From contig NZ_JAUSZZ010000001.1 of NCBI RefSeq assembly GCF_030818075.1, positions 1,426,001 through 1,490,000 of the forward strand: 64,000 nucleotides of DNA. Reading direction: 5' to 3'. The position numbers and the translations under genes are program-made. This DNA comes from Microbacterium proteolyticum (GTDB taxonomy: Bacteria; Actinomycetota; Actinomycetes; Actinomycetales; Microbacteriaceae). Below are positions 1 through 64,000 of the stretch, one piece after another; position 1 is the stretch's first letter, and every line of letters begins with the position of its first letter. Under the pieces are notes generated by a model that was not told where the DNA came from, did not search any database, and was given only the letters and a program-made list of their open reading frames with translations.

Positions 1-1
1 C

Positions 2-82
2 GGCCCCGATACCGACGACTCGTCGGCCGAGCGCGAAAGCGCTGACGAGGCGCACGACGCCACGGCCGAGGACGAGCGGTGA
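2..82 (+). CDS. 3' end of an upstream gene (partial)
   Basis: Only the last 26 codons are present. The tail is very acidic (many D, E, A and S) and ends at TGA 80-82. The next gene's GTG at 79 overlaps this stop by 4 bp (GTGA), so the two were probably translated as a coupled pair. The fragment shows no domain, and its identity cannot be given from this window. Confidence 0.6.
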   Translation, partial: GPDTDDSSAERESADEAHDATAEDER

Positions 83-1116
83 TCTTCGGGCGGAGCAAGC
101 CGGAGGCGACCCCGCTCGACGGGATCGACGTGGTGCTCGCCGACCTCGACGGCGTCGTGTACGCCGGTCCGGGCGCACTGCCGCATGCCGTCGACAGCCT
201 GAACCGCGCCCAGACCGAAGGGAAGCGCCTCGGGTACATCACCAACAACGCCTCCCGGACGGACGCCTCGGTCGCACAGCACCTCTCGTCGCTGGGGCTC
301 CGTGTGGAGCCGTCCGACGTCACCACGAGCCCCCAGGCGGCGATGCGCCTGATGAAGGATCTCGTGCCGGCGGGGTCGACCCTGCTCGTCGTCGGCGGAG
401 AGGGTCTCGTCGTCGAGGTCGAGAAGGCCGGCTTCGTCGTGACTCGCAGCGCCGACCACGCACCCGCCGCGGTCGTCCAGGGCTTCTCCCCAGAGGTCGG
501 CTGGGCCCAGCTCGCCGAGGCGGCCTACGCGCTCGCGACGCCCGTCGAGGACGGCGGCATCCCGTGGGTCGCGACGAACACCGACTGGACGATCCCGCAG
601 GCCCGCGGGATCGCGCCGGGGAACGGCACGCTCGTCTCCGCCGTGCACACCGCCGTCGGGCGCCTCGCGACGATCGCCGGCAAGCCCGAGCGGCCCATCT
701 TCGACGAGGCCGTCGCCCGCACGGGCGCCCAGGCACCCCTCTTCATCGGCGACCGTCTCGACACCGACATCCAGGGCGCTCGCGCGGCGGAGATGCCCTC
801 GGTGCTGGTGTTGACCGGCATCGATCGTCCGAAGCAGGTGCTGGCGGCCATCCCGTCGCAGCGGCCGGATTTCATCGTCGAAGATCTGCGTCAGCTCTTC
901 GAGCCCTACCCCGCAACGGTCGTGAAGGGGGATCGCACCCGCGTGGGCGACGCGATCGTCGAGATCGACGGTGTCGACCTGCGCATCGTGTCGGAGGGTG
1001 GCCGTCAGATCGATCTGCTGCGCGCCGGCGCTGCGGCCATCTGGAACTCGGGCCGGGCGATCTTCGGTTTCCGTGTTCCGGAGCGCCTGTACGCCGACCC
1101 GTTCCGCGTCCGCTGA
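79..1116 (+). CDS. HAD-IIA family sugar/nucleotide phosphatase (NagD-like)
   Basis: 345 aa, cytosolic. HAD motif I is the DLDGV at residues 22-26 (aspartyl nucleophile DxD). Motif II is the YITNNAS segment near residue 55, and the metal-binding motif is GDRLDTDI near residue 230. The large C1/C2-type cap between them is typical of HAD class IIA (NagD, phosphoglycolate and 4-nitrophenyl phosphatases). About 70 extra residues follow the catalytic core; their role is not obvious. The GTG start overlaps the upstream stop. The substrate cannot be read from sequence; phosphoglycolate, glycerol phosphate or nucleotide phosphates are the usual options for the family. It heads the HAD - small protein - tlyA - nadK - recN cluster. 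Confidence 0.85.
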   Translation: MIFGRSKPEATPLDGIDVVLADLDGVVYAGPGALPHAVDSLNRAQTEGKRLGYITNNASRTDASVAQHLSSLGLRVEPSDVTTSPQAAMRLMKDLVPAGSTLLVVGGEGLVVEVEKAGFVVTRSADHAPAAVVQGFSPEVGWAQLAEAAYALATPVEDGGIPWVATNTDWTIPQARGIAPGNGTLVSAVHTAVGRLATIAGKPERPIFDEAVARTGAQAPLFIGDRLDTDIQGARAAEMPSVLVLTGIDRPKQVLAAIPSQRPDFIVEDLRQLFEPYPATVVKGDRTRVGDAIVEIDGVDLRIVSEGGRQIDLLRAGAAAIWNSGRAIFGFRVPERLYADPFRVR

Positions 1117-1121
1117 CGTCG

Positions 1122-1127
1122 TAGCAT
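1122..1127 (+). promoter_or_regulatory. -10 hexamer TAGCAT for a leaderless transcript
   Basis: TAGCAT fits the actinobacterial TANNNT -10 and lies 7 nt before ATG 1135, the spacing expected when the start codon is the first transcribed base. No Shine-Dalgarno sequence is available to ATG 1135. The promoter would serve the small gene and the downstream tlyA-nadK-recN run. Confidence 0.45.
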
Positions 1128-1134
1128 GGCATCC

Positions 1135-1305
1135 ATGTCGGACAGCGCCGCAGAGGATGCCACGCCCGAGCTGATCGACCGGGTGCGCGTGATCGAAGCG
1201 CAACCGCTCGCCGCCCGCGCGGACGCGTACGCCGCCGTCCACGACGAGCTCGCCCGGCGGCTGGCGTCGGCGCCGACCGACGCGGCGACCGCCTCGCGCC
1301 CGTGA
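1135..1305 (+). CDS. small conserved-position protein upstream of tlyA
   Basis: 56 aa, mostly helical, rich in Ala, Asp, Glu and Arg, with no Cys and no signal peptide. I do not recognise a domain. The reading frame runs exactly into tlyA: its TGA (1303-1305) overlaps the tlyA GTG (1302) by 4 bp, so translational coupling is likely. An in-frame ATG at 1126 is possible, but ATG 1135 sits 7 nt after a good -10 hexamer and is preferred. It may be a dedicated partner or leader for TlyA; that is inference from position only. Confidence 0.55.
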   Translation: MSDSAAEDATPELIDRVRVIEAQPLAARADAYAAVHDELARRLASAPTDAATASRP

Positions 1306-2102
1306 GCGCCCGCCTCGACGCGGAGCTCGCCGCCCGCGGTCTCGCGCGGAGCCGCTCGCACGCCAGCCAGCTCATCGCGGCGGGTCTCGTGAGCATCGAC
1401 GGTCGAGCGGTGGTCAAACCGTCCGTGCAGGTGGATGAGTCCAGCACGATCGAGGTGGCCGGAGCCGACCACTACGTCAGCCGTGGCGCGCACAAGCTGC
1501 TGGCGGCCCTGGATGACTTCCCCCTCGAGGTCGAGGGGCGGGTGGCGCTCGACCTCGGCGCCTCGACGGGCGGATTCACGCAGGTGCTACGCGAACGGGG
1601 AGCGCGCCCGGTCCTCGCCGTCGACGTGGGGCACGGACAGTTGTCCACCGTCGTGGCATCCGATCCCGACGTGGTGTCGGTGGAGGGGTATAACGTGCGG
1701 TTCATGACCGCCGACTCCCTGGCTGCCGCGACGGGCATCGCCGAGCGCCCGCGGGTCGTGACGGGCGACCTGTCGTTCATCTCCCTGACCCACGTGCTGC
1801 CCGCGGTGATCGACACCGCGACGCCGGACGCCGACGTCGTGCTGCTCATCAAGCCGCAGTTCGAGGTCGGTCGCACCGCGGTGAAGGGCGGCCTGGTCAC
1901 CGACCCGGCTCTGCGCTCCGACGCCGTGCACGGGGTGCTGTGGGCCGCGTGGGACGTGGGCCTGCGCACCGCCGGACTGATCGCGTCGCCGATCGTGGGA
2001 ACCCACGGCAACCAGGAGTACGTCGCGTGGTTCTCGGCCGTCCACGGCAGCGACCCCTCAGAATGGGAGAGCACCGTGACCCGACTGACCGGAAGCCGAT
2101 GA
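1302..2102 (+). CDS. tlyA: TlyA family rRNA 2'-O-methyltransferase
   Basis: 266 aa. The first ~60 residues form an S4 RNA-binding domain (LDAELAARGLARSRS...). They are followed by an FtsJ/RrmJ-like Rossmann methyltransferase with the SAM loop DLGASTGGFT and the downstream KPQFEVGR segment. In actinobacteria TlyA methylates C1409 of 16S and C1920 of 23S rRNA, which creates the capreomycin target; older annotations call the family hemolysin. GTG start; the 3' end overlaps nadK (ATGA at 2099-2102). Family assignment is confident; the exact rRNA sites here are inferred from homologues. Confidence 0.92.
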   Translation: MSARLDAELAARGLARSRSHASQLIAAGLVSIDGRAVVKPSVQVDESSTIEVAGADHYVSRGAHKLLAALDDFPLEVEGRVALDLGASTGGFTQVLRERGARPVLAVDVGHGQLSTVVASDPDVVSVEGYNVRFMTADSLAAATGIAERPRVVTGDLSFISLTHVLPAVIDTATPDADVVLLIKPQFEVGRTAVKGGLVTDPALRSDAVHGVLWAAWDVGLRTAGLIASPIVGTHGNQEYVAWFSAVHGSDPSEWESTVTRLTGSR

Positions 2103-3015
2103 CCCCCAGCGATCGCCGAATCCTCCTCGTCGTCCACGCGCGCCGTGACGACACCGTCCAGGCCGCCGAGCGCATTCTCACCGCCGTGCACGCAGCCGGT
2201 GCGGTGGCTGTCGTCTCCGCAGACGACAGGCCGGAACTCGCCGAGCGATTGTCGCTCGCGGGCGTCGAGACCCTCGGCGTCGACGTGAGCGTCGACGATG
2301 TGGAGCTCGCGATCGTCCTCGGCGGTGACGGCACCATCCTGCGCGCCGCCGAGATGGTGCGGGGGAGCACGGCGCCGATCCTGGGCATCAACATGGGACA
2401 CGTGGGCTTCCTCGCCGAGATCGAGCGCGACGACATGGACGACGCCGTCCGCCGCGTCATCGCCCGGGACTACACCGTCGAGGAGCGCCTCGCCCTCGCG
2501 GTGAAAGTCCAGGATGCCGACGACCGTGTCATCTACGAGACCTGGGCGTTGAACGAGGCCACCGTCGAGAAAGCCAGCCGAGAGCGGATGCTCGAGGTCG
2601 TCATGGCGGTCGACGGGCGCCCCCTGTCGTCGTTCGGGTGCGACGGCGTCGTCATCGCGACCCCGACGGGGTCCACCGCCTACAACTTCTCCGCCGGCGG
2701 ACCGGTCGTCTGGCCCACGGTGGAGGCGATCGCCGTCGTCCCGCTGTCGGCGCATGCGCTGTTCGCGCGCCCCCTGGTCGTCGGGCCGGATGCGAGCGTC
2801 GCCGTCGAGGTGCTCGAGCGCACGAGCGGCAGCGGCATCCTGTGGTGCGACGGTCGGCGCTCGCACGAGCTGCCGCCGGGGGCGCGCGTGGTCGTGCGGC
2901 GCTCCTCGCGTCCGGTGCGGCTCGCCCGTCTGCATCCCGCCGTCTTCACCGATCGCTTGGTCCGCAAGTTCCGCCTGCCCGTCACGGGTTGGCGCGGGAT
3001 GCCGGGGGGTGCGGC

Positions 3016-3019
<4 letters not shown>
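2099..3019 (+). CDS. nadK: NAD kinase
   Basis: 306 aa. Phosphorylates NAD+ to NADP+ in the cytosol. The diagnostic GGDGT motif is at residues 75-79, the conserved NE dipeptide follows in WALNEATVEK, and TPTGSTAYNFSAGGP is the second nucleotide-binding loop. The length matches the bacterial PpnK family. ATG 2099 is chosen because it overlaps the tlyA stop (ATGA); the open frame extends further upstream but only inside tlyA. The 3' end overlaps recN (GTGA at 3016-3019). The tlyA-nadK-recN order is widespread in actinobacteria. Confidence 0.93.
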
Positions 3020-6518
<3,499 letters not shown>

Positions 6519-6519
6519 C

Positions 6520-7098
6520 GTGGAGGAGCTGCGCGACGAGCCCGTCGAGCTCGAGATCCTCTCGAGCGAGCTGGTGTACGAGGGTGCGGTGTGGGACGTA
6601 CGCAGCGACACGGTCCGCTACGGCGCGACCGAGATGACCCGCCAGTACGTCGAGCACCCGGGCGCCGCGGCGGTCGTCGCGATCGACGACGACGAACGCG
6701 TCGTGCTCATCCAGCAGTACCGGCACCCGATCAAGGAGCGCGACTGGGAGATCCCGGCCGGCCTGCTCGACGTCGTCGGTGAACCGCCCCTCGAGACGGC
6801 GAAGCGGGAGTTGACCGAAGAGGCCGACCTCGAGGCCGACCACTGGCAGCACCTCGTCTCGATGCACACCACCCCCGGGGGCAACGACGAGGTCGTGCAC
6901 CTCTTCCTCGCGCGCGGGCTGCATTCGGTCGAGACCGACTACGAGCGCGAGCACGAGGAGTCCGACATGCGCCTGGAGCGGGTGCCGCTCGCCGACGTCA
7001 TCGACGGAGTGCTGTCGGGGCGCCTGCGCAACGGCATCCTGGCCACCGGCGCGCTCGCCGCCGCCGAGGTGCTGCGCCGCGAGGCAGCCGCCCGCTGA
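6520..7098 (+). CDS. NUDIX hydrolase, ADP-ribose pyrophosphatase type
   Basis: 192 aa. The Nudix box is present as an acidic helix ending RELTEEADL; the Glu seven residues before R-E is in place, but the usual Gly of EExG is Asp and one residue is inserted after the first Gly. The preceding [17 protein letters not shown] segment is typical of bacterial ADP-ribose pyrophosphatases (NudF/MutT-like). Expected to hydrolyse ADP-ribose to AMP and ribose 5-phosphate. GTG start 1 nt after pyrG; xerD starts 1 nt after its stop, so the three genes form one operon. Confidence 0.85.
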
Positions 7099-7099
7099 C

Positions 7100-8029
7100 G
7101 TGGACCTCGAGCGCGCGGTCGAGACCTACCTCCGGCACGTCGCGCTCGAGCGCGGGCTCTCCGACCACACCGTCTCGGCGTACCGCCGCGACCTCTCGGT
7201 GTACGGCGAGTGGCTCGGCGCGCGGGGCGTCTCTCAGGTGGAGGCCGTGACGCCGGAGCTGATCGCCGAGTTCGCGGCGGAGCGCGCATCGGCGATTCCG
7301 CCCCCGGCGTCCTCCTCGCTCGCGCGGCTGCAGTCGTCGGTGCGGGGGCTTCATCGCTTCCTCGTGCGCGAGGGGCGCGTGGATGCCGACCCGAGCGGTC
7401 GGCTGCGCCCGCCCAAGGCCCCGCGCCGGCTGCCGAAGGCGTTGACGATCGCGCAGGTGGACGATCTGCTGAGCGCCGCGGGACCGGCCCCGGGGTCGTC
7501 CGACGCGTCGGCCGCGGAGCCCGCCGCCGTGCGTGACCGTGCCCTTCTCGAGTTGCTGTACGCGACCGGGGCACGCGTGTCGGAGATCGTGCAGCTCGAT
7601 GTCGACGACACCGTCCACGGCGACCTGCTGCGCGTGCGCGGGAAGGGCGACAAGGAGCGCATCGTGCCCGTCGGCTCGTACGCGCGTGCCGCGGTGGAGG
7701 CGTACCTGACGCGCGTGCGCCCGGCGCTCGCGGCGAAGGGACGGGCCACGCCCCGGCTCTTCCTCGGGATGCGCGGGGCGCCGTTGTCGCGCCAGAGCGC
7801 CTGGCTCGTCATCCAGGCCGCCGCCGAGCGCGCGGGGCTGACCTCGCACGTGTCGCCCCACACGCTCCGCCATTCGTTCGCGACGCACCTGCTCCAGGGC
7901 GGTGCCGACGTGCGCGTGGTGCAGGAGCTTCTCGGCCACGCCTCCGTGGCGACCACCCAGATCTACACGCACGTGACGGTCGACGCGCTGCGCGACGTCT
8001 ACGCCACCGCGCACCCGCGCGCGCGGTGA
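7100..8029 (+). CDS. xerD: site-specific tyrosine recombinase XerD
   Basis: 309 aa. The N-terminal SAM-like core-binding domain covers roughly residues 1-95. The catalytic domain carries Arg in TGARVSEIV, Lys in GKGDKERIV, the [12 protein letters not shown] box (His, Arg), and the last His and nucleophile Tyr in [15 protein letters not shown]. With XerC it resolves chromosome dimers at dif. GTG start. Its place after the pyrG-NUDIX pair is the usual actinobacterial chromosomal position, so it is the housekeeping enzyme rather than a phage integrase. Confidence 0.92.
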
Positions 8030-8158
8030 CGGGGCGCGCCCGGCATCCCGCTTCGCGTCGGACGCCACCGCGCGGGGTTCGGTCTCGCGGGCAGGCGGCA
8101 TACTGGTTCTCTCGTGCTCGGCGGCCCCGGGCTCGGGCGTTCAGGGGAGACGACACAC

Positions 8159-8650
8159 ATGGGCGCGATGCGGGCACGTCCTACCGTCGCGACCTGGGTG
8201 CTCTCGCTGCTCTACCTCGGACTCGTTCTCGCCGCCGCCGTCGCCGCGGTCTTCTCCGCGGGTTTCCTGCCCTTCGTCTCCTTCATCGGGGACGTGCCGG
8301 ACGAAGCGGTGCGTGCAGCGGTCGTGCCCGTGACGATCATGGTCGGCATGCCCCTGCTGACGTGGACGTGCCTGGGGCGACCGGCGGTTCGTCGTCGCCT
8401 GATGCCGGGGGTGGTCAGCTTCGCCGCAAGTGCAGCGACCTTCGTCGCCGTCGCCTGGATGAGCGTGGTGCTGTTTGGCTACCGAGAGAACAGCGACGAT
8501 CTCTGGGCGCGTGTGCCGTTCGCCGTGGCGGTTTGTGCCCCGATCCTGGTGATCGCGCTCTGTGCTCTGACGATGTCGGTGGCCCGGCGCGGTGATGAGC
8601 GGCGGCAACCGGCGGCAGCGCTCGCCTCCGCAGCATCCCCCACTCCCTGA
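8159..8650 (+). CDS. small integral membrane protein
   Basis: 163 aa with four predicted hydrophobic segments (approx. residues 12-38, 55-75, 85-108, 120-142) and a charged C-terminal tail. I do not recognise the family with certainty; DUF-type four-helix membrane proteins with this layout are common in Microbacteriaceae. ATG 8159 is preferred because AGGGGAG precedes it by about 8 nt. A CATACT hexamer at 8099-8104 could be its -10. The ABC-F gene starts 12 nt after its stop. Confidence 0.6.
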   Translation: MGAMRARPTVATWVLSLLYLGLVLAAAVAAVFSAGFLPFVSFIGDVPDEAVRAAVVPVTIMVGMPLLTWTCLGRPAVRRRLMPGVVSFAASAATFVAVAWMSVVLFGYRENSDDLWARVPFAVAVCAPILVIALCALTMSVARRGDERRQPAAALASAASPTP

Positions 8651-8662
8651 GACACTGGAGGG

Positions 8663-10303
8663 ATGACCGCCACCCTCGTCGCGCAGAACCTCGCCGGGGG
8701 TTACGGCCACCGCACGCTCTTCGACGGCGTCGACCTCACGGTCGCCCCGGGAGATGTGATCGGGGTCGTCGGTGCGAACGGCGCGGGCAAGTCGACACTG
8801 CTGCGTCTGCTCGCGGGAGTCGACGAGCCGCAGGGCGGAACGATCAGTCTCGCGCCGTCCGACGCGTTCGTCGGCTGGCTGCCGCAGGAGCACGAGCGCG
8901 TCCCCGGCGAGACCGTCGCCGCGTACATCGCGCGGCGGACCGGTTGCGCCGAGGCGACGCGCGAGATGGATGCCACCGCGGCGGCCCTCGGCGACCCCAC
9001 GGTCGTCGGTGCCGATGATGCCTACGCCACCGCCCTCGAGCGCTGGCTGGCCAGCGGCGCGGCCGACCTCGACGAGCGGATGCCGCAGGTGCTGGCCGAC
9101 CTCGGACTCGACGTGGGACCGGATGCCGAGATGACGGGGCTGTCGGGTGGACAAGCTGCACGCGTGGGGCTCGCGGCGCTGCTGCTCTCGCGCTTCGACA
9201 TCGCCCTGCTCGACGAGCCGACGAACGACCTCGACCTCGACGGTCTGGAACGGCTGGAGACGTTCGTGCGAGGACTTCGCGGCGGGGTTGTCCTGGTCAG
9301 TCACGACCGCGAGTTCCTGGCGCGGTCGGTCACCCGCGTGCTCGAGCTCGACCTCGCGCAGAACTCCCACCGCATCTACGGGGGCGGCTACGACGCGTAC
9401 CTGGAGGAGCGCGCGACCCTGCGCCGGCAGGCGCGTGAGAAGTACGACGAGTACGCCGAGACCAAGGCCGACCTCGTCGCGCGCGCCCGCATGCAGCGCG
9501 AGTGGTCGAGCCAGGGTGTGCGCAACGCGATGAAGAAGTCGCCCGACAACGACAAGATCCGCCGCAAGGCGGCCACCGAGTCCAGCGAGAAGCAGGCGCA
9601 GAAGGTGCGCCAGATGGAGAGCCGGATCGCACGGCTCGAAGAGGTCGAGGAGCCGCGCAAGGAGTGGCAGCTGGAATTCACCATCGGTTCCGCTCCGCGA
9701 TCGAGCTCGGTGGTGTCAACCCTGTCCGGAGCAGTCTTCCGACAGGGCGACTTCACTCTCGGCCCGGTTTCGCTGCAGGTCAACGCCGGGGAACGGATCG
9801 GCATCACCGGGCCGAACGGTGCCGGGAAATCGACCTTGCTGCGCGGCATCCTGGGTCGTCAGACGCCGGACGACGGAACGGCGAGCCTCGGCGCCAGCGT
9901 CGAGATCGGCGAGATCGACCAGGCCCGATCGCTGCTGGTGGGGGAGCGCCCGCTGGCGGAGACGTTCGAGGGCTTCGTTCCCGAGATGAACTCCGGCGAG
10001 GTGCGGACGCTGCTGGCCAAGTTCGGGCTCAAGGCCGATCACGTCATGCGCCCGGTCGACGGTCTGTCGCCGGGGGAGCGCACGCGCGCCGGGCTCGCGC
10101 TGCTGCAGGCGCGCGGAATCAACGTGCTGGTGCTGGACGAGCCGACCAACCATCTCGACCTGCCCGCGATCGAGCAGCTGGAGCAGGCGCTGGAGTCGTA
10201 CACCGGCACGCTGCTGCTCGTCACGCACGACCGCCGCATGCTCGCGGCCGTCGAGACCGACCGGCGCTGGCACGTCGAGGCCGGGGTCGTGACCGAGCTG
10301 TAG
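8663..10303 (+). CDS. ABC-F family ATPase
   Basis: 546 aa, soluble, two ABC domains and no membrane segment. Domain 1: Walker A GANGAGKST, signature LSGGQAARVGLA, Walker B LLDEPTNDLDLD. A charged helical linker of about 80 residues (inter-domain, near 245-335) follows. Domain 2: GPNGAGKST, LSPGERTRAGLA, LDEPTNHLDLP. ABC-F proteins act on the ribosome as translation factors or antibiotic ribosome-protection factors; the sequence alone does not decide which. The linker is rich in Lys/Arg, as in ribosome-binding members. Confidence 0.85.
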   Translation: MTATLVAQNLAGGYGHRTLFDGVDLTVAPGDVIGVVGANGAGKSTLLRLLAGVDEPQGGTISLAPSDAFVGWLPQEHERVPGETVAAYIARRTGCAEATREMDATAAALGDPTVVGADDAYATALERWLASGAADLDERMPQVLADLGLDVGPDAEMTGLSGGQAARVGLAALLLSRFDIALLDEPTNDLDLDGLERLETFVRGLRGGVVLVSHDREFLARSVTRVLELDLAQNSHRIYGGGYDAYLEERATLRRQAREKYDEYAETKADLVARARMQREWSSQGVRNAMKKSPDNDKIRRKAATESSEKQAQKVRQMESRIARLEEVEEPRKEWQLEFTIGSAPRSSSVVSTLSGAVFRQGDFTLGPVSLQVNAGERIGITGPNGAGKSTLLRGILGRQTPDDGTASLGASVEIGEIDQARSLLVGERPLAETFEGFVPEMNSGEVRTLLAKFGLKADHVMRPVDGLSPGERTRAGLALLQARGINVLVLDEPTNHLDLPAIEQLEQALESYTGTLLLVTHDRRMLAAVETDRRWHVEAGVVTEL

Positions 10304-10357
10304 GCGAACGTCACGGAGGTGGCGGGGGAGCGGTGGGCCCGAAACGGGTGCGCGTGC

Positions 10358-10377
10358 GCCGGCGCGCTGGCGCCGGC
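10358..10377 (+). terminator. GC hairpin downstream of the ABC-F gene
   Basis: Perfect 8-bp stem GCCGGCGC/GCGCCGGC with a 4-nt loop, 55 bp after the ABC-F stop. There is no T-run, as is common in high-GC actinobacteria. It lies between convergent genes and could serve either strand. Confidence 0.4.
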
Positions 10378-10400
10378 ACCGTGGAGCGCAACGCCAGCAT

Positions 10401-10470
10401 GCATAAACACGATTCATGCGCGGAAACGCGCCCACGTCGTGTTTATGCGCACGGATCGTGTTTATGCGTG
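10401..10470. repeat. isolated copy of the ATAAACACG four-arm palindrome
   Basis: A 70-bp imperfect palindrome. It opens with GCATAAACACGATTC, has inner arms GGAAACGCGC and CGTGTTTATGCGC, and closes with GATCGTGTTTATGC. The same architecture occurs four more times at 24.15-24.74 kb. Here the third arm is a better match to the outer arm than in the other copies. Confidence 0.8.
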
Positions 10471-10484
10471 GGGGGCGGCGGGGG

Positions 10485-10829
10485 TCAGCGGCCCTGGCGC
10501 TTCTTGTAGGGCTTGGGCTGACCCTTCACGATCGGGGCGCGGCCCTTGCCCTTCGAGGCTTTCGCCTTGCCGCCGCCGGGCGCCTTCTGCGTCGGCGTGG
10601 GCGCCGGGGCGTCGGCGATGCGGCGGTGGGCCTCCTCGAGCAGCAGCGCACCCGCCGGCAGCAGACGCGTCGGCGGGGTGCGCTGAACGAGCGGTTGTCC
10701 CACTTCCTCCTCGAGCTTGTCGAGCGTCGTGTACAGCGAGGGCAGCGGGATGCCGAGCTTGTCGGCCGCGCGAGGAAAGTGCAGCTCCTCGGCGAGGGCG
10801 GCGAACCGGCGCAGGTGCTCGAGCTTCAT
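10485..10829 (-). CDS. LysR-type HTH domain mini-protein with basic tail
   Basis: 114 aa. Residues 1-60 form a LysR-family winged helix-turn-helix (starts MKLEHLRRFAALAEELHF). The co-inducer-binding domain of LysR regulators (about 200 aa) is absent. Instead the C-terminus is a Lys/Gly/Pro-rich basic tail that could bind nucleic acid non-specifically. ATG 10829 is preferred over ATG 10838 because GGGAGA lies 9 nt upstream of it. It could be a stand-alone DNA-binding protein; no target is evident. Confidence 0.65.
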   Translation of the reverse strand: MKLEHLRRFAALAEELHFPRAADKLGIPLPSLYTTLDKLEEEVGQPLVQRTPPTRLLPAGALLLEEAHRRIADAPAPTPTQKAPGGGKAKASKGKGRAPIVKGQPKPYKKRQGR

Positions 10830-10895
10830 GGCATCCATTCTCCCGGGTGAGGAGCGTCGCTGCGGGCCCCGTCGCGCGCCCACCGCACGCCGAGG

Positions 10896-10964
10896 TCACA
10901 CGATCGTGCCGAGAGCACACGGTGCGACGCGGTCAGAGCGTGTGATCTCGCGCGGATCGTGTGA
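10896..10964. repeat. palindrome with TCACACGATC/GATCGTGTGA arms
   Basis: 69-bp inverted repeat with perfect 10-bp ends (10896-10905 and 10955-10964) and an inner GCGTGTGATC. Length and arm order mirror the ATAAACACG elements, with CACACGAT replacing AAACACGAT, so it may be a diverged relative. It lies between the mini-LysR gene and the GMC oxidoreductase 3' end. Confidence 0.6.
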
Positions 10965-11032
10965 TGTCGGACGCCGAAAGGGGCGCCCCCGCCCCGGAGC
11001 CGCGCGGGGGCGGGCGCGGGCGGCGGAGCCGG

Positions 11033-12583
11033 TCAGGCGGCGGCGGCGAGGAAGCGGTCGGCGGTGCGCAGCGACAGGGCCATGATCGTCAGGGCAGGAT
11101 TCGCGGCGATCGCCGAGGGGAAGACGCTGTTGTCGCAGATCCAGAGGTTGGGGATCTCGTGCGAGCGGCCGTCGGCATCCACCACGCCGTCGGCGGGGTC
11201 GACCGACATGCGGCACGTGCCGATGGTGTGCGCCGTGCGGGCCAGCACGATTGTCTCGCGGGCCCCGGCCGCCTGCATGACCCGCAGCATGAACGCGGTG
11301 GCATGCTTGTCGAGCGCCTTCTCGTTCTCACCCGCCGAGAAGCTCACCCGGGCACGGGGGATGCCGTATTCATCAGTCTCGTCGGCGAGGGTGAGCCGGT
11401 TGTCGTCGGACGGCAGGCACTCGCCGTTGATGCCGATCCCGGCCATGAACCGCGACTGCTCGAGTCGCCGCATGAGCTCGGGACCCCACAGCCCCCCGCC
11501 GCGCACGAGCGTCGTCGAGAAGGTCAGGGGCATGACGCCGAGGCTTTGCACGAGATAGCCGCCGGCGAAGTCGGCGTCGGCCGGGCGCATCATGTCTTCG
11601 CTGATGAGCGACGACGGATAGCCGCGGTGTCCCCGGACGGGCTCGTCGAACCGTCCCCAGACCTGGGTCGCGCCGTGGGCGAGGAAGTTGCGACCCACCT
11701 GGCCGTTGTCGTTCGCGAGGCCCGTGTGCAGGAGCAGCCGCGGGGTCTCGACGCCGCCACCGGCGAGCACCAGGGATCGGCAGCGCTGACGCACGTCCAC
11801 GCCGGCGCGGCGGTACACGACCGCCTCGACGTGGCCGCGCGCGTCGAGCTCGATGGCGTGCACCATCGCCTCGGCCCGGATCTCGGCGCCGGCGGCGACC
11901 GCCGCGGGCAGGTACGTGTTGGCGGTGGAGGCTTTGGCATCCGTCCGGCAACCCTGGTGACACTCGCCGCAGTTGACGCAGGCGCCGCGCTCGCCGTGGT
12001 GATCCTGCAGGCGCGCGCGGGTGAGAACGGCGGCGGGGGCATCGGCCCAGCGGACGCCGAGGGCGTCGCAGCCCTTGGCGACGAGGTTTGCCGGGGCGTT
12101 GCGCTTCGCAGGGGCGTAGGCGTACTGCCGCGACGGGTCCCACGGGTACGGCGTCGGACCGGACACGCCGATGTCGCCCTCGACGCGCTCGACGTACGCG
12201 AGCAGCTCGTCGGGGTCCACCGGCCAGTCACGGCCCTCGCCCGTCTCGGTACGAAGCGTCAGGTCGCGGCGATCGGGTCGGGGAGTGAACGCGCCCCAGT
12301 GCAGCATCGAGCCGCCGACGCCGCGACCGCTGTTGTTGGGGCCGAACGCGGTCGGATCGTCACCGCCGCTCAGGCGCTCCGACATCCAGTTGATCTCGAC
12401 GGCCTCGGTCTCGTCGGGCGTGAGGTCGTCGAGGGCGAAATGCCGGCCGGCCTCCAGTGCGACGACGCTGAGCCCCTTCTTCGCGAGCTCCGCGGTGAGG
12501 GGCGCGCCTCCCGCACCCGTACCCACGACCACCACATCGACGATCTCGTCGGTTCCATACGTGCGCATCGTCTCGAGGTTCAT
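11033..12583 (-). CDS. GMC family FAD oxidoreductase
   Basis: 516 aa. The FAD Rossmann fold opens at residue ~16 (VVVVGTGAGGAPL). The mid-protein Cys cluster CVNCGECHQGC is typical of GMC enzymes of the gluconate 2-dehydrogenase/cholesterol-oxidase-like branch, and the C-terminal GMC signature includes TIGTCRMS and NLWICDNSVFP with the active-site His/Asn region. Expected to oxidise an alcohol or sugar. No signal peptide. ATG 12583 overlaps the stop of the upstream hydrolase (ATGA), so both are co-translated. The electron acceptor is unknown. Confidence 0.85.
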   Translation of the reverse strand: MNLETMRTYGTDEIVDVVVVGTGAGGAPLTAELAKKGLSVVALEAGRHFALDDLTPDETEAVEINWMSERLSGGDDPTAFGPNNSGRGVGGSMLHWGAFTPRPDRRDLTLRTETGEGRDWPVDPDELLAYVERVEGDIGVSGPTPYPWDPSRQYAYAPAKRNAPANLVAKGCDALGVRWADAPAAVLTRARLQDHHGERGACVNCGECHQGCRTDAKASTANTYLPAAVAAGAEIRAEAMVHAIELDARGHVEAVVYRRAGVDVRQRCRSLVLAGGGVETPRLLLHTGLANDNGQVGRNFLAHGATQVWGRFDEPVRGHRGYPSSLISEDMMRPADADFAGGYLVQSLGVMPLTFSTTLVRGGGLWGPELMRRLEQSRFMAGIGINGECLPSDDNRLTLADETDEYGIPRARVSFSAGENEKALDKHATAFMLRVMQAAGARETIVLARTAHTIGTCRMSVDPADGVVDADGRSHEIPNLWICDNSVFPSAIAANPALTIMALSLRTADRFLAAAA

Positions 12584-13974
12584 GCCGCGTCTCCCGTCGC
12601 CACCGTGCCGCCGACGCCGGCGGGCTCCCAGTCCTCGCGGCGTCCCAGCCGCAGCTCCACGAACCCGCGGATGGGGCTTCCACCGGTCGCGAAGCCGTCG
12701 TACCCGATGCGCGCCATGCTCGCCGGGTGGGCGAGCCACTGGCGCAGGAGGTCGTTGCGGGCGTCTTCCAACCACACCTTCAGTAGGGCAGCGTCGAGGG
12801 GGCCCTCGGCATCCGTCGTCCCCTCGATCGCCTGGCGCAGGACCGCCTCCCGGTCGGCGGGGTCGGTCGGCCAGGTGCCGGCGAGCGTGTCGAGTCCAGC
12901 CCGGTACGCCTCGGGGTCGGGCGGAAGGTCGGCGTTGCGCCACCCGTCGCCCTCCTCGCGCGCGAGCTGCGCGTCGACGCGCGCCGCCAGGTCGATGGCG
13001 GCGTCGTCTTGCGGAACGACGAGGTCGGCGATCTCGCGCAGCAGGGTCAACTGCGCCACATCGAGCACCGCGGGCGCGTAGCCGCGGTCGTCGGGCACGG
13101 CACGTCGGTTCAGGATGCCGCGAACACGCGCGTCCACCCGGTCGCCGGCGATGAGGGCGGCCCACTCCGCCGGCACCACCGGCCCGAGGAGGACCTCGTC
13201 GGCCACGAAACGCGCGATGGACTCGGCGGCTTCGGTGGGACGCTCGAGTGGAATCAGGTGCCCGGTGTCGTCGAGCGCGGCGAAGCGCGCACGGGGATAC
13301 ACGGATGCCAGCAGCCCGGGCTGAGCGGCGGCCCCGAGATCGTCGTCGTCGGTGCCGGCGAGGACCAGGACGGGCAGGTTGAGAGTTCCCACCTCGGCGG
13401 ACGCGTCGACGCGGCTGCCGGTCTCCAGCCAGGCGCGCCAGGCGTCGGGTGAGGTGCGCTGCAGGTCTGCGAGCGCTTCCGCGTGCGCCGCGGGATCGAG
13501 CGGCTCCGCGGTGTTCTGGGCGAGGAACTCCTCGGCATCCTGTTCCGAAAGGGGCCCGTCGGCGACCCACGACAGCATGCGCTCGCGGCGCTCCTCGTCC
13601 ATGGGTTCGGGGCGCGGGGGCGAGGGAGCCATGAGCACCATGCCGGCCAGCCCCACCAGCGGTGCATCGCCGCGCAGCACACCGGATGCCACGAGCGCGG
13701 CGATCTTGCCGCCCATGCTGTGGCCGCCGAGCATCCATCGACCGCGCGCATGGCGGGCGAGGTGGTCGACGACGTGGGCGACGGTCGGCTCTATGGAGGA
13801 GTCGCCGGCCGCGGCCAGGGAGCCGAAACCGGGCAGGTCGATGCCCTCGACGCGCACCCGGCCGTCGAGACGCTCGGCGATGCGGTCGAAGGAGCGGGCG
13901 CTGGCACCGAGAGCGTGCAAGACGTACAGGGTGACGGGCGCCCCGCCCGGGGCGGCGGCGTTTTCTGCGGGCAT
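12580..13974 (-). CDS. alpha/beta hydrolase fused to a gluconate-2-DH subunit-3-like domain
   Basis: 464 aa from ATG 13974; GTG 14028 in frame is an alternative and neither has a good ribosome site. Residues ~15-255 form an alpha/beta hydrolase: nucleophile elbow GGHSMGG, Asp region in LAGTDDDDLG, His in LDDTGHLIPLERP. The remaining ~200 residues (VAQLTLLREIADLVVPQDD...) look like the small helical subunit 3 that accompanies GMC/gluconate 2-dehydrogenase flavoproteins. The gene overlaps the GMC oxidoreductase by 4 bp, which supports that reading. The fusion suggests hydrolysis of an ester or lactone coupled to oxidation; the substrate is unknown. Confidence 0.7.
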   Translation of the reverse strand: MPAENAAAPGGAPVTLYVLHALGASARSFDRIAERLDGRVRVEGIDLPGFGSLAAAGDSSIEPTVAHVVDHLARHARGRWMLGGHSMGGKIAALVASGVLRGDAPLVGLAGMVLMAPSPPRPEPMDEERRERMLSWVADGPLSEQDAEEFLAQNTAEPLDPAAHAEALADLQRTSPDAWRAWLETGSRVDASAEVGTLNLPVLVLAGTDDDDLGAAAQPGLLASVYPRARFAALDDTGHLIPLERPTEAAESIARFVADEVLLGPVVPAEWAALIAGDRVDARVRGILNRRAVPDDRGYAPAVLDVAQLTLLREIADLVVPQDDAAIDLAARVDAQLAREEGDGWRNADLPPDPEAYRAGLDTLAGTWPTDPADREAVLRQAIEGTTDAEGPLDAALLKVWLEDARNDLLRQWLAHPASMARIGYDGFATGGSPIRGFVELRLGRREDWEPAGVGGTVATGDAA

Positions 13975-14073
13975 TCCCTCACGCTCGCCTACCGAGGTGA
14001 CCAGAACGGGTCGCTTGCGGAACGGCACGTTTTGCGCAAGGAGGACCCGGCGCCACCGCCGTGCCCTCGGCGG

Positions 14074-14322
14074 TCAGGTGGTCGCCGCGAGGATGAGCGG
14101 AATGAGGAGGATGATCATCACCACCCAGAACGACAGCGACACCGCGCCGATCGCGATGCCCACGAGGGCGGGAGTGTTCTGGTAGCCCGCGGCGCGCGAC
14201 TGGCGCCAGGCGATGAACGACACCACCGACCCGAGGATGGTGAAGAAGAACGCCAGCACGAGGCCGACGATTCCGAGGGTCTTGCCGGGGAAGTCGACTC
14301 CGGCGGGGGCGGTCTGAGACAC
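14074..14322 (-). CDS. DUF4190-like two-helix membrane protein
   Basis: 82 aa with two hydrophobic helices (approx. 15-38 and 50-78) joined by a short RQSRAAGYQN loop, the layout of small DUF4190-type proteins. GTG start at 14322 with a strong AGGAGG 4 nt upstream. It precedes the hydrolase-GMC pair on the same strand by about 100 bp; a functional link is not evident. Confidence 0.65.
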   Translation of the reverse strand: MSQTAPAGVDFPGKTLGIVGLVLAFFFTILGSVVSFIAWRQSRAAGYQNTPALVGIAIGAVSLSFWVVMIILLIPLILAATT

Positions 14323-14459
14323 GGATCCTCCTGACGAGCGCCGCGATCGGGCGGCGGGACGCCAGTATCAGCCCCGTCGACGGGGACGCGGGGCCGTCCG
14401 CGCGCCGCGACGGGCGTTCTCGGTCATCGTTCGCCCGCTACATCGTCCGCGCGACGCCC

Positions 14460-14564
14460 GCGCATCACCCCGTGCGCCGCATGACGAATGCCCCGACCCG
14501 CTCGGCTGGCAAACCCGCGCGTCACCCCGTGCGCCCGCACGACGAACGCCCCGACCCGCTCGGC
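14460..14564. repeat. two-copy direct repeat, period about 58 bp
   Basis: The segment TCACCCCGTGCG...GACGAA(T/C)GCCCCGACCCGCTCGGC occurs twice, at about 14465-14505 and 14522-14564. The second copy forms the left arm of the terminator of the short-chain dehydrogenase gene, so the terminator half has been duplicated. Confidence 0.6.
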
Positions 14565-14579
14565 GGGCCGGGGCGTTCG
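14543..14579 (-). terminator. terminator of the short-chain dehydrogenase gene
   Basis: Perfect 11-bp stem CGAACGCCCCG/CGGGGCGTTCG with a 15-nt loop, 12 bp beyond the stop of the - strand dehydrogenase. No T-tract. Confidence 0.7.
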
Positions 14580-14590
14580 AAAGGCCCGGG

Positions 14591-15493
14591 TCAGGGCGTG
14601 ACCATGCCGCCGTTGACGTTGAGGGTCTCGCCGGAGACGTAGCTCGATTCCGCGGAGGCGAGGAACACGAACGCGGGGGCGATCTCGGCCGGCTGCCCGG
14701 CGCGCTGGTACGTGCTCTCGTCGTCGAAGTGCTCCATCTGATCGTCGGAGACGCCCTGGCTCACCTGCAGCGCCGACCAGGTGGGGCCGGGCGCCACGAC
14801 ATTGACGCGGATGCCGCGGGAGGCGAGCTGCTGGGCGAGGCCCTTCGACAGGTTGTTGATGGCCGCCTTCGTGGCGGCGTAGTCCAGCCGGTCGGGCGCG
14901 GGGACGTAGGCCTCGAGCGACGCGGTGTTGATGATGGTCCCGCCCTCGGGCAGGTGCGCGAGCGCGGCCTTGGTGATCCAGAACGGCGCGAAGACGTTCG
15001 TGCGGAAGGTGGCCTCGAACTGCTCGTCGGACAGGTCCTCGACCTTGTCGACCATCACCTGCTTGCCGGCGTTGTTCACCACGATGTCGAGGCCGCCGAG
15101 CGCCTCCGCAGCGCGGGCGACGAGTTCACGGCACGCGGCGGGATCGGTGATGTCGAGGGCGATGGAGACGCCGGTGCGCCCGGCATCCCGGATCTGTCCG
15201 AGCACGTGGTCGGCGTCGCGCTGCTCGTCGGGAAGGTGCACGATCGCGACGTCGGCGCCCTCGCGCGCGAACGCGATCGCGACGGCACCGCCGATGCCGG
15301 AGTCGCCGCCGGTGATCAGGGCCTTGCGCCCCTCCAGTCGCCCGAGACCGCGGTAGGTCTTCTCGCCCAGGTCGGGCACGGGCGTCATATCGGCCTGCAC
15401 GCCCGGCTCCGGCTGGTGCTGCAGGGGCGGCTCGACGCGCGCGTAGCGGGTGACGGGGTTGTCGAAGGTGAACTGGTCGCGATCGGAGGTCAT
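14591..15493 (-). CDS. SDR family oxidoreductase (YghA/GS39-like)
   Basis: 300 aa. A ~45-residue N-terminal extension (QPEPGVQADMTPVPD region) is followed by a classical short-chain dehydrogenase: cofactor loop ITGGDSGIGGAVA, NNAG, catalytic Ser in TASLEAY and the Tyr/Lys pair YAATKAA, ending YVSGETLNVNGG. The extension and sequence are typical of the E. coli YghA / Bacillus general stress protein 39 group. NAD(P)-dependent aldehyde/alcohol reduction, substrate unknown. The start ATG 15493 has TAGCGT (15500-15505) 6 nt upstream, indicating a leaderless mRNA. Confidence 0.88.
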   Translation of the reverse strand: MTSDRDQFTFDNPVTRYARVEPPLQHQPEPGVQADMTPVPDLGEKTYRGLGRLEGRKALITGGDSGIGGAVAIAFAREGADVAIVHLPDEQRDADHVLGQIRDAGRTGVSIALDITDPAACRELVARAAEALGGLDIVVNNAGKQVMVDKVEDLSDEQFEATFRTNVFAPFWITKAALAHLPEGGTIINTASLEAYVPAPDRLDYAATKAAINNLSKGLAQQLASRGIRVNVVAPGPTWSALQVSQGVSDDQMEHFDDESTYQRAGQPAEIAPAFVFLASAESSYVSGETLNVNGGMVTP

Positions 15494-15499
15494 GCATCG

Positions 15500-15505
15500 A
15501 CGCTA
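15500..15505 (-). promoter_or_regulatory. -10 hexamer TAGCGT, leaderless start of the SDR gene
   Basis: On the - strand TAGCGT is followed by 6 nt and then ATG 15493. There is no Shine-Dalgarno sequence in between. Confidence 0.5.
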
Positions 15506-15672
15506 GGCAGGTGGGCGGCGGCGGGCCGGGGCCTTGACGAGACCGGGTGCCGTGCGGGCGATCCGCGGTCCAAGGCACACCGCGGATACCGACGCAAGCG
15601 CCCGCTCGCGGCGCGGTCCCCCCGATACAAACGGAAGGGACAGACGCCACCGCTCCCGAGAAGAGGGCTCCG

Positions 15673-15732
15673 ATGACGACCTTCCCCGACGTTCCGCGCC
15701 GCACGGCAGCCCGAGCGGGGGTGACATCGTGA
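15673..15732 (+). CDS. possible 19-codon leader ORF of the GH13 gene
   Basis: ATG 15673 is preceded by GAAGAGGG at a good distance and encodes a short Arg/Ala/Thr-rich peptide. Its TGA (15730-15732) overlaps the GTG start of the GH13 gene, as in coupled gene pairs throughout this window. The GH13 GTG has only a weak GGGGGT site of its own, so the leader may deliver ribosomes to it. There is no independent proof of expression. Confidence 0.35.
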   Translation: MTTFPDVPRRTAARAGVTS

Positions 15733-17381
15733 GGCTCACCGATACCAGCGACCTGTGGTGGAAGACGGCGGTCTTCTACAACCTCGACGTCAAGACGTAC
15801 CTGGATGCCGACGGCGACGGCGTCGGAGACCTGCGCGGGCTCGCGCAGCGGCTCGACCACCTCGCCGAACTCGGCGTGACGTGCCTCTGGCTCGCGCCGT
15901 TCTACCCGTCGCCCCAGCGCGACAACGGCTACGACATCGAGGACTACTACGGCGTCGACCCCCGCTACGGATCGCTCGGCGACATGGTCGAGGTGCTGCG
16001 CACCGCGCACGATCGCGGCATGCGGGTGATCGTGGATCTCGTGGTCAACCACACCTCCGACCAGCACCCCTGGTTCCAGGACGCACGGAAGAGCCCCGAC
16101 AGCCGGTATCGGCACTTCTATCAGTGGCGTGACGACAAGCCCGCCGACGCGCCCGCGAGCATGTTCCCGGACGTCGAGGACGGCGTGTGGTTCTTCGACG
16201 AGACCGCGGGGCAGTACTACAAGCACTCGTTCTACCGGCACCAGCCCGACCTGGCCACCGATCACCCCGAGGTGCGCGAGGAGATCGCCAAGGCCATCGG
16301 CTTCTGGCTCGAGCTCGGCATCGACGGCTTCCGGGTGGATGCCGTGCCCTTCCTCATCGACGGCGACGACGGGCCCGAGCACGAGTTCCTGCGCGAACTG
16401 CGCGGGTACGTCTCGCGCCGGAGCGGCCACGCGATGATGTTGGGCGAGGTCAACCTGCCGTACGACGAGCAGATGCGCTTCTTCGGCGACAGCGACGGCG
16501 ACGAGTTGACGATGCAGTTCGACTTCGTCGCGAACCAGCGGCTGTACCTCGCTCTGGCGAGACAGGATGCCGAGCCCCTACGGGAGGCGCTCGTCTCCCG
16601 GCCGACCATCGCCCGGGGCAATCAGTGGGGCAACTTCGTCCGGAACCACGACGAGCTGACCCTCGATCAGCTCACGGAGGCCGAGCGCGACGAGGTCTTC
16701 ACCGCTTTCGCGCCCGAGAAGGGGCAGCGCATCCACGGGCGCGGCATCACCCGTCGGCTGCCGTCGATGCTCGAGGGCGATCCGCGCCGCATCCGCATGG
16801 TCTACAGCCTGATCTTCTCGCTGCCGGGAGCGCCCGTGCTCTATTACGGCGAGGAGATCGGCATGGGCGAGAACCCGCAGATCGAGGGGAGCCGCGCCGC
16901 CGTCCGTACGCCCATGCAATGGACGGATGCCGCGGACGCGGGCTTCTCGGGCGCCGACGAGCTGATCGCCGACATCGTGCCGGGCGGCTTCGGCCCGACC
17001 CACGTCAACGTCGCGCAGCAGCGGCACGGCCCCGACTCGATGCTGCGTTTCGTGCAGAACCTCGTGCGGCACTACCGCGCCTCTCCCGAGATCGGGTGGG
17101 GGGAGTTCGGCATCCTGGATCAACCCCACACCTGCGTGTTGGCGCACTCCCTCACGAGCGAGCTCGGCATGTTCGTCGCGGCGCACAATTTCGCGCCCGA
17201 CGGTCGCACCTTCCGGCTCGAGATCGAGGGGGCGGATGCCGAGGGCTGGAGCGTGGTGAACCTGCTCGACGACGCGGCAGGTGCCGAGCACCTCGAAGGG
17301 TCGGGCTTCGATGTGGCCCTCGACGGCTACGGGCACCGGTGGTGGCGGGTCATCCGCCCGGGCGAGCGGCGGATCGCCTGA
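15729..17381 (+). CDS. GH13 trehalose synthase-like alpha-glucan enzyme
   Basis: 550 aa. TIM-barrel glycoside hydrolase 13. Conserved regions visible: VDLVVNHTS (region I), DGFRVDAVP with the nucleophile Asp (II), MLGEVNLP with the acid Glu (III), FVRNHDELTLD with the transition-state Asp (IV). The YWRDD/FFDETAGQYYKHSFYRHQPDL segment and overall length match maltose alpha-D-glucosyltransferase (TreS), which interconverts maltose and trehalose. The C-terminal beta domain is short and no maltokinase domain is fused. GTG start. No partner treZ/treY/glgE gene is nearby. Confidence 0.82.
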   Translation: MRLTDTSDLWWKTAVFYNLDVKTYLDADGDGVGDLRGLAQRLDHLAELGVTCLWLAPFYPSPQRDNGYDIEDYYGVDPRYGSLGDMVEVLRTAHDRGMRVIVDLVVNHTSDQHPWFQDARKSPDSRYRHFYQWRDDKPADAPASMFPDVEDGVWFFDETAGQYYKHSFYRHQPDLATDHPEVREEIAKAIGFWLELGIDGFRVDAVPFLIDGDDGPEHEFLRELRGYVSRRSGHAMMLGEVNLPYDEQMRFFGDSDGDELTMQFDFVANQRLYLALARQDAEPLREALVSRPTIARGNQWGNFVRNHDELTLDQLTEAERDEVFTAFAPEKGQRIHGRGITRRLPSMLEGDPRRIRMVYSLIFSLPGAPVLYYGEEIGMGENPQIEGSRAAVRTPMQWTDAADAGFSGADELIADIVPGGFGPTHVNVAQQRHGPDSMLRFVQNLVRHYRASPEIGWGEFGILDQPHTCVLAHSLTSELGMFVAAHNFAPDGRTFRLEIEGADAEGWSVVNLLDDAAGAEHLEGSGFDVALDGYGHRWWRVIRPGERRIA

Positions 17382-17602
17382 GACGGCGTTCGGTGGAGGG
17401 GATGCGGTGATGCCCGCGCTCCGCAAGCTGCACGGACGGCGGGAGAGCGCGAGGCAACGGCGCCCACGCCGCAGCGGGGCGAGCGCGCCGCCCCCCAATG
17501 ACGCCGCGCCCGCCGCGGAGACGGCCAGGCGACGAAGCGCCCGATGCGAGCGGGCCTCTGCCCGTTTCGATCCCGGTCTCTTTTCCATGAAATCACAGGG
17601 TG

Positions 17603-17638
17603 TCGTAAATAGCATTCTCGAGAGTCACGTAATTACGA
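17603..17638. promoter_or_regulatory. 36-bp dyad upstream of the XRE operon
   Basis: TCGTAAAT (17603-17610) and AATTACGA (17631-17638) flank a central TCTCGAGA. It stands in one of the few AT-rich patches of the window. The right arm contains TTACGA, which is positioned as the -35 of the -10 at 17657 (18-bp spacer). An autoregulatory operator for the XRE protein is likely. Confidence 0.5.
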
Positions 17639-17656
17639 CCACCGCTGAGGGTCCTC

Positions 17657-17662
17657 TACGAT
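17657..17662 (+). promoter_or_regulatory. -10 hexamer TACGAT, leaderless start of the XRE gene
   Basis: TACGAT is followed by 7 nt and ATG 17670, with no ribosome-binding sequence. The -35 candidate TTACGA (17633-17638) lies within the dyad. Confidence 0.55.
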
Positions 17663-17669
17663 CGGACGC

Positions 17670-18314
17670 ATGGGTCGTGGCGCCGTCGGGCCGCCCTCAC
17701 GGTATTCCCGGCGAGTGGTGGCGAACGTGGATCGCCTGCGGAGAGACAAGGGGCTCACCGTCGGTGAGCTGCTCAGTCGCGCCGGAATGACGAAGAGCTA
17801 CTACCAGTCCCGTGCGGGGTTCTCGCTGCCCTACAACACCAATGACATCGAGGCGCTCGCCGCCGCGCTCGGCGTCACGCCCGAAGAGGTCGCCAGCCCC
17901 GAGACGACCGCGCGCAGCGAGATGCGCGTGGCGGCCGCCCCTCTCGCCGCTCGCGTGCGACGACTCGTACAGAGTCAGGCGGCCGCCGAAGACGACCTCC
18001 TGGAGCACCTCGCCGACGTCGATCCGCTCCTCGCCGACAACGCGCGTGCGCTGCTCGACGCCGTGTCCCACACGGTCGTCCTCGACGAGGAGGTCCTCCC
18101 GCTGATCGCGCACTGGGCCGACGTCCCCACCGAGTACCTGACCGACTACACCGACGCGACCGTGACCGATCGCACCGACGCCCAGCTCGAGCTGCGCGAC
18201 GCCATGCGGGCGGCCGGGGCCAGCAGCATCCGATTCCGCGCGCTGGGCGAGATGTCGCCGGACGCTCTGCGGGCGATCGCCCACTCGCTGCGCAGCGGAC
18301 CTGACGACACGTGA
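17670..18314 (+). CDS. XRE-like HTH regulator
   Basis: 214 aa. A Cro/C1-type helix-turn-helix lies at residues ~18-70 (LTVGELLSRAGMTKSYYQSR...IEALAAALGVTPEEV). A helical region follows whose C-terminal third (VLPLIAHWADVPTEYLTD) resembles regulators paired with ImmA/IrrE peptidases. First gene of a four-gene operon: 22 nt to the peptidase gene. The leaderless promoter and adjoining dyad suggest autorepression, relieved by cleavage by the neighbouring peptidase (inference from the ImmR/ImmA and DdrO/IrrE precedents). Confidence 0.78.
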   Translation: MGRGAVGPPSRYSRRVVANVDRLRRDKGLTVGELLSRAGMTKSYYQSRAGFSLPYNTNDIEALAAALGVTPEEVASPETTARSEMRVAAAPLAARVRRLVQSQAAAEDDLLEHLADVDPLLADNARALLDAVSHTVVLDEEVLPLIAHWADVPTEYLTDYTDATVTDRTDAQLELRDAMRAAGASSIRFRALGEMSPDALRAIAHSLRSGPDDT

Positions 18315-18336
18315 GCGGCAGGCGAAGGAATCACCC

Positions 18337-18795
18337 GTGACACCGGATGACAGGATGCTGCGCGTGGGTGCACGCGCGGACCGCGCTGTCGCGCGTGCGG
18401 GGCTGGTCGCGGGTATGAGCTTCGACGACATCGTCCGCGCGGTCGAAGACGCGGTGGACATCCAGCTGCGCGTGGTCGAGGAGACGGACACCCGCGGCTG
18501 GGGGACGCTCACCGGGTTCCTCACCGTCTTCGGCGACGGGCGCGAGGGCAGCATCCACGTGCGCGCCGGCGATCCCGCGCTCTATCGTCAATTCGCGGTG
18601 TCGCACGAGCTCGGGCACCTGCTCGACGACGCTCACTGCAACGGTGCGATCCATCGGCGGTCCCCGGCCTCGCCCGACGACGACCCCGCGCTCAGCACCC
18701 CGGAGCTCGACGCCGAGCTGGTCGCCGAACACATCGCCCACCGCATCGCGCGTCTGCTGTACGGCGGTCCGCGCATCGCCGAGGCGTCGTGGTGA
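18337..18795 (+). CDS. ImmA/IrrE-like metallopeptidase
   Basis: 152 aa. The zinc motif HELGH is present in SHELGHLLDDAHCNG; the third ligand is probably in the later Asp/Glu-rich helix (DAELVAEHIAHRIARLL). Size and motif match the ImmA/IrrE (DUF955) family, which cleaves a partner XRE repressor after a stress signal. GTG start; its TGA overlaps the next gene's GTG. Target assignment to the upstream XRE protein is by gene order. Confidence 0.8.
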   Translation: MTPDDRMLRVGARADRAVARAGLVAGMSFDDIVRAVEDAVDIQLRVVEETDTRGWGTLTGFLTVFGDGREGSIHVRAGDPALYRQFAVSHELGHLLDDAHCNGAIHRRSPASPDDDPALSTPELDAELVAEHIAHRIARLLYGGPRIAEASW

Positions 18796-19715
18796 GCGTC
18801 ATCCTGATCGACGCGGCGTTGGTCGGACTCCTTTTCGTCGTCGTCGTCCGTGCGCACGCGGCCTGGCGGTACCCGCGCGCCCGCATCGCCTGGCTCGCCG
18901 CCCTGACCGGGGCGATCGCACTGCTCACCCAGGGCACGGTCATCCCCCTGCCCGTGCTCGACGGGCTGCTCGGCGGTACCAATGTGCTGAAACTCGTGCA
19001 GAACATCCTCACCGTGGTGTCGATGTGGCTCGGCATCCAGGCCGGCAGCGCGCCGGTCTCGGCCCGCATCCACACGCTGCGGTGGCGCTTCCCGCTCGTG
19101 CTCGGCGCGATCTTCGCGGGGGTCTTCTTCGTCGCGATGCCCGAGCGGGGACCGTCGTCGTTCCGCTTCATCGAGCAGGCCGTGTTCACCTCGACGGGCG
19201 CGTGGCTCTACGGGGTCGTCCACATGGCCGGCGTCGCGCTGGTGGGGGTTCTTCTCTGCCTCTCGGTGCGGGAAGCACTTCCGTCCGTGCGGCCGTTCTT
19301 CCGCATCGGTGCCGTGGGGATCGTGCTCGGCTGCGTCAGTGAGATCGTCGATCTGACGCTCATGCGGTTCTTCGAGCCGAACGGCGTGGTGAGCGCTCTC
19401 TTCGACCCGCTCTTCTACCTCGGCGTCGTCGCGTTCGTCGTCGGGATCATCCTCGCCTCGCGCGCTGCGTCCGCCATCCGCCGCCGGGGGGAGTCGCTGT
19501 TGCGGCAGCTCGGCGACCTGGCGCGGCAACGCGGCGTGCACCGCCTCGCCGCCCTCCCGCGCGAGGCCCCGCTCGACAGCCGGCTCCACGCGCTGCGCGT
19601 CGCCGTCGAGGATGCGGCGATCGCCACATCCGCGCCGCTGAGCGTCGAACAGCGGGCGCTGCTCGACGCCGTCGACGCCCACCTCACCCGCTCGACCACG
19701 GGAGCCCGCGCATGA
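18792..19715 (+). CDS. polytopic membrane protein with cytosolic tail
   Basis: 307 aa; start GTG 18792 or 18789, both overlapping the peptidase stop. About seven hydrophobic helices fill residues 1-225 and a soluble, Arg/Leu-rich C-terminal tail of ~75 residues follows. The layout resembles the MAB_1171c/DUF6545 family that actinobacteria carry beside XRE and ImmA/IrrE genes, but I cannot confirm the family here. The role could be sensing or transport feeding the peptidase. The stop overlaps the next ATG (ATGA). Confidence 0.65.
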   Translation: MSVILIDAALVGLLFVVVVRAHAAWRYPRARIAWLAALTGAIALLTQGTVIPLPVLDGLLGGTNVLKLVQNILTVVSMWLGIQAGSAPVSARIHTLRWRFPLVLGAIFAGVFFVAMPERGPSSFRFIEQAVFTSTGAWLYGVVHMAGVALVGVLLCLSVREALPSVRPFFRIGAVGIVLGCVSEIVDLTLMRFFEPNGVVSALFDPLFYLGVVAFVVGIILASRAASAIRRRGESLLRQLGDLARQRGVHRLAALPREAPLDSRLHALRVAVEDAAIATSAPLSVEQRALLDAVDAHLTRSTTGARA

Positions 19716-20848
19716 TCCGATCCCTCGCCGTGGGCGCCGGCATCGCCACCGCCACCGTCGCGCTGGCCCACACGGCGCTCGCCGGGTACGTGGCCCGGCG
19801 ACTGGTCGCCCCCCGTTCGGCCAAGGTGTTCGCCCCGGTGACCATCGAGGGGGACACCGTCTCGGTCCCCGTCATCGACGACAGTCGTGAGCCCGGCACC
19901 TACGGGCTCCGCCTCGACGACGGCTCGCACGTGATGGTCGGTGACGTGGTGCGCGACGACGGTGACCGTGTCGTTCGCCGCATCCTCGCCCGCCCGGAGG
20001 GGCTCGACGACGGTGACGTCGTGGCTGCGTGGACGTCGCAGAACATCGGTGCTCCCGAAGACGTCGGCCCCACTCGCCACGTCGCCGTGCCGCTGCGCCG
20101 CGGCGGTGTCGCCGAGGCGTGGGAGATCGGCGACCCGGATGCGGCCGACGGACGCTGGACCATTCACGTGCACGGTCTGCGTTCGAGCCGCAACGGGGCA
20201 CTGCGCTCCGCGCCGGCGACCACCGACGCCGGCTGGATGTCGCTGGTGGTCTCCTACGCGGGCGACGACGAGTGCGCCCCCGCCGACGCCCTGCCCTCGA
20301 GCCTGGGCACGCGCGAGTGGCGAGACGTGGACGACGCCATCGCCTACGCCATCGGGCAGGGCGCCCGCGAGATCGTGCTGGTGGCGTGGTCGATGGGCGG
20401 GACGATCGCGATGCTCGCGCTCGAGGAGTCTCCGCACCGCGGGACGGTGACCGGGCTGATCCTCGTGGCGCCGGCGCTGGATTGGACGCGGATCGTCGAG
20501 AACGCCGTGGCCGGTGCCCACCTGCCGCGCTCCGTCGCCGCCGCGTCGATGGGCGTACTCCGTAGCCGCATCGGTGCGCGTGCGCTCGGCCTCATCGAGG
20601 CGGTCGACGCGCGAGCCCTCACGTGGGTGGGCACGGCCCGGCCCGGACCCCGGGTGCCGACGCTGATCCTGCACGGCCGCACCGACCCCGTGGTGCCGTT
20701 CTCCGGCTCGGTGGCGTATGTCGAACGGCATCCGGATGCCGAACTGGTCGCGTTCGACGCGACCGGTCACTGCAACGAGGCGAATCAGGACCCCTCGCGC
20801 TTCCGCGATGCGATCGTCGCGTTCCTCGGGAAGCTTCCGCGCGGCTGA
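19712..20848 (+). CDS. membrane-anchored alpha/beta hydrolase
   Basis: 378 aa. Residues 5-28 are a hydrophobic anchor or uncleaved signal. A ~110-residue N-terminal region of unknown fold precedes an alpha/beta hydrolase: nucleophile Ser in VAWSMGG, acid Asp in LHGRTDPVVP, His in DATGHCNE near the C-terminus. No lipase-specific motif. Last gene of the XRE-peptidase operon (4-bp overlap), so it may act on an envelope-derived ester linked to the membrane sensor; this is inference. Confidence 0.7.
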   Translation: MIRSLAVGAGIATATVALAHTALAGYVARRLVAPRSAKVFAPVTIEGDTVSVPVIDDSREPGTYGLRLDDGSHVMVGDVVRDDGDRVVRRILARPEGLDDGDVVAAWTSQNIGAPEDVGPTRHVAVPLRRGGVAEAWEIGDPDAADGRWTIHVHGLRSSRNGALRSAPATTDAGWMSLVVSYAGDDECAPADALPSSLGTREWRDVDDAIAYAIGQGAREIVLVAWSMGGTIAMLALEESPHRGTVTGLILVAPALDWTRIVENAVAGAHLPRSVAAASMGVLRSRIGARALGLIEAVDARALTWVGTARPGPRVPTLILHGRTDPVVPFSGSVAYVERHPDAELVAFDATGHCNEANQDPSRFRDAIVAFLGKLPRG

Positions 20849-21338
20849 AGCGGACGCGCGTTCCGCCCGCGGGGACCCGTGGGCGCCTGGCCCGCGTTCT
20901 TGACGCCTCACGTCGGGCGCGGGGCGGCTGCGGACCGAGGGTGGGCGGTGTGCGGAGCCCCGGCGGGCGGCTGCGGGCGGGCGGGTGCCGGGGCTTGCGG
21001 CTTCGCGGGCGGGGTGCCAGGGGTGGCGGCTTCGCGGCGCCGGCTGCGGACCGGGGCTGGCGGGGTGCTGGCGCCGGCGGCGGGCGGCTGCGGGCGGGGT
21101 GCTGAGGAGCCCGCGGTTTCGCGGTCGGCTGCGGGTCGAGCGCGCGCGGGGTGCCGGAGCCCGCGGCGGGCGGATTCGCAGTCGGCTGCGGACCGAGCAC
21201 GGACGGGCTCCGTGGCTTCGTGGCGTCGGCTGCGGGCCGAGCGCGGACGGGGTGCCAAGGCCCGTGGCTTCGCGGGCGGCTGCGGGCCGAGCGCGCGCGG
21301 GGTGCCGGGGCCCGCGGCGGGCGGATTCGCGGCCGGCG
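20849..21338. repeat. 490-bp non-coding GC-rich degenerate repeat tract
   Basis: No gene is supported here. From about 20930 to 21330 the sequence consists of degenerate repeats of a core like GGCTGCGGGCCGAGCGCG followed by GGGGTGCC and GCCCGCGGCGGGCGG, in variable spacing. Apparent ORFs in all frames are low-complexity products of this tract. It separates the convergent alpha/beta hydrolase and alditol-oxidase-like genes. Confidence 0.6.
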
Positions 21339-22586
21339 TTACAGACCGAGCGTGCGCCGCAGGTAGTCGTTGCGGAACACACCGCGGGGGTCGGCCTCGC
21401 GCGCGACGGAGACGAAGTCGTCGACGCGGGCCAGCGTCGATCGGATCTGCTCGCCGGACAGAGTGAACGCCTTGCCCCAATGGGGGCGCGCGTCGAAGCG
21501 AGCGAGGGCCTGCTCGATCGCGGGTAGCACCGAGAGGACCCCGTCGGTGTCGTTGCGCCAGGTGAAGTGGATCGCCATGACGTCGCGCTGGAAGGCCGGG
21601 CTCAGCCACAGCTCGTCGGCGGCGACAGTTCGCAGCTCGGTGACGAGCAGGTGGGGGTCGATGACGGGGGCGAGCGCCCGCACGGCCGCCAGCGCCTCAG
21701 GAGCGGAGGCGAGCGGCACGAAGTACTCGCTCTGGATCTCGTCTCCGTCGCTGGGCAGGGCATCGGCGCGGAAGTGCGGGAGGCGGGTGTGCCACGGACC
21801 GGACGAGCCGCGGGGGGTGGTGTTGTCGACCGTGCGGATCCGGCCGAGGTGGATATCGTCGCCGACCGGCTGCCCGCCGAGCGCGGCGACCCACGACAGA
21901 TCGCCGTCGTCGCTCTTGGCCCACACCAGGTCGTGCGCCGGGTCGCCCCAGGTGGTGAAGACGCTGACGCTGCGCGCACCGCCGAAGACGCGCGCGGGGT
22001 CGGCCGCGATGTCGTCCCACCCCACCCCGGTGAACGCCTCCTGCGTGACCGTGTAGGTCGGCTCGGTCTGCAGTTCGACGGCGGTGACGATGCCCAGCGC
22101 ACCCAGGCTCAGCGCAGCCGCGCCGAACCACTCGTGAGAGGGATCGACGCGGTGGGTGCGGCCGTCGGCATCCATGATCTCCACCGCCCGCAGGGCGCTC
22201 GAGAGGTTGCCGTTCCTCAGGCCCGAGCCGTGCGTGCCGGTGGCTGTGGCGCCGGTGACCGAGATGTGGGGCAGCGAGCCGAGGTTGTGCAGTGCGCGGC
22301 CCTGTGCCTCGAGCACCGGGGCGAGTTCGGCGAAGGTGACGAGGCCCTCGACACGCACGCGATCGCCCCCGATCTCGACCCGGGTCGGGAGGCGCTCCAG
22401 CGACACGAGCGCGGCGTCGGAATCGGCGATGTCGTTGAAGGTGTGCCGGGTGGCCTGTACGCGGAGGGTCCGGGCGGATGCCACGACCTCGGCCAGCTCG
22501 TCGAGATCACCCGGGAGCAGCACCTCGATGGCGTGATAGCGGTGGTTGCCCGACCAGGTGGCTCCGGCGGCGCGTGTCTGGGTCAT
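21339..22586 (-). CDS. FAD-binding alditol oxidase-like protein
   Basis: 415 aa. A PCMH-type FAD domain covers residues ~15-180. HTFNDIADS contains the His used for covalent FAD attachment in AldO, and GTHGSGLRNGNLSS is the pyrophosphate-binding region. A C-terminal ALO-type domain ends HWGKAFT...FRNDYLRRTLG. Members oxidise xylitol, sorbitol or aldonolactones with O2. ATG 22586 has AGGAGA 4-5 nt upstream. Its position next to a ROK regulator and xylose genes makes a polyol substrate plausible. Confidence 0.85.
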   Translation of the reverse strand: MTQTRAAGATWSGNHRYHAIEVLLPGDLDELAEVVASARTLRVQATRHTFNDIADSDAALVSLERLPTRVEIGGDRVRVEGLVTFAELAPVLEAQGRALHNLGSLPHISVTGATATGTHGSGLRNGNLSSALRAVEIMDADGRTHRVDPSHEWFGAAALSLGALGIVTAVELQTEPTYTVTQEAFTGVGWDDIAADPARVFGGARSVSVFTTWGDPAHDLVWAKSDDGDLSWVAALGGQPVGDDIHLGRIRTVDNTTPRGSSGPWHTRLPHFRADALPSDGDEIQSEYFVPLASAPEALAAVRALAPVIDPHLLVTELRTVAADELWLSPAFQRDVMAIHFTWRNDTDGVLSVLPAIEQALARFDARPHWGKAFTLSGEQIRSTLARVDDFVSVAREADPRGVFRNDYLRRTLGL

Positions 22587-22670
22587 GGGTTCTCCTGCGT
22601 CGGCGCTGCTGCGTGGGTCGGGTGGGAGCCGACGCTTCCCATCCTGCCCTGAGCCTCCGACATCGGGCTC

Positions 22671-22837
22671 GTGGAGGGGAGGGCCGGGGCGGCATCCGGG
22701 CCGTGTGGAGGGGAGGGCCGGGGGCGGCATCCGGGCCGTGTGAGGGGAGGGCCGGGGGCGGCATCCGGGTCGTGTGGAGGGGAGGGCCGGGGGCGGCAAC
22801 CGGGCCGTGTGGAGGGGAGGGCTGGGGGCGGGCGGAG
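22671..22837. repeat. 35-bp tandem repeat, 4.8 copies
   Basis: Unit GTGGAGGGGAGGGCCGGGGG + CGGCATCCGGGCCGT, copies at 22671, 22705, 22740, 22774 and a partial at 22809, differing by single substitutions or one-base gaps. One strand is very G-rich (runs of GGGG/GGG), so quadruplex formation is possible. It lies in the intergenic gap upstream of the alditol-oxidase-like gene (start 22586). Confidence 0.85.
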
Positions 22838-22863
22838 GACGCCTGGGGCGAAAGCGTCCTCCG
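22833..22863 (-). terminator. terminator of the ROK gene
   Basis: Perfect 10-bp stem CGGAGGACGC/GCGTCCTCCG with an 11-nt loop, about 65 bp after the ROK stop on the - strand. Confidence 0.65.
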
Positions 22864-22926
22864 CCCGTCCCTCGTCCTCCGTTCCTCACCCACGGCATCG
22901 CCGCCGTCGGCGCGCGGGTCACCGGC

Positions 22927-24087
22927 TCAGCGCGTCGGGAACAGCTGCGCCTCGAACACCGCCTCCGCCGCCCCCACGAGGAGGCGCTTCTCGCCGAGTT
23001 CGGCGACGGCCAGGCGCAGGCCCTCGGCGCAGGCGGGCATCGTCTGGGCACGGACCGCGGCGTCGAGGCCGTCGAGGTCGTGGGCGGCGAGCACCGCGAG
23101 GAAGCCGCCGAGCACGATCACCGCGGGATTCAGCACGTTCGCCGCGTTCGCCAGAGCGGTCGCCAGGATACGCCGCTGGCGCTCGACCTCGGCGCGCACG
23201 GACGGAGTGGAGGCGGATGCCAGGGCGGCGGCCAGGGTGACATCGTCGCCGCCGTCGAGCCCGACGGCCTCCCACAGCAGTGCCCGGCTGACCTCGTCTT
23301 CGAGCACGCCGTCGACGGCACGCCGGTCGGCGGGGTCGACGATGCCGGGGCGGTTCTGCCCGAACTCGCCGGCGTACCCGCCGGCACCGCCGAGCAGCGC
23401 GCCCCCCACGATCACGGCGCCGCCGATTCCGCTCGCGCCGCCGTTGAGGTAGACGACATCGCGCGCGCCGCGGGCGGCGCCGAACAGATACTCGGCCAGA
23501 GCGCCGAGCGCTGCGTCGTTGCCGACGTGGGTGGTCAGGGTCGTGGCATCCGTCATCAGACCCGACAGGGGAGCTTCGCGCCAGCGGAGGTGGGGTGCCT
23601 CGCGGACGAGGCCGTCGGATGCGCGCACGGGACCGGGGACGGCCACGCCGACGCCGACGATCCGCGCGTCGGCCAAGGCGCCGCGACGCCACGCGGCCAG
23701 CGTGGTCTCGACGAGGTCGACCGTGCGCTCGGGTGTCAGCAGCGTGGACCGCTCGAGGCGTTCGCGCGCGACGAGGGTGCCGTCGAGGGCCACCGCGCCG
23801 ATGTCGAGCGCGTCGACCTCGGGGTTCACGGCCACCGCGACGACACGCGGGTCGGGCTCGACGATGGGGGAGGGGCGGCCGACGCGGCCCTGTGCATCGG
23901 AGGCCCGCTCGACGACGAGGCCCGCGCGCTGCAGCTCGCCCACCAGGTCGGCGATGGTGGAGCGGTTCAACCCCGTCGCCTCGGTCAATGCGGCGCGTGA
24001 ACGCGGACCCTCGCGGTGCACGGTGCGCAGCACCAGCGAGAGGTTGGCGCGGCGCATGCCGTCGCCTCGACTTCCCGCGGTGGCCAT
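22927..24087 (-). CDS. ROK family transcriptional repressor
   Basis: 386 aa from ATG 24087. A winged HTH occupies residues ~12-70 (SRAALTEATGLNRSTIADLVGELQ), followed by the ROK sugar-kinase fold (ASGIGGAVIVGGALLGGAGG, ALANAANVLNPAVIVLGG). The usual ROK zinc cluster CxCGxxGC is absent: the region after GYAGEFGQ has no Cys. Proximity to xylA/xylB suggests a XylR-type xylose repressor that could bind the palindrome at 26402-26417; this is inference. The G-rich tandem array and a terminator lie at its 3' end, the hairpin array at its 5' end. Confidence 0.82.
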   Translation of the reverse strand: MATAGSRGDGMRRANLSLVLRTVHREGPRSRAALTEATGLNRSTIADLVGELQRAGLVVERASDAQGRVGRPSPIVEPDPRVVAVAVNPEVDALDIGAVALDGTLVARERLERSTLLTPERTVDLVETTLAAWRRGALADARIVGVGVAVPGPVRASDGLVREAPHLRWREAPLSGLMTDATTLTTHVGNDAALGALAEYLFGAARGARDVVYLNGGASGIGGAVIVGGALLGGAGGYAGEFGQNRPGIVDPADRRAVDGVLEDEVSRALLWEAVGLDGGDDVTLAAALASASTPSVRAEVERQRRILATALANAANVLNPAVIVLGGFLAVLAAHDLDGLDAAVRAQTMPACAEGLRLAVAELGEKRLLVGAAEAVFEAQLFPTR

Positions 24088-24151
24088 GCGACCACTGTGC
24101 CACGCGCGGTGGCCCGGTCTCGCGCGCGGGTGCTGCGGGTGGGGGCGCGTA

Positions 24152-24220
24152 CGCATAAACACGATCGGTGCGCGTAAACGCGCTGGCGGCGTGTTTCTGC
24201 GCAGGGATTGTGTTTATGCG
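24152..24220. repeat. ATAAACACG palindrome, array copy 1
   Basis: 69 bp. Arm order: CGCATAAACACGATCGG, TGCGCGTAAACGCGC, then the inverse GCGTGTTTCTGCGCA and GGGATTGTGTTTATGCG. The whole can fold as one ~34-bp imperfect hairpin or two nested ones. Confidence 0.85.
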
Positions 24221-24292
24221 TGGGGCGCCGGGTCTTGCGCCGGGGGATGCGTGCAGCGTCGCTCCGTTGTGCCGCTGGGGCTGCGGCGCTCA

Positions 24293-24361
24293 CGCATAAA
24301 CACGATTGGTGCCTGTAAACGCGCTGTTGGCGTGTTTCTGCGCAGGGATTGTGTTTTTGCG
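24293..24361. repeat. ATAAACACG palindrome, array copy 2
   Basis: Same four-arm structure; differs from copy 1 by a few substitutions (GATTGGTGCCTG, and TTTTTGCG in the last arm). Confidence 0.85.
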
Positions 24362-24507
24362 TGGGACCCCGGGTCCTGCGCCGGGGTGCGCGCAGCGTCG
24401 CGTCGTTGTGCGGCCCGGCGTCGCGCGCGGCTATGCGTGGGGCCCGGGCTTGCGCCGGGGGATGCGTGCAGCATCGCTCCGTTGTGCCGCGGGGGCTGCG
24501 GCGCGTA

Positions 24508-24576
24508 CGCGTAAACACGATTGGTGCGTGTAAACGCGCTGGCGGCGTGTTTCTGCGCAGGGATTGTGTTTATGCG
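24508..24576. repeat. ATAAACACG palindrome, array copy 3
   Basis: Same four-arm structure; the first arm reads CGCGTAAACACGATT. Confidence 0.85.
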
Positions 24577-24668
24577 TGAGGCCCCGACCTGCGCCGGGGG
24601 CGGGAGACCTCCGTGCCGGCGGGTGCGTGCAGCATCGCTCCGTTGTGCCGCGGGGGCTGGAGCGCGTA

Positions 24669-24737
24669 CGCATAAACACGATCGGTGCGCGTAAACGCGC
24701 TGGCGGCGTGTTTCTGCGCAGGAATCGTGTTTATGCG
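24669..24737. repeat. ATAAACACG palindrome, array copy 4
   Basis: Same four-arm structure; nearly identical to copy 1, with GGAATCGTG in place of GGGATTGTG. Confidence 0.85.
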
Positions 24738-24880
24738 TGTGGCCCGGGCCGCGCCGGCGGCGGGGGGCCTTCGCGCCGGGCGCGGGAGACCTCCGCGCAG
24801 GGCGCGGGAGACCTCCGCGCAGGGCGCGGCGCACACCCGGAGATGTGCGCGATTCCCGCCCGGGGCGACGCGGGCGGTGT

Positions 24881-24886
24881 CAGGAT
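24881..24886 (+). promoter_or_regulatory. -10 hexamer CAGGAT, leaderless start of the peroxidase gene
   Basis: CAGGAT, one mismatch from TAGGAT, lies 6 nt before ATG 24893 with no ribosome-binding sequence between. Confidence 0.4.
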
Positions 24887-24892
24887 CGGAGC

Positions 24893-25378
24893 ATGGACCT
24901 TTCCGGCATCCCCGTGACGACCCTTCAGGGCGAGGAGACGACGTTCGGCGCGCTGACCGCGGGCAAAGCGGCGCTCGTGGTGAACGTCGCCTCGCGCTGC
25001 GGGCTCTCCGGCCAGTACGAGGCGCTCGAACAGCTGCACAGGCGGTACGGCGACCGCGGCTTCACGGTCATCGGCTTCCCCAGCAACCAGTTCCTGCAGG
25101 AGCTCAGCGGCAGCGAGAAGATCGCGGAATACTGCTCGTCGACCTGGGGCGTGACCTTCCCGATGAGCGAGAAGGTGAAGGTGAACGGCCGGTCCGCGCA
25201 CCCGCTCTACAAGGAGCTGACGCAGACCCCGGATGCCGAGGGCAAGGCCGGTCGCATCTCGTGGAACTTCGAGAAGTTCGTCGTGGCGCCGGACGGCCGC
25301 GTCACGCGGTTCAGCCCGCGTACGCAGCCCGACGCCCCCGAGGTCGTCGCCGCGATCGAGGACGCCCTGCCCCGCTGA
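24893..25378 (+). CDS. glutathione peroxidase family thiol peroxidase
   Basis: 161 aa. Catalytic Cys in VNVASRCGLSGQY, Gln in PSNQFLQE and Trp in WNFEKFVV form the GPx catalytic triad; selenocysteine is replaced by Cys. The family reduces hydroperoxides; in actinobacteria, which lack glutathione, thioredoxin or mycothiol-linked reductants are the likely donors. ATG 24893 is set by the promoter spacing. The gene ends at a hairpin (25383-25399). Confidence 0.88.
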   Translation: MDLSGIPVTTLQGEETTFGALTAGKAALVVNVASRCGLSGQYEALEQLHRRYGDRGFTVIGFPSNQFLQELSGSEKIAEYCSSTWGVTFPMSEKVKVNGRSAHPLYKELTQTPDAEGKAGRISWNFEKFVVAPDGRVTRFSPRTQPDAPEVVAAIEDALPR

Positions 25379-25382
25379 GCGG

Positions 25383-25399
25383 GTTCGGCCCGGCCGAAC
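25383..25399 (+). terminator. hairpin after the peroxidase gene
   Basis: GTTCGGC/GCCGAAC perfect 7-bp stem with a 3-nt loop, starting 5 bp after the stop codon. Confidence 0.5.
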
Positions 25400-25468
25400 G
25401 CCGTCGCGTCCGGCGGTGTCGGTGCTCTGCCCTATCCTGACCGGGATCCGACCCGCGAAGGAGTCCCC

Positions 25469-26365
25469 GTGGCAGATGCCGTCATCCTCGTCTCCGGCGG
25501 CGCCGCCGTCACGCCGTACACCGACCCGGATTGCGCCGCGGGGTCGGGGCTGGCGGCGGGCAACACCCTCACCGCCCTCCGTGCGCACCTGCTCGATCGC
25601 GGGGTGCGGGTGTTCACCGCCCCCGCCCGCCTCGGTCCCGGTGTGGTGGAACGGGATGCCGGGTGGCAGGGCTTCGACGACGTTCCGCTCGTACTCCCCG
25701 CCGAGATGACCGTGAACGCCGTCGGCGCGATCGACGACGCCGGCGTCGCGCTCGCCGCGTTCGTGCGCTGGGTGGCCGAGCAGCACGGGCTCGGCCACGT
25801 CGACCTCGTCGGGCACTCCATGGGAGGACTCTTCTCGCGGGCGGCGATCCGCGAGCTCGCGACCGACGGCCTGCGCGTCGACCATCTCGTGACGCTCGGC
25901 ACCCCGTGGGACGGAGCGGTGCTCGGCGATCTGCTCGACGACGAGATCTCCGAGGCGGACGCGCACGGCGATCCGGCGACGCTGCAGATCCTCGCGGAGG
26001 TCCGCCCCTACGCGGCGGCGAACTCCGAGGGTGCGGCCGCGGAGGTGTCGCGCCGGTTCCTCCGGGGCTGGAACGAGCGGCAGACCGGTGTGCTCGACGA
26101 TGTTCCGGTCACCGCCGTCGGTGCGGGGTACTTCGCTGCGGCGACGGAGCCGAGTCAGCTCTGGCCGCACGACGGCCTCGTGTCGCTGCGCAGCGGGCGC
26201 GCGGACGACGTGCCCGCCGCGGTCCTGCCGCGCGTCGAGCGACACTCGTTCCCCGACGACGTGCACAGCATCTTCTTCGCGGACGCGTTCGGGCTGCCGT
26301 GGGAACGTGCGCTGACGTGGGATCCGCGGGTGTTCGCGGTGGTCGACGAGGCCCTGCGAATGTGA
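25469..26365 (+). CDS. lipase-like alpha/beta hydrolase
   Basis: 298 aa, no signal peptide. Nucleophile elbow [16 protein letters not shown], then a GTPWDGAV segment typical of lipases and PGAP1-like esterases; the terminal His is probably in [11 protein letters not shown] start with GGAG 5-6 nt upstream; a TATCCT hexamer at 25433-25438 is a possible -10. Substrate unknown. It lies between the peroxidase and the xylose genes with no evident functional link. Confidence 0.72.
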
Positions 26366-26374
26366 CGTGAGCGC

Positions 26375-26403
26375 TGGACGCGGTGGCATCCGGGGTATAT
26401 GTT
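26375..26403 (+). promoter_or_regulatory. xylA promoter
   Basis: -35 TGGACG (26375-26380), 17-bp spacer, -10 TATGTT (26398-26403). The mRNA would have a ~55-nt leader containing an operator and GAAGGAG before ATG 26466. Confidence 0.5.
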
Positions 26404-26417
26404 GTGAAAACCAACAA
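26402..26417. promoter_or_regulatory. candidate sugar-repressor operator at xylA
   Basis: TTGTGAAAACCAACAA, an AT-rich inverted repeat (TTGT-N8-ACAA) overlapping the end of the -10. XylR/ROK operators in other bacteria use TTTGTT..AACAAA half sites, so binding by the ROK protein encoded at 22927-24087 is plausible. Confidence 0.45.
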
Positions 26418-26465
26418 ACCCGGGGGCGTCACCGTGCGCCCGTGCGTCCATGCGAAGGAGCAGGA

Positions 26466-27653
26466 ATGCCCACCCCCACCCGCGATGACAAGTTCTCGTT
26501 CGGACTCTGGACCATCGGCTACAACGGCGCCGACCCCTTCGGCGGCCCGACCCGCCCCGCCCTGGACGTCGTGCACGCGGTCGAGAAGCTCTCCGAGCTC
26601 GGCGCCTACGGCCTGACCTTCCACGATGACGACCTTTTCGCCTTCGGCTCGACGGATGCCGAGCGTCAGACGCAGATCGACCGCCTCACGGGCGCTCTCG
26701 CCGACACCGGCGTGATCGTGCCGATGGTCACGACCAACCTCTTCTCGGCCCCCGTCTTCAAGGACGGCGGCTTCACCTCCAACGACCGCCAGGTGCGTCG
26801 CTTCGCTCTGCGCAAGGTGCTGCGCAACCTCGACCTCGCCGCCGAGCTCGGCGCGAAGACGTTCGTGATGTGGGGCGGCCGCGAGGGTGCCGAGTACGAC
26901 TCCGCCAAGGACGTCCGCCAGGCGCTCGAGCGCTACCGCGAGGCCGTCAACCTGCTCGGTGACTACGTCACGGACAAGGGTTACGACATCCGCTTCGCCA
27001 TCGAACCCAAGCCCAACGAGCCCCGCGGAGACATCCTGCTGCCGACGCTCGGCCACGCGATCGCGTTCATCGACTCGCTCGAGCGCCCCGAGCTGGTGGG
27101 CCTGAACCCCGAGGTCGGCCACGAGCAGATGGCGGGCCTGAACTTCGCCGCCGGCATCGCCCAGGCGCTGTACCACGGCAAGCTCTTCCACATCGACCTC
27201 AACGGCCAGCGCGGCATCAAGTACGACCAGGACCTGGTGTTCGGCCACGGCGACCTGCACAACGCCTTCGCCCTCGTCGACCTGCTCGAAAACGGCGGAC
27301 CCGGCGGCGTCCCCGCGTACGACGGTCCCCGTCACTTCGACTACAAGCCCTCGCGCACCGAGGACGAGACGGGCGTCTGGGACTCGGTCTCGGCCAACAT
27401 GAACACCTACCTGCTGCTCAAGGAGCGCGCCGCGGCCTTCCGCGCCGACCCCGAGGTGCAGGAGGCGCTCGCCGCCGCCAAGGTGCCCGAGCTCGCGCAG
27501 CCGACCCTGAACGAGGGCGAGTCGTACGATGACCTGCTCGCCGACCGCTCGGCCTACGAGGACTTCGACACCGACGCCTACCTCGGCGGCAAGGGCTTCG
27601 GCTTCGTCCGCCTGCAGCAGCTCGCCACCGAGCACCTGCTCGGCGCGCGCTGA
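26466..27653 (+). CDS. xylA: xylose isomerase
   Basis: 395 aa, actinobacterial (class I) length. Converts D-xylose to D-xylulose. Recognisable segments: [12 protein letters not shown] with the catalytic His, [22 protein letters not shown] and [17 protein letters not shown] carrying the two metal sites. ATG 26466 has GAAGGAG upstream. A hairpin terminates it before xylB, so the kinase probably has its own transcript. Confidence 0.96.
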
Positions 27654-27665
27654 GCCCCACGGGGT

Positions 27666-27686
27666 CCGGATGCCAGCGGCATCCGG
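27666..27686 (+). terminator. terminator of xylA
   Basis: Perfect 9-bp stem CCGGATGCC/GGCATCCGG with loop AGC, 12 bp after the xylA stop. Confidence 0.6.
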
Positions 27687-27773
27687 GCCCTGCGGGGCCG
27701 CGGCATCCGGGTGCCCGGTGGGTCGCCGTCGCCCCCGGTGCCCACCGGACGGCGCGGTCGGAGCACCTCTCCG

Positions 27774-27987
27774 TGGACACTCGACCCCGCCCGGCCGGCG
27801 CGGGCGCACGCGGCATCCCTCTCCGCCGAGAGTCCACGACACGCCGGGCAGGTCCCACCCGAAGCGGCGTGTCCTGGATAGTCGACCCCGCCCGGCTGGC
27901 ACGGGCACACGCGGCATCCCCTCTCCGTCGAGTGTCCAAGAAACGCCGGGCGGGTCCCACCCCACGCGGCGTGTCCTGGACACTCGA
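27774..27987. repeat. tandem 101-102 bp repeat containing 60-bp palindromes
   Basis: Most of the 391-bp xylA-xylB gap. Direct repeats start at 27774, 27875 and (partial) 27977. Within them two palindromes occur, at 27827-27884 and 27928-27987. Arms such as TCGAGTGTCC...ACGCCG pair with CGGCGTGTCCTGGACACTCGA-type right arms around a conserved GGTCCCACC loop. The outer arms are about 20 bp with 2-3 mismatches. No gene is supported in this gap. Confidence 0.85.
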
Positions 27988-28044
27988 CGAGCAACAGCGA
28001 CACCACCCGCGCCGATGACGGCGCGAAACACAGAAGGGCAGAGC

Positions 28045-29436
28045 ATGGCGCTCGTCATGGGAGTCGACTCGTCGACGCAGTCGTGCAAGGTCGTCGTCGT
28101 CGACGCTGGCACCGGGCGCGTGGTGCGGGAAGGACGCGCCGCGCACCCCTCCGGCACCTCGGTCGGCCCCGAGGCCTGGTGGCAGGCGCTTCAGGATGCC
28201 ATCGCCCAAGCCGGCGGCCTGGACGGCGTCGCGGCGGTCTCGATCGCGGGTCAGCAGCACGGAATGGTCGTGCTCGATGACGACGGCGCGGTGATCCGCG
28301 ACGCCCTGCTCTGGAACGACACCCGCTCGGCGCAGGCCGCTCGCGACCTCATCGACGAAGTCGGGGCCGCCGAGTTCGCCGAGCGCACCGGTGCGGTGCC
28401 GGTCGCCTCCTTCACTGGCACCAAGCTGCGGTGGCTGCGGGATGCCGAGCCCGACAACGCCGCGCGCGTCGCCGCCGTCGCGCTCCCGCACGACTGGCTC
28501 ACCTGGCGTCTGCGTGGTTTCGGGCCCGGCAACCCCGTCCTGGAAGAGCTCGTCACCGACCGCTCCGACGCGTCGGGAACCGCCTACTGGGGTGCCGACG
28601 GCTACGACCTCGACCTGTTCCGTCGCTCCCTCGGCCACGACGCGGTCCTCCCTCGCGTTCTCGGTCCCTGGGAGAGCGCGGGCACGCTCGCGGGCGGTGC
28701 GCTCGTCGGTCCCGGCGCCGGCGACAACGCCGGTGCGGCGCTGGGCCTCGGTGCCGGCGTCGGCGACGTCGTCGTGTCGCTCGGCACCTCCGGCACGGTC
28801 TTCGCCGTTTCGGACGCCCCGACGCGCGACACCTCCGGCACGGTCGCCGGTTTCGCCGACGCGACCGGGCGCTTCCTCCCGCTCGTCGCGACGCTCAACG
28901 CCGCCCGGGTGCTCGACGCCTTCGCGGGACTCCTCGGCGTGACCCACGACGAGCTCGGCGCCCTCGCGCTCGCGGCCGAGCCCGGGGCCGACGGGGTGGT
29001 GCTCGTCCCCTGGTTCGAGGGAGAGCGCACGCCGAACCTCCCGCACGCTCAGGCGTCGCTGACCGGGCTGACACTGGCATCCACGAACCGTCCGAACTTC
29101 GCCCGTGCGGCGATCGAGGGCATGCTCAGCGGACTGGCCGCCGGTCTCGAGGCGATCCAGGCGCAGGGCGTCGAGGTGCGGCGCATCCTGCTGATCGGCG
29201 GTGCGGCGGCCAACGAGGGCGTCGCGCGGATCGCCGCGCAGGTGTTCGACGCGGAGATCGTGGTGCCGGCCGCGGGTGAGTACGTCGCCCTCGGCGCGGC
29301 GCGACAGGCGGCGGGCGTCCTGGCGGGCGGCCCGGTCGAGTGGGCCGTCGCCACGACCCGGGCGGTCGATCCCGATCACCGCGCCGCCATCCGCGCGCGC
29401 TACGACATCGTCGCCGCGCTGCGTGCGGCAGAGTAG
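28045..29436 (+). CDS. xylB: xylulokinase
   Basis: 463 aa FGGY-family carbohydrate kinase, phosphorylating D-xylulose to xylulose 5-phosphate. N-terminal ATP-binding [10 protein letters not shown], the sugar-binding region [11 protein letters not shown] with WNDTRS, and the C-terminal [19 protein letters not shown] phosphate loop. ATG 28045 is preceded by GAAGGG at 8 nt. Together with xylA it completes xylose entry into the pentose phosphate pathway; no xylose transporter gene is in the window. Confidence 0.94.
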
Positions 29437-29519
29437 ACCTGGGGCCGTCGGCATCTTGTAAGGGGGATGCCGGCGGTCTCAGCCCGTGACCGGCGCTCGC
29501 GGTCGACCATCTGACGCGT

Positions 29520-29553
29520 CGACGGGGGATGCTGGTGGTCTCAGCCCCCGTCG
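29520..29553 (+). terminator. hairpin downstream of xylB
   Basis: CGACGGGGG/CCCCCGTCG, 9-bp perfect stem, 16-nt loop. The loop sequence GGTCTCAGCCC belongs to a short direct repeat also seen at about 29463, where no stem forms. Confidence 0.4.
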
Positions 29554-29595
29554 GCGCCCTCGTCAACCACCTGACGCCCCGACGCCGCCGCGCCG

Positions 29596-29601
29596 TAGGG
29601 T
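29596..29601 (+). promoter_or_regulatory. -10 hexamer TAGGGT, leaderless start of a small gene
   Basis: TAGGGT, 6 nt, then ATG 29608; no ribosome-binding sequence. Confidence 0.45.
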
Positions 29602-29607
29602 CCCGCC

Positions 29608-29757
29608 ATGACCCGCATCCGCCTGCACGCGCCCACCCTCCAGCGCGACATCGACGTCGACGCCGCCGACGACCTGATCGAGGCCGAGGGGATGACCTGG
29701 GCCCGAGACGGAGACGTCGACGGCCTCCCGCGCTACGTGCCCGTCGCGGCGGGCTGA
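29608..29757 (+). CDS. 49-aa hypothetical protein
   Basis: Acidic small protein (many Asp/Glu), pattern TRIRLHAPTLQRDIDVD... ending RYVPVAAG. Family not recognised. Support is the well-placed -10 hexamer and codon usage like the neighbours (G/C third positions, GAC/GAG rich). Its last 25 bp overlap the 3' end of the convergent gene that ends at 29733. Confidence 0.5.
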   Translation: MTRIRLHAPTLQRDIDVDAADDLIEAEGMTWARDGDVDGLPRYVPVAAG

Positions 29758-30497
29758 GGCGCCGCGGGCATCCGGACGGGGACGTCGTCGGGCTGAACGC
29801 GCACGTACGACGGCTGGCGCGCCGCCCGAACCCACGCGTAGGTGCGCGCACCCGGGACGGGATGCCGAACCGCGTCGAAGCGCAGGCCCTCGTCGGTTTG
29901 ATCAGGGTCGAGTCGCACCTCGAGCACGGCGAACGGATGCCACGGCCCCCATGCCGTCGCGTGACCGAGCGTCAGGACCCACGGCGCGCCGTCGCTCGTC
30001 GGGAGCTCCCGTGGATCCGCCGCCGGCGGCTCGCCCGACCTCGTACGCGCGATGAGGAGGACCGGACCACGGTCGCCGCGATAGGGCAGCAGGGTACCGA
30101 GCCGCGCGTGCTCCGCGTGACGGTGCGCGAGCAGGGCGAAGCGCAGCGGCACGTTCCATCCGGTCGAGGCGAACTCGATGTCGGCGGGCCTTCCCGCGGC
30201 CTCGAAGCGGACGGCCAAGCCGATGACATCGGGCAGCGGTGCGGGGAGACCGAGCGAGCGCGAGAGGCGCGCGACGACGGGCACCGGACGCGCCGGGGCG
30301 TCATCGACGAATGCGAGGCCGGCGGACATGGCATCCGGTATCCACCGCATGTGGCCGCTCAGAACGACTCCGCGAGGGTGGATCGGGCGCGGGTGCCGGA
30401 GGCGCTGACCGAGCGCGGAGGCAGCCGCCAGGACGGCGCCCACAGTGCGTGCCAGGGGAGAACCCGTGAAGGAGGGGATGCCGGTTCGGGGGTGCAT
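29733..30497 (-). CDS. catalase-fold-like hypothetical protein
   Basis: 254 aa from ATG 30497. The arrangement HPRGVVLSGHM... VPVVARLSRSLGLP...PDVIGLAVRFE resembles the N-terminal barrel of small catalase-like haem proteins (SrpA-type), which read VxARFS...PDxRGxAVRF. The Tyr haem ligand motif of true catalases is not evident, so catalysis is doubtful. Similar actinobacterial proteins are sometimes named phosphodiesterase. A TGCGAT hexamer 6 nt before the ATG could be a leaderless -10. Confidence 0.5.
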   Translation of the reverse strand: MHPRTGIPSFTGSPLARTVGAVLAAASALGQRLRHPRPIHPRGVVLSGHMRWIPDAMSAGLAFVDDAPARPVPVVARLSRSLGLPAPLPDVIGLAVRFEAAGRPADIEFASTGWNVPLRFALLAHRHAEHARLGTLLPYRGDRGPVLLIARTRSGEPPAADPRELPTSDGAPWVLTLGHATAWGPWHPFAVLEVRLDPDQTDEGLRFDAVRHPVPGARTYAWVRAARQPSYVRVQPDDVPVRMPAAPQPAATGT

Positions 30498-30683
30498 GCG
30501 CTCATCGCACCGCGGGGCGACCGCACAGGCCGAGGGGGTTGCACGTCGGTGTCGACCTTGCACGCCGGGAGACGCCGATCTCAGCCGGGAAACGACGCGG
30601 CGAGGACGCGAAGCGAGTTTGTTCGTCGGATCTCCCTATGACTCCGTTGTGGGTCGGATCGGTCAGCGGTAACTTCGCTGCCA

Positions 30684-30695
30684 GTTAGCGCTCAC
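30684..30695. promoter_or_regulatory. possible LacI/GalR-type operator upstream of the GH43 locus
   Basis: GTTAGCGCTCAC holds the AGCGCT centre and the left half of a GTTAGCGCTAAC-type operator; the right half deviates (CAC for AAC). Operators of that form control arabinose and xylan genes in other actinobacteria. Single, imperfect site. Confidence 0.25.
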
Positions 30696-30766
30696 ACGGA
30701 CCCCCGGCCGATGACGCGAGGCTCCACGGCGGAGCGATCTCTTCTCGGCAAAGGAGCCGCGACACG

Positions 30767-30904
30767 ATGAAACGCCTTTCGACGCACCTCCGTCGGCCGC
30801 GACTCCTGCGCGCCGCCTCGGCCGCGGGTGAGGTCGTCGCGCTCGCCGCGGCACCCCTCGACGGCACCCCGGCCACGACCGAAGCCCCCACCTGCGGGCG
30901 ATGA
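30767..30904 (+). pseudogene. 45-codon truncated secreted-protein N-terminus or leader ORF
   Basis: ATG 30767 follows AAAGGAG by 6-7 nt and encodes a Lys/Arg-rich start (MKRLSTHLRRPRLLRAAS) and a short Ala-rich stretch, like a degenerate signal peptide, then stops. ATG 30901 overlaps its stop (ATGA) and opens a further 24-codon Pro/Gly ORF. Most likely the remnant of a deleted secreted protein; a translated leader for the GH43 gene is the alternative. Confidence 0.4.
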
Positions 30905-30932
30905 GCGACGGCGTATCGCTTCCCCCGACGCC

Positions 30933-30959
30933 GCCTCCGGGGCCTTTCGGCCCGGAGGC
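30933..30959 (+). terminator. hairpin between leader ORF and GH43 gene
   Basis: Perfect 9-bp stem GCCTCCGGG/CCCGGAGGC with a 9-nt loop containing TTTC. It stands 56 bp before the GH43 start, so it could be an attenuator or the terminator of the remnant gene. Confidence 0.45.
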
Positions 30960-31014
30960 GACCGCCGGCTCCTGAGAGCCGACGACCTCCCCACACCGAC
31001 GAAGGAGAGAGAAC

Positions 31015-33438
31015 GTGCAACGAATATCAAGGCGACGCACCCCGTTCCGGGCGCTCGCATCGGCTGCGGCCGGGGTGCTGCTGGCGGCGGGTTTCGCCGT
31101 CGCCGCCCCCGCCAACGCCGCGCAGGAAGAACTCATCGCCAACGGCGGCTTCGAGAACGGCACGACGACGTGGTTCTCGAACAACGGCAACGCGGCCGAC
31201 GGAGCCACCCTCGCGCCGACCACCGACGCTTTCTCCGGATCGCAGGCGATCCGCGTGACGCAGCGCAAGACCACCGCATCGGGTCCGATGCAGGATCTCT
31301 CGGGCAAGCTGCAGGCGGGTCAGACCTACACGGTCAAGGCGCGCGTGAAGTACGACAACCCCGAGAGCCCCGCGACGAAGCAGTTCTTCGTCACGATGCA
31401 CTACGGCGGCGGCACCTACACCAACCTCGGCAGCGCGACACCTGCGCGCGGTGAGTGGGGCTACGTCAATTCCACCTTCACCATTCCCGCCACCCAGAGC
31501 GTCGCGACCACCCGACTGTTCATCGAGACCCCGTGGACCTCGGCCGCGAACGCGGCGGCCGCTCCGGCCACCCACCTCATGGACTTCACCGTCGATGACG
31601 TCTCCCTCGTCGGCGCGGCACCGCCCGCCCCGCCGTCGAAGACCATCGAGGTCGTCGGCAAGCTCCCCGGCGAGCACAACCCGCTGATGGGCCACAAGTT
31701 CGGCGCTGACGCCTACGGGTTCGTGCACGACGGCCGCGTGTACATGTACATGACGAACGACACGCAGGGCTACGCCCCCGACTCCAGCACCGGCATCTCG
31801 CCGCAGATCAACTACGGCGCGATCAACCAGATCACCCTGATCTCGTCGGACGACCTCGTCAACTGGGTCGACCACGGTGAGATCCAGGTCGCGGGTCCGA
31901 ACGGCATCGCCCCGTTCACGGGCAACTCGTGGGCTCCGGGCATCGAGAGCAAGGTCGTGAACGGCAAGGAGAAGTTCTTCCTCTACTACGCCAACGGGGG
32001 CGGCTCGAGCAACGTCGTGACCGGCGACTCCCCGCTCGGCCCCTGGACGAGCGAACGCACCAGCACGCTGATCAACAGCAGCACTCCCGGTGCGCAGGGC
32101 GTCAACTGGCTCTTCGACCCGGCACCGCTGGTCGACGACGACGGCAAGCAGTACCTGTTCTTCGGCGGCGGCCCGGCCTCGACGAGCTTCCCGGCCGAGG
32201 AGCGCTTCAACAACCCGAAGAACATCCGCGTCATCGAGCTCGGCGACGACATGATCTCGACGAAGGGCACGGCGGCCGTTGTCGACGCTCCCGTCGCCTT
32301 CGAAGCGGCTCAGGTGTTCAAGCGCGGCGAGAAGTACTACCTGTCGTACTCGTCGCACTTCGGCGGCAACGACTTCGGCGGCAACCAGCCCCGCGTACCC
32401 GGCTACCCGGGCGGCGGCGAGATCGGCTACATGATCTCGGACGACCCGATGTCGTGGCCCAAGGAGGCGTACGCCGGCGTGATGTTCCCGAACCAGTCGC
32501 AGTTCTTCGGCGCGGGCACCGGTGGCAACAACCACCAGTCGGCGTTCGAGTACGAGGGCAAGTACTACTTCTCGTACCACGCGCCCACGCTCAACAAGCG
32601 CATCAACGGCAACACCACGCAGGGATACCGCAGCGCCCACCTGCAGGAGCTGACCTTCAAGGAGGACGGCACCGTCAACCAGGTCGTCGGCGACTACGCC
32701 GGTGTCGAACAGGTGCGTGACTTCACCCCGTTCCGCACCTTCGAGGCCGAGACCCTCGGCTGGACCAAGGGCATCGCCACGGCGAAGATCGACGGCGGAT
32801 CGGCCGAGTTCGGCGCCGCGGCGCCGAACCTCGTCGTGAAGGACATCGACAACGGCGACTGGACGGGTCTGTCGTCGGTGGCGTTCGGTGAGCAGGGTGC
32901 TGCGAAGGTGAGCGTCAAGGTCAAGCCGCTGCAGTCCGGCGGGTCGATCGACGTGCGCTCCGGCAGCGCCACGGGCCAGATCCTCGCAACGATCCCCGTC
33001 ACCGGCGAGGCCGGTCAGTGGACCGAGCTGTCGGCCGATCTGGCGGGCGCCACCGGAACGCAGGACGTGTACTTCACGTTCAACGGACCGACCGGCGACC
33101 TGTTCGAGATCGACACGTACGCGTTCACCGAGGCCGAGGCGGCACCGTCGCTCGACGTCGAGGCCACGGCTTCGGTCCGGTGCGTCGCGGGCAAGGCGTC
33201 CGTCGCGGTGCAGGTGACGAACAACGACGACACCGCCGCCGCGGTGGAGGTCTCGTCGACCTACGGGACGAAGACCTTCGCCTCGGTCGCGGCCGGCAAG
33301 GTCGCGTCGCACGTGTTCACGACCCGTCAGGTCGACCTCGCCGCCGGTGAGGTCGCGGTCACCGCGACCGCGACGGTCGACGGCCAGCAGGTGCAGTCCC
33401 AGGTGAGCGCCGCCTACCCGGCGCGCTCCTGCGGCTGA
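31015..33438 (+). CDS. secreted GH43 arabinoxylan-type glycosidase with carbohydrate-binding modules
   Basis: 807 aa. Sec signal peptide (RISRRR..., hydrophobic core, cleavage near APANA-AQ, residue ~37). A CBM4/9-like module covers ~38-195 (LIANGGFENGTTTWFS...VDDVSLVG). The GH43 five-blade propeller covers ~215-555: NPLMGHKFGADAYGFVHDGR with the base Asp, SWAPGIE, and the acid Glu probably in FEAAQVFKRGEKYYLSYS. A CBM6-like module (~570-695) and a C-terminal Ig-like domain with two Cys follow. Likely releases arabinose or xylose from arabinoxylan or arabinan. GTG start with AAGGAG. No LPxTG anchor. Confidence 0.85.
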   Translation: MQRISRRRTPFRALASAAAGVLLAAGFAVAAPANAAQEELIANGGFENGTTTWFSNNGNAADGATLAPTTDAFSGSQAIRVTQRKTTASGPMQDLSGKLQAGQTYTVKARVKYDNPESPATKQFFVTMHYGGGTYTNLGSATPARGEWGYVNSTFTIPATQSVATTRLFIETPWTSAANAAAAPATHLMDFTVDDVSLVGAAPPAPPSKTIEVVGKLPGEHNPLMGHKFGADAYGFVHDGRVYMYMTNDTQGYAPDSSTGISPQINYGAINQITLISSDDLVNWVDHGEIQVAGPNGIAPFTGNSWAPGIESKVVNGKEKFFLYYANGGGSSNVVTGDSPLGPWTSERTSTLINSSTPGAQGVNWLFDPAPLVDDDGKQYLFFGGGPASTSFPAEERFNNPKNIRVIELGDDMISTKGTAAVVDAPVAFEAAQVFKRGEKYYLSYSSHFGGNDFGGNQPRVPGYPGGGEIGYMISDDPMSWPKEAYAGVMFPNQSQFFGAGTGGNNHQSAFEYEGKYYFSYHAPTLNKRINGNTTQGYRSAHLQELTFKEDGTVNQVVGDYAGVEQVRDFTPFRTFEAETLGWTKGIATAKIDGGSAEFGAAAPNLVVKDIDNGDWTGLSSVAFGEQGAAKVSVKVKPLQSGGSIDVRSGSATGQILATIPVTGEAGQWTELSADLAGATGTQDVYFTFNGPTGDLFEIDTYAFTEAEAAPSLDVEATASVRCVAGKASVAVQVTNNDDTAAAVEVSSTYGTKTFASVAAGKVASHVFTTRQVDLAAGEVAVTATATVDGQQVQSQVSAAYPARSCG

Positions 33439-33493
33439 ACCTGCGCCTCTCGGTGCGGGCCCCGAGCCCGCGCCGAGAGGCATCCGCCCCGCC

Positions 33494-33583
33494 GTCGGCA
33501 TCCGCATCCGCCCTGCCGTCGGCATCCGCATCCGCCCTGCCGTCGGCATCCGCATCCGCCCCGCCGTCGGCATCCGCCCCGCC
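33494..33583. repeat. 24-bp tandem repeat, 3.75 copies
   Basis: Unit GTCGGCATCCGCATCCGCCC + TGCC at 33494, 33518, 33542 and a shortened 33566 copy. Non-coding, between the GH43 stop and a truncated secreted ORF. A GACCGGC/GCCGGTC hairpin (33678-33696) follows. Confidence 0.85.
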
Positions 33584-33712
33584 GCTTTCGCCGCCCGCGG
33601 CGGGCGATGCCCGTGCCGAAGGGCGGCCTCGATACCCCCCTCTCCGACGACCGGACTGCCCGGTGGTCATCTGTTGCGACCGGCAACACGCCGGTCGGAA
33701 AGTGAAGAAATC

Positions 33713-33847
33713 ATGACGTCGTCCCAGGGCTTGTCCGCCCGTATCGCCGTGGCCGCCGCCGGCGGCCTCCTGCTCGCCGGTTCCGCCGGTGCCGCCTTCG
33801 CGGTCGATGAAGTCGTCAGCGCACGGCATCCCGCAGAGGTCCGGTGA
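33713..33847 (+). pseudogene. 44-codon truncated signal-peptide ORF
   Basis: The product is a clear Sec signal peptide (SSQGLSARIAVAAAGG, then a hydrophobic stretch ending GAAFA-VDE) followed by only ~15 residues. The frame ends inside the 3' end of the convergent kinase gene (32-bp overlap). A secreted protein with no mature part is unlikely to function, so this looks like a gene cut by a deletion. Confidence 0.5.
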
Positions 33848-34373
33848 CCCACCGCCCGACATCTCGTTGGCGGTCGAGGCGCACCACCGGCAGCTCAGGA
33901 CGCAGAGCCGCGATCCTGTCGCGGTAGATGTTGCGCGTCGAGAACGACCACCGCACGATGTGCTCGGGGTCGGTGAAGAACGTGTGGAACGGCGGTTCGA
34001 CGTTGCCGTTCCATAGCCGCTGTCGTGTCACGCGTCGACGCACCGTCCGCGCGACGACGCGGGGGAGCGTCACGGTCGTGAACGGCAGGTCGAGCCAGAC
34101 CACCAGGTCGGCGCGTGCGGTCAGCAGCGGGCGCGCGTCGCCGTACTGCCACTCCGTGACCCACGCGTCGCGCGCGACGAGAGCGCGCACGTCGTCGAGG
34201 AACTCCGGCCGCGGGGTCCAGTCGGGGCCGTGGAAGAGCGCGTCGATCTCGATGTGCGGGATGCCGGCCACCTCGGCGATGCGCGCCGACAGGGTCGTCT
34301 TGCCGACGCCCGAAACCCCGGCGACGGCGATGCGCCGCGGGCGTGCGGGCAGCGGGTCGGTGGCGCGGAGCAT
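33816..34373 (-). CDS. P-loop NTPase / small-molecule kinase-like protein
   Basis: 185 aa. Walker A GVSGVGKTTLSARIA at residues ~19-33; DLVVWLDLP is the Walker B-like strand; an Arg-rich lid segment (ARTVRRRVTRQRLWNGN) follows. The layout matches the adenylate-kinase-like FlaR/topology-modulation family. Substrate unknown. ATG 34373 has TAGCGT (34380-34385) 6 nt upstream, so the mRNA is probably leaderless. Confidence 0.72.
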   Translation of the reverse strand: MLRATDPLPARPRRIAVAGVSGVGKTTLSARIAEVAGIPHIEIDALFHGPDWTPRPEFLDDVRALVARDAWVTEWQYGDARPLLTARADLVVWLDLPFTTVTLPRVVARTVRRRVTRQRLWNGNVEPPFHTFFTDPEHIVRWSFSTRNIYRDRIAALRPELPVVRLDRQRDVGRWVTGPLRDAVR

Positions 34374-34379
34374 CCGGCC

Positions 34380-34385
34380 ACGCTA
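34380..34385 (-). promoter_or_regulatory. -10 hexamer TAGCGT, leaderless start of the P-loop kinase gene
   Basis: TAGCGT on the - strand, 6 nt, then ATG 34373. Confidence 0.45.
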
Positions 34386-34472
34386 CGCCGCGCAACGCTT
34401 CGCGCGCAGGCCGCGTCGATGAGCCGCAGGCCTCAGGGGAGGCGGCCGTCGGGCGGGAGACTTCCGCCCACG

Positions 34473-34682
34473 CAGCCAGCCGCATGTGGCCCCGGGGCGC
34501 TCGACGTGGCCCCGGGGCCACGCGCACTCCGCCTCAGCTGGCCGCACGCCGTTCTACAGCCGCTGCCCCGGCGCCCACAGCCGGCCGCATGTGGCCCCGG
34601 GGCGCTCGATGTGGCCCCGGGGCCACGCGCATCCCGCCTCAGGTCGCGGCACGCCGTTCTACAGCCGCTGCCCCAACGCCCA
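34473..34682. repeat. two 105-bp tandem copies including the 3' end of the dGTPase gene
   Basis: Copies at 34473-34577 and 34578-34682 are about 90% identical. Each holds the perfect 16-bp palindrome GTGGCCCCGGGGCCAC preceded by a half copy. The last 24 bp of the second copy are the final codons and stop of the dGTPase gene; the first copy carries a non-coding relic of the same codons (GTTCTACAGCCGCTGCCCC). Confidence 0.85.
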
Positions 34683-36215
34683 TAGCCGATCCGCACGCCC
34701 CGAGATCGCCTCCGAGAGCGCGAACGCCTGCGAGTCGGTGAGGGATGCCACGTAGTCGACGATCCCGCGGGATCGCGCGAGGCGCTCGGCTTCGGCATCC
34801 GAGGGGCGGCGTTCGGAGGGGAGGGTCGCGTACTGCTCGCGGGCGAGGGCGATGAGCTCGCGCAGGCGCCGCGGGGTGCGCGCGCGGTCGAGGTCGTCGT
34901 CGAGCCATTCGCCGAGCGCGCGCACAGAGCGAGCGAGGATGCGGCTCATGCCGCGCTGCTGAATCGCGAGGTCGGGGCGGCTGAGCACGAACCGCTTGTG
35001 CACGAACTTCAGCACCTCGACGTGGTGCCAGGCCCACGGCGACAGCACGACCGGCCCCGCCCGTGGGGTGTCGAGCGGTCGCAGTCGCGCCGACTCCTGG
35101 AACCGGCGGATCCACCGATCGGTGAACGCGGCGAGCCGGCGCTCGGCCGTCAGCGACCCGTCGAACGGGCGGGCGAGCAGGTCGGTGACCATCTCGGCAT
35201 CCACGTCGCTGACGGCGGCGAGGAACGCCTCGTCATCGGCGATCCACGGGTCGTCGCGGCGCATCTTGCGGCGCAGGCGCTCCAGCCCGGCGCCGGGTGC
35301 GAGTTCCGCGCGCACTTCGGCGTCGTCGCGTTCGCGCCACTCGAGCACGTCGTCGAGCCAGCCGCGGAACTCCGCCGCGATCGGCGCGTGATCCAGGATG
35401 CCGGCCCGGTAGAAGTCGTCGACGTCGTGCACCGAGTACGCGATGTCGTCGGCGAGGTCCATCACGGCGCCCTCGATGCTCTGGCGGAGGGGCTCGGCAT
35501 CCACCCCCTCCCGGGCTGCGGCGAGGTCATCGAGGTCGAGGTCGTACGCCGAATACTTGTGCACGCGATACGCGCCGTCGGGGGAGCGGCGGATGCCACG
35601 GGGCGGGCCGATCCGCTCGACGTCGGCCGCGGCGACCGACGGCGCCCATGGGTACTTCGCGGACGCCGCGCGGACGGCGGCGGTGAGGTTGAGCCCGCGC
35701 GGGGCGTTCTCGACGACATCGAGCGCGGTGAGGATGCGGTAGGTCTGCGCATTGCCCTCGAAGCCGTCGGCGAGGCCCAGCTCGTCGCGGGCGAGGCGGT
35801 GGAGCGTGGACTCGCCGAGGTGCCCGAACGGCGGGTGGCCGAGGTCGTGCGCGTAGGCCGCGGCCTCGACGACCGTGGCATTGCAGACGTCGCCCTCGCC
35901 GGCTTCGCGCGCACGGGTGTTGAGCTGCAGGGCCACGACGCGGGCGATCGCGCTGACCTTCAGCGTGTGCGTGAGGCGGTTGTGCACGGGCGCGTTACCT
36001 ATGGAGGGCGACACCACCTGCGTCACCGCCGACAGGCGCGAGAAGTACGGCGAGAACTGGATGCGTTCGAGGTCGATCGACCACGGATCGGCGTGCACGT
36101 CGTCGCGGTCGGGATGGATCCGGGATGCCGGGTTGCCGATGACGGTGTCGCGCTCGCCGTCCGCGCGGTCCGGGTGCGCGTCTTCGACGGGGGGAGTGGT
36201 CTCGTGGTGGAGCAA
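34659..36215 (-). CDS. dgt: deoxyguanosinetriphosphate triphosphohydrolase-like HD protein
   Basis: 518 aa. HD superfamily metal ligands: RLTHTLKVS (His), AYAHDLGHPPFGHLGE (HD) and DLADDIAYSVHDVDD (final Asp). The family cleaves dNTPs to deoxynucleoside and triphosphate. I choose TTG 36215 because AGAGGA lies 5 nt upstream and a -10 TAGCGT (36250-36255) lies 35 nt upstream; the in-frame GTG 36251 overlaps that -10. The 3' end is embedded in a tandem duplication. Confidence 0.85.
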   Translation of the reverse strand: MLHHETTPPVEDAHPDRADGERDTVIGNPASRIHPDRDDVHADPWSIDLERIQFSPYFSRLSAVTQVVSPSIGNAPVHNRLTHTLKVSAIARVVALQLNTRAREAGEGDVCNATVVEAAAYAHDLGHPPFGHLGESTLHRLARDELGLADGFEGNAQTYRILTALDVVENAPRGLNLTAAVRAASAKYPWAPSVAAADVERIGPPRGIRRSPDGAYRVHKYSAYDLDLDDLAAAREGVDAEPLRQSIEGAVMDLADDIAYSVHDVDDFYRAGILDHAPIAAEFRGWLDDVLEWRERDDAEVRAELAPGAGLERLRRKMRRDDPWIADDEAFLAAVSDVDAEMVTDLLARPFDGSLTAERRLAAFTDRWIRRFQESARLRPLDTPRAGPVVLSPWAWHHVEVLKFVHKRFVLSRPDLAIQQRGMSRILARSVRALGEWLDDDLDRARTPRRLRELIALAREQYATLPSERRPSDAEAERLARSRGIVDYVASLTDSQAFALSEAISGRADRLWALGQRL

Positions 36216-36249
36216 AGCGGTCCTCTCGCGGCGTCGGCGACGTGGCTCC

Positions 36250-36255
36250 ACGCTA
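36250..36255 (-). promoter_or_regulatory. -10 hexamer TAGCGT of the dGTPase gene
   Basis: On the - strand TAGCGT precedes a short leader with AGAGGA and TTG 36215. It argues against the longer GTG 36251 start. Confidence 0.4.
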
Positions 36256-36393
36256 ACGCGCCGATTCGACCACCGCGTTACCCGTTAACGAGCGGCGTAC
36301 GGAGCCACGCGGCCGGGTCAGCGGACCGCGAGAGGACGGGGTGTTGCGTGAGGTCGTCCGTGCCGGCCGGTATGCACCCGAGCTGACGAACGG

Positions 36394-37152
36394 TCAGGCG
36401 AACATCTGCCGGAGGATGCGGAGGTCGCCGACGTCGAGGGCGTTCGCGATGAGGTCCGCATCGGCGGGGTTCGGGAACAGCCCGGACAGGTCGTTCTGGA
36501 AGATCACGCGCATCGCATCGACGTCGCCCGCCTGCGCAGCAGTGCTCATCGCCTCGACCGCGTCCTGATACGGGATCTGCTGGTAGCCGGCGGGTGCGTC
36601 GTCGGGGGCGAAGTACGGGATCCACGGGATCGACTCATCGGGGTGCAGCAGCAGAACCTCGCCGGGGTGAATCGTGCGGGTGTGGTTGAGCTGGGCGATC
36701 GTCAGGGCGTTCGCGATACAGAACCGTTCCGCGATCGCGTCGAGGGCGTCGCCGGCGGCGACGGTGTACGTCACGATCGCGCCCTCCGCATCCAGCCCGG
36801 CGCTTCCCGCCGCGAATTCGCGTGCGCCGCGGTCGAGGAATTCTCCGCCCACGCTGGCCGTCATCCGGCCCAGGTGCAGCCACGCCGGGTTCTCGCAACC
36901 CTCCGGACTGTTCCTCGGGATCATCGTGCCGTTTCCCACGTCCACGTAGTCGTCGCCTAACGGGTCGACCGTCTCCGCCGTGTCAACGCCCGCCCCGGAC
37001 CGCGGCTGCTCGGAAGGCTCCGGAACCTGCGCGAAAACCGGCCATGAAGCGAGCTTCCCCTGCACGGCCGCCACCGTCGGCACCGCCATCGCGAACAGGC
37101 CGGCCACGACGAAAGCGGACACGCCCACGGCGACTTTTGCGGCTCGGTTCAT
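36394..37152 (-). CDS. LysM-domain secreted or membrane-anchored protein
   Basis: 252 aa from ATG 37152. An N-terminal hydrophobic segment (AAKVAVGVSAFVVAGLFAMAVP) acts as signal or anchor, and an acidic linker follows. A LysM-type peptidoglycan-binding motif lies near residues 130-180 (YTVAAGDALDAIAERFCIA...LNHTRTIHPGEVLLL), and a ~70-residue C-terminal helical part follows it. No catalytic domain. TACGTT (37159-37164) lies 6 nt before the ATG, so it is probably leaderless. Likely cell-wall associated. Confidence 0.78.
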   Translation of the reverse strand: MNRAAKVAVGVSAFVVAGLFAMAVPTVAAVQGKLASWPVFAQVPEPSEQPRSGAGVDTAETVDPLGDDYVDVGNGTMIPRNSPEGCENPAWLHLGRMTASVGGEFLDRGAREFAAGSAGLDAEGAIVTYTVAAGDALDAIAERFCIANALTIAQLNHTRTIHPGEVLLLHPDESIPWIPYFAPDDAPAGYQQIPYQDAVEAMSTAAQAGDVDAMRVIFQNDLSGLFPNPADADLIANALDVGDLRILRQMFA

Positions 37153-37158
37153 GCGATG

Positions 37159-37164
37159 AACGTA
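37159..37164 (-). promoter_or_regulatory. -10 hexamer TACGTT, leaderless start of the LysM gene
   Basis: TACGTT on the - strand, 6 nt, then ATG 37152; no ribosome-binding sequence. Confidence 0.45.
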
Positions 37165-37352
37165 TGCGAATCGCACTGCTCAGGGAAGCCGCGAGCCACG
37201 ATCGCGCGGGCGTTGGAGCTCGGTGTCGAGGGCACCTCGCCGGGCGGCTGTACTCGCACGCATTTTTCGCGGGATGCCGCAAGCCACTGTCGATGCAATA
37301 CCGGGCCGCTAGAAACGGGCCTATCGCATCAGCCGGCTGCAGGGAGTTCTCG

Positions 37353-38330
37353 ATGACGATCTACGGGTATCACGCCTCACACGAGCAGGTCGCCCCGCGC
37401 GAGCTCCTCGCCTCGGTCAAGCGCGCCGAGCAGGCGGGCTTCGACGCGGCGATGTGCAGCGACCACCTCACCCCGTGGAGCGAGCGGCAGGCACACTCCG
37501 GCTTCGCCTGGTCGTGGCTCGGTGCGGCGTTGGAGGCGACGTCACTGACGTACGGGGTGGTCAACGCCCCCGGACAGCGGTATCACCCGGTCATCATCGC
37601 CCAGGCCATCGCGACCCTCGAGCAGATGAACCCCGGCCGGTTCTGGGCCGCGCTCGGGTCGGGGCAGGCCATCAACGAGCACATCACCGGCGACCGGTGG
37701 CCCGATAAGGACACGCGCAAGGCGCGGCTGCGCGAGAGCGTCGACGTGATCCGCGCTCTGCTCGCGGGTGAGGAGGTCACTCACGAGGGGCTGATCACCG
37801 TCGACCGCGCTCGCGTGTGGTCGCTTCCCGCCACCCCGCCGCCGCTGATCGGCGCCGCCATCACCGAGGCGACGGCCGGATGGGCGGGAGAGTGGGCCGA
37901 CGGCCTCATCACCATCTCGCAGCCCCTCGATCAACTGCGTCGGGTGGTCGGCGCCTACCGCGACGCGGGCGGCCGCGGAGACGTGTTCATCCAGGCGCAG
38001 GTCAGCCTGGAGGACACCCGCGACAAGGCGCTCGCCGTGGCGCACGATCAGTGGCGCACGAACATCTTCCCGTCGCCGCTGAGCTGGGATCTGCCCACCG
38101 TGGAGCACTTCGACCAGGCCGCCGAACACGTGAGCCAATCCGCTGTGGCCGAGGCCGTCTTCTGCACCGCGGATGCCGGTGAGCTCGCCGAGCACCTGCA
38201 CGCTTTCGAGTCGGTCGGTGCATCCCGCGTCTACATCCACGGTGTGACGCAAGACCAGGCCCGCTACATCGACCGTATGGGGGAGCAGGTGCTGCCGCAG
38301 CTGCGCGTGCCCGCGGGGACCGGCGTCTGA
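37353..38330 (+). CDS. luciferase-like flavin oxidoreductase (TIGR03885-type)
   Basis: 325 aa, single-domain bacterial luciferase-like (LLM) TIM barrel. Typical stretches: YGYHASHEQVAPRELL, CSDHLTPWSERQ, LGSGQAINEHITGDRWP, LIGAAITEATAGWAGEWADG. The N-terminal YGYHASHEQ pattern fits the non-F420 subgroup that uses FMN (TIGR03885), as far as I can judge by eye. Substrate unknown. ATG 37353 has AGGGAG 6 nt upstream. Confidence 0.78.
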   Translation: MTIYGYHASHEQVAPRELLASVKRAEQAGFDAAMCSDHLTPWSERQAHSGFAWSWLGAALEATSLTYGVVNAPGQRYHPVIIAQAIATLEQMNPGRFWAALGSGQAINEHITGDRWPDKDTRKARLRESVDVIRALLAGEEVTHEGLITVDRARVWSLPATPPPLIGAAITEATAGWAGEWADGLITISQPLDQLRRVVGAYRDAGGRGDVFIQAQVSLEDTRDKALAVAHDQWRTNIFPSPLSWDLPTVEHFDQAAEHVSQSAVAEAVFCTADAGELAEHLHAFESVGASRVYIHGVTQDQARYIDRMGEQVLPQLRVPAGTGV

Positions 38331-38377
38331 GCGCGATCTCGTCTTCGGTCGGGCGCGCGGACTCCGGGGAGCATCGC

Positions 38378-38412
38378 GAGACGGAGAGCGTGCGATGACC
38401 CCGCTCCGTCTC
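38378..38412 (+). terminator. hairpin after the luciferase-like gene
   Basis: GAGACGGAG/CTCCGTCTC, perfect 9-bp stem, 17-nt loop, 48 bp after the stop and between convergent genes. Confidence 0.5.
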
Positions 38413-38488
38413 GTGACGCCGCGACGGGGGCCGCGAGCCAGAGCCGGTCTTCGCGATCGACGGACCGTGGGTCGGGTCGGCGCGGTCG

Positions 38489-39430
38489 TCAGGTGTCGAG
38501 GTTGAGCACCATCTCGCGGCGTCCGAGGGCGCGGTCCTGGTCTCGCCGGCGCAGGAGCTCGGCTCGTACGGCGCGGATGAAAGCGCTCATGACCGGGTTG
38601 GGCTGCCCTGACAGCCACACCATCGACAGGGGGGTCGCCGCCCACTCTTCTTGGATCGGAACGAAACGGACACCGGGGATCGGAATGTAGGACGACACCG
38701 ACGGCATGATCGAGACGGCCAGCCCGCATGCAACGATGCTGAGCAGCGAGAGGTCGTTCGCTGCCCGCAACGGAATCCGCGGATTGAAACCCGCCCGGAT
38801 GCACGCGGTCAGAATGCGGTCGAAGGCCTGCGGCGCGTCTTCCCGATGGAACGTCACGAAGTCTTCATCGGCGAGGTCGACGAGAGAAACGCTGTCGCGG
38901 CCGGCTATCGGATGGTCGGCGTGGACGGCGCACACGAGCGGCTCCATGCCGACGTAGTCCACCTCGAAGCGGTCGTCGATTCCCCAGACGCGCGTGAATC
39001 CGAAATCGATCGAACCGCGGGCGATGTCGGAGAGGACCGCCATTTCTTCGCTCTCCTCGATCAACAGGCGGACCGTGGGGTGGGTTCGCCGGAAGTCACG
39101 CACGACCGTCGGGAGCAGGCCGCCCAGGACCGAACTGTTGCTTCCCACGCGCAGGGGGAAGACATCGGCGACGACGGAGTCGAGGAGCGCCTCCGTCTGA
39201 TCGATCTGCTGGAGGATGCGCTTGCCTTCGGCGAGCAGCAGATGACCCGCCGGAGTGAGCCGGGGAGCCATTCTGGCGCGCCGCTCGAACAACCGTGTAC
39301 CCAGCCGTTTCTCGAGTCGGGCGATCGCCTGACTGAGCGGTGGTTGGGTCATCTGCAGGCGTGCGGCCGCTCGCGTGAACGACAGGTCTTCGGCGACCGC
39401 TATGAAGTACGTGAGTTCACGGATTTCCAT
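38489..39430 (-). CDS. LysR family transcriptional regulator
   Basis: 313 aa. N-terminal winged HTH (MEIRELTYFIAVAEDLSFTRAAARL...QPPLSQAIARLE) and a full periplasmic-binding-fold effector domain (LRVGSNSSVLGGLLPTVVRDF onward). Start ATG 39430 with AGAGGA upstream. Divergent from the FAD oxidase/ABC transporter operon, which it most likely controls through the perfect palindrome at 39443-39465, located 12 bp upstream of its own start. Confidence 0.9.
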   Translation of the reverse strand: MEIRELTYFIAVAEDLSFTRAAARLQMTQPPLSQAIARLEKRLGTRLFERRARMAPRLTPAGHLLLAEGKRILQQIDQTEALLDSVVADVFPLRVGSNSSVLGGLLPTVVRDFRRTHPTVRLLIEESEEMAVLSDIARGSIDFGFTRVWGIDDRFEVDYVGMEPLVCAVHADHPIAGRDSVSLVDLADEDFVTFHREDAPQAFDRILTACIRAGFNPRIPLRAANDLSLLSIVACGLAVSIMPSVSSYIPIPGVRFVPIQEEWAATPLSMVWLSGQPNPVMSAFIRAVRAELLRRRDQDRALGRREMVLNLDT

Positions 39431-39442
39431 CCCGCGGCGTCC

Positions 39443-39465
39443 TCTCATATCCGCTGCATATGAGA
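39443..39465. promoter_or_regulatory. LysR operator, perfect 8-bp arms
   Basis: TCTCATAT-N7-ATATGAGA, an AT-rich interrupted palindrome of T-N11-A type, between the divergent LysR and oxidase genes. LysR proteins bind such sites (T-N11-A box). Confidence 0.7.
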
Positions 39466-39602
39466 CTACGCACTTTGGATATTTGGCGCAGGGATGTGAC
39501 GCGCGGGTAAACAGGCTTTGTCGAATCGGCGGGACGGGGATGACAGGTCGTCCGCATCCGCCCGCCCGATTCGCGGAAGCCGCGACAGGAAGAGAAGGAC
39601 TC

Positions 39603-40847
39603 ATGACCGGAAGCACCACCCCCCTCGAGGCCGATGTGATCGTGGTCGGCCTCGGCGCCTGGGGATCTCAGGCGCTGTGGCGACTCGCGTCGCGCGGGGT
39701 CCGCGTGATCGGCGTCGAGCGCTTCGGCATCGGTCACAACCTCGGCTCGACCCATGGTGCGACCCGTCTCTTCCGCATCGCCTGCATGGAGCACCCGGGG
39801 CTGGCGCCGATCGCGCTGCGCGCTCGCGATCTCTGGTACGAGCTCGGTGCCGCAACCGGGCAGACGCTCCTGCGTCAGACCGGGGGGCTGATGGTGGGAC
39901 CGGCTGACGGTCAGGTCGTGACCGGGACCCTGCGTGCGGCGGAGCACGCCGGCATCGATGTCACCGTGCTCGACAACGCGGAGCTGGCGAAGCAGTTCCC
40001 CCAGTACGCGGCTCTCGGGCCCGACCACATCGGCGTCTGGGACCCTGCGGCGGGTCTCGCATATCCCGAGCGGGGCGTGCGCGCCGCCGTCGCCGCGGCC
40101 GAGGAACTCGGCGCGACGGTCCTGTCGGACACGCGCGTGACGAACATCGATCTGGTCGATGGTGGCGTCGTCGTCCGGGCCGGTGGGTACACCCTGCGCG
40201 CGCCGAGGATCGTCATGGCGATGGGCGCATGGATGCCGAAGTTCGTCGATGTCCCGCTGGTAGCCCGACGCACACCGATGTTCTGGTTCGAGGGTGAGAA
40301 CCCGGGCGACATCGAGGCGGGCGGCGCCTACGCCCTGGAGAATTTCCCGGTCTTCATCCGACAGCTCAGCGACGGGACGAGTCTGTGGGGCCACGGCGCG
40401 GACACCGAAGACGGCGACGGTTACGCCGTCAAGATGGGCCTCGAAGACGCGGGAGAGGTCTTCAGTGACGCGGATGCGGACGAGGTCGACCGGTATATCC
40501 ACCGCGATGCTGATACGACCTTGCTGTCGGAGGCGGTGGGGCGGGCCTTCCCCGGCATGAATCCCGAACCGTTCAAGGCGATCCCCTGCATCGTCACCAA
40601 CTCGGTCGACCGTCAGTTCGTCATCGGCCGTCCGGGCGGCGACGAACGTATCGTCATCGCCGGCGGAGACAGCGGCCACGGGTTCAAGCACGCCCCCGCC
40701 ATCGGTGAGATCCTGGCGCAGCTCGTCCTCGATGAGGAACCGTTCACCGACGTGGCCTTCATGAGCCCCGACCGCACGTACGACGGTACGTCGTGGGCCG
40801 ACGACATGACCGTCGCTCCCCGTGCGGTCGCCACTGCTCAGAGCTGA
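39603..40847 (+). CDS. FAD-dependent amine oxidase, sarcosine/N-methyltryptophan oxidase-like
   Basis: 414 aa, monomeric sarcosine oxidase family. FAD-binding GLGAWGSQALWRLASRG near residue 15, GIGHNLGSTHGATRLFRIA (family hallmark SSHG-x-R-R-like), YPERGVRAAV, and C-terminal GGDSGHGFKHAPAIGE. The Cys for covalent FAD is probably that of KAIPCIVTN (canonical K-x-C-x-Y/N region). It would demethylate or oxidise an N-methyl or secondary amino acid, giving H2O2. SD AAGGA; the first gene of an operon with a polar amino acid importer. Confidence 0.85.
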   Translation: MTGSTTPLEADVIVVGLGAWGSQALWRLASRGVRVIGVERFGIGHNLGSTHGATRLFRIACMEHPGLAPIALRARDLWYELGAATGQTLLRQTGGLMVGPADGQVVTGTLRAAEHAGIDVTVLDNAELAKQFPQYAALGPDHIGVWDPAAGLAYPERGVRAAVAAAEELGATVLSDTRVTNIDLVDGGVVVRAGGYTLRAPRIVMAMGAWMPKFVDVPLVARRTPMFWFEGENPGDIEAGGAYALENFPVFIRQLSDGTSLWGHGADTEDGDGYAVKMGLEDAGEVFSDADADEVDRYIHRDADTTLLSEAVGRAFPGMNPEPFKAIPCIVTNSVDRQFVIGRPGGDERIVIAGGDSGHGFKHAPAIGEILAQLVLDEEPFTDVAFMSPDRTYDGTSWADDMTVAPRAVATAQS

Positions 40848-40940
40848 CCGCGCTTGCGCCGAGTCCCGGCATCCCTCACCCGCTTCACCTCCAGAGCACC
40901 ACACCACCCGCACCACCCGAAACCCGAAGGAATGACCCCC

Positions 40941-41766
40941 ATGAAGACCCTCAGAGCCCGACGTCTGGTGCCATTGGCCGCCGTGGCGGCGGCTGTCCTC
41001 GTGCTCGCAGCATGCTCCGGCCCCGCTGCCGACGAGACGTCCAACGAACTCGACACCCTCAGCCCGGGGACGCTTCGCATCGGTGCGACCGGGGACGCCA
41101 AACCCTACGCCTACACCGAGAACGGCGAGTTGAAAGGCTTCGACGTCGAGATCGCCCGGGAGGTCGCCAAGAGGCTCGGCCTCGAGCCGGAGTTCGTCGC
41201 ACAGGAGTTCTCCGCCCTGCTCCCGGCCGTCGCGAACGGTCAGCTCGACATGGCTGCCGCGTCCATCAGCGACACCGAGAAGCGACGGGAGACGGTGGAT
41301 TTCAGCGATCACTACTTCATCGGCTACATCTCGGTTCTCGCCGCCACGTCATCCGGTATCACCGACGACGTCTCATCGCTCGCCGGTAAGCGGTTGGGGT
41401 TGGTTCAAGGAACCATCCAGGACGAATACGCACAGGCCAACTTCGCCGGAGCGGAACTCGTTCGTTTCCCCGACAACAACAGTGCGATCGCAGCCCTGAA
41501 CTCCGGGACCATCGACGCCCACTTTCCTCGACTTCCCCGTCGCCGAAGACTACGCCGAGCAGTCGGGCGGGAAGACGGCGATCGCGATCAACGTGCCGGT
41601 GCCCGATTTTCCGGTCGGGTTCGGGCTCCCCAAGGGCAACGAGAAGCTCGCCTCTGCGGTCAACGGCGCGCTCGCCGACATCATCGCCGACGGCACATGG
41701 CTCGAGATCGACATGGCCTACTTCCCGGACCAGCCGGTTCCGGCGCAGTTCCAGCCCACCACCTGA
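40941..41766 (+). pseudogene. polar amino acid ABC transporter substrate-binding lipoprotein, +1 frameshift
   Basis: Lipoprotein signal MKTLRARRLVP... with lipobox VLAAC, then a SBP_bac_3-type binding domain (LRIGATGDAKPYAY, FDVEIAREVAKRLG). The frame breaks at ACTTTCC (41522-41528): removing one T restores DAHFLDFPVAEDYAEQSGG and the family C-terminus down to TGA 41764-41766, giving 274 aa. As written the protein diverges after ~195 residues. Either a recent mutation or a homopolymer error. ATG 40941 has GAAGGA 9 nt upstream. Confidence 0.85.
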
Positions 41767-41853
41767 GATCCGCCGGGCCCGGCGTGAGGCCGGGCCCGGC
41801 CGGCGGGATCCCGTCGGCATGTACACGTCCCGCCCCCGACTGCAAGGACCACC

Positions 41854-42690
41854 ATGGATTTCCTCGACGCACTCGCCAACATCGCCCGGAGCTTCTTCGA
41901 CATCGAGGCCATGTTGCGAACCCTGCCGAACGTACTCGCGTACGGGCTTTGGAACACCCTCATCCTCGCGCTCAGCGCCACGGCGGTCGGGATCGTCGTG
42001 GGGCTCCTGCTCGCGATGATGGGCACGAGCCGCCATGTCGTTCCGCGGCTGCTCAGTCGCGTCTACACCGATGTGTTCCGAGGCTTGCCCGCGATCCTGA
42101 CGATTCTCATCATCGGCACCGGTCTCGCGCCCATCTTCAATCTGTTCACCCGCGGCAATCCCTATCCGCTCGGGATCCTCACACTCAGCCTCATCGCCAG
42201 CGCGTACATCGGGGAGATCTTCCGTGCCGGAATTCTCGCTGTCGATCGCGGCCAGCTCGAGGGCGCCCGAGCCCTCGGGATGAGCCACGGTGATGCGATG
42301 CGCCTCGTCGTCATCCCCCAGGGGATCCGGCAGGTTCTGCCGTCGCTGGTCAACCAGTTCATCGCGATCGTCAAGGACTCCTCGCTGGTCTACTTCCTCG
42401 GTCTCATCACCACTCAGCGAGAGCTGTTCCGCATCGGACAAGACGAAGCCGTGACCAGCGGCAATCTCTCCCCGCTCGTCCTGGCCGGCATCTTCTACCT
42501 CCTGATCACCGTTCCCCTCACCCACGTCGTCAACGCGCTGGATCGGCGTCTGCGCGAGGGACGCAGGCCCCGCCGGAGTTCGGCGACGATCTCGCCGCCG
42601 CCGCACACAGCCGCCGTCGACGTCATATCCGCGACGCCCCGCGACGCTTCCCCCAGCCGCACGACGACCACCATCGGAGGATCACGATGA
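41854..42690 (+). CDS. polar amino acid ABC transporter permease
   Basis: 278 aa, HisMQ/GlnP-type permease. Several TM helices; the EAA loop is [24 protein letters not shown], followed by [18 protein letters not shown]. It has an unusual ~45-residue hydrophilic C-terminal tail rich in Arg, Ser and Thr. AAGGA precedes ATG 41854; the stop overlaps the ATPase start (ATGA 42687-42690). Confidence 0.9.
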
Positions 42691-43457
42691 ACGCGCTGAC
42701 CACCGCTGCCGTACGGGCCGACTCCCTGCCCGCGGCGGGATCGCTGCAGATCCGCGGACTGACGAAGAATTTCGGCGATGCGCAGGTCCTGCACGGGATC
42801 GATCTCGACGTCCCGGCGGGCAGCACGACGTGCATCATCGGTCCCTCGGGCTCGGGCAAGTCCACGGTCCTGCGATGTGTGAACCGCCTCGAGGAGTCCT
42901 CCGGGGGGACCATCCTGCTGGACGGTGCCGATGTGAGCCAGCTGAACGACGACGTCCTGCGCCGACGCGTCGGGATGGTCTTCCAGCACTTCAATCTCTT
43001 CCCGCATCGAACGGTGATCGACAACATCACCCTCCCGCTGCGGCGCGTCCGGCGTATCTCGAAAGATGCCGCACGACAGATCGCCCTCGCTCGACTCGAC
43101 GAGGTCGGACTCGCCGAGAAGGCGGACGTACGGCCGTCTTCGCTGTCAGGCGGACAGAAGCAACGCGTCGCGATCGCGCGCGCTCTGTCGATGAGCCCGG
43201 AGGTGATGCTTTTCGACGAGGCCACGTCGGCGCTGGATCCTGAACTGGTCAAGGGGGTCCTGGCCCTCATGAAGGGCTTGGCCGAAGCGGGGATGACGAT
43301 GGTGGTGGTCACCCACGAGATGGGCTTCGCCCGCGAGGCGGCAGACAACGTCGTCTTCATGGACCGAGGCGTGGTCGTGGAATCCGGGTCACCCGAGGAC
43401 ATCTTCGACCGCCCTCGCACGCAGCGTCTCAGGACGTTCCTCGAACAGGTGCTCTGA
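42687..43457 (+). CDS. polar amino acid ABC transporter ATP-binding protein
   Basis: 256 aa, GlnQ/HisP type. Walker [11 protein letters not shown]-loop [11 protein letters not shown], signature [12 protein letters not shown], Walker [16 protein letters not shown]-loop VVTHEMGFA. It energises the importer encoded by the two upstream genes; with the FAD oxidase it suggests uptake and oxidation of one amino acid-like compound. Confidence 0.92.
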
Positions 43458-43760
43458 ACGCCTGCTGCGGTGCGGACCCGATCGATTCGCACCGGCGGGA
43501 AGGGGGCGGCCGGTCGACCACTCTCGCGCTGGGACACGGCATTCGGAGGGATTTGGCATGCGAAAGGAAGGCGATCCGAGCGATCCGGGGACTCGCTGAC
43601 TTCGGGGCGCTTCCTACCGGCCCACCGCACCGACTCGGCATGGCGCGAGCATTCGCCGCGGCGCAGGAACCGATCGGTTCACATCATTCGACCGACGCGC
43701 GTGTGGGGCGTCGCCCCCGCCTCCTTGTGACGACACGGCAACTCGCCGCCGCGGAGGAGA
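43458..43760. other. 303-bp convergent intergenic gap
   Basis: No gene or RNA is supported. It contains a small GGGGCG/CGCCCC hairpin near 43708 that could end transcription of the ABC operon. Nothing else stands out. Confidence 0.4.
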
Positions 43761-44135
43761 TCAGGCGGGTGGTGGGCCGATCACCGCATCCGTTCCTGTT
43801 TTGGTGGGTGCGAGGGTCACTGCGTCGCCGGTGAACAGAAATGTTTGCGCGTAGCGGCCGTCGATTTGGGAGGTCAGGAAGGTCCCGCGTGGGCCGTCCT
43901 CGGTGAACCAGGCGCTGTCGCCTGCGGTGTAGTCAGCGACGAGGGCGTCCCACTCACCCTGCGTAGCCGGCGAGCAGTCGGAGGAGTCGTCAGGATTCTC
44001 GCTGTCGACGCAGTCGACCCCCTGGGCCGATACGGGCACCGGCGGCAGCTTGATCGCCCCTTCGGGGAGCACACGCGCGACCACGGTCAGATCCGGCGAC
44101 GGGTCTGTGATGTTCTCGCACGTCGCCGCGGTCAC
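43761..44135 (-). CDS. 124-aa hypothetical protein coupled to marR
   Basis: Acidic, with four Cys, three of them in two clusters (VDCVDSENPDDSSDC). The chain looks like the mature part of a secreted or lipo-protein but lacks a signal peptide. GTG 44135 overlaps the marR stop (GTGA), which suggests either genuine coupling or that the 3' part of a larger gene was joined here by rearrangement. Family not recognised. Confidence 0.5.
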   Translation of the reverse strand: MTAATCENITDPSPDLTVVARVLPEGAIKLPPVPVSAQGVDCVDSENPDDSSDCSPATQGEWDALVADYTAGDSAWFTEDGPRGTFLTSQIDGRYAQTFLFTGDAVTLAPTKTGTDAVIGPPPA

Positions 44136-44626
44136 TCCTTGTCGAACTCAGCCTGAATAGCGCGGAGCGCCGTGGTCGCGCGATCGAGGCTCACAACGAA
44201 TGCTGCTCGATCCTTCCCGTCGAATGCTTGCGCGAGGGAGTCTTCGACGTGGCGCACAGCCTCGTCCGCACGTAACACGAGCTCCTCGCCTGCGGGAGAG
44301 AGAGTCGTCACGAGGACGCGGACGTGAAGCGGAGAATTCTGGCGCACGATGAGATCTTTCGACTCGAGATTGCCGAGAATCGTGGCCATCGTCTGAGGGC
44401 TCACGAGCGCCGCTCGCGCGAGCTGAGCCGCCGACTGCCCCGGGAGATAGTGGAGAGCGAGCAGAGCAATGTACTGCGGGACCGTCAACCCAAACGGCTT
44501 CAGGGCGCGGGACTTGGCAGCGATGAGGGCTTGCTCCGCCGCCTTGAGGTGAGTCCCCACGCGCTCTTGCAGCACCCGCTCACCCTCGGCAGCACGGACC
44601 TCTGCGTCTGGCATCGCACTCTCCAT
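44132..44626 (-). CDS. MarR family regulator
   Basis: 164 aa. Winged HTH core (LTVPQYIALLALHYLPGQSAAQLARAALVSPQTMATILGNLE, wing near RQNSPLHVRVLVTTLSPAG). ATG 44626 lies 8 nt after TAGGAT, so the mRNA is probably leaderless. A CAGANNTCTG palindrome sits 10 bp upstream of that -10 and an identical type sits in the divergent MMPL promoter, so it probably represses both itself and the exporter operon. Confidence 0.85.
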   Translation of the reverse strand: MESAMPDAEVRAAEGERVLQERVGTHLKAAEQALIAAKSRALKPFGLTVPQYIALLALHYLPGQSAAQLARAALVSPQTMATILGNLESKDLIVRQNSPLHVRVLVTTLSPAGEELVLRADEAVRHVEDSLAQAFDGKDRAAFVVSLDRATTALRAIQAEFDKE

Positions 44627-44634
44627 ATTTCTGA

Positions 44635-44640
44635 ATCCTA
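44635..44640 (-). promoter_or_regulatory. -10 hexamer TAGGAT of marR (leaderless)
   Basis: TAGGAT on the - strand followed by 8 nt and ATG 44626. Confidence 0.5.
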
Positions 44641-44650
44641 GGCCTCGCAA

Positions 44651-44660
44651 CAGAGATCTG
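44651..44660. promoter_or_regulatory. MarR operator 1, CAGAGATCTG
   Basis: AACAGAGATCTG at 44649-44660, inverted repeat CAGA-N2-TCTG, between the expected -35 and -10 of the marR promoter. Confidence 0.5.
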
Positions 44661-44770
44661 GCTGAAATCAGAGCTCGCGCACTCACCCCAGGTCGGATGC
44701 GGATTCCCTGGCGCTGCACGGGAGATCGACCGGGCCCGTAGTGCACGTGGGTCAGAGTGCACCCTAGTAA

Positions 44771-44780
44771 CAGAGGTCTG
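44771..44780. promoter_or_regulatory. MarR operator 2, CAGAGGTCTG
   Basis: AACAGAGGTCTG at 44769-44780, 120 bp from operator 1 and directly upstream of the -10 TATAAA (44782-44787). Confidence 0.5.
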
Positions 44781-44781
44781 C

Positions 44782-44787
44782 TATAAA
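44782..44787 (+). promoter_or_regulatory. -10 TATAAA of the MMPL operon
   Basis: An AT-rich TATAAAGT directly after operator 2; a repressor bound there would occlude it. No clear -35. Confidence 0.4.
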
Positions 44788-44830
44788 GTTGAGTACGAAC
44801 GTGCGACAGCGCACATACTCAGGAGTGAGG

Positions 44831-45001
44831 ATGAGCATCGACCCGGGGGCAACGTTGATCGAACGAGCACAACGAGCACAACAGACCGAGAACCGGACGT
44901 CGTTGACGCCACCAACGGTCGTGATGCCAGTTGCCGGGGGTGAGGCAACATGCGTCCTGCGTTTTGACCTACCAGTGCCCAGGCAACATGCGCCTGCGTA
45001 G
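44831..45001 (+). CDS. 56-codon ORF upstream of the MMPL gene
   Basis: ATG 44831 has AGGAG 6 nt upstream. The product starts MSIDPGATLIERAQRAQQ and has no recognisable domain; it contains a short repeat (GAGCACAAC twice). 108 bp of unassigned sequence separate it from the MMPL start. It could be a leader ORF or a relic. Confidence 0.35.
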   Translation: MSIDPGATLIERAQRAQQTENRTSLTPPTVVMPVAGGEATCVLRFDLPVPRQHAPA

Positions 45002-45109
45002 AACTGCCCGACCCAGCTGCCGCTGCACCGAGGTTCACGATCCTGGACAACGTCCTGCTCGAGACTCAGCCCAGCGCTGACTTCGCAGAAATCTGAAGAA
45101 AGAGACGAC

Positions 45110-47389
45110 ATGAAGAAGCGCATTCTTCCCGCCCTGATGGTGACCGCGTGGGCGGTCGTCGCCGTGGTCGCCGCGCTGAGCTCCTCGAACATCGAGCAGA
45201 CGTTCAAGGAGGTGAGCTGGACGCCAGCCAACTCCCAGTCCAGTCAGGTGGACAGCTCGCTGGCGAAGGGCTTCACCGGATCCGGCGCGACGAGCTTCGC
45301 CGTGGTCGTCACCGACCACGACCACGAGGCTGGCTCGCCGGAGTTCGCGCGGCGTGTCTCCGAAGTCGCGGATGCTTTACAGAACGACCCGGAAGCGGAC
45401 GTGACTTCGATCATCGGATACTCGAACGCCGGGCAAGCCCGCAGCGAGTTCCTCGGCAAGGACGACAGAACCGCGCTGTTTCGCATCGGCAGCTCGCTCG
45501 ACGCGAACGCGATGGCGATAGTGGTGACGGGTTTCCAGGATCGCCTGAGCACAGAGTTCGATTCCCAGGGTCTGACGGTGCAGCTGGTAGGCACATCCGC
45601 GTTCCTTGCCGAGATGACGACGGCGAGCTCGGAGGGCCTCGGGCACGCAGAATTCATCGCGCTGCCCGTCATCGTGATCGTCCTGCTCGTGCTTTACGGA
45701 AGTGTCGCAGCAACGCTGCTCTCTCTTGCCGCATCCGGGATCGCGATCATCACCTCGCTGGGTATCGTGGACCTCATCGGCCAATCCATCGAGATGTCCA
45801 ACTTCACTCTGAACTCGGTGACGATGCTCGGCCTCGGCGTGTGCGTCGACTACACGCTCTTCGTCGTTCGGCGATTCCAGCGACAGCTAGCCGAAGGCGA
45901 TTCGCCCGGTGTCGCGCTTCGCATCACGATGCGCACTGCGGGCGAAGCGGTCCTCGCCTCGGGATTGACCATCGCGATTGCGATGTCCGCACTGTTCTTG
46001 GTCGACTCCGCCGTGATCCGTTCGATCGCAATCGGCATCGTGGTGGTCGTCCTGCTCTCCGTATCCGTCGCGCTGATCCTCGTCCCAGCCGCTCTCGCGC
46101 TGCTGGGATACCGCGTGAACTGGATACGCATGCCCCGGGTCATCACCGGTCGCCGTGGCCGGGCGTCGACGGCCGGCCCTATCAACCCCGTCGTCCAGGC
46201 TGTGCAACGACGGCCCGTCGTCTCGCTCGTCGCAGGTGCCGCGGTTCTCGCCGCGCTCGCAATACCAGGCTTGCACCTGAGCGTCGGCGGCGCGGACGCC
46301 GGCGTCGCCCGCACCGACTCTGCGGTACGGCAGGGTTTCACGACGATCGCGGAGCAGTTCTCGGTCGGCGCGACGGCCCCCATCTCCGTCCTCATCCGTG
46401 CCGACGAAGGGTCTCTGACGAGCCTGGACGACAAGAGCATCGTCGCGCTCCAAGACGCCATCGCCGCGAGCGAGAACGTCGACGACATTGTAAATCCGAT
46501 CGACATGCTGTCTCAGATCTCGCCCCAGAATCCTCTCGCCGCGACATCTCCCGAAGCCCTCGATCGCGTGCCCACCGACGTTCGCGGCGTCCTCACGACG
46601 GCCGTCTCCGCCGACGGTGATCGACTGCTGTTGACCGTGCTCCCGAACGGATCGGCAACAAGCGACACCGCGCGGCAGGCGCTCCTCGATATCCGCGGTG
46701 CCGTCGCAGATCATCCCATCGCCGGGGCAACCATCCGCATCGGCGGCGAGACGGCGATGAACGAAGAGTCCACGGAGATCATCGAAGCGGCTCTGCCCGG
46801 CGTCGTCGCGCTCATGCTCGCCGTCATCCTCGCCCTCCTCGTCCTCACCTTCCGATCCGTCCTGGTTCCCCTGGTGACCGTCGCGCTCAACGTCCTCAGC
46901 GTCGGAGCGACCTTCGGCATCCTCGTGCTCGTCTTCCAACATGGACTGCTCACCGAACTCATGGGGATGACACGGCTCGGGCACCTGATCAACTGGGTAC
47001 CCGTACTGCTCATCGCGCTCCTGTTCAGTCTCGCCACGGACTACCAGGTCTTCATCCTCTCCACGATCCGGGAGCACTTCCGCGCAGGAAGGACTGCTCG
47101 CGAAGCCGTCGCGCGTGGGATGAGCGACACCGCCCCCATCATCACCGGCGCCGCCCTGCTCATGGTCGTGGTCTTCGGCGCGTTCGCATTCACCGGAGTC
47201 GTGCCCATCCAGCAGTTCGGATTCGGACTCGCCATCGGAGTCCTCCTTGACGCCACGATCGTCCGAATGGTCCTCGTCCCGGCGACGCTCACCCTCCTCG
47301 GCAAAGCATCCTGGTGGCCCGGCTCCAAGACCACGGCAGCCGCCCCGGCACCGTCTGCCGCCGAACCCGCTCTCACGAAGGACGCATGA
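45110..47389 (+). CDS. MMPL family RND-type exporter
   Basis: 759 aa. Two repeats, each with one TM helix, a large extracytoplasmic loop (~30-185 and ~390-555) and a block of five TM helices. MMPL/YdfJ hallmarks include LGVCVDYTLFVVRRFQRQL and the equivalent LFSLATDYQVFILSTIREHF in the second half. Proton-driven export of lipids or drugs. ATG 45110 has only a weak AAAGAGA site. Translationally coupled to the aldo/keto reductase (ATGATGA) and probably repressed by the divergent MarR. Confidence 0.9.
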   Translation: MKKRILPALMVTAWAVVAVVAALSSSNIEQTFKEVSWTPANSQSSQVDSSLAKGFTGSGATSFAVVVTDHDHEAGSPEFARRVSEVADALQNDPEADVTSIIGYSNAGQARSEFLGKDDRTALFRIGSSLDANAMAIVVTGFQDRLSTEFDSQGLTVQLVGTSAFLAEMTTASSEGLGHAEFIALPVIVIVLLVLYGSVAATLLSLAASGIAIITSLGIVDLIGQSIEMSNFTLNSVTMLGLGVCVDYTLFVVRRFQRQLAEGDSPGVALRITMRTAGEAVLASGLTIAIAMSALFLVDSAVIRSIAIGIVVVVLLSVSVALILVPAALALLGYRVNWIRMPRVITGRRGRASTAGPINPVVQAVQRRPVVSLVAGAAVLAALAIPGLHLSVGGADAGVARTDSAVRQGFTTIAEQFSVGATAPISVLIRADEGSLTSLDDKSIVALQDAIAASENVDDIVNPIDMLSQISPQNPLAATSPEALDRVPTDVRGVLTTAVSADGDRLLLTVLPNGSATSDTARQALLDIRGAVADHPIAGATIRIGGETAMNEESTEIIEAALPGVVALMLAVILALLVLTFRSVLVPLVTVALNVLSVGATFGILVLVFQHGLLTELMGMTRLGHLINWVPVLLIALLFSLATDYQVFILSTIREHFRAGRTAREAVARGMSDTAPIITGAALLMVVVFGAFAFTGVVPIQQFGFGLAIGVLLDATIVRMVLVPATLTLLGKASWWPGSKTTAAAPAPSAAEPALTKDA

Positions 47390-48348
47390 TGCCCAGCGAA
47401 AACGCTCTTCTCCCCCACCGCCGCGTCGGTGGAGTGCTCGTCAGCGGCCTTGGCCTGGGATGCATGCCGCTGACGATGAGCTACGGACGCGGGCGCCCCG
47501 GGCGCGCCGGCCACCTGATCGCCCGCGCCCTCGATCTCGGCGTCACGCATTTCGATACCGCCGACATGTACGGATCAGGCGCCAACGAACGCGTCCTCGG
47601 CGCAGCAATTCGCCATCGACGCGACGAGGCCTTCCTCGCCACCAAGGTCGGCATCCGCTCCCGCGCCGGGATCCCTATCGGCGTCGATGGGCGCCCGGAA
47701 CACATCCGTCGCGCGATCGACAACTCACTCAGACGTCTACAGACGGACCATCTGGACCTGTACTACCTTCACCGCCCTGACCCCTCGGTCCCTGTCGAAG
47801 ACAGCATCGGCACCCTCGGTGAGCTCGTCGCCGCAGGCAAGGTCCGACAGATCGGCGTCAGCGAGTTCACCGGCGAACAACTCAGGAAAGCACACGCGGC
47901 GCACCCGATCAGCGCGCTCCAGACCGAGTGGTCGATCTTCTCCCGTGGAATTGAGCAGGACGCACTCCCCGTCGCCAGAGAACTCGACATCGCCATCGTC
48001 GCTTACGCCCCCCTCGGACGCGGCATGCTGACAGGGTCGCCGCAGGCGACCACGAAGCTACCTCTCCTCGACATTCGCCGGACTCTGCCCCGCTGGAGAC
48101 GTGCCAACCTCCGCGCCAACCTTCGCGTCGTGGATCAGGTTCGGAGCGTCGCCAACCAGCTCGACGCATCCCCGGGACAGGTCGCGCTTGCCTGGCTGCT
48201 CGCTCAAGGGCCCGATGTCATCCCTATTCCCGGGACCACCAACCCCGCGCACCTCGAAGACAACGTCAGCGCCCTGCACGTACAGCTACCCGCGGCCACC
48301 CTCCAGATGCTCTCGGGACTCAACGCCCACGGCACCCGGTACGTATAG
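47386..48348 (+). CDS. aldo/keto reductase
   Basis: 320 aa NADPH-dependent AKR barrel. Catalytic tetrad: Asp in HFDTADMYG, Tyr in the same motif, Lys in LATKVGI, His in YYLHRPD. Cofactor end IPIPGTTNPAHLEDN. ATG 47386 overlaps the MMPL stop. Its pairing with an exporter under MarR control suggests detoxification of a carbonyl compound by reduction and export. Confidence 0.88.
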   Translation: MMPSENALLPHRRVGGVLVSGLGLGCMPLTMSYGRGRPGRAGHLIARALDLGVTHFDTADMYGSGANERVLGAAIRHRRDEAFLATKVGIRSRAGIPIGVDGRPEHIRRAIDNSLRRLQTDHLDLYYLHRPDPSVPVEDSIGTLGELVAAGKVRQIGVSEFTGEQLRKAHAAHPISALQTEWSIFSRGIEQDALPVARELDIAIVAYAPLGRGMLTGSPQATTKLPLLDIRRTLPRWRRANLRANLRVVDQVRSVANQLDASPGQVALAWLLAQGPDVIPIPGTTNPAHLEDNVSALHVQLPAATLQMLSGLNAHGTRYV

Positions 48349-48739
48349 AGCCCAGGGCGCGATGTCTCGGGCGAGCACGAGCGCAACGCTCTCGCGCGCG
48401 AGATCGCGCCCGTTCTTGCCCGTCCTGCCCCGGGACTGTCCGCCTGACGATGTACCTGGGCTGTATTGACGTGCTGTTCCTCGGGTTGCTGAAGCGGCCG
48501 TCGAATCGGGTGTCGAAGGCGTTGAGGGCTTTCTTTCAACGTTGGGTCCAGCGGGCTGTGCCCCTCCCTGTGGGGTCGAGGGCCATGAGCAGCTTCTTCG
48601 ACGCAGAGCCGGCAACCATCTCCCATTACCTCAAGAGAGCCACCGCACTCCTGCAACAGCAGGCCGCACCCCCGCGGGCGTGATCCGCGAAACTAGCGAC
48701 GCAAATCGCCGCGAAGCTTCGGCCAGAACTTCACGCCGA
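48349..48739. other. 391-bp gap between convergent genes
   Basis: No convincing gene. A 77-codon frame at 48450-48683 (+) has no ribosome site and no recognised domain; its second half (DAEPATISHYLKRATALLQ) looks more protein-like than the first and might be a relic. No terminal repeats or transposase are visible. Confidence 0.3.
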
Positions 48740-51077
48740 TTACAGCCGCACCTCCACGTCGACCACGCGCGCATCGTCCACGCTCAGCTCGTACACCGAC
48801 CCGGTGATCCGCAGCGCGATCGCCTCGTCGACCGCCGCGCACGAGGGGCCGAGCCGCAGCTCCACCTCGCCGGGTTCCACCACGCGCCGCAGCGCGCGGT
48901 CGCTGTAGGCCAGCCGCGACGCCGGCACCGTGAAACGCACCTCGGCGCTTTCGCCGGGCTCGAGCTCGACGCGGGCGTACGCGACGAGCTGTGCGACCGG
49001 CCGTGTCACGCTGGCCACGGCGCGATGCGCGTACACCTGGACGACGTCGGCGCCGCGCACGGCCCCGGTGTTGGACACGCGGGCAGACACGGCGAACGCG
49101 TCGCCCGCCCTCACCTCGGCGGTGGTTCCGGACGCCGGGACCCCGGCGTCGCACGCCACACCGTCCACCCGCAGATCCCCGCGCTCGAACGTCGTGTACG
49201 ACAGCCCGAACCCGAACGGTCGCACCGGGGTCGGATCGGTGCTCGTCACGCCCGACGGCCCGCCGAGGATCGGGTGCAGGTACGAGTACGGCTGCGCGCC
49301 GGCGGAGCGGGGGAGCGAGACGGGCAGGCGCCCTGAGGGGGTGGCATCCCCCGCCAGCAGCGCCGCGAGTGCGGGCGCGCCTTCCTCGCCGGGGAAGAAG
49401 GCCTGCAGCACCGCGGCGGGGCCGGACGCGTCATCGAGCGCCCAGCCGATCGCGTACGGTCGCCCGGTCAGCAGGACGAGCACGACGGGGGTCCCCGTGG
49501 CGACCACGGCCTCGACCAGTTGCCGCTGCACGCCCGGAAGCTCGAGCGAGTCGGCGTCGTTGCCCTCTCCCACGGTGCCGCGACCGAAGAGCCCGGCGCG
49601 GTCGCCGACGACGACGATCGCGACGTCGGCATCCTGAGCGGCGGCGACCGCCTCCGCGAAACCGGTGGTGTCGGAGCCCTCGACGTCACAGCCGGCGGCG
49701 AACGAGAGCTCTCCGAAGCGTGAAGCGAGAGCCTCGCGCACGGTCGGCAGCGTGAAGCCGAGGGGAACGCCGGGGTGGTGGGCGAGCACATGGTTCGCGA
49801 ACGAATAGCAGCCCATCAGCGCCTCGCCGCTGTCGGCGTTCGGACCGATCACCGCGATGCGTCCCGGCGCGCGAAGCGGCAGCACGCCGTCGTTGCGCAG
49901 CAGCACGACGCTCTCGAGAGCGAGCCGGTGCGCGAGCGCCCGGTGTTCGGCGTCGTCGAGGTCGATCTCGGTGGGGGCGTCGGCGAAGTCGGCATCCAGG
50001 AGTCCGAGGTCCTCCTTCTCGGCGAGCACGCGCGCGACGGCGCGGTCGACCACGGCCTCGGGGAGGGCCCCGGATGCCACCCGCTCGGCCAGATGCGGAT
50101 ACGCGTCGGGGCCGGGCAGCTCGACGTCGATCCCCGCCTCGAGCGCGAGCTGCGCAGCCTCGCCGAGCGAGCCGGCGATCCCGTGCATCGAGCGGAGGAA
50201 CTCCACGGCGAAGTAATCCGACACGACGGTGCCGTCGAAGCCCCACTGCCGACGCAGCAGATCGGTGAGCAGCTCGCGCGACGAGGCGACGGGTACGCCG
50301 TCGATCTCGGTGTACGAGTTCATGACACTGCGCACTCCGCCGTCGCGCACGGCCATCTCGAACGGCGGCAGGAAGACGTCCTGCAGCTCTCGCTGTCCGG
50401 CGTGCACGGGGGCGTGGTTGCGACCGGCGCGCGAGCCGGAGTAGCCGACGAAGTGCTTGAGCGTGGCGTGGACGCCCGCGCCCTGCAGCCCCCGCACGTA
50501 CGCCGTGCCGATGGTGCCGACGAGCGTACGGGTCCTCGGCGATGCACTCGTCGACGCGTCCCCACCGCGCGTCGCGCACCACGTCGAGCACGGGCGCGAG
50601 GCCCTGGTGCACACCGAGGTCGCGCATGGAGCGGCCGATGGTGGATGCCATGAGCTCGACGGCATCCGGATCGAACGAGGCGCCCCAGGCGAGCGGCGTC
50701 GGGAAGGTCGCCGCCTGCCACGCCGCGAAGCCAGTCAAGCACTCCTCGTGAACCAGGGCGGGGATGCCGAGACGTGTCTCGTTCTGCAGACGCCGCTGCT
50801 CGCCCCACAGCCACTGGGCGCGCTCGATCGGGTCGACGGGACGGGTGCCGTAGACGCGGGTGAGGTGGCCGAGGCCGTGCACCGTGGCATCCGTGTAGGC
50901 GGCGGTCGTGACCTTCTCGCCCGAGAGGGGGGCGACGACCTCGTCGCCCTGGTCGACCCAGTAGCCCACGAGCTGCGCGAGCTTCTCGTCGAGGGTCATC
51001 TCGGCCACGAGCGCCTGCACCCGGGGGGAGACGCCCGCGGGGAGGGCAGCGCCGACGTCGGTGTTCTGGATGGTCAT
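48740..51077 (-). pseudogene. GH3 beta-glucosidase, +1 frameshift
   Basis: One extra base near 50525 (C on the + strand, in GACGAGCGTACGG) splits the gene. The N-terminal frame runs from ATG 51077 to ...ECIAEDPY and the rest continues in the next frame from LVGTIGTAYVRGLQGAG. Repaired length 778 aa: GH3 N-domain with KHFVGYSGSRAGRN and the nucleophile Asp in GTVVSDYFAV, GH3 C-domain and a fibronectin type III-like end. No signal peptide, so intracellular hydrolysis of imported beta-glucosides. Last gene of the LacI-controlled operon. Confidence 0.88.
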
Positions 51078-51084
51078 GATCGGA

Positions 51085-51969
51085 TCAGCCCTTCACGGCG
51101 CCGGTCAGGCCGCCGACGATCCGCCGCTCGAAAACGCTGAAGAACAGCAGGGCGGGGATCATCGACAGCGAGGTGAACGCGAGCACGCGCGCGGTGTCGA
51201 CGGAGTACTGCGAGGCGAAGGCCTGCGTCCCGAGCGGCAGCGTGTAGGCGGCTTCGTTGTTGAGGATGAACAGCGGCAGCATGTACGAGTTCCAGCTGTT
51301 GACGAAGGCCAGGATGCCGACGGTCACGACCGCGGGAACGGCGAGCGGCAGCACCATGCGCCAGAAGAACCCGAGGCGGCCGAGGCCGTCGATCGAGGAG
51401 GCTTCCTGCAGCTCCCTCGGGATCGCGGCGAGGAACGGCGACAGGATGATGACCGTCAGTGGCAGCGCGAACGCGATCTGCGGAACGATGACGCCCGCGA
51501 GCGAGTTCATCAGGCCGAGGCTGCGGACGAGGATGTACAGCGGGGTGATCGCGACGGTCATCGGAAACATCAGCCCCGCCGTGAACAGCGCGTACACGGC
51601 GCCGCGGCCGCGGAAGCGGTAGCGCGAGAGCGCGTAGGCGGCCATCAGGCCCAGGGCGACGACGAACACGGTTGTCGCGATCGCGGCGATCGCGGAGTTG
51701 GCGACCTGGCCCCAGAACACGCTGCTGCCGAGCACGTCGAGATAGTTCTGCCAGTTCCAGACGGTCGGGAACCCGGCGGGGTCGACGGTGATCTCGGCGT
51801 TCGAGCGGAAGCCGCCGAGGATGATGTACACGACCGGCGCGAGCATCATGCCGATCAGCAGCAGCGCGACGAAACCGACGAGCACCGAGCTCCCGCGGTT
51901 CGCCCCGGCGGGACGCCGACGCGGGGCCTTTCCGCCGCGAGGCGACACGAGAGTGGCAGTGGCGGTCAT
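51085..51969 (-). CDS. carbohydrate ABC transporter permease (MalG type)
   Basis: 294 aa, six TM helices, the EAA motif in RELQEASSIDGLGRLGFFWRMVLPLAVP, and a ~30-residue basic N-terminal tail. ATG 51969 overlaps the preceding permease stop; the GH3 gene starts 7 nt after its own stop. Confidence 0.92.
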   Translation of the reverse strand: MTATATLVSPRGGKAPRRRPAGANRGSSVLVGFVALLLIGMMLAPVVYIILGGFRSNAEITVDPAGFPTVWNWQNYLDVLGSSVFWGQVANSAIAAIATTVFVVALGLMAAYALSRYRFRGRGAVYALFTAGLMFPMTVAITPLYILVRSLGLMNSLAGVIVPQIAFALPLTVIILSPFLAAIPRELQEASSIDGLGRLGFFWRMVLPLAVPAVVTVGILAFVNSWNSYMLPLFILNNEAAYTLPLGTQAFASQYSVDTARVLAFTSLSMIPALLFFSVFERRIVGGLTGAVKG

Positions 51970-52979
51970 TTCGAGCCTCCGGTGAGGGCGCCGTCGGTGT
52001 CGCGACGCAGCACGAAGCGCTGGTACACGAGGGCGACGGCGAGCGAGATGAGGAACATCACCACGGCCACGGCGCTGCCGTACCCGAAGCTGCCCGCGTT
52101 ACGGCCGTTGGCGACCATGTAGGTGGCCATGGTCGAGGTGCCCGCGGTGGAGGCGACGTACTGCCCCCAGATGATCCAGACGAGGTCGAACAGCTGCAGC
52201 GATCCGATGATCGACAGGAACGCCCAGATGCGGATGGTCGGGCCCATGAGCGGCAGCACGATGTGGCGCTGGATCTGCCAGTACGACGCGCCGTCGATGG
52301 CTGCGGCCTCGCTGAGCTCTTCGGGAATGCCCTGGAGCCCGGCGAGGAAGAGGATCACGGCGAAGCCGATGTACTTCCACGTGATGATGATGAGCAGCGT
52401 CCAGATCGCCAGCGCCGGGTCGGAGATCCAGTCGGCGCGGAGGGCGCCGAGACCGATCTTCTCCAGCGCGCCGTTGAGCGCTCCACCCGACTGCAGCATC
52501 AGGCCCCAGCCGAGGCCGACGACGACCTCGGAGACGACGTAGGGCACGAAGATCAGCACGCGGATGAGCGACTGGGCGCGCATCTTGCGGTTGAGCAGCA
52601 GCGCGAGGCCCAGTGCGAGCGGGCCCTGCAGGACGAGCGATCCGACGACGATGAACGCGTTGTGCCCGAGCGCCTCGTGGAAGGCGGGGTCGGTGAGGAT
52701 CGTGACGTAGTTGCGGATGCCGACGAAGTCGACCGGGGTGCCGAAGCCCGACCAGCTGTAGAAGCCGTAGTAGGCGGCGAGCACGACCGGCAGGATGACG
52801 AACGAGACGAACACCACCAGGGCGGGTCCGAGCAGGATCGCGAGCTCGCCGCGGATGCGCCAGTTCTCGCGGCGCCGCCGCACGGGCGGCCGCCCGGCCG
52901 AAGGGGCGCGGCGTGCGCCCTCCTCGACCGGGCGGCGAGCCCCGGCCTCTGTCGCCTGAGCGGCGAGTTGGCTGGTCAT
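51966..52979 (-). CDS. carbohydrate ABC transporter permease (MalF type)
   Basis: 337 aa from ATG 52979 with GAGGA 9 nt upstream. A long Arg-rich N-terminal tail of ~45 residues, then six TM helices and the EAA loop GIPEELSEAAAIDGASYWQIQRHIVLPLMGP. Overlaps the MalG-type gene by 4 bp. Confidence 0.92.
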   Translation of the reverse strand: MTSQLAAQATEAGARRPVEEGARRAPSAGRPPVRRRRENWRIRGELAILLGPALVVFVSFVILPVVLAAYYGFYSWSGFGTPVDFVGIRNYVTILTDPAFHEALGHNAFIVVGSLVLQGPLALGLALLLNRKMRAQSLIRVLIFVPYVVSEVVVGLGWGLMLQSGGALNGALEKIGLGALRADWISDPALAIWTLLIIITWKYIGFAVILFLAGLQGIPEELSEAAAIDGASYWQIQRHIVLPLMGPTIRIWAFLSIIGSLQLFDLVWIIWGQYVASTAGTSTMATYMVANGRNAGSFGYGSAVAVVMFLISLAVALVYQRFVLRRDTDGALTGGSK

Positions 52980-52990
52980 GTGCGGTGTCC

Positions 52991-54280
52991 TCAGGAGCGC
53001 GCGGCGGCCGCGTTGACGCCGTCGACGATGCTCTGCGGGGTGCCCTTGCCGGCGAACATGTCGACGACGGCCACGTTCAGCGCGTTGCCGATGTTCTGGC
53101 CGTACAGGGTGTCGAGCCACACCGAGACGTAGGGCGCGTCGGTGTACGCCTCGAGCGCCGACTGCAGGGCGGGGGTGGTGACGGCGCCCGTCGCCTCGCT
53201 GGAGGCGGGGATCGTCTGGAAGGCGTCGGCGTAGCGCTCCTGGTTCTCCTGGTTCACCAGGAAGTTCAAGAAGTCGGTGCACTGTGCGGGGGCGTTCACC
53301 CAGCACGAGTAGCCGTCGACGCCACCCATGATGGCGCCCTCTCCGCCGTCACCGCCGGGAACCTCGGGGAACGGGAACCAGCCGAGGTCGGCGAGCGGCT
53401 GCTCGTCGGGCGTCAGCGAGGCAATCACGCCCGGGTTCCACGCGCCCATGAGCTCCATGGCGGCCTGGTGGTTGGCGAGCAGACCTGCCGAGGAGCCGGC
53501 GCCCTGCTGAGCGGCGGTGGTGAGGAAGCCCTCGTTGAACGGCTGCGTCTCGAGGAACGACTGCAGGTTCTCGCCCGCCTCGAGCCAGCACGGGTCGTCG
53601 AAGCTGCGGCTCTCGGCCGCGGCATCCAGGACGTCCTTCGAGCAGGCGCGCAGGGCGAAGTTGTAGTACCAGTGCGCGGCGGGCCACGCGTCCTTCGCGC
53701 CCACGGCGATGGGGGCGACGCCGGTGGCGCGGATCTTCGCGTTCGCGGCCTCGAGGTCGGAGATCGTGGCGGGAGCCTCGGTCACCCCCGCGGCGGTGAG
53801 CAGGTCCTGCGAGGTGAAGATGCCCGACGGGAGGACGGCGACGGGCATGCCGTAGTTCCTGCCGTCGACCTCGAACGCGCCGAGCGAGGTGCCGAGCGCC
53901 GTCTTGGCCTCGGGGGAGATCTTGTCGGTCAGGTCCATCGCCTGGCCGGCCTCGACGATGTCGGCGAGCTTGCCACCGCCGCGCGCCATGAACAGGTCGG
54001 GGGCATCGCCGGCGTTGAGGGCGGTCTGCAGCTTGCCGTCCATCTCCTCGTTCTGAAGCGACTGGATCTCGATGGTGACGCCGGGGTTCGCCTCTTCGAA
54101 GGCCGCCGCGGTGTCCTCCCAGTACTGCTTGCCGTCGCCCGTGGTGGAGTTGTGCCACAGCGTCAAAGTGACCGAGCCGTCGGCGTTCTGCCCGCCGCCG
54201 CCTCCACCGGCACAGCCGGCGAGGGCGAGGGTGCCGGCGACGGCGAGGGCCGTTCCGGCGACGATCGTGCGCGTGTTCAT
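52991..54280 (-). CDS. carbohydrate ABC transporter substrate-binding lipoprotein
   Basis: 429 aa. Signal peptide with lipobox LALAGC, a Gly-rich linker after the lipid Cys, then an SBP_bac_1 fold (LTLWHNSTTGDGKQYWEDTAAAFEEANPGV). First gene of the beta-glucoside operon; its promoter TTGACG-N17-CACACT overlaps a LacI-type operator. No ATPase gene is in the operon, so a shared MsiK-type ATPase encoded elsewhere is expected. Confidence 0.92.
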   Translation of the reverse strand: MNTRTIVAGTALAVAGTLALAGCAGGGGGGQNADGSVTLTLWHNSTTGDGKQYWEDTAAAFEEANPGVTIEIQSLQNEEMDGKLQTALNAGDAPDLFMARGGGKLADIVEAGQAMDLTDKISPEAKTALGTSLGAFEVDGRNYGMPVAVLPSGIFTSQDLLTAAGVTEAPATISDLEAANAKIRATGVAPIAVGAKDAWPAAHWYYNFALRACSKDVLDAAAESRSFDDPCWLEAGENLQSFLETQPFNEGFLTTAAQQGAGSSAGLLANHQAAMELMGAWNPGVIASLTPDEQPLADLGWFPFPEVPGGDGGEGAIMGGVDGYSCWVNAPAQCTDFLNFLVNQENQERYADAFQTIPASSEATGAVTTPALQSALEAYTDAPYVSVWLDTLYGQNIGNALNVAVVDMFAGKGTPQSIVDGVNAAAARS

Positions 54281-54382
54281 GTGATTCCCGTTTCTCTTCG
54301 TCGAGGTGCGTCCGCGAGGGGAACGCCGGTGGTCAGCGGCGGCGATGCCGTTCCCGGGGCGGTGCGCGGCCCGGGTCTGAGC

Positions 54383-54411
54383 AGTGTGAGCCGGCCCGAA
54401 AGCGTCGTCAA
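54383..54411 (-). promoter_or_regulatory. promoter of the beta-glucoside transport operon
   Basis: On the - strand: -35 TTGACG (54411-54406), 17-bp spacer, -10 CACACT (54388-54383). The -35 touches the operator at 54411-54428. Confidence 0.5.
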
Positions 54412-54428
54412 ACGTTTTCGAAAATGTT
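54411..54428. promoter_or_regulatory. LacI-family operator
   Basis: AACGTTTTCGAAAATGTT: perfect TTTTCGAAAA centre with outer arms AACG/TGTT (one mismatch). It overlaps the -35 of the transport promoter and lies just upstream of the lacI-type gene's -10, so it can control both. Confidence 0.65.
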
Positions 54429-54436
54429 TTCCACGC

Positions 54437-54442
54437 TAGGGT
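54437..54442 (+). promoter_or_regulatory. -10 hexamer TAGGGT of the LacI-type gene (leaderless)
   Basis: TAGGGT, 8 nt, then ATG 54451; no ribosome-binding sequence. Confidence 0.45.
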
Positions 54443-54450
54443 CGGATGCC

Positions 54451-55452
54451 ATGACCAGACGCGCGACCATCCACGACGTCGCCGCGGCGGCCGGTGTCTC
54501 GGTGGCCACGGTGTCGAAAGCCGTGAACGGCCGCTACGGGGTTTCGCCCGAGACGGTCGGCCGGGTACTGGATGCCGTGAAGCACCTCGGCTACGAATCC
54601 AGCCTCGTCGCCAGCAGCATGCGCTCGCGCCGCACCGGAGTGATCGGCGTGCTCGTCGCCGACATCGAGCCGTTCTCGGCCGAGATCCTCAAGGGCGTCG
54701 GGGGAGCCCTGTCCGACACCGGCTACGACCTGCTCGCCTACACCGGCGCACGCCGCGACGGCGAGGGCTGGGAGCGGCGCTCGCTCAGCCGCCTCAGCGG
54801 CACCCTCATCGATGCGGCCATCATCGTGACGCCCACCGTCGTCAACGTCGCGGGGGAGGTACCGATCGTCGCCATCGACCCGCACACCGGCCGCGGCGAC
54901 GTGCCCACGGTCGAATCCGACAGCTACACCGGCGCGCAGCAGGCGGTGCACTACCTCGTGCAGCTCGGCCACCGCCGCATCGGCTTCATCGCCGGTCGTC
55001 CGGATCTGCGCTCGGCGGTGGCCCGCGCCTCGGGCTATCGCGCCGCGCTGTCGGCCGCCGGCATCCCCTTCGATCCGGCCCTGGTCGGCGTAGGTCGGTA
55101 CGAGCAGGACGTCGCGCGCGAAGCGGCCGAGGCCATGCTCGCCCTCGCCGCTCCGCCCACGGCGGTGTTCGCCGCGAACGACCTCTCGGCGCTGTCGATC
55201 GTCGATGTGGCCCGCAAGCGCGGGCTGCGCGTGCCCGACGACCTCTCGGTCGTGGGTTTCGACGACGTGCCCGAAGCGGCCCGTGCACAACCCGGCCTGA
55301 CGACCGTGCGACAGCCCATGAAACGCCTCGGTGCCGAGGCCGTGCGAATGGTGCTCGCGCTGCTCGCGGGCGAGGAACTGCCCGAGACGCACATCGAGCT
55401 GCCGACACGGCTCGTCGCCCGTGGCACGACGGCGCCGCCGCCGGTGCGCTGA
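54451..55452 (+). CDS. LacI family transcriptional regulator
   Basis: 333 aa. HTH at the extreme N-terminus (ATIHDVAAAAGVSVATVSKAVNG) with the hinge region MRSRRTGVIGVLV, then a periplasmic-binding-like effector domain ending in VVGFDDVPEAARAQPGLTTVRQP. Divergent from the beta-glucoside transporter genes with one shared palindromic operator; expected to repress both in the absence of the sugar. Confidence 0.92.
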   Translation: MTRRATIHDVAAAAGVSVATVSKAVNGRYGVSPETVGRVLDAVKHLGYESSLVASSMRSRRTGVIGVLVADIEPFSAEILKGVGGALSDTGYDLLAYTGARRDGEGWERRSLSRLSGTLIDAAIIVTPTVVNVAGEVPIVAIDPHTGRGDVPTVESDSYTGAQQAVHYLVQLGHRRIGFIAGRPDLRSAVARASGYRAALSAAGIPFDPALVGVGRYEQDVAREAAEAMLALAAPPTAVFAANDLSALSIVDVARKRGLRVPDDLSVVGFDDVPEAARAQPGLTTVRQPMKRLGAEAVRMVLALLAGEELPETHIELPTRLVARGTTAPPPVR

Positions 55453-55541
55453 CACGTTCTGCGTGAGCAGCTCTTCCGCCGGCCTGTCCGATGACGGTTG
55501 GCGTCGCAATCAGACCCGCCGCCCGAACGCCGAGGCATGTC

Positions 55542-55642
55542 GTCGCCCGAGCGCGCGCGGGTTTGTTCCCGCCCCGAGCGGCGCAGCGTATGGTCGCCCG
55601 AGCGCGCGCAGGGTATTCCCGCCCCGAGCGGCGCAGCGTGTG
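55542..55642. repeat. 51-bp direct repeat, two copies
   Basis: GTCGCCCGAGCGCGCGC...CCCGCCCCGAGCGGCGCAGCGT, copies at 55542-55592 and 55593-55642, differing in about four positions. Confidence 0.8.
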
Positions 55643-55645
55643 CAC

Positions 55646-55718
55646 AACTCCGGGGATTTCGACGGCGGGGGCCGTTTGCCGCCCGCAAGCCGCGATTCCG
55701 CGCGGTTTTTCCGGAGTT
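55646..55718. repeat. AACTCCGG-ended palindromic element A (73 bp)
   Basis: Left end AACTCCGGGGAT, right end TTTTTCCGGAGTT. The ends form a terminal inverted repeat of about 11 bp with one mismatch. The same ends occur 161 bp downstream. Confidence 0.7.
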
Positions 55719-55806
55719 CGGCCCAGTATCGACGACCGACCGCGCGCACGAACGGGTCCGGCGCGGCCGCCGCGTGGCGTCGGCGGCCACGCCCCGCGGT
55801 GTGCCG

Positions 55807-55880
55807 AACTCCGGAGATCCGAAGTCTGCGGGGTCGAATCGACCCGCGATGGGGCGAGGTCGAGCGGTTTCTCCGGAGTT
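55807..55880. repeat. AACTCCGG-ended palindromic element B (74 bp)
   Basis: Left end AACTCCGGAGAT, right end TTTCTCCGGAGTT (10-bp perfect terminal inverted repeat AACTCCGGAG). The right 15 bp (GCGGTTTCTCCGGAGTT region) match element A; the interiors differ. Confidence 0.7.
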
Positions 55881-55957
55881 CGCCACCGGTCGATCCCGCG
55901 GCCCCGCGAGTGTCCGGGATCCACCGGCGCTGCGCCCGCACGACCCCGCGGCTCCGG

Positions 55958-55963
55958 TACCGT
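55958..55963 (+). promoter_or_regulatory. -10 hexamer TACCGT of the MarR-mmuM operon (leaderless)
   Basis: TACCGT, 6 nt, then ATG 55970; no ribosome-binding sequence. Confidence 0.4.
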
Positions 55964-55969
55964 CGAAGC

Positions 55970-56476
55970 ATGCCTTACGCGAGCAGCAAAGACGACGAGG
56001 TCGACCTCCTCATCGACGCCTGGTCGCAGCTGCTGCCCGAGGTCGATCTCACGCCGCTCGACGTGATGTCGCGCCTGCGCCGCGCGGCGTTCCACCTGTC
56101 GAAGCTGCGCGCCAAGGCGTTCGCGAGCGCGGGCATCGCCGTGTGGGAGTTCGACGTGCTCGCCGTGCTCCGCCGGGCCGGCACCGAGCTCAGCGCGACC
56201 CGTCTGATCACGGCCACCATGATCGGCAGCGCCGCAATGACGAACCGCCTCGACAAGCTCGCCGAGCGCGGTCTCGTGCACCGTCGCCCCAACCCCTCCG
56301 ACGGGCGGGCGATCCTGGTGGCCATCACCGCCGAGGGCATCGACCGCGTGGATGCCGCGATGACCGAGCTCGTCCGCCTCGAGGCCGAGGCCTTGCGCGA
56401 CGTCAGCCGTCAGGACCAGGCCCTGCTCGCGAGCGCCCTGCGCGTGCTCGCGGCCGGCGAGACGCACGAGGCGTGA
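55970..56476 (+). CDS. MarR family regulator
   Basis: 168 aa. Winged HTH with the core LSATRLITATMIGSAAMTNRLDKLAERGLVHRRPNPSDGRAILVAIT (DxRxxxV wing intact). It overlaps the homocysteine methyltransferase gene by 4 bp (GTGA), so it is the first gene of a two-gene operon and may respond to a ligand linked to that enzyme or control other loci. Confidence 0.88.
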   Translation: MPYASSKDDEVDLLIDAWSQLLPEVDLTPLDVMSRLRRAAFHLSKLRAKAFASAGIAVWEFDVLAVLRRAGTELSATRLITATMIGSAAMTNRLDKLAERGLVHRRPNPSDGRAILVAITAEGIDRVDAAMTELVRLEAEALRDVSRQDQALLASALRVLAAGETHEA

Positions 56477-57327
56477 TCGACCTCGCCGCCACCCTGGCGC
56501 ACCGTCCGGTCGTGCTCGACGGGGGACTCGGCACACTGCTCGAGGCCCGCGGAAACGACGTCACGAGCGACCTCTGGTCGGCGCGGGTGCTGCGCGACGA
56601 CCCCGATGAGGTGCGCGCGGCCCACGCCGCCTTTGCCGACGCCGGGGCGGAGGTCGTGATCACCGCGTCCTACCAGCTGGGTTTCGGGGGACGGATCCCG
56701 GATGCCGAGCTCGAGGCGCTCCTGCACCGCTCGGTGTCGCTCGCGCGCGAAGCCGCCGATGTCGTGGTCGCGGCATCCGTGGGCCCGATCGGCGCGCTGC
56801 GCGCCGACGGCAGCGAGTACACCGGCGACTACGGTCTCGGCGTCGATGACCTGCGTCGCCTGCACCGCCGCCGGCTCCACGTCCTCGCCGAGGCCGGCGC
56901 CGATCTGCTCGCGGTCGAGACGATCCCCTCACCGCTCGAGGTCGAAGCGCTCGCGCTCGAGCTCGCCGACCTCGGCGTTCCCGCGTTCCTGAGCTTGTCG
57001 GCGGACAGCACGGGTTTCGCCGCCGCCGGCTCCCGGGCCGACGCCCTGCGCGCGGCGGCATCCGTTCCGACCGTGCTCGCCGTCGGAGTCAACTGCTGCG
57101 CGCCCGAAACGGTGGTCCCCGCGCTCGGGGAGGCCCCCGGCATCCCGCTCGTCGCCTACCCGAACACGGGGGAGCGGTGGGATGCCGCGACCCGCACGTG
57201 GCAGGGCGCCGCGGCCCCGCTGGCCGATGCTGCACCGAGCTGGGTCGCCGCCGGCGCGCGGCTCGTGGGCGGCTGTTGTCGGAGCACACCGGCCGACATC
57301 GCCGCGATCGCCTCCGCGCTCCGCTGA
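56473..57327 (+). CDS. mmuM: homocysteine S-methyltransferase
   Basis: 284 aa. Uses S-methylmethionine (or SAM) to methylate homocysteine to methionine. Zinc Cys ligands in GVNCCAPE and GGCCRSTP near the C-terminus; N-terminal VLDGGLGTLLEARG and ITASYQLG are typical. GTG start coupled to the MarR gene. A perfect 13-bp hairpin ends the operon. Confidence 0.9.
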   Translation: MIDLAATLAHRPVVLDGGLGTLLEARGNDVTSDLWSARVLRDDPDEVRAAHAAFADAGAEVVITASYQLGFGGRIPDAELEALLHRSVSLAREAADVVVAASVGPIGALRADGSEYTGDYGLGVDDLRRLHRRRLHVLAEAGADLLAVETIPSPLEVEALALELADLGVPAFLSLSADSTGFAAAGSRADALRAAASVPTVLAVGVNCCAPETVVPALGEAPGIPLVAYPNTGERWDAATRTWQGAAAPLADAAPSWVAAGARLVGGCCRSTPADIAAIASALR

Positions 57328-57339
57328 CGGGAGGGGCGG

Positions 57340-57375
57340 CGACGTGCGGCGCCCCGGGAGGAGCGCCGCACGTCG
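57340..57375. terminator. bidirectional terminator between mmuM and the anti-sigma gene
   Basis: CGACGTGCGGCGC/GCGCCGCACGTCG, perfect 13-bp stem with a 10-nt loop, 12 bp after the mmuM stop and 3 bp before the 3' end of the convergent gene. Confidence 0.8.
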
Positions 57376-57378
57376 AGG

Positions 57379-57957
57379 TCATCCGCCCGTCGATGCCGTG
57401 AACGCGCGCTTGTACAGCTGACGCAGCCCGTCGGTGGCGGGACCGCTTTCGCAGGGCGAGATGAAGCCGTCCGTCGAGGCGATCAGATAGGTCTGCCCCG
57501 TCGCGAACAACACGCCGGTGCCGTCCGGTACCTGCTCGACGGTCAGCGTCGCACCGGGCGAGCCGGCGAACACCGTCGTCACTGAGAGGGTCACCTCGTC
57601 ACCGGTGACCGCCGTGGCGGTTGCTTCGTACGCAGTGTCGAACTCTCCGAGGCTCTCGACGCTCGGCGTCTCGCACACGGCGGGGCTCTCTTCCGGCCCC
57701 GGGCCCGGAGCCTGGATGGCGGGAGTGGCGACCAGACCGGCGATGAGCGCGCCGGCCGCGGCCGTCGCTGCCGCCCCGATCGAGACGCCGGCGAACAGAC
57801 GCTTCCTCGTGCGAGTGGCCGCGGGGACCCGACCCGTCGTTCCGTCGCGTTCCGCGGCGGCGACGACGCGCCGGATCCGGGCGTCGTCGAGGGGCGGGTG
57901 TCCCGCACTCGGGTCCGCCTTGCGCATGAGTGCCCTCAGGTCGTCGTCGTCGTTCAT
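57379..57957 (-). CDS. single-pass membrane protein, probable anti-sigma factor
   Basis: 192 aa. A cytosolic acidic N-terminus (MNDDDDLRALMRKADPSAGHPP, ~70 residues) is followed by one TM helix near 78-100 and an external domain with two Cys (VCETPS and SPCESG). The start ATG 57957 overlaps the sigma gene's stop (ATGA), with GGGGGAGAG upstream. Gene order and topology fit an anti-sigma factor; the short N-terminus lacks the canonical HxxxCxxC zinc motif. Confidence 0.65.
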   Translation of the reverse strand: MNDDDDLRALMRKADPSAGHPPLDDARIRRVVAAAERDGTTGRVPAATRTRKRLFAGVSIGAAATAAAGALIAGLVATPAIQAPGPGPEESPAVCETPSVESLGEFDTAYEATATAVTGDEVTLSVTTVFAGSPGATLTVEQVPDGTGVLFATGQTYLIASTDGFISPCESGPATDGLRQLYKRAFTASTGG

Positions 57958-58496
57958 CGCTCTCCCCCTTTCCTGGTGGTGCCGGTTGGTCGGCGTGGTG
58001 CTTCCATCTCTTGTCTCAACTTCTTCTTCGCCCGGTGGAGCCGGATGGTGGCCGCATTGGTGGTGATGTCGAGGACCGTTGCGATCTCGGGTGGCGCGAG
58101 CTCCTCCCACGCCCACAGGCGCAGGACCTCGGCGTCGGTGGCCGACAACCGCGCCAGGGCGGCGCGCAGGCAGTCCGCACGCGGATCCTCCTCCGGCCCG
58201 GCATCCACCGCATCGGTCGGCGGATCGACGGTCGTGATCCTCTCCACCACGCGCCACTGCCGTCTCGCCGACCGTTCGGCGTTGCGCAGGCAGTTGCGGG
58301 CGGTGACGTAAAGCCACGGAAGCGGCTCATCGGGCACGTCGTCGAAACGACGCCAGACGACCAGCATCGTCTCGGAGAAGACGTCGTCCGCGGTCTGGGG
58401 GTCGATTCGTCGACGCAGGAAGCGGAGGACGGCATCGCCGTGCGTTCGTACGAGCGATTCGTACGCCCGTGAACGATCCATCGAAAGTGTGTGCAC
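57954..58496 (-). CDS. ECF (sigma-70 family) RNA polymerase sigma factor
   Basis: 180 aa from GTG 58496. Region 2 (YESLVRTHGDAVLRFLRRRI..ADDVFSETMLVVWRRFDDVP.EPLPWLYVTARNCL) and region 4 (LSATDAEVLRLWAWEELAPPEIATVLDITTNAATIRLHRAKKKLR) are complete. ATG 58481 is an alternative start, but GTG 58496 lies 6 nt after CATGAT, the -10-like half of a motif shared with three other promoters here. Overlaps its putative anti-sigma gene. Confidence 0.88.
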   Translation of the reverse strand: MHTLSMDRSRAYESLVRTHGDAVLRFLRRRIDPQTADDVFSETMLVVWRRFDDVPDEPLPWLYVTARNCLRNAERSARRQWRVVERITTVDPPTDAVDAGPEEDPRADCLRAALARLSATDAEVLRLWAWEELAPPEIATVLDITTNAATIRLHRAKKKLRQEMEAPRRPTGTTRKGGER

Positions 58497-58502
58497 GACA
58501 TC

Positions 58503-58530
58503 ATCATGTCCTGCGGCGGCGGATCCTTTC
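58503..58530 (-). promoter_or_regulatory. candidate ECF promoter of the sigma operon
   Basis: GAAAGG (58530-58525), 16 bp, CATGAT (58508-58503), then 6 nt to GTG 58496. Matches the GAAAGR/CATGNW pair seen at 58564, 61660 and 62653, suggesting autoregulation. Confidence 0.45.
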
Positions 58531-58563
58531 GGCCGCGGATCATCGGATCATTTCCGCGAACGT

Positions 58564-58592
58564 GAAAGATGCGACGCGGTGGCGGCCATGCA
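58564..58592 (+). promoter_or_regulatory. candidate ECF promoter of the secreted protein-mprF operon
   Basis: GAAAGA (58564-58569), 17 bp, CATGCA (58587-58592). The preceding base context GTGAAAGA and the GC-rich spacer match the promoters at 61660 and 62653. Confidence 0.5.
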
Positions 58593-58657
58593 GGAGGTGC
58601 GCACCGCGATGATCACGTTCAGCAGAACGAGGCGCGGTGCTGATGGAGGTGCAGCAC

Positions 58658-59137
58658 ATGCGAATCAGAACCCCGACCGCCCTGACGGTCCTCGGCGCCG
58701 TGGTCGGCATGATCGGCGTGGGCCTCATCGGCGTGGGCGTCATCGGGTACGCGCCCGTCGTCGCGGCGCGGGACGCCATCACCTCGCACCTCAGCGCATT
58801 CGTCGTCGGCCCGCGCGACACGCTCATCTCCGGCGTGCGCGCGCCCGGCGGCTCCGTCATCGACGCGCCGGCGCCCCCGATCATCGTCACCCCGGATCAG
58901 CTGGCCGCCGGTGGGCCGGTGACGATGCGGCCGGGCCAGGCGCTGTACATCGTGCTCGACGCGGATCCCCTCGTGCGCGAGGGGGGCTCCAGCGACGACG
59001 ACGTCCTGCGGTTCGGAGCGGCCGACGGCGTCGGCGATGCGTCGTTCTTCGCTCTCGAGCCCGGAACGGCGACGGCCTGGGTGGTCGGAGCCGGCGGATG
59101 GACCGTGACCTTCGGCGTCACGGTCGTGAGCTCCTGA
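58658..59137 (+). CDS. secreted/anchored protein, paralogue 1 of three
   Basis: 159 aa. The N-terminal hydrophobic segment (ALTVLGAVVGMIGVGLIGVGVIG) is a long signal anchor. The mature part shares with the paralogues at 61759 and 62752 the stretch (I/L)VTP(D/A)(Q/D)L..GPVT...GQ.L.IVLD, an Asp-rich loop before a buried F/V-F pair, and a final W(V/I).G....(T/I)TF..TV. It has a single VTP..QL region and no DGVPAP repeat. GGAGG 8 nt before ATG 58658. The mprF-like gene follows after 2 nt, so the two are co-expressed. Confidence 0.65.
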   Translation: MRIRTPTALTVLGAVVGMIGVGLIGVGVIGYAPVVAARDAITSHLSAFVVGPRDTLISGVRAPGGSVIDAPAPPIIVTPDQLAAGGPVTMRPGQALYIVLDADPLVREGGSSDDDVLRFGAADGVGDASFFALEPGTATAWVVGAGGWTVTFGVTVVSS

Positions 59138-59139
59138 CC

Positions 59140-61620
59140 GTGCGGCAGACGTCCGGCGCGAGGCTTGCGGGCCGCCGGCAGCCGCTTCCCTTCGTTGCGT
59201 GCACCCTCGCCGCCGTCGTCGTGGGTGTCAGTCTGGTCTCGATGAATGCCGACGCCTTCCGCAGCGCCGGCTCGTTCGACCTGCGGGCGATCCTCCTGAC
59301 CCTCGTGCGCGTCGACGATCCCCTGTCGCTGTTCGTCGTCGGGATCGCCGTCCTGCTCGTGTGCGGGTGGGCGGAACGACTCATGGGCGGCGCGCGGACG
59401 CTGTTGGCCTATGCCGTCGGGGGCGTGGTCACGTCGGTGGCGGGTCTGACCGTCGGAGCCGGGGAGTCGCACCTGTTTCCGACCGTCCCTCTCGGCGAGA
59501 TGCCCGTGACGGGCGCGTCGCCGCTGCCCGCCCTGCTGGTCGTGGCGATGGCGGCGAGTTGCTTCGCAGGCGCCCTGTGGCGTCGGCGGGTGCGGGGGGT
59601 CTGTCTGCTCCTGGCGGTGACGATGTTCCTCTACTCGGCGTCCGCGAGCGACCTGTTCGCGCTGCTCGCGCTGCCCGTCGGGCTCGGTCTGGGGATGCTG
59701 GCCGGGGGGCAGCGGGCGACGATGCGCGTGCAGCGCAGCTCGCGCCACGAGGTGCGCGTGCTCCTGTGCGCGCTGACGGCGATCACCGCGATGGGGCCGA
59801 TCGTGGCGACGCTGTGGGGCAGCGGTGCCGGGTTGCTGTCCGTCTACGGATGGCTGTCGTACGACCCGATCGTCGTCGCCGACGGGGTGGTGTGCGTGGC
59901 GGGTTCGGCGCTCGTTCCCTGCCCCGACGCCGCGAGCTTCTCCGAGGTGCAGGCGCACGCCGGGTGGATCGCCGTCCTTCCCCTCCTCGTCCTCCTCGTG
60001 GCCGCATGGGGGATTCTCCGGGGCCAGCTCGCGGCTCTCGGGGTCGCCATGGCGGTCAACATGCTCATCTACGCGGGCATGAGCGCCCTGTTCATCGTGT
60101 GGGAGCCCGACACGCTCGCCCTGCTTGCACGGGTGCGCGGCACCGATGCCGACGGGGTATGGCAGACGTTGGTCGGGTTCGCCGTAGGTGCTGTCGTTCC
60201 TCTCGGTGTCGCGGTGACGCTCTTCCTGTCTCGACGGGCGGTCTCTGTCGCGCCGACGTCGAAGGCGTTGCGCACCTTCCTGACGACGGTCGCGCTCGCC
60301 GCCGCGGCCACCGTGGCGGTGTCGTTCGCGGGGGGCCTGGCCGCGGCGGATCACTTCTCGCCGCGGCTGACGCCGGAGACGCTGTGGCGCGATGCTCCGC
60401 TGCGGCTGCTTCCCCCGTCTCTCGTGCCGGGCGAGTGGGTGCACGCCGCACCCGCCACGCCGTTGGCCCAGGCTCTCTGGTATCTGCCGCCCCTCGTCTT
60501 CTGGCTGGTGTGCGTGGCGGCCACGGTGCGGCTGGTGATGCGCCCGCAGTCCGTCCGTGCGGACGAGGATCGCGCGCGGGTACGCGAGATGGTGCAGCGC
60601 GGGTGCGGTTCGCTCGGCTTCATGGCCACCTGGCCCGGTAACGCCTATTGGTTCGCCCCCGGGGCGGATGCCGGTTTCGCGTACCGTCCGCACGGGGGCG
60701 TCGCCGTGACCCTGGGCGGTGCCTTCGGTGGGGATCGCGGCCGGCCCGAGATCGGTGCGGCGTTCGTGGAGTTCTGCGGCGACAACGGATGGACCCCGGT
60801 CTTCTACAGCGTCGACGACGCGGCGGCCGACGCGCTCGGGGGATTGGGGTGGCAGCGGACGCGGGTGGCCGATGAAGCGATCCTCGACCCGCAGACCTGG
60901 ACCCCGGCGGGGAAGAAGCGGCAGGACGTCCGGACGGCCACCAACCGCGCCCAACGCGAGGGCGTCCTTGCGCAGTGGGTGTCGTGGGGCACGCTCGCGC
61001 TGGGCGACCGCGTGCAGATCCGCGAGATCTCGGAGGGCTGGGTCGCCGACAAGTCGGTGCCGGAGATGGGTTTCACCCTCGGCACCGTCGACGAAGCCGC
61101 CGACCCGGCGGCGCGGCTCATGCTGGCGCGCGATGCGTCGGGGCGGATCATCGCGGTCACGACCTGGATCCCCGCCTTCGGCGCACACGGTCTGTGCGGA
61201 TACACGCTCGACGTCATGCGGCGTCGGCACGACGCCATGAACGGGGTCGTGGAGTTCCTGGTCGGCGCCGCCGTCGAGCAGTTGCGTGCCGACGGATGCA
61301 CCATGTTGAGCCTGTCGGGTTCGCCCCTGGCGCCGAACCGTGTCGATGACGGCGAGGCGCCCTCGGCCGTCGATCGCTTGCTCGAGACGTCGAGCTGGCT
61401 GCTCGAACCCGCCTACGGATTCCGTTCCTTGGCCGCCTTCAAGAAGAAGTTCCAGCCGGACCTGCGTCCCCTGTGGATGGTGTACCCGGATGCCACCCAC
61501 CTCCCGGCTGTCGCGCTCGCGCTTCTGCGGTGTTACGTTCCGGGGCTCGACGTCGCGCGTGCCGCTCGGCTCGCGGCGCGCATGCGGCGGTCGCGCCGGT
61601 CGTCGATCGCGCGCGTCTGA
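59140..61620 (+). CDS. MprF-like aminoacyl-phosphatidylglycerol synthase (DUF2156)
   Basis: 826 aa. Residues ~1-460 are polytopic (about 12 hydrophobic helices). Residues ~490-815 form the C-terminal LPG-synthase domain: NAYWFAPGADAGFAYR, KKRQDVRTATNRAQREG, VPEMGFTLG, MNGVVEFLVGAAVEQLRADGCTMLSLSGSPLA. MprF proteins transfer Lys or Ala from tRNA to phosphatidylglycerol and flip it, giving resistance to cationic peptides. No LysRS domain is fused. The N-terminal third (LLVCGWAERLMGGARTLLAY) differs from the standard MprF flippase and faintly recalls rhomboid helices. GTG start. Confidence 0.8.
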   Translation: MRQTSGARLAGRRQPLPFVACTLAAVVVGVSLVSMNADAFRSAGSFDLRAILLTLVRVDDPLSLFVVGIAVLLVCGWAERLMGGARTLLAYAVGGVVTSVAGLTVGAGESHLFPTVPLGEMPVTGASPLPALLVVAMAASCFAGALWRRRVRGVCLLLAVTMFLYSASASDLFALLALPVGLGLGMLAGGQRATMRVQRSSRHEVRVLLCALTAITAMGPIVATLWGSGAGLLSVYGWLSYDPIVVADGVVCVAGSALVPCPDAASFSEVQAHAGWIAVLPLLVLLVAAWGILRGQLAALGVAMAVNMLIYAGMSALFIVWEPDTLALLARVRGTDADGVWQTLVGFAVGAVVPLGVAVTLFLSRRAVSVAPTSKALRTFLTTVALAAAATVAVSFAGGLAAADHFSPRLTPETLWRDAPLRLLPPSLVPGEWVHAAPATPLAQALWYLPPLVFWLVCVAATVRLVMRPQSVRADEDRARVREMVQRGCGSLGFMATWPGNAYWFAPGADAGFAYRPHGGVAVTLGGAFGGDRGRPEIGAAFVEFCGDNGWTPVFYSVDDAAADALGGLGWQRTRVADEAILDPQTWTPAGKKRQDVRTATNRAQREGVLAQWVSWGTLALGDRVQIREISEGWVADKSVPEMGFTLGTVDEAADPAARLMLARDASGRIIAVTTWIPAFGAHGLCGYTLDVMRRRHDAMNGVVEFLVGAAVEQLRADGCTMLSLSGSPLAPNRVDDGEAPSAVDRLLETSSWLLEPAYGFRSLAAFKKKFQPDLRPLWMVYPDATHLPAVALALLRCYVPGLDVARAARLAARMRRSRRSSIARV

Positions 61621-61632
61621 CCGGGCGGGATC

Positions 61633-61841
61633 CTCCGGGAAGTTTTTTTCGGGGGATGTGAAAGAGCGGCGGTGGTGGTGGCCATGTATGGGGTACAGGC
61701 CGCGTTGATCGCTCGTTCATCCGGAACGGGCTGCGGCGTCGACTGAAAGGTGCAGCTCATGCGCATTCGTACCCTCTCCGCTGTGACCGCCTCGATCCTC
61801 GCCGTGGGTCTGATGACCGGCGGAGCCGCCGCCTTCGCCGC
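61633..61841 (+). repeat. 209-bp perfect duplication, copy 1
   Basis: Identical base for base to 62626-62834 (offset 993). It covers a T7 tract, the ECF-type promoter, the 5' leader and the first 27 codons (signal peptide) of the secreted protein gene. Confidence 0.95.
61660..61688 (+). promoter_or_regulatory. candidate ECF promoter of paralogue 2
   Basis: GAAAGA (61660-61665), 17 bp, CATGTA (61683-61688). Lies in the duplicated block, 70 nt before ATG 61759. Confidence 0.5.
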
Positions 61842-62250
61842 GGCTCAGGAAGCCCCCACCCCCGACCAGAGCACCTTCGTCGACGGTGTGCCCGCTCCGA
61901 CCGACGAGGCGGACGCGACCTCCGAGAACGAAGAGGGCATCTTCATCGACGGGGAGCCGGCGCCGCTGTTCGTCACTCCGGCCGACCTCGCCAAGGGACC
62001 GGTCACGCTGGTGACCGGGCAGTCGCTGATCGTCGTGCTCGACACCGAGAACGGCGGGATCTTCACCGGAACCGGTGGGACCGACGACGATGCCGTGGTG
62101 CACTTCGACGCCGCGACGGTGGGCGCCGACGACGACGAGGCATCGTTCAACGCGGGGTTCTCGGCGGAGAAGGCCGGTGCCACGAAGGGCTGGATCATCG
62201 GCACCGACGGTCAGCGCATCACCTTCGACATCACCGTGACCGACTCCTGA
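61759..62250 (+). CDS. secreted acidic protein, paralogue 2
   Basis: 163 aa. Sec signal peptide (IRTLSAVTASILAVGLMTGG, cleavage near AAAFA-A). The mature chain starts with repeats of the type (F)(V/I)DG(V/E)PAP and then a ~105-residue domain (FVTPADLAKGPVTLVTGQSL...ITFDITVTDS), strongly acidic, without Cys. Likely an all-beta extracytoplasmic domain; function unknown. AAAGG 8 nt before ATG 61759. Ends in an 18-bp hairpin terminator. Confidence 0.8.
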   Translation: MRIRTLSAVTASILAVGLMTGGAAAFAAAQEAPTPDQSTFVDGVPAPTDEADATSENEEGIFIDGEPAPLFVTPADLAKGPVTLVTGQSLIVVLDTENGGIFTGTGGTDDDAVVHFDAATVGADDDEASFNAGFSAEKAGATKGWIIGTDGQRITFDITVTDS

Positions 62251-62262
62251 GCAGTCTCGAAC

Positions 62263-62300
62263 GAACCGGGGCCGGCGGAATCTTCCGCCGGCCCCGGTTC
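62263..62300 (+). terminator. strong hairpin after paralogue 2
   Basis: GAACCGGGGCCGGCGGAA / TTCCGCCGGCCCCGGTTC, perfect inverted repeat of 18 bp with a 2-nt centre, 12 bp after the stop. Confidence 0.85.
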
Positions 62301-62625
62301 TCGTCCGTCGGAGGACGCCGTGCTCCGCCGACGCCGCATGCGGAGCGCCGACACCGAGTCGGGAACCGGTCGTGATCGATGAGCCGGCCGCGTCCCGTGA
62401 CCCGCCTTCGCGCCGGGAGGGCTGTGCCGTGCCGCGTCCGCGACCCCGCCTTCGTGGCGGCCGGGTGGTGCCCTGTCGCGGCCGGGCGGGCCGTGCCGCG
62501 TCCGCGACCCCGCTTTCGCGGCGGGGCAGGACCGTGCCGTGCCGCGGGTGAAGCTCCCGTGCCGATGTCTCGCGCGGGCTCCTCTGATTTCTCCGCGCGT
62601 GCGGCGGCCACGGGCCGCCGGAACG
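62301..62625. other. intergenic segment between paralogues 2 and 3
   Basis: No gene is supported. Contains a direct repeat CGTGCCGCGTCCGCGACCCC at about 62428 and 62490 within a GC-rich tract and a GTCGGAGGACG/CTCCGCCGAC imperfect hairpin near 62307-62335. Confidence 0.5.
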
Positions 62626-62834
62626 CTCCGGGAAGTTTTTTTCGGGGGATGTGAAAGAGCGGCGGTGGTGGTGGCCATGTATGGGGTACAGGCCGCGTTG
62701 ATCGCTCGTTCATCCGGAACGGGCTGCGGCGTCGACTGAAAGGTGCAGCTCATGCGCATTCGTACCCTCTCCGCTGTGACCGCCTCGATCCTCGCCGTGG
62801 GTCTGATGACCGGCGGAGCCGCCGCCTTCGCCGC
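62626..62834 (+). repeat. 209-bp perfect duplication, copy 2
   Basis: Identical to 61633-61841; promoter, leader and signal-peptide codons of paralogue 3. Identity stops abruptly at codon 28. Confidence 0.95.
62653..62681 (+). promoter_or_regulatory. candidate ECF promoter of paralogue 3
   Basis: GAAAGA (62653-62658), 17 bp, CATGTA (62676-62681); part of the duplicated block. Confidence 0.5.
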
Positions 62835-63273
62835 TCCCGAGCAGTCGCCCGCCCCCCAGGCCGACACGTTCGTCGATGGAGTGCCCGCCCCGCAGGACGA
62901 CACGTTCATCGACGGTGTGCCGGCTCCGAGCGGCGACGACGAGGCCCCCGACGCGGACGGCGTGGTCCTCGGCGGCATGCCGTTCCCGCTGGTCGTCACC
63001 CCGGCCGACCTGGCCCAGGGGCCGGTGACGTTGCAGCTCGGCCAGGCGCTGATCGTCGTGCTCGACGCCGACAACGGCGGCGCCTTCACCGGCACCGGTG
63101 GAGCCGACGACGACGCCGTGGTGCACTTCGACGCGGCCGTCCTCAGCTCCGACGACGACGAGGTGTCGCTGAACGCGGCGTTCTCGGCCGACAAGGTCGG
63201 CAGCACGAAGGGGTGGATCGCGGGTGCCGACGGCCAGCGCACCACCTTCGACATCACCGTGACCGCAGCCTGA
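62752..63273 (+). CDS. secreted acidic protein, paralogue 3
   Basis: 173 aa. Signal peptide identical to paralogue 2 in sequence. The mature part has two FVDGVPAP/FIDGVPAP repeats followed by VLGGMPFP, then the shared domain (VVTPADLAQGPVTLQLGQAL...TTFDITVTAA), about 65-70% identical to paralogue 2 in the domain. No Cys and no cell-wall anchor motif. Ends in its own hairpin. Confidence 0.8.
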   Translation: MRIRTLSAVTASILAVGLMTGGAAAFAAPEQSPAPQADTFVDGVPAPQDDTFIDGVPAPSGDDEAPDADGVVLGGMPFPLVVTPADLAQGPVTLQLGQALIVVLDADNGGAFTGTGGADDDAVVHFDAAVLSSDDDEVSLNAAFSADKVGSTKGWIAGADGQRTTFDITVTAA

Positions 63274-63285
63274 GCGGCGCAGCAC

Positions 63286-63319
63286 ACCGGGGTCGGCGGA
63301 TCGTTTCGCCGGCCCCGGT
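63286..63319 (+). terminator. hairpin after paralogue 3
   Basis: ACCGGGGTCGGCG / CGCCGGCCCCGGT, 13-bp stem with one G-T pair, loop 8 nt. Related in sequence to the terminator of paralogue 2, so the whole unit was duplicated. It also lies just beyond the 3' end of the convergent Lrp gene. Confidence 0.7.
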
Positions 63320-63325
63320 TGCGTT

Positions 63326-63799
63326 TCAGTCGAAGTCCGCCGCCACGGCGTTGCGGTGGTATTCGAAGATGATGCTCGTGCGCGTGGATGCCACGCTGTG
63401 CCGCGCCGAGAGATGGTCGACGACGAAGCGCCGCACGGCAGAGGAGTCGTCGACGGCGATGTGCACGAGGAAGTCGTCGGCTCCGCCGAGGAAGAACAGC
63501 TGGATGACGTCCGGATGCCGGCGCACCTCGTGCGCGAACGCGCGGATGCTCTCCTGCCGCTGACCCGGACGCAGGGTCACGCCGACGATTGCCTGCAGTC
63601 CGCGCCCGAGTCGGCTCTGGTCGACGGCGGCGTGGAAGCCCGTGATCAGGCCGCGGTCGACGAGCGCGCGCACGCGCGCATGGGCGGTGGATGCCGCCAC
63701 GCCCAGGGTCTCGGCCAGGGCGGCATTCGTCATCCGGGCATCGGCGGACAGCAGCTCGATGATGCGCGCGTCGAGCGGATGCAGGTCGTTGTCGGCCAT
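63326..63799 (-). CDS. Lrp/AsnC family regulator, AldR-like
   Basis: 157 aa. AsnC-type HTH (LHPLDARIIELLSADARMTNAALAETLGVAASTAHARVRALVDRGLI) and a RAM ligand domain (LQAIVGVTLRPG..., VIQLFFLGGADDFLVHI). GAAGGA 6 nt before ATG 63799. Divergent from alanine dehydrogenase; in mycobacteria the equivalent AldR controls ald in response to alanine. Confidence 0.88.
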   Translation of the reverse strand: MADNDLHPLDARIIELLSADARMTNAALAETLGVAASTAHARVRALVDRGLITGFHAAVDQSRLGRGLQAIVGVTLRPGQRQESIRAFAHEVRRHPDVIQLFFLGGADDFLVHIAVDDSSAVRRFVVDHLSARHSVASTRTSIIFEYHRNAVAADFD

Positions 63800-63953
63800 C
63801 GCAGATCCTTCGCTTCTCGAGGGCGTTCCAGCCCACGGCATCCGAGAATAGCCGCCGTTCGAGCGCGTGCGACGAAGGATCTTCGGGGAAACACCACAGA
63901 AACATCCCATTCTGCGATTCTCCCGGCATCGCTCATCCGTTCAGGAGGACCCC

Positions 63954-64000
63954 ATGCGCGTCAGTGTGCCGACCGAGATCAAGAACAACGAGAACCGTGT
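63954..64000 (+). CDS. ald: alanine dehydrogenase, 5' end only
   Basis: The first 15 codons (MRVSVPTEIKNNENRV) match the conserved N-terminus of alanine dehydrogenase (MxVGVPxEIKxxExRV), which interconverts L-alanine and pyruvate with NAD. AGGAGG lies 6 nt before ATG 63954. The rest is outside the window. The 154-bp divergent gap with the Lrp gene should hold the shared operator. Confidence 0.8.
   Translation, partial: MRVSVPTEIKNNENR

Follow-up and report, generated by a model that had tools for sequence, protein, structure and literature searches.

The question raised by this locus is whether a single promoter sequence ties an extracytoplasmic function (ECF) sigma factor gene of Microbacterium proteolyticum to an envelope-charge enzyme and a set of secreted proteins. 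The window, a 64,000-nt stretch of one contig, includes four start regions in which the first-pass annotation recognised GAAAGR-N16/17-CATGNW, at 58530-58503 on the minus strand and at 58564-58592, 61660-61688 and 62653-62681 on the plus strand, and which were proposed to form one sigma regulon with an MprF enzyme and three secreted paralogues (sp). As set out below, the region is likely to encode an autoregulated, self-contained envelope-stress module, with an ECF sigma factor and its anti-sigma, that drives its own operon and the sp paralogues, with an mprF-like gene at 7 of 11 loci. The features are as follows.

57379..57957, minus strand: putative anti-sigma gene, 192 aa, one transmembrane segment (from position and hydropathy)
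57954..58496, minus strand: gene for an ECF sigma factor of 180 aa, starting with GTG (Pfam matches above cut-off to Sigma70_r2 and Sigma70_r4_2)
58503..58530, minus strand: sigma gene promoter, GAAAG, 14 bp, GGACATGAT
58564..58592, plus strand: sp1-mprF operon promoter, GAAAG, 15 bp, GGCCATG
58593..58657, plus strand: sp1 5' leader with inverted repeat
58658..59137, plus strand: sp1, paralogue 1, putatively exported or membrane-anchored, 159 aa (family alignment, long hydrophobic N-terminus)
59140..61620, plus strand: MprF-like aminoacyl-lipid synthase, 826 aa (predicted rhomboid-like fold at the N-terminus, then additional predicted membrane helices and LPG_synthase_C)
61641..61650, plus strand: A/T-rich tract 5' of the sp2 -35 box, a possible UP element (putative role)
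61660..61688, plus strand: sp2 promoter (pattern match, leader alignment)
61689..61758, plus strand: sp2 5' leader
61759..62250, plus strand: sp2, paralogue 2, acidic and secreted, 163 aa (family alignment)
62634..62643, plus strand: A/T-rich tract 5' of the sp3 -35 box, same as the sp2 tract (putative role)
62653..62681, plus strand: sp3 promoter, identical to the sp2 promoter
62682..62751, plus strand: sp3 5' leader, identical to the sp2 leader
62752..63273, plus strand: sp3, paralogue 3, acidic and secreted, 173 aa (DGVPAP repeats, C-terminal Ig-like domain)
G000:C1:445912-446346, outside the window and 1.04 Mb away: sp4, fourth strong paralogue

The sigma protein exceeds the Pfam cut-offs for sigma-70 regions 2 and 4 (PF04542 and PF08281), and among the NCBIfam matches listed the ECF superfamily model alone is above cut-off. 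The adjacent putative anti-sigma gene shares 4 nt with the sigma gene at its stop codon, and each of the 11 module loci, the own locus among them, has a homologue beside the sigma gene. Its product gives a weak match to NCBIfam CU044_5270 (20.4 bits against a cut-off of 100), and profile searches with its alignment returned nothing convincing, the best E value being 0.01 among solved structures, with nothing strong in Pfam.

All four sites were found where the first-pass annotation placed them. Shuffled windows gave a mean of 0.02 matches, and 0 of 100 shuffles reached four. The whole genome (3.77 Mb) contains four matches, every one in this module region. The reversed pattern has three matches genome-wide; hence, the evidence lies in the clustering ahead of module genes and not in the raw count. 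Sites 3 and 4 are not independent, since sp2 and sp3 share an identical block of 209 bp (61633-61841 = 62626-62834). Furthermore, the motif was derived from these same four sites, and relatives therefore provide the true test.

In ten Microbacterium genomes, own genome included, GAAAG together with GG(A/C/T)CAT was found at 33 of 34 promoters: ahead of 11/11 sigma genes, 20/21 exported-paralogue genes and 2/2 lipoprotein-mprF operons. The lone exception is the sp gene of genome G326, which has lost the -35 box; it is included in the count of 21 and left out of the set of 22 sp and lipoprotein promoters used below. The promoter rows were aligned on the boxes, which favours box conservation, and all sigma promoters were kept. 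Conservation is confined to the boxes, with drift in spacer and flanks: among six divergent sigma promoters, identity is 1.00 for each box, compared with 0.44 in the spacer and 0.28 over the upstream 30 bases. Positions -19 to -11 are at least 68% A/T at seven of nine positions in the 22 promoters. The closing G and NW ending of the original pattern are not essential, with CATT or CATA replacing CATG in 5 of the 22 promoters and CATGAG occurring at sp4. By these comparisons, the promoter motif of the module is confirmed as genuine, and it is read as a two-box ECF-type promoter with the best form GAAAG-N14/15-GG(A/C/T)CAT. The sigma GTG start lies 9 nt past CAT in 11/11 orthologues, and the sigma mRNA is probably leaderless.

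Searched in the ten carrier genomes, a tight form of the pattern gave 22 matches, of which 20 fall at module promoters, and none when reversed; the two others have a 16-base gap, as opposed to 14-15 at the module, and were not accepted. The looser GAAAGN{14,15}GGHCAT gave 36 matches in five carrier genomes, with 20 at module promoters and 8 for the reversed control; thus, the regulon cannot be delimited from the boxes by themselves. This form has ten matches in the own genome, five at module genes including sp4. None of the other five was taken as a regulon member; one, at 435220, lies 68 nt upstream of the start of a long open frame and has no counterpart among the seven G320 matches listed. 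A background check found 0 motif matches in 209,813 bases (44 loci, several overlapping, one of them, L081, from carrier G007).

The initial interpretation is supported in part; its single regulon has good comparative support, from the conserved boxes, from unlinked sp genes in G000, G320 and G007 that retain them, and from the presence of the sigma orthologue and strong sp-family matches in the same 10 of 366 genomes. The motif is absent at eight loci of more distant sigma homologues; the upstream region was read for three of these, two with TGTAAGA...ACATG and one with a weaker form. As for autoregulation, the comparison of sequences finds the motif common to sigma and targets at 11/11 sigma promoters.

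The sp leaders can be aligned over their full length, and within-genome pairs are 164/164 and 158/164 identical, closer than orthologous leaders between genomes (152-155/164). The sp leaders are of common ancestry, and part of their likeness is therefore descent. These data, with the identical sp2/sp3 block, are what would be expected if the shared boxes were a mere footprint of leader duplication and gene conversion and not recognised by the sigma factor. Such an origin is very unlikely, as the sigma promoter has the boxes with no other clear similarity and a spacer one base shorter, diverged leaders retain the boxes as other bases change, and the boxes are kept at two operons headed by an unrelated lipoprotein gene. 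Which sigma factor reads a promoter cannot be told from its being shared, and the own genome has further ECF-like matches (six); another sigma factor could read these promoters, with this sigma gene merely one more target. The co-occurrence of sigma and sp genes, the boxes ahead of every sigma gene and the lack of the motif at the distant homologues make this highly improbable. An open frame (MYGVQAALIARS-like) starts at the ATG of CATG in several leaders, as if CATG began a conserved leader peptide and was not a -10 box. A leader peptide was rejected, since start codon and frame are not conserved (of 18 aligned leaders, 4 have ATT or ATA, and others shift the frame), and the sigma gene carries the same box without such a leader. 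The alternative that the leader is a regulatory RNA draws on a nested stem in which 91.6% of cells are paired and some changes are compensatory; 5 of 500 shuffles match its covariation score. Against it, the count of pair types is no higher than in shuffles (302/500), folding energy is unremarkable in three of four leaders, and an Rfam search gave no credible match (one, far under cut-off). A leader peptide or regulatory RNA in place of a -10 box is thus extremely unlikely, and a structured RNA could be an addition to the promoter, not an alternative to it.

The interpretation of the region as an autoregulated module being retained, the plain MprF identity first given to the product of 59140..61620 is not supported. 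The protein, of which an 840-aa version is also on record, has a C-terminal lipid aminoacyl-transferase domain (LPG_synthase_C), and it scores 149.9 bits against the NCBIfam MprF model NF033480, whose cut-off of 600 is not reached. Residues 15-194 of the predicted model match rhomboid folds. An active rhomboid protease requires a Ser-His pair. Among 65 aligned relatives, no His within residues 1-200 reaches 80% conservation, and the conserved catalytic His of an active rhomboid protease is thus missing. The MprF structure 7duw aligns with the model from residue 160 onward (rmsd 10.3 over 427 residues, several domains together). Compared with the MprF/LysX synthases in the retrieved parts of their descriptions (PDB 7duw and 6lv0; PMC10580965, PMC8974105), a rhomboid-like N-terminus appears to replace the usual first membrane half. 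The retrieved portions of the PMC open-access literature name no MprF-rhomboid fusion, and a search of that literature found no paper joining Microbacterium, an ECF sigma factor and MprF.

Nor is the mprF-like gene a fixed regulon member, as had been assumed; it adjoins the sigma gene at 7 of the 11 module loci, and relatives located elsewhere in G318 and G299 are without the motif. Among the best 20 loci of matches in 131 genomes, the boxes are present at 7/7 mprF loci beside the sigma gene, as against 0/13 fetched relatives elsewhere. From the comparison of loci, the exported proteins appear to be the constant output of the module and mprF an optional one.

The sp proteins are acidic with one Ig-like domain each, and the family comprises 20 protein clusters in this analysis. 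Of the paralogues first described, sp2 and sp3 are read as secreted; a fourth paralogue exists, and paralogues 1 and 4, which have long hydrophobic N-termini, may be membrane-anchored instead of released. The own genome also has a distant paralogue that is a lipoprotein (E 1.9e-9); it was not counted as an sp member, and the motif is absent from the surrounding 9 kb. The sp domain may resemble chagasin in its predicted fold, and chagasin-type inhibitors (EhICP2, chagasin and Cip1 of Pseudomonas syringae), as covered in the available part of PMC5014320, are likewise small and exported. Of the I42 inhibitor motifs NPTTG, GxGG and RPW given there, GxGG was found in 29/29 aligned sp members, whereas NPTTG and RPW were each found in 0/29. 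Inhibition of host or rival proteases in the manner of secreted Cip1 is conceivable and rather unlikely. Instead of serving as decoys or inhibitors, the sp proteins might be components of the envelope or surface layer that a stressed cell makes in large amounts; the top Foldseek match is to domains 4-5 of the S-layer protein SbsC (E 4.9e-4), and the presence of two genes whose promoter and signal-peptide block are identical points to dosage. However, each protein has one small domain and strong acidity, and Pfam shows no wall-anchoring domain; a structural role is rather doubtful.

In the proposed mechanism, the anti-sigma, by analogy with its family, would be held by one transmembrane helix and would sequester the sigma factor until an extracytoplasmic signal is received. 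Released sigma would read the GAAAG -35 box and the GG(A/C/T)CAT -10 box, 14-15 bp apart, and transcribe its own operon and the exported-paralogue genes, including, as the comparative data suggest, unlinked copies. At 7 of 11 module loci, it would also drive the MprF-like aminoacyl-lipid synthase encoded by the second gene of the operon. The outputs would be a less negative membrane and acidic Ig-like proteins that are released or stay at the cell surface, and they would most likely shield the cell from cationic peptides or hydrolases; we infer that the module may serve in defence, against such peptides or against hydrolases of a host.

Several of these elements have precedents. The regulon of Streptomyces coelicolor sigma-E includes mprF (sco3397), and the retrieved sections of PMC6767563 give 91 ChIP-seq target promoters, sites of the GAAC / CGTCT type and control of sigE by CseBC. 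As proposed for the module, an MprF homologue is there under an actinobacterial envelope-stress ECF sigma factor with a promoter class of its own. The module differs in its GAAAG / GGNCAT promoters and its adjacent putative anti-sigma; it is also small, encoded at one locus and built around exported proteins, whereas the sigma-E regulon is large. A sigma-anti-sigma operon and a motif common to sigma and targets are features shared with autoregulated ECF sigma/membrane anti-sigma pairs, as described in part of PMC8103513; compared with those general pairs, the targets here belong to the family of 20 clusters. The type of switch is thus already known, and its output proteins are unstudied.

A bolder and speculative proposal, on balance doubtful, is a relocatable, lineage-specific sigma module that chiefly serves to produce acidic, exported proteins of a new Ig-like family; outside the cell, these would soak up cationic peptides or inhibit hydrolases as a new inhibitor class. 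The lipid-aminoacylating enzyme would have been recruited and in places lost, its first membrane half being a dead rhomboid that may bind or present substrate, and sp genes left behind after the module moves would still be wired in trans. The proposed compact regulon, with its sharp promoter code, would tie an uncharacterised exported family to the control of membrane charge. The MprF-like architecture with an apparently dead rhomboid-like domain is common to relatives across Microbacteriaceae, and this domain bears on how MprF-like enzymes hold or move lipids.

The genome of M. proteolyticum (G000) is one contig of 3,767,688 bp, of which the window covers bases 1426001-1490000, and the locus is flanked by a homocysteine S-methyltransferase gene on one side and an Lrp/AsnC regulator gene on the other. 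Of 366 genomes in the genus, 10 encode an orthologue of the ECF sigma factor (at least 75% identity) and 10 encode strong relatives of the exported acidic sp paralogues (E 1.9e-25 or better), and the two sets are identical. Sigma homologues at 43-53% identity are present in eight further genomes, none of which has a strong sp match. Eleven further genomes gave weak sp matches alone (E 9e-6 to 6e-4); in the two inspected, G009 and G093, these resemble lipoproteins. The own genome encodes a lipoprotein-type protein distantly related to the sp domain (L126:4262-4681; G000:C1:2765761-2766180), where the promoter motif is absent. Named relatives belong to Microbacterium or to a Microbacteriaceae MAG, and in a family-wide sample of 299 genomes from 85 genera the own genome was the sole match.

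The common promoter motif proposed in the first-pass annotation recurs in related genomes. Boxes GAAAG (-35) and GG(A/C/T)CAT (-10), separated by 14-15 bp, were found at 20 of 21 sp genes in ten genomes, the exception being the sp gene of G326, which has lost the -35 box. All 11 sigma-gene promoters, including two from G298 with its two copies of the module (sigma and putative anti-sigma genes), contain GAAAG and GG(A/C)CATGAT. Mean identity among six divergent clusters of these promoters is 1.00 in each box, 0.44 in the spacer, 0.28 in the 30 bases upstream and 0.53 in the first codons. Among the 22 sp and lipoprotein promoters compared, the base after CAT varies (CATT or CATA in 5). The pattern GAAAGN{14,16}GGMCATRA gave 22 matches in the ten carrier genomes, 20 at module promoters (reversed control, 0). 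A looser pattern gave 36 matches in five of the ten, 20 at module promoters (reversed control, 8), and none in the 209,813 bases of 44 fetched loci off the module, some of which overlap. The logic applied here is that motifs of autoregulated ECFs allow inference of target promoters, as put forward in a review (PMC8103513). These promoters are very probably read by this sigma factor.

All 11 sigma genes have their GTG start 9 nt past CAT, which suggests a leaderless mRNA. An A/T-rich tract that recurs before sp promoters (at least 68% A/T at seven of nine positions, -19 to -11 before GAAAG) may be an UP element. Sigma homologues of about 50% identity (loci L078 and L079) have a TGTAAGA...ACATG pattern upstream, which may represent a diverged form of the promoter code, used by a sister sigma.

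In the own genome, the four sites first described as GAAAG(A/G), a 16-17 bp spacer and CATG(A/C/T)(A/T) are all present where they had been placed. This pattern matched shuffled window sequences 0.02 times on average, and its 4 matches genome-wide all lie at this locus. Read backwards, it still gave 3 matches genome-wide; hence the count alone is unremarkable, and the placement of the sites is the remarkable part. The pattern misses the fourth paralogue, sp4, because its site ends CATGAG. Sequence features around sp1-sp3 are as follows.

Window 58593-58657, 61689-61758 and 62682-62751: conserved 5' leaders of sp1, sp2 and sp3.
Window 61633-61841 and 62626-62834: 209-bp identical block of sp2 and sp3, spanning promoter, leader and signal peptide.
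Window 62383-62504, between sp2 and sp3: GC-rich tandem repeats, imperfect, with 2.3 copies of a 44-bp unit.
Window 62847-62928: repeat of 36 bp in the coding sequence of sp3, encoding its DGVPAP repeats.

The sp2 and sp3 sites are thus copies, and the greater likeness of leaders within a genome than between orthologues suggests gene conversion. The leaders contain a nested stem with some compensatory changes; folding energy is mostly unremarkable. The DGVPAP repeat number differs among homologues.

Association of sp genes with the boxes extends to unlinked copies. The fourth paralogue, 1.04 Mb off, shares both the boxes and the leader of the others, and its counterpart is present in G320. The junction that houses the module in G000, G320 and G318 is reduced in G007 to an sp gene with its promoter and an mprF remnant of 43 codons, and the complete module of G007 lies about 0.78 Mb from that junction. 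Thus, an sp gene separated from the sigma gene retained its boxes.

The MprF-like aminoacyl-lipid synthase gene (mprF, window 59140-61620, + strand), which the first-pass annotation had included in the regulon, is not a fixed member. At 7 of the 11 module loci it adjoins the sigma gene; the G326 copy among these is apparently frame-broken, and G319 has a remnant. Among 20 fetched relatives, boxes precede 7/7 that adjoin the sigma gene, whereas they are absent within 1.5 kb of 13/13 located away from it (56-65% identity), including those of G318 and G299, genomes that have the sigma gene of the module elsewhere. As judged by this sequence comparison, mprF is therefore optional and the exported sp family is the constant partner of the module. 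A gene for a 292-aa lipoprotein (L074:6572-7450 and L075:3645-4523) replaces sp1 at the start of the mprF operon in G058 and G326, and the boxes are still present; the L074 copy gave no Pfam match.

Residues about 15-194 of the MprF-like enzyme and its aligned relatives have a rhomboid-like N-terminal fold with no conserved His, and this layout recurs in relatives throughout Microbacteriaceae. No rhomboid-MprF fusion is named in the titles and abstract beginnings of the literature found. Two Cys are conserved in the outer domain of the putative anti-sigma factor (about residues 95-180; window 57382-57957), whose pattern is reminiscent of NTR/TIMP-like domains; profile searches of Pfam and PDB gave no match.

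Control of mprF by an ECF sigma factor is established in S. coelicolor, where mprF (sco3397) is driven by sigma-E and is fully sigE-dependent (PMC6767563); promoter code, control and regulon size differ here. Other reports describe protection against cationic agents by an actinobacterial MprF homologue (PMC10580965) and an extracytoplasmic catalytic domain in one such homologue (PMC8974105). The reading as a whole, a sigma module with a role in envelope stress, is probable. The sp proteins may act as charge decoys, inhibit hydrolases or form part of the envelope. The system is of a known kind, and its output proteins are unusual.
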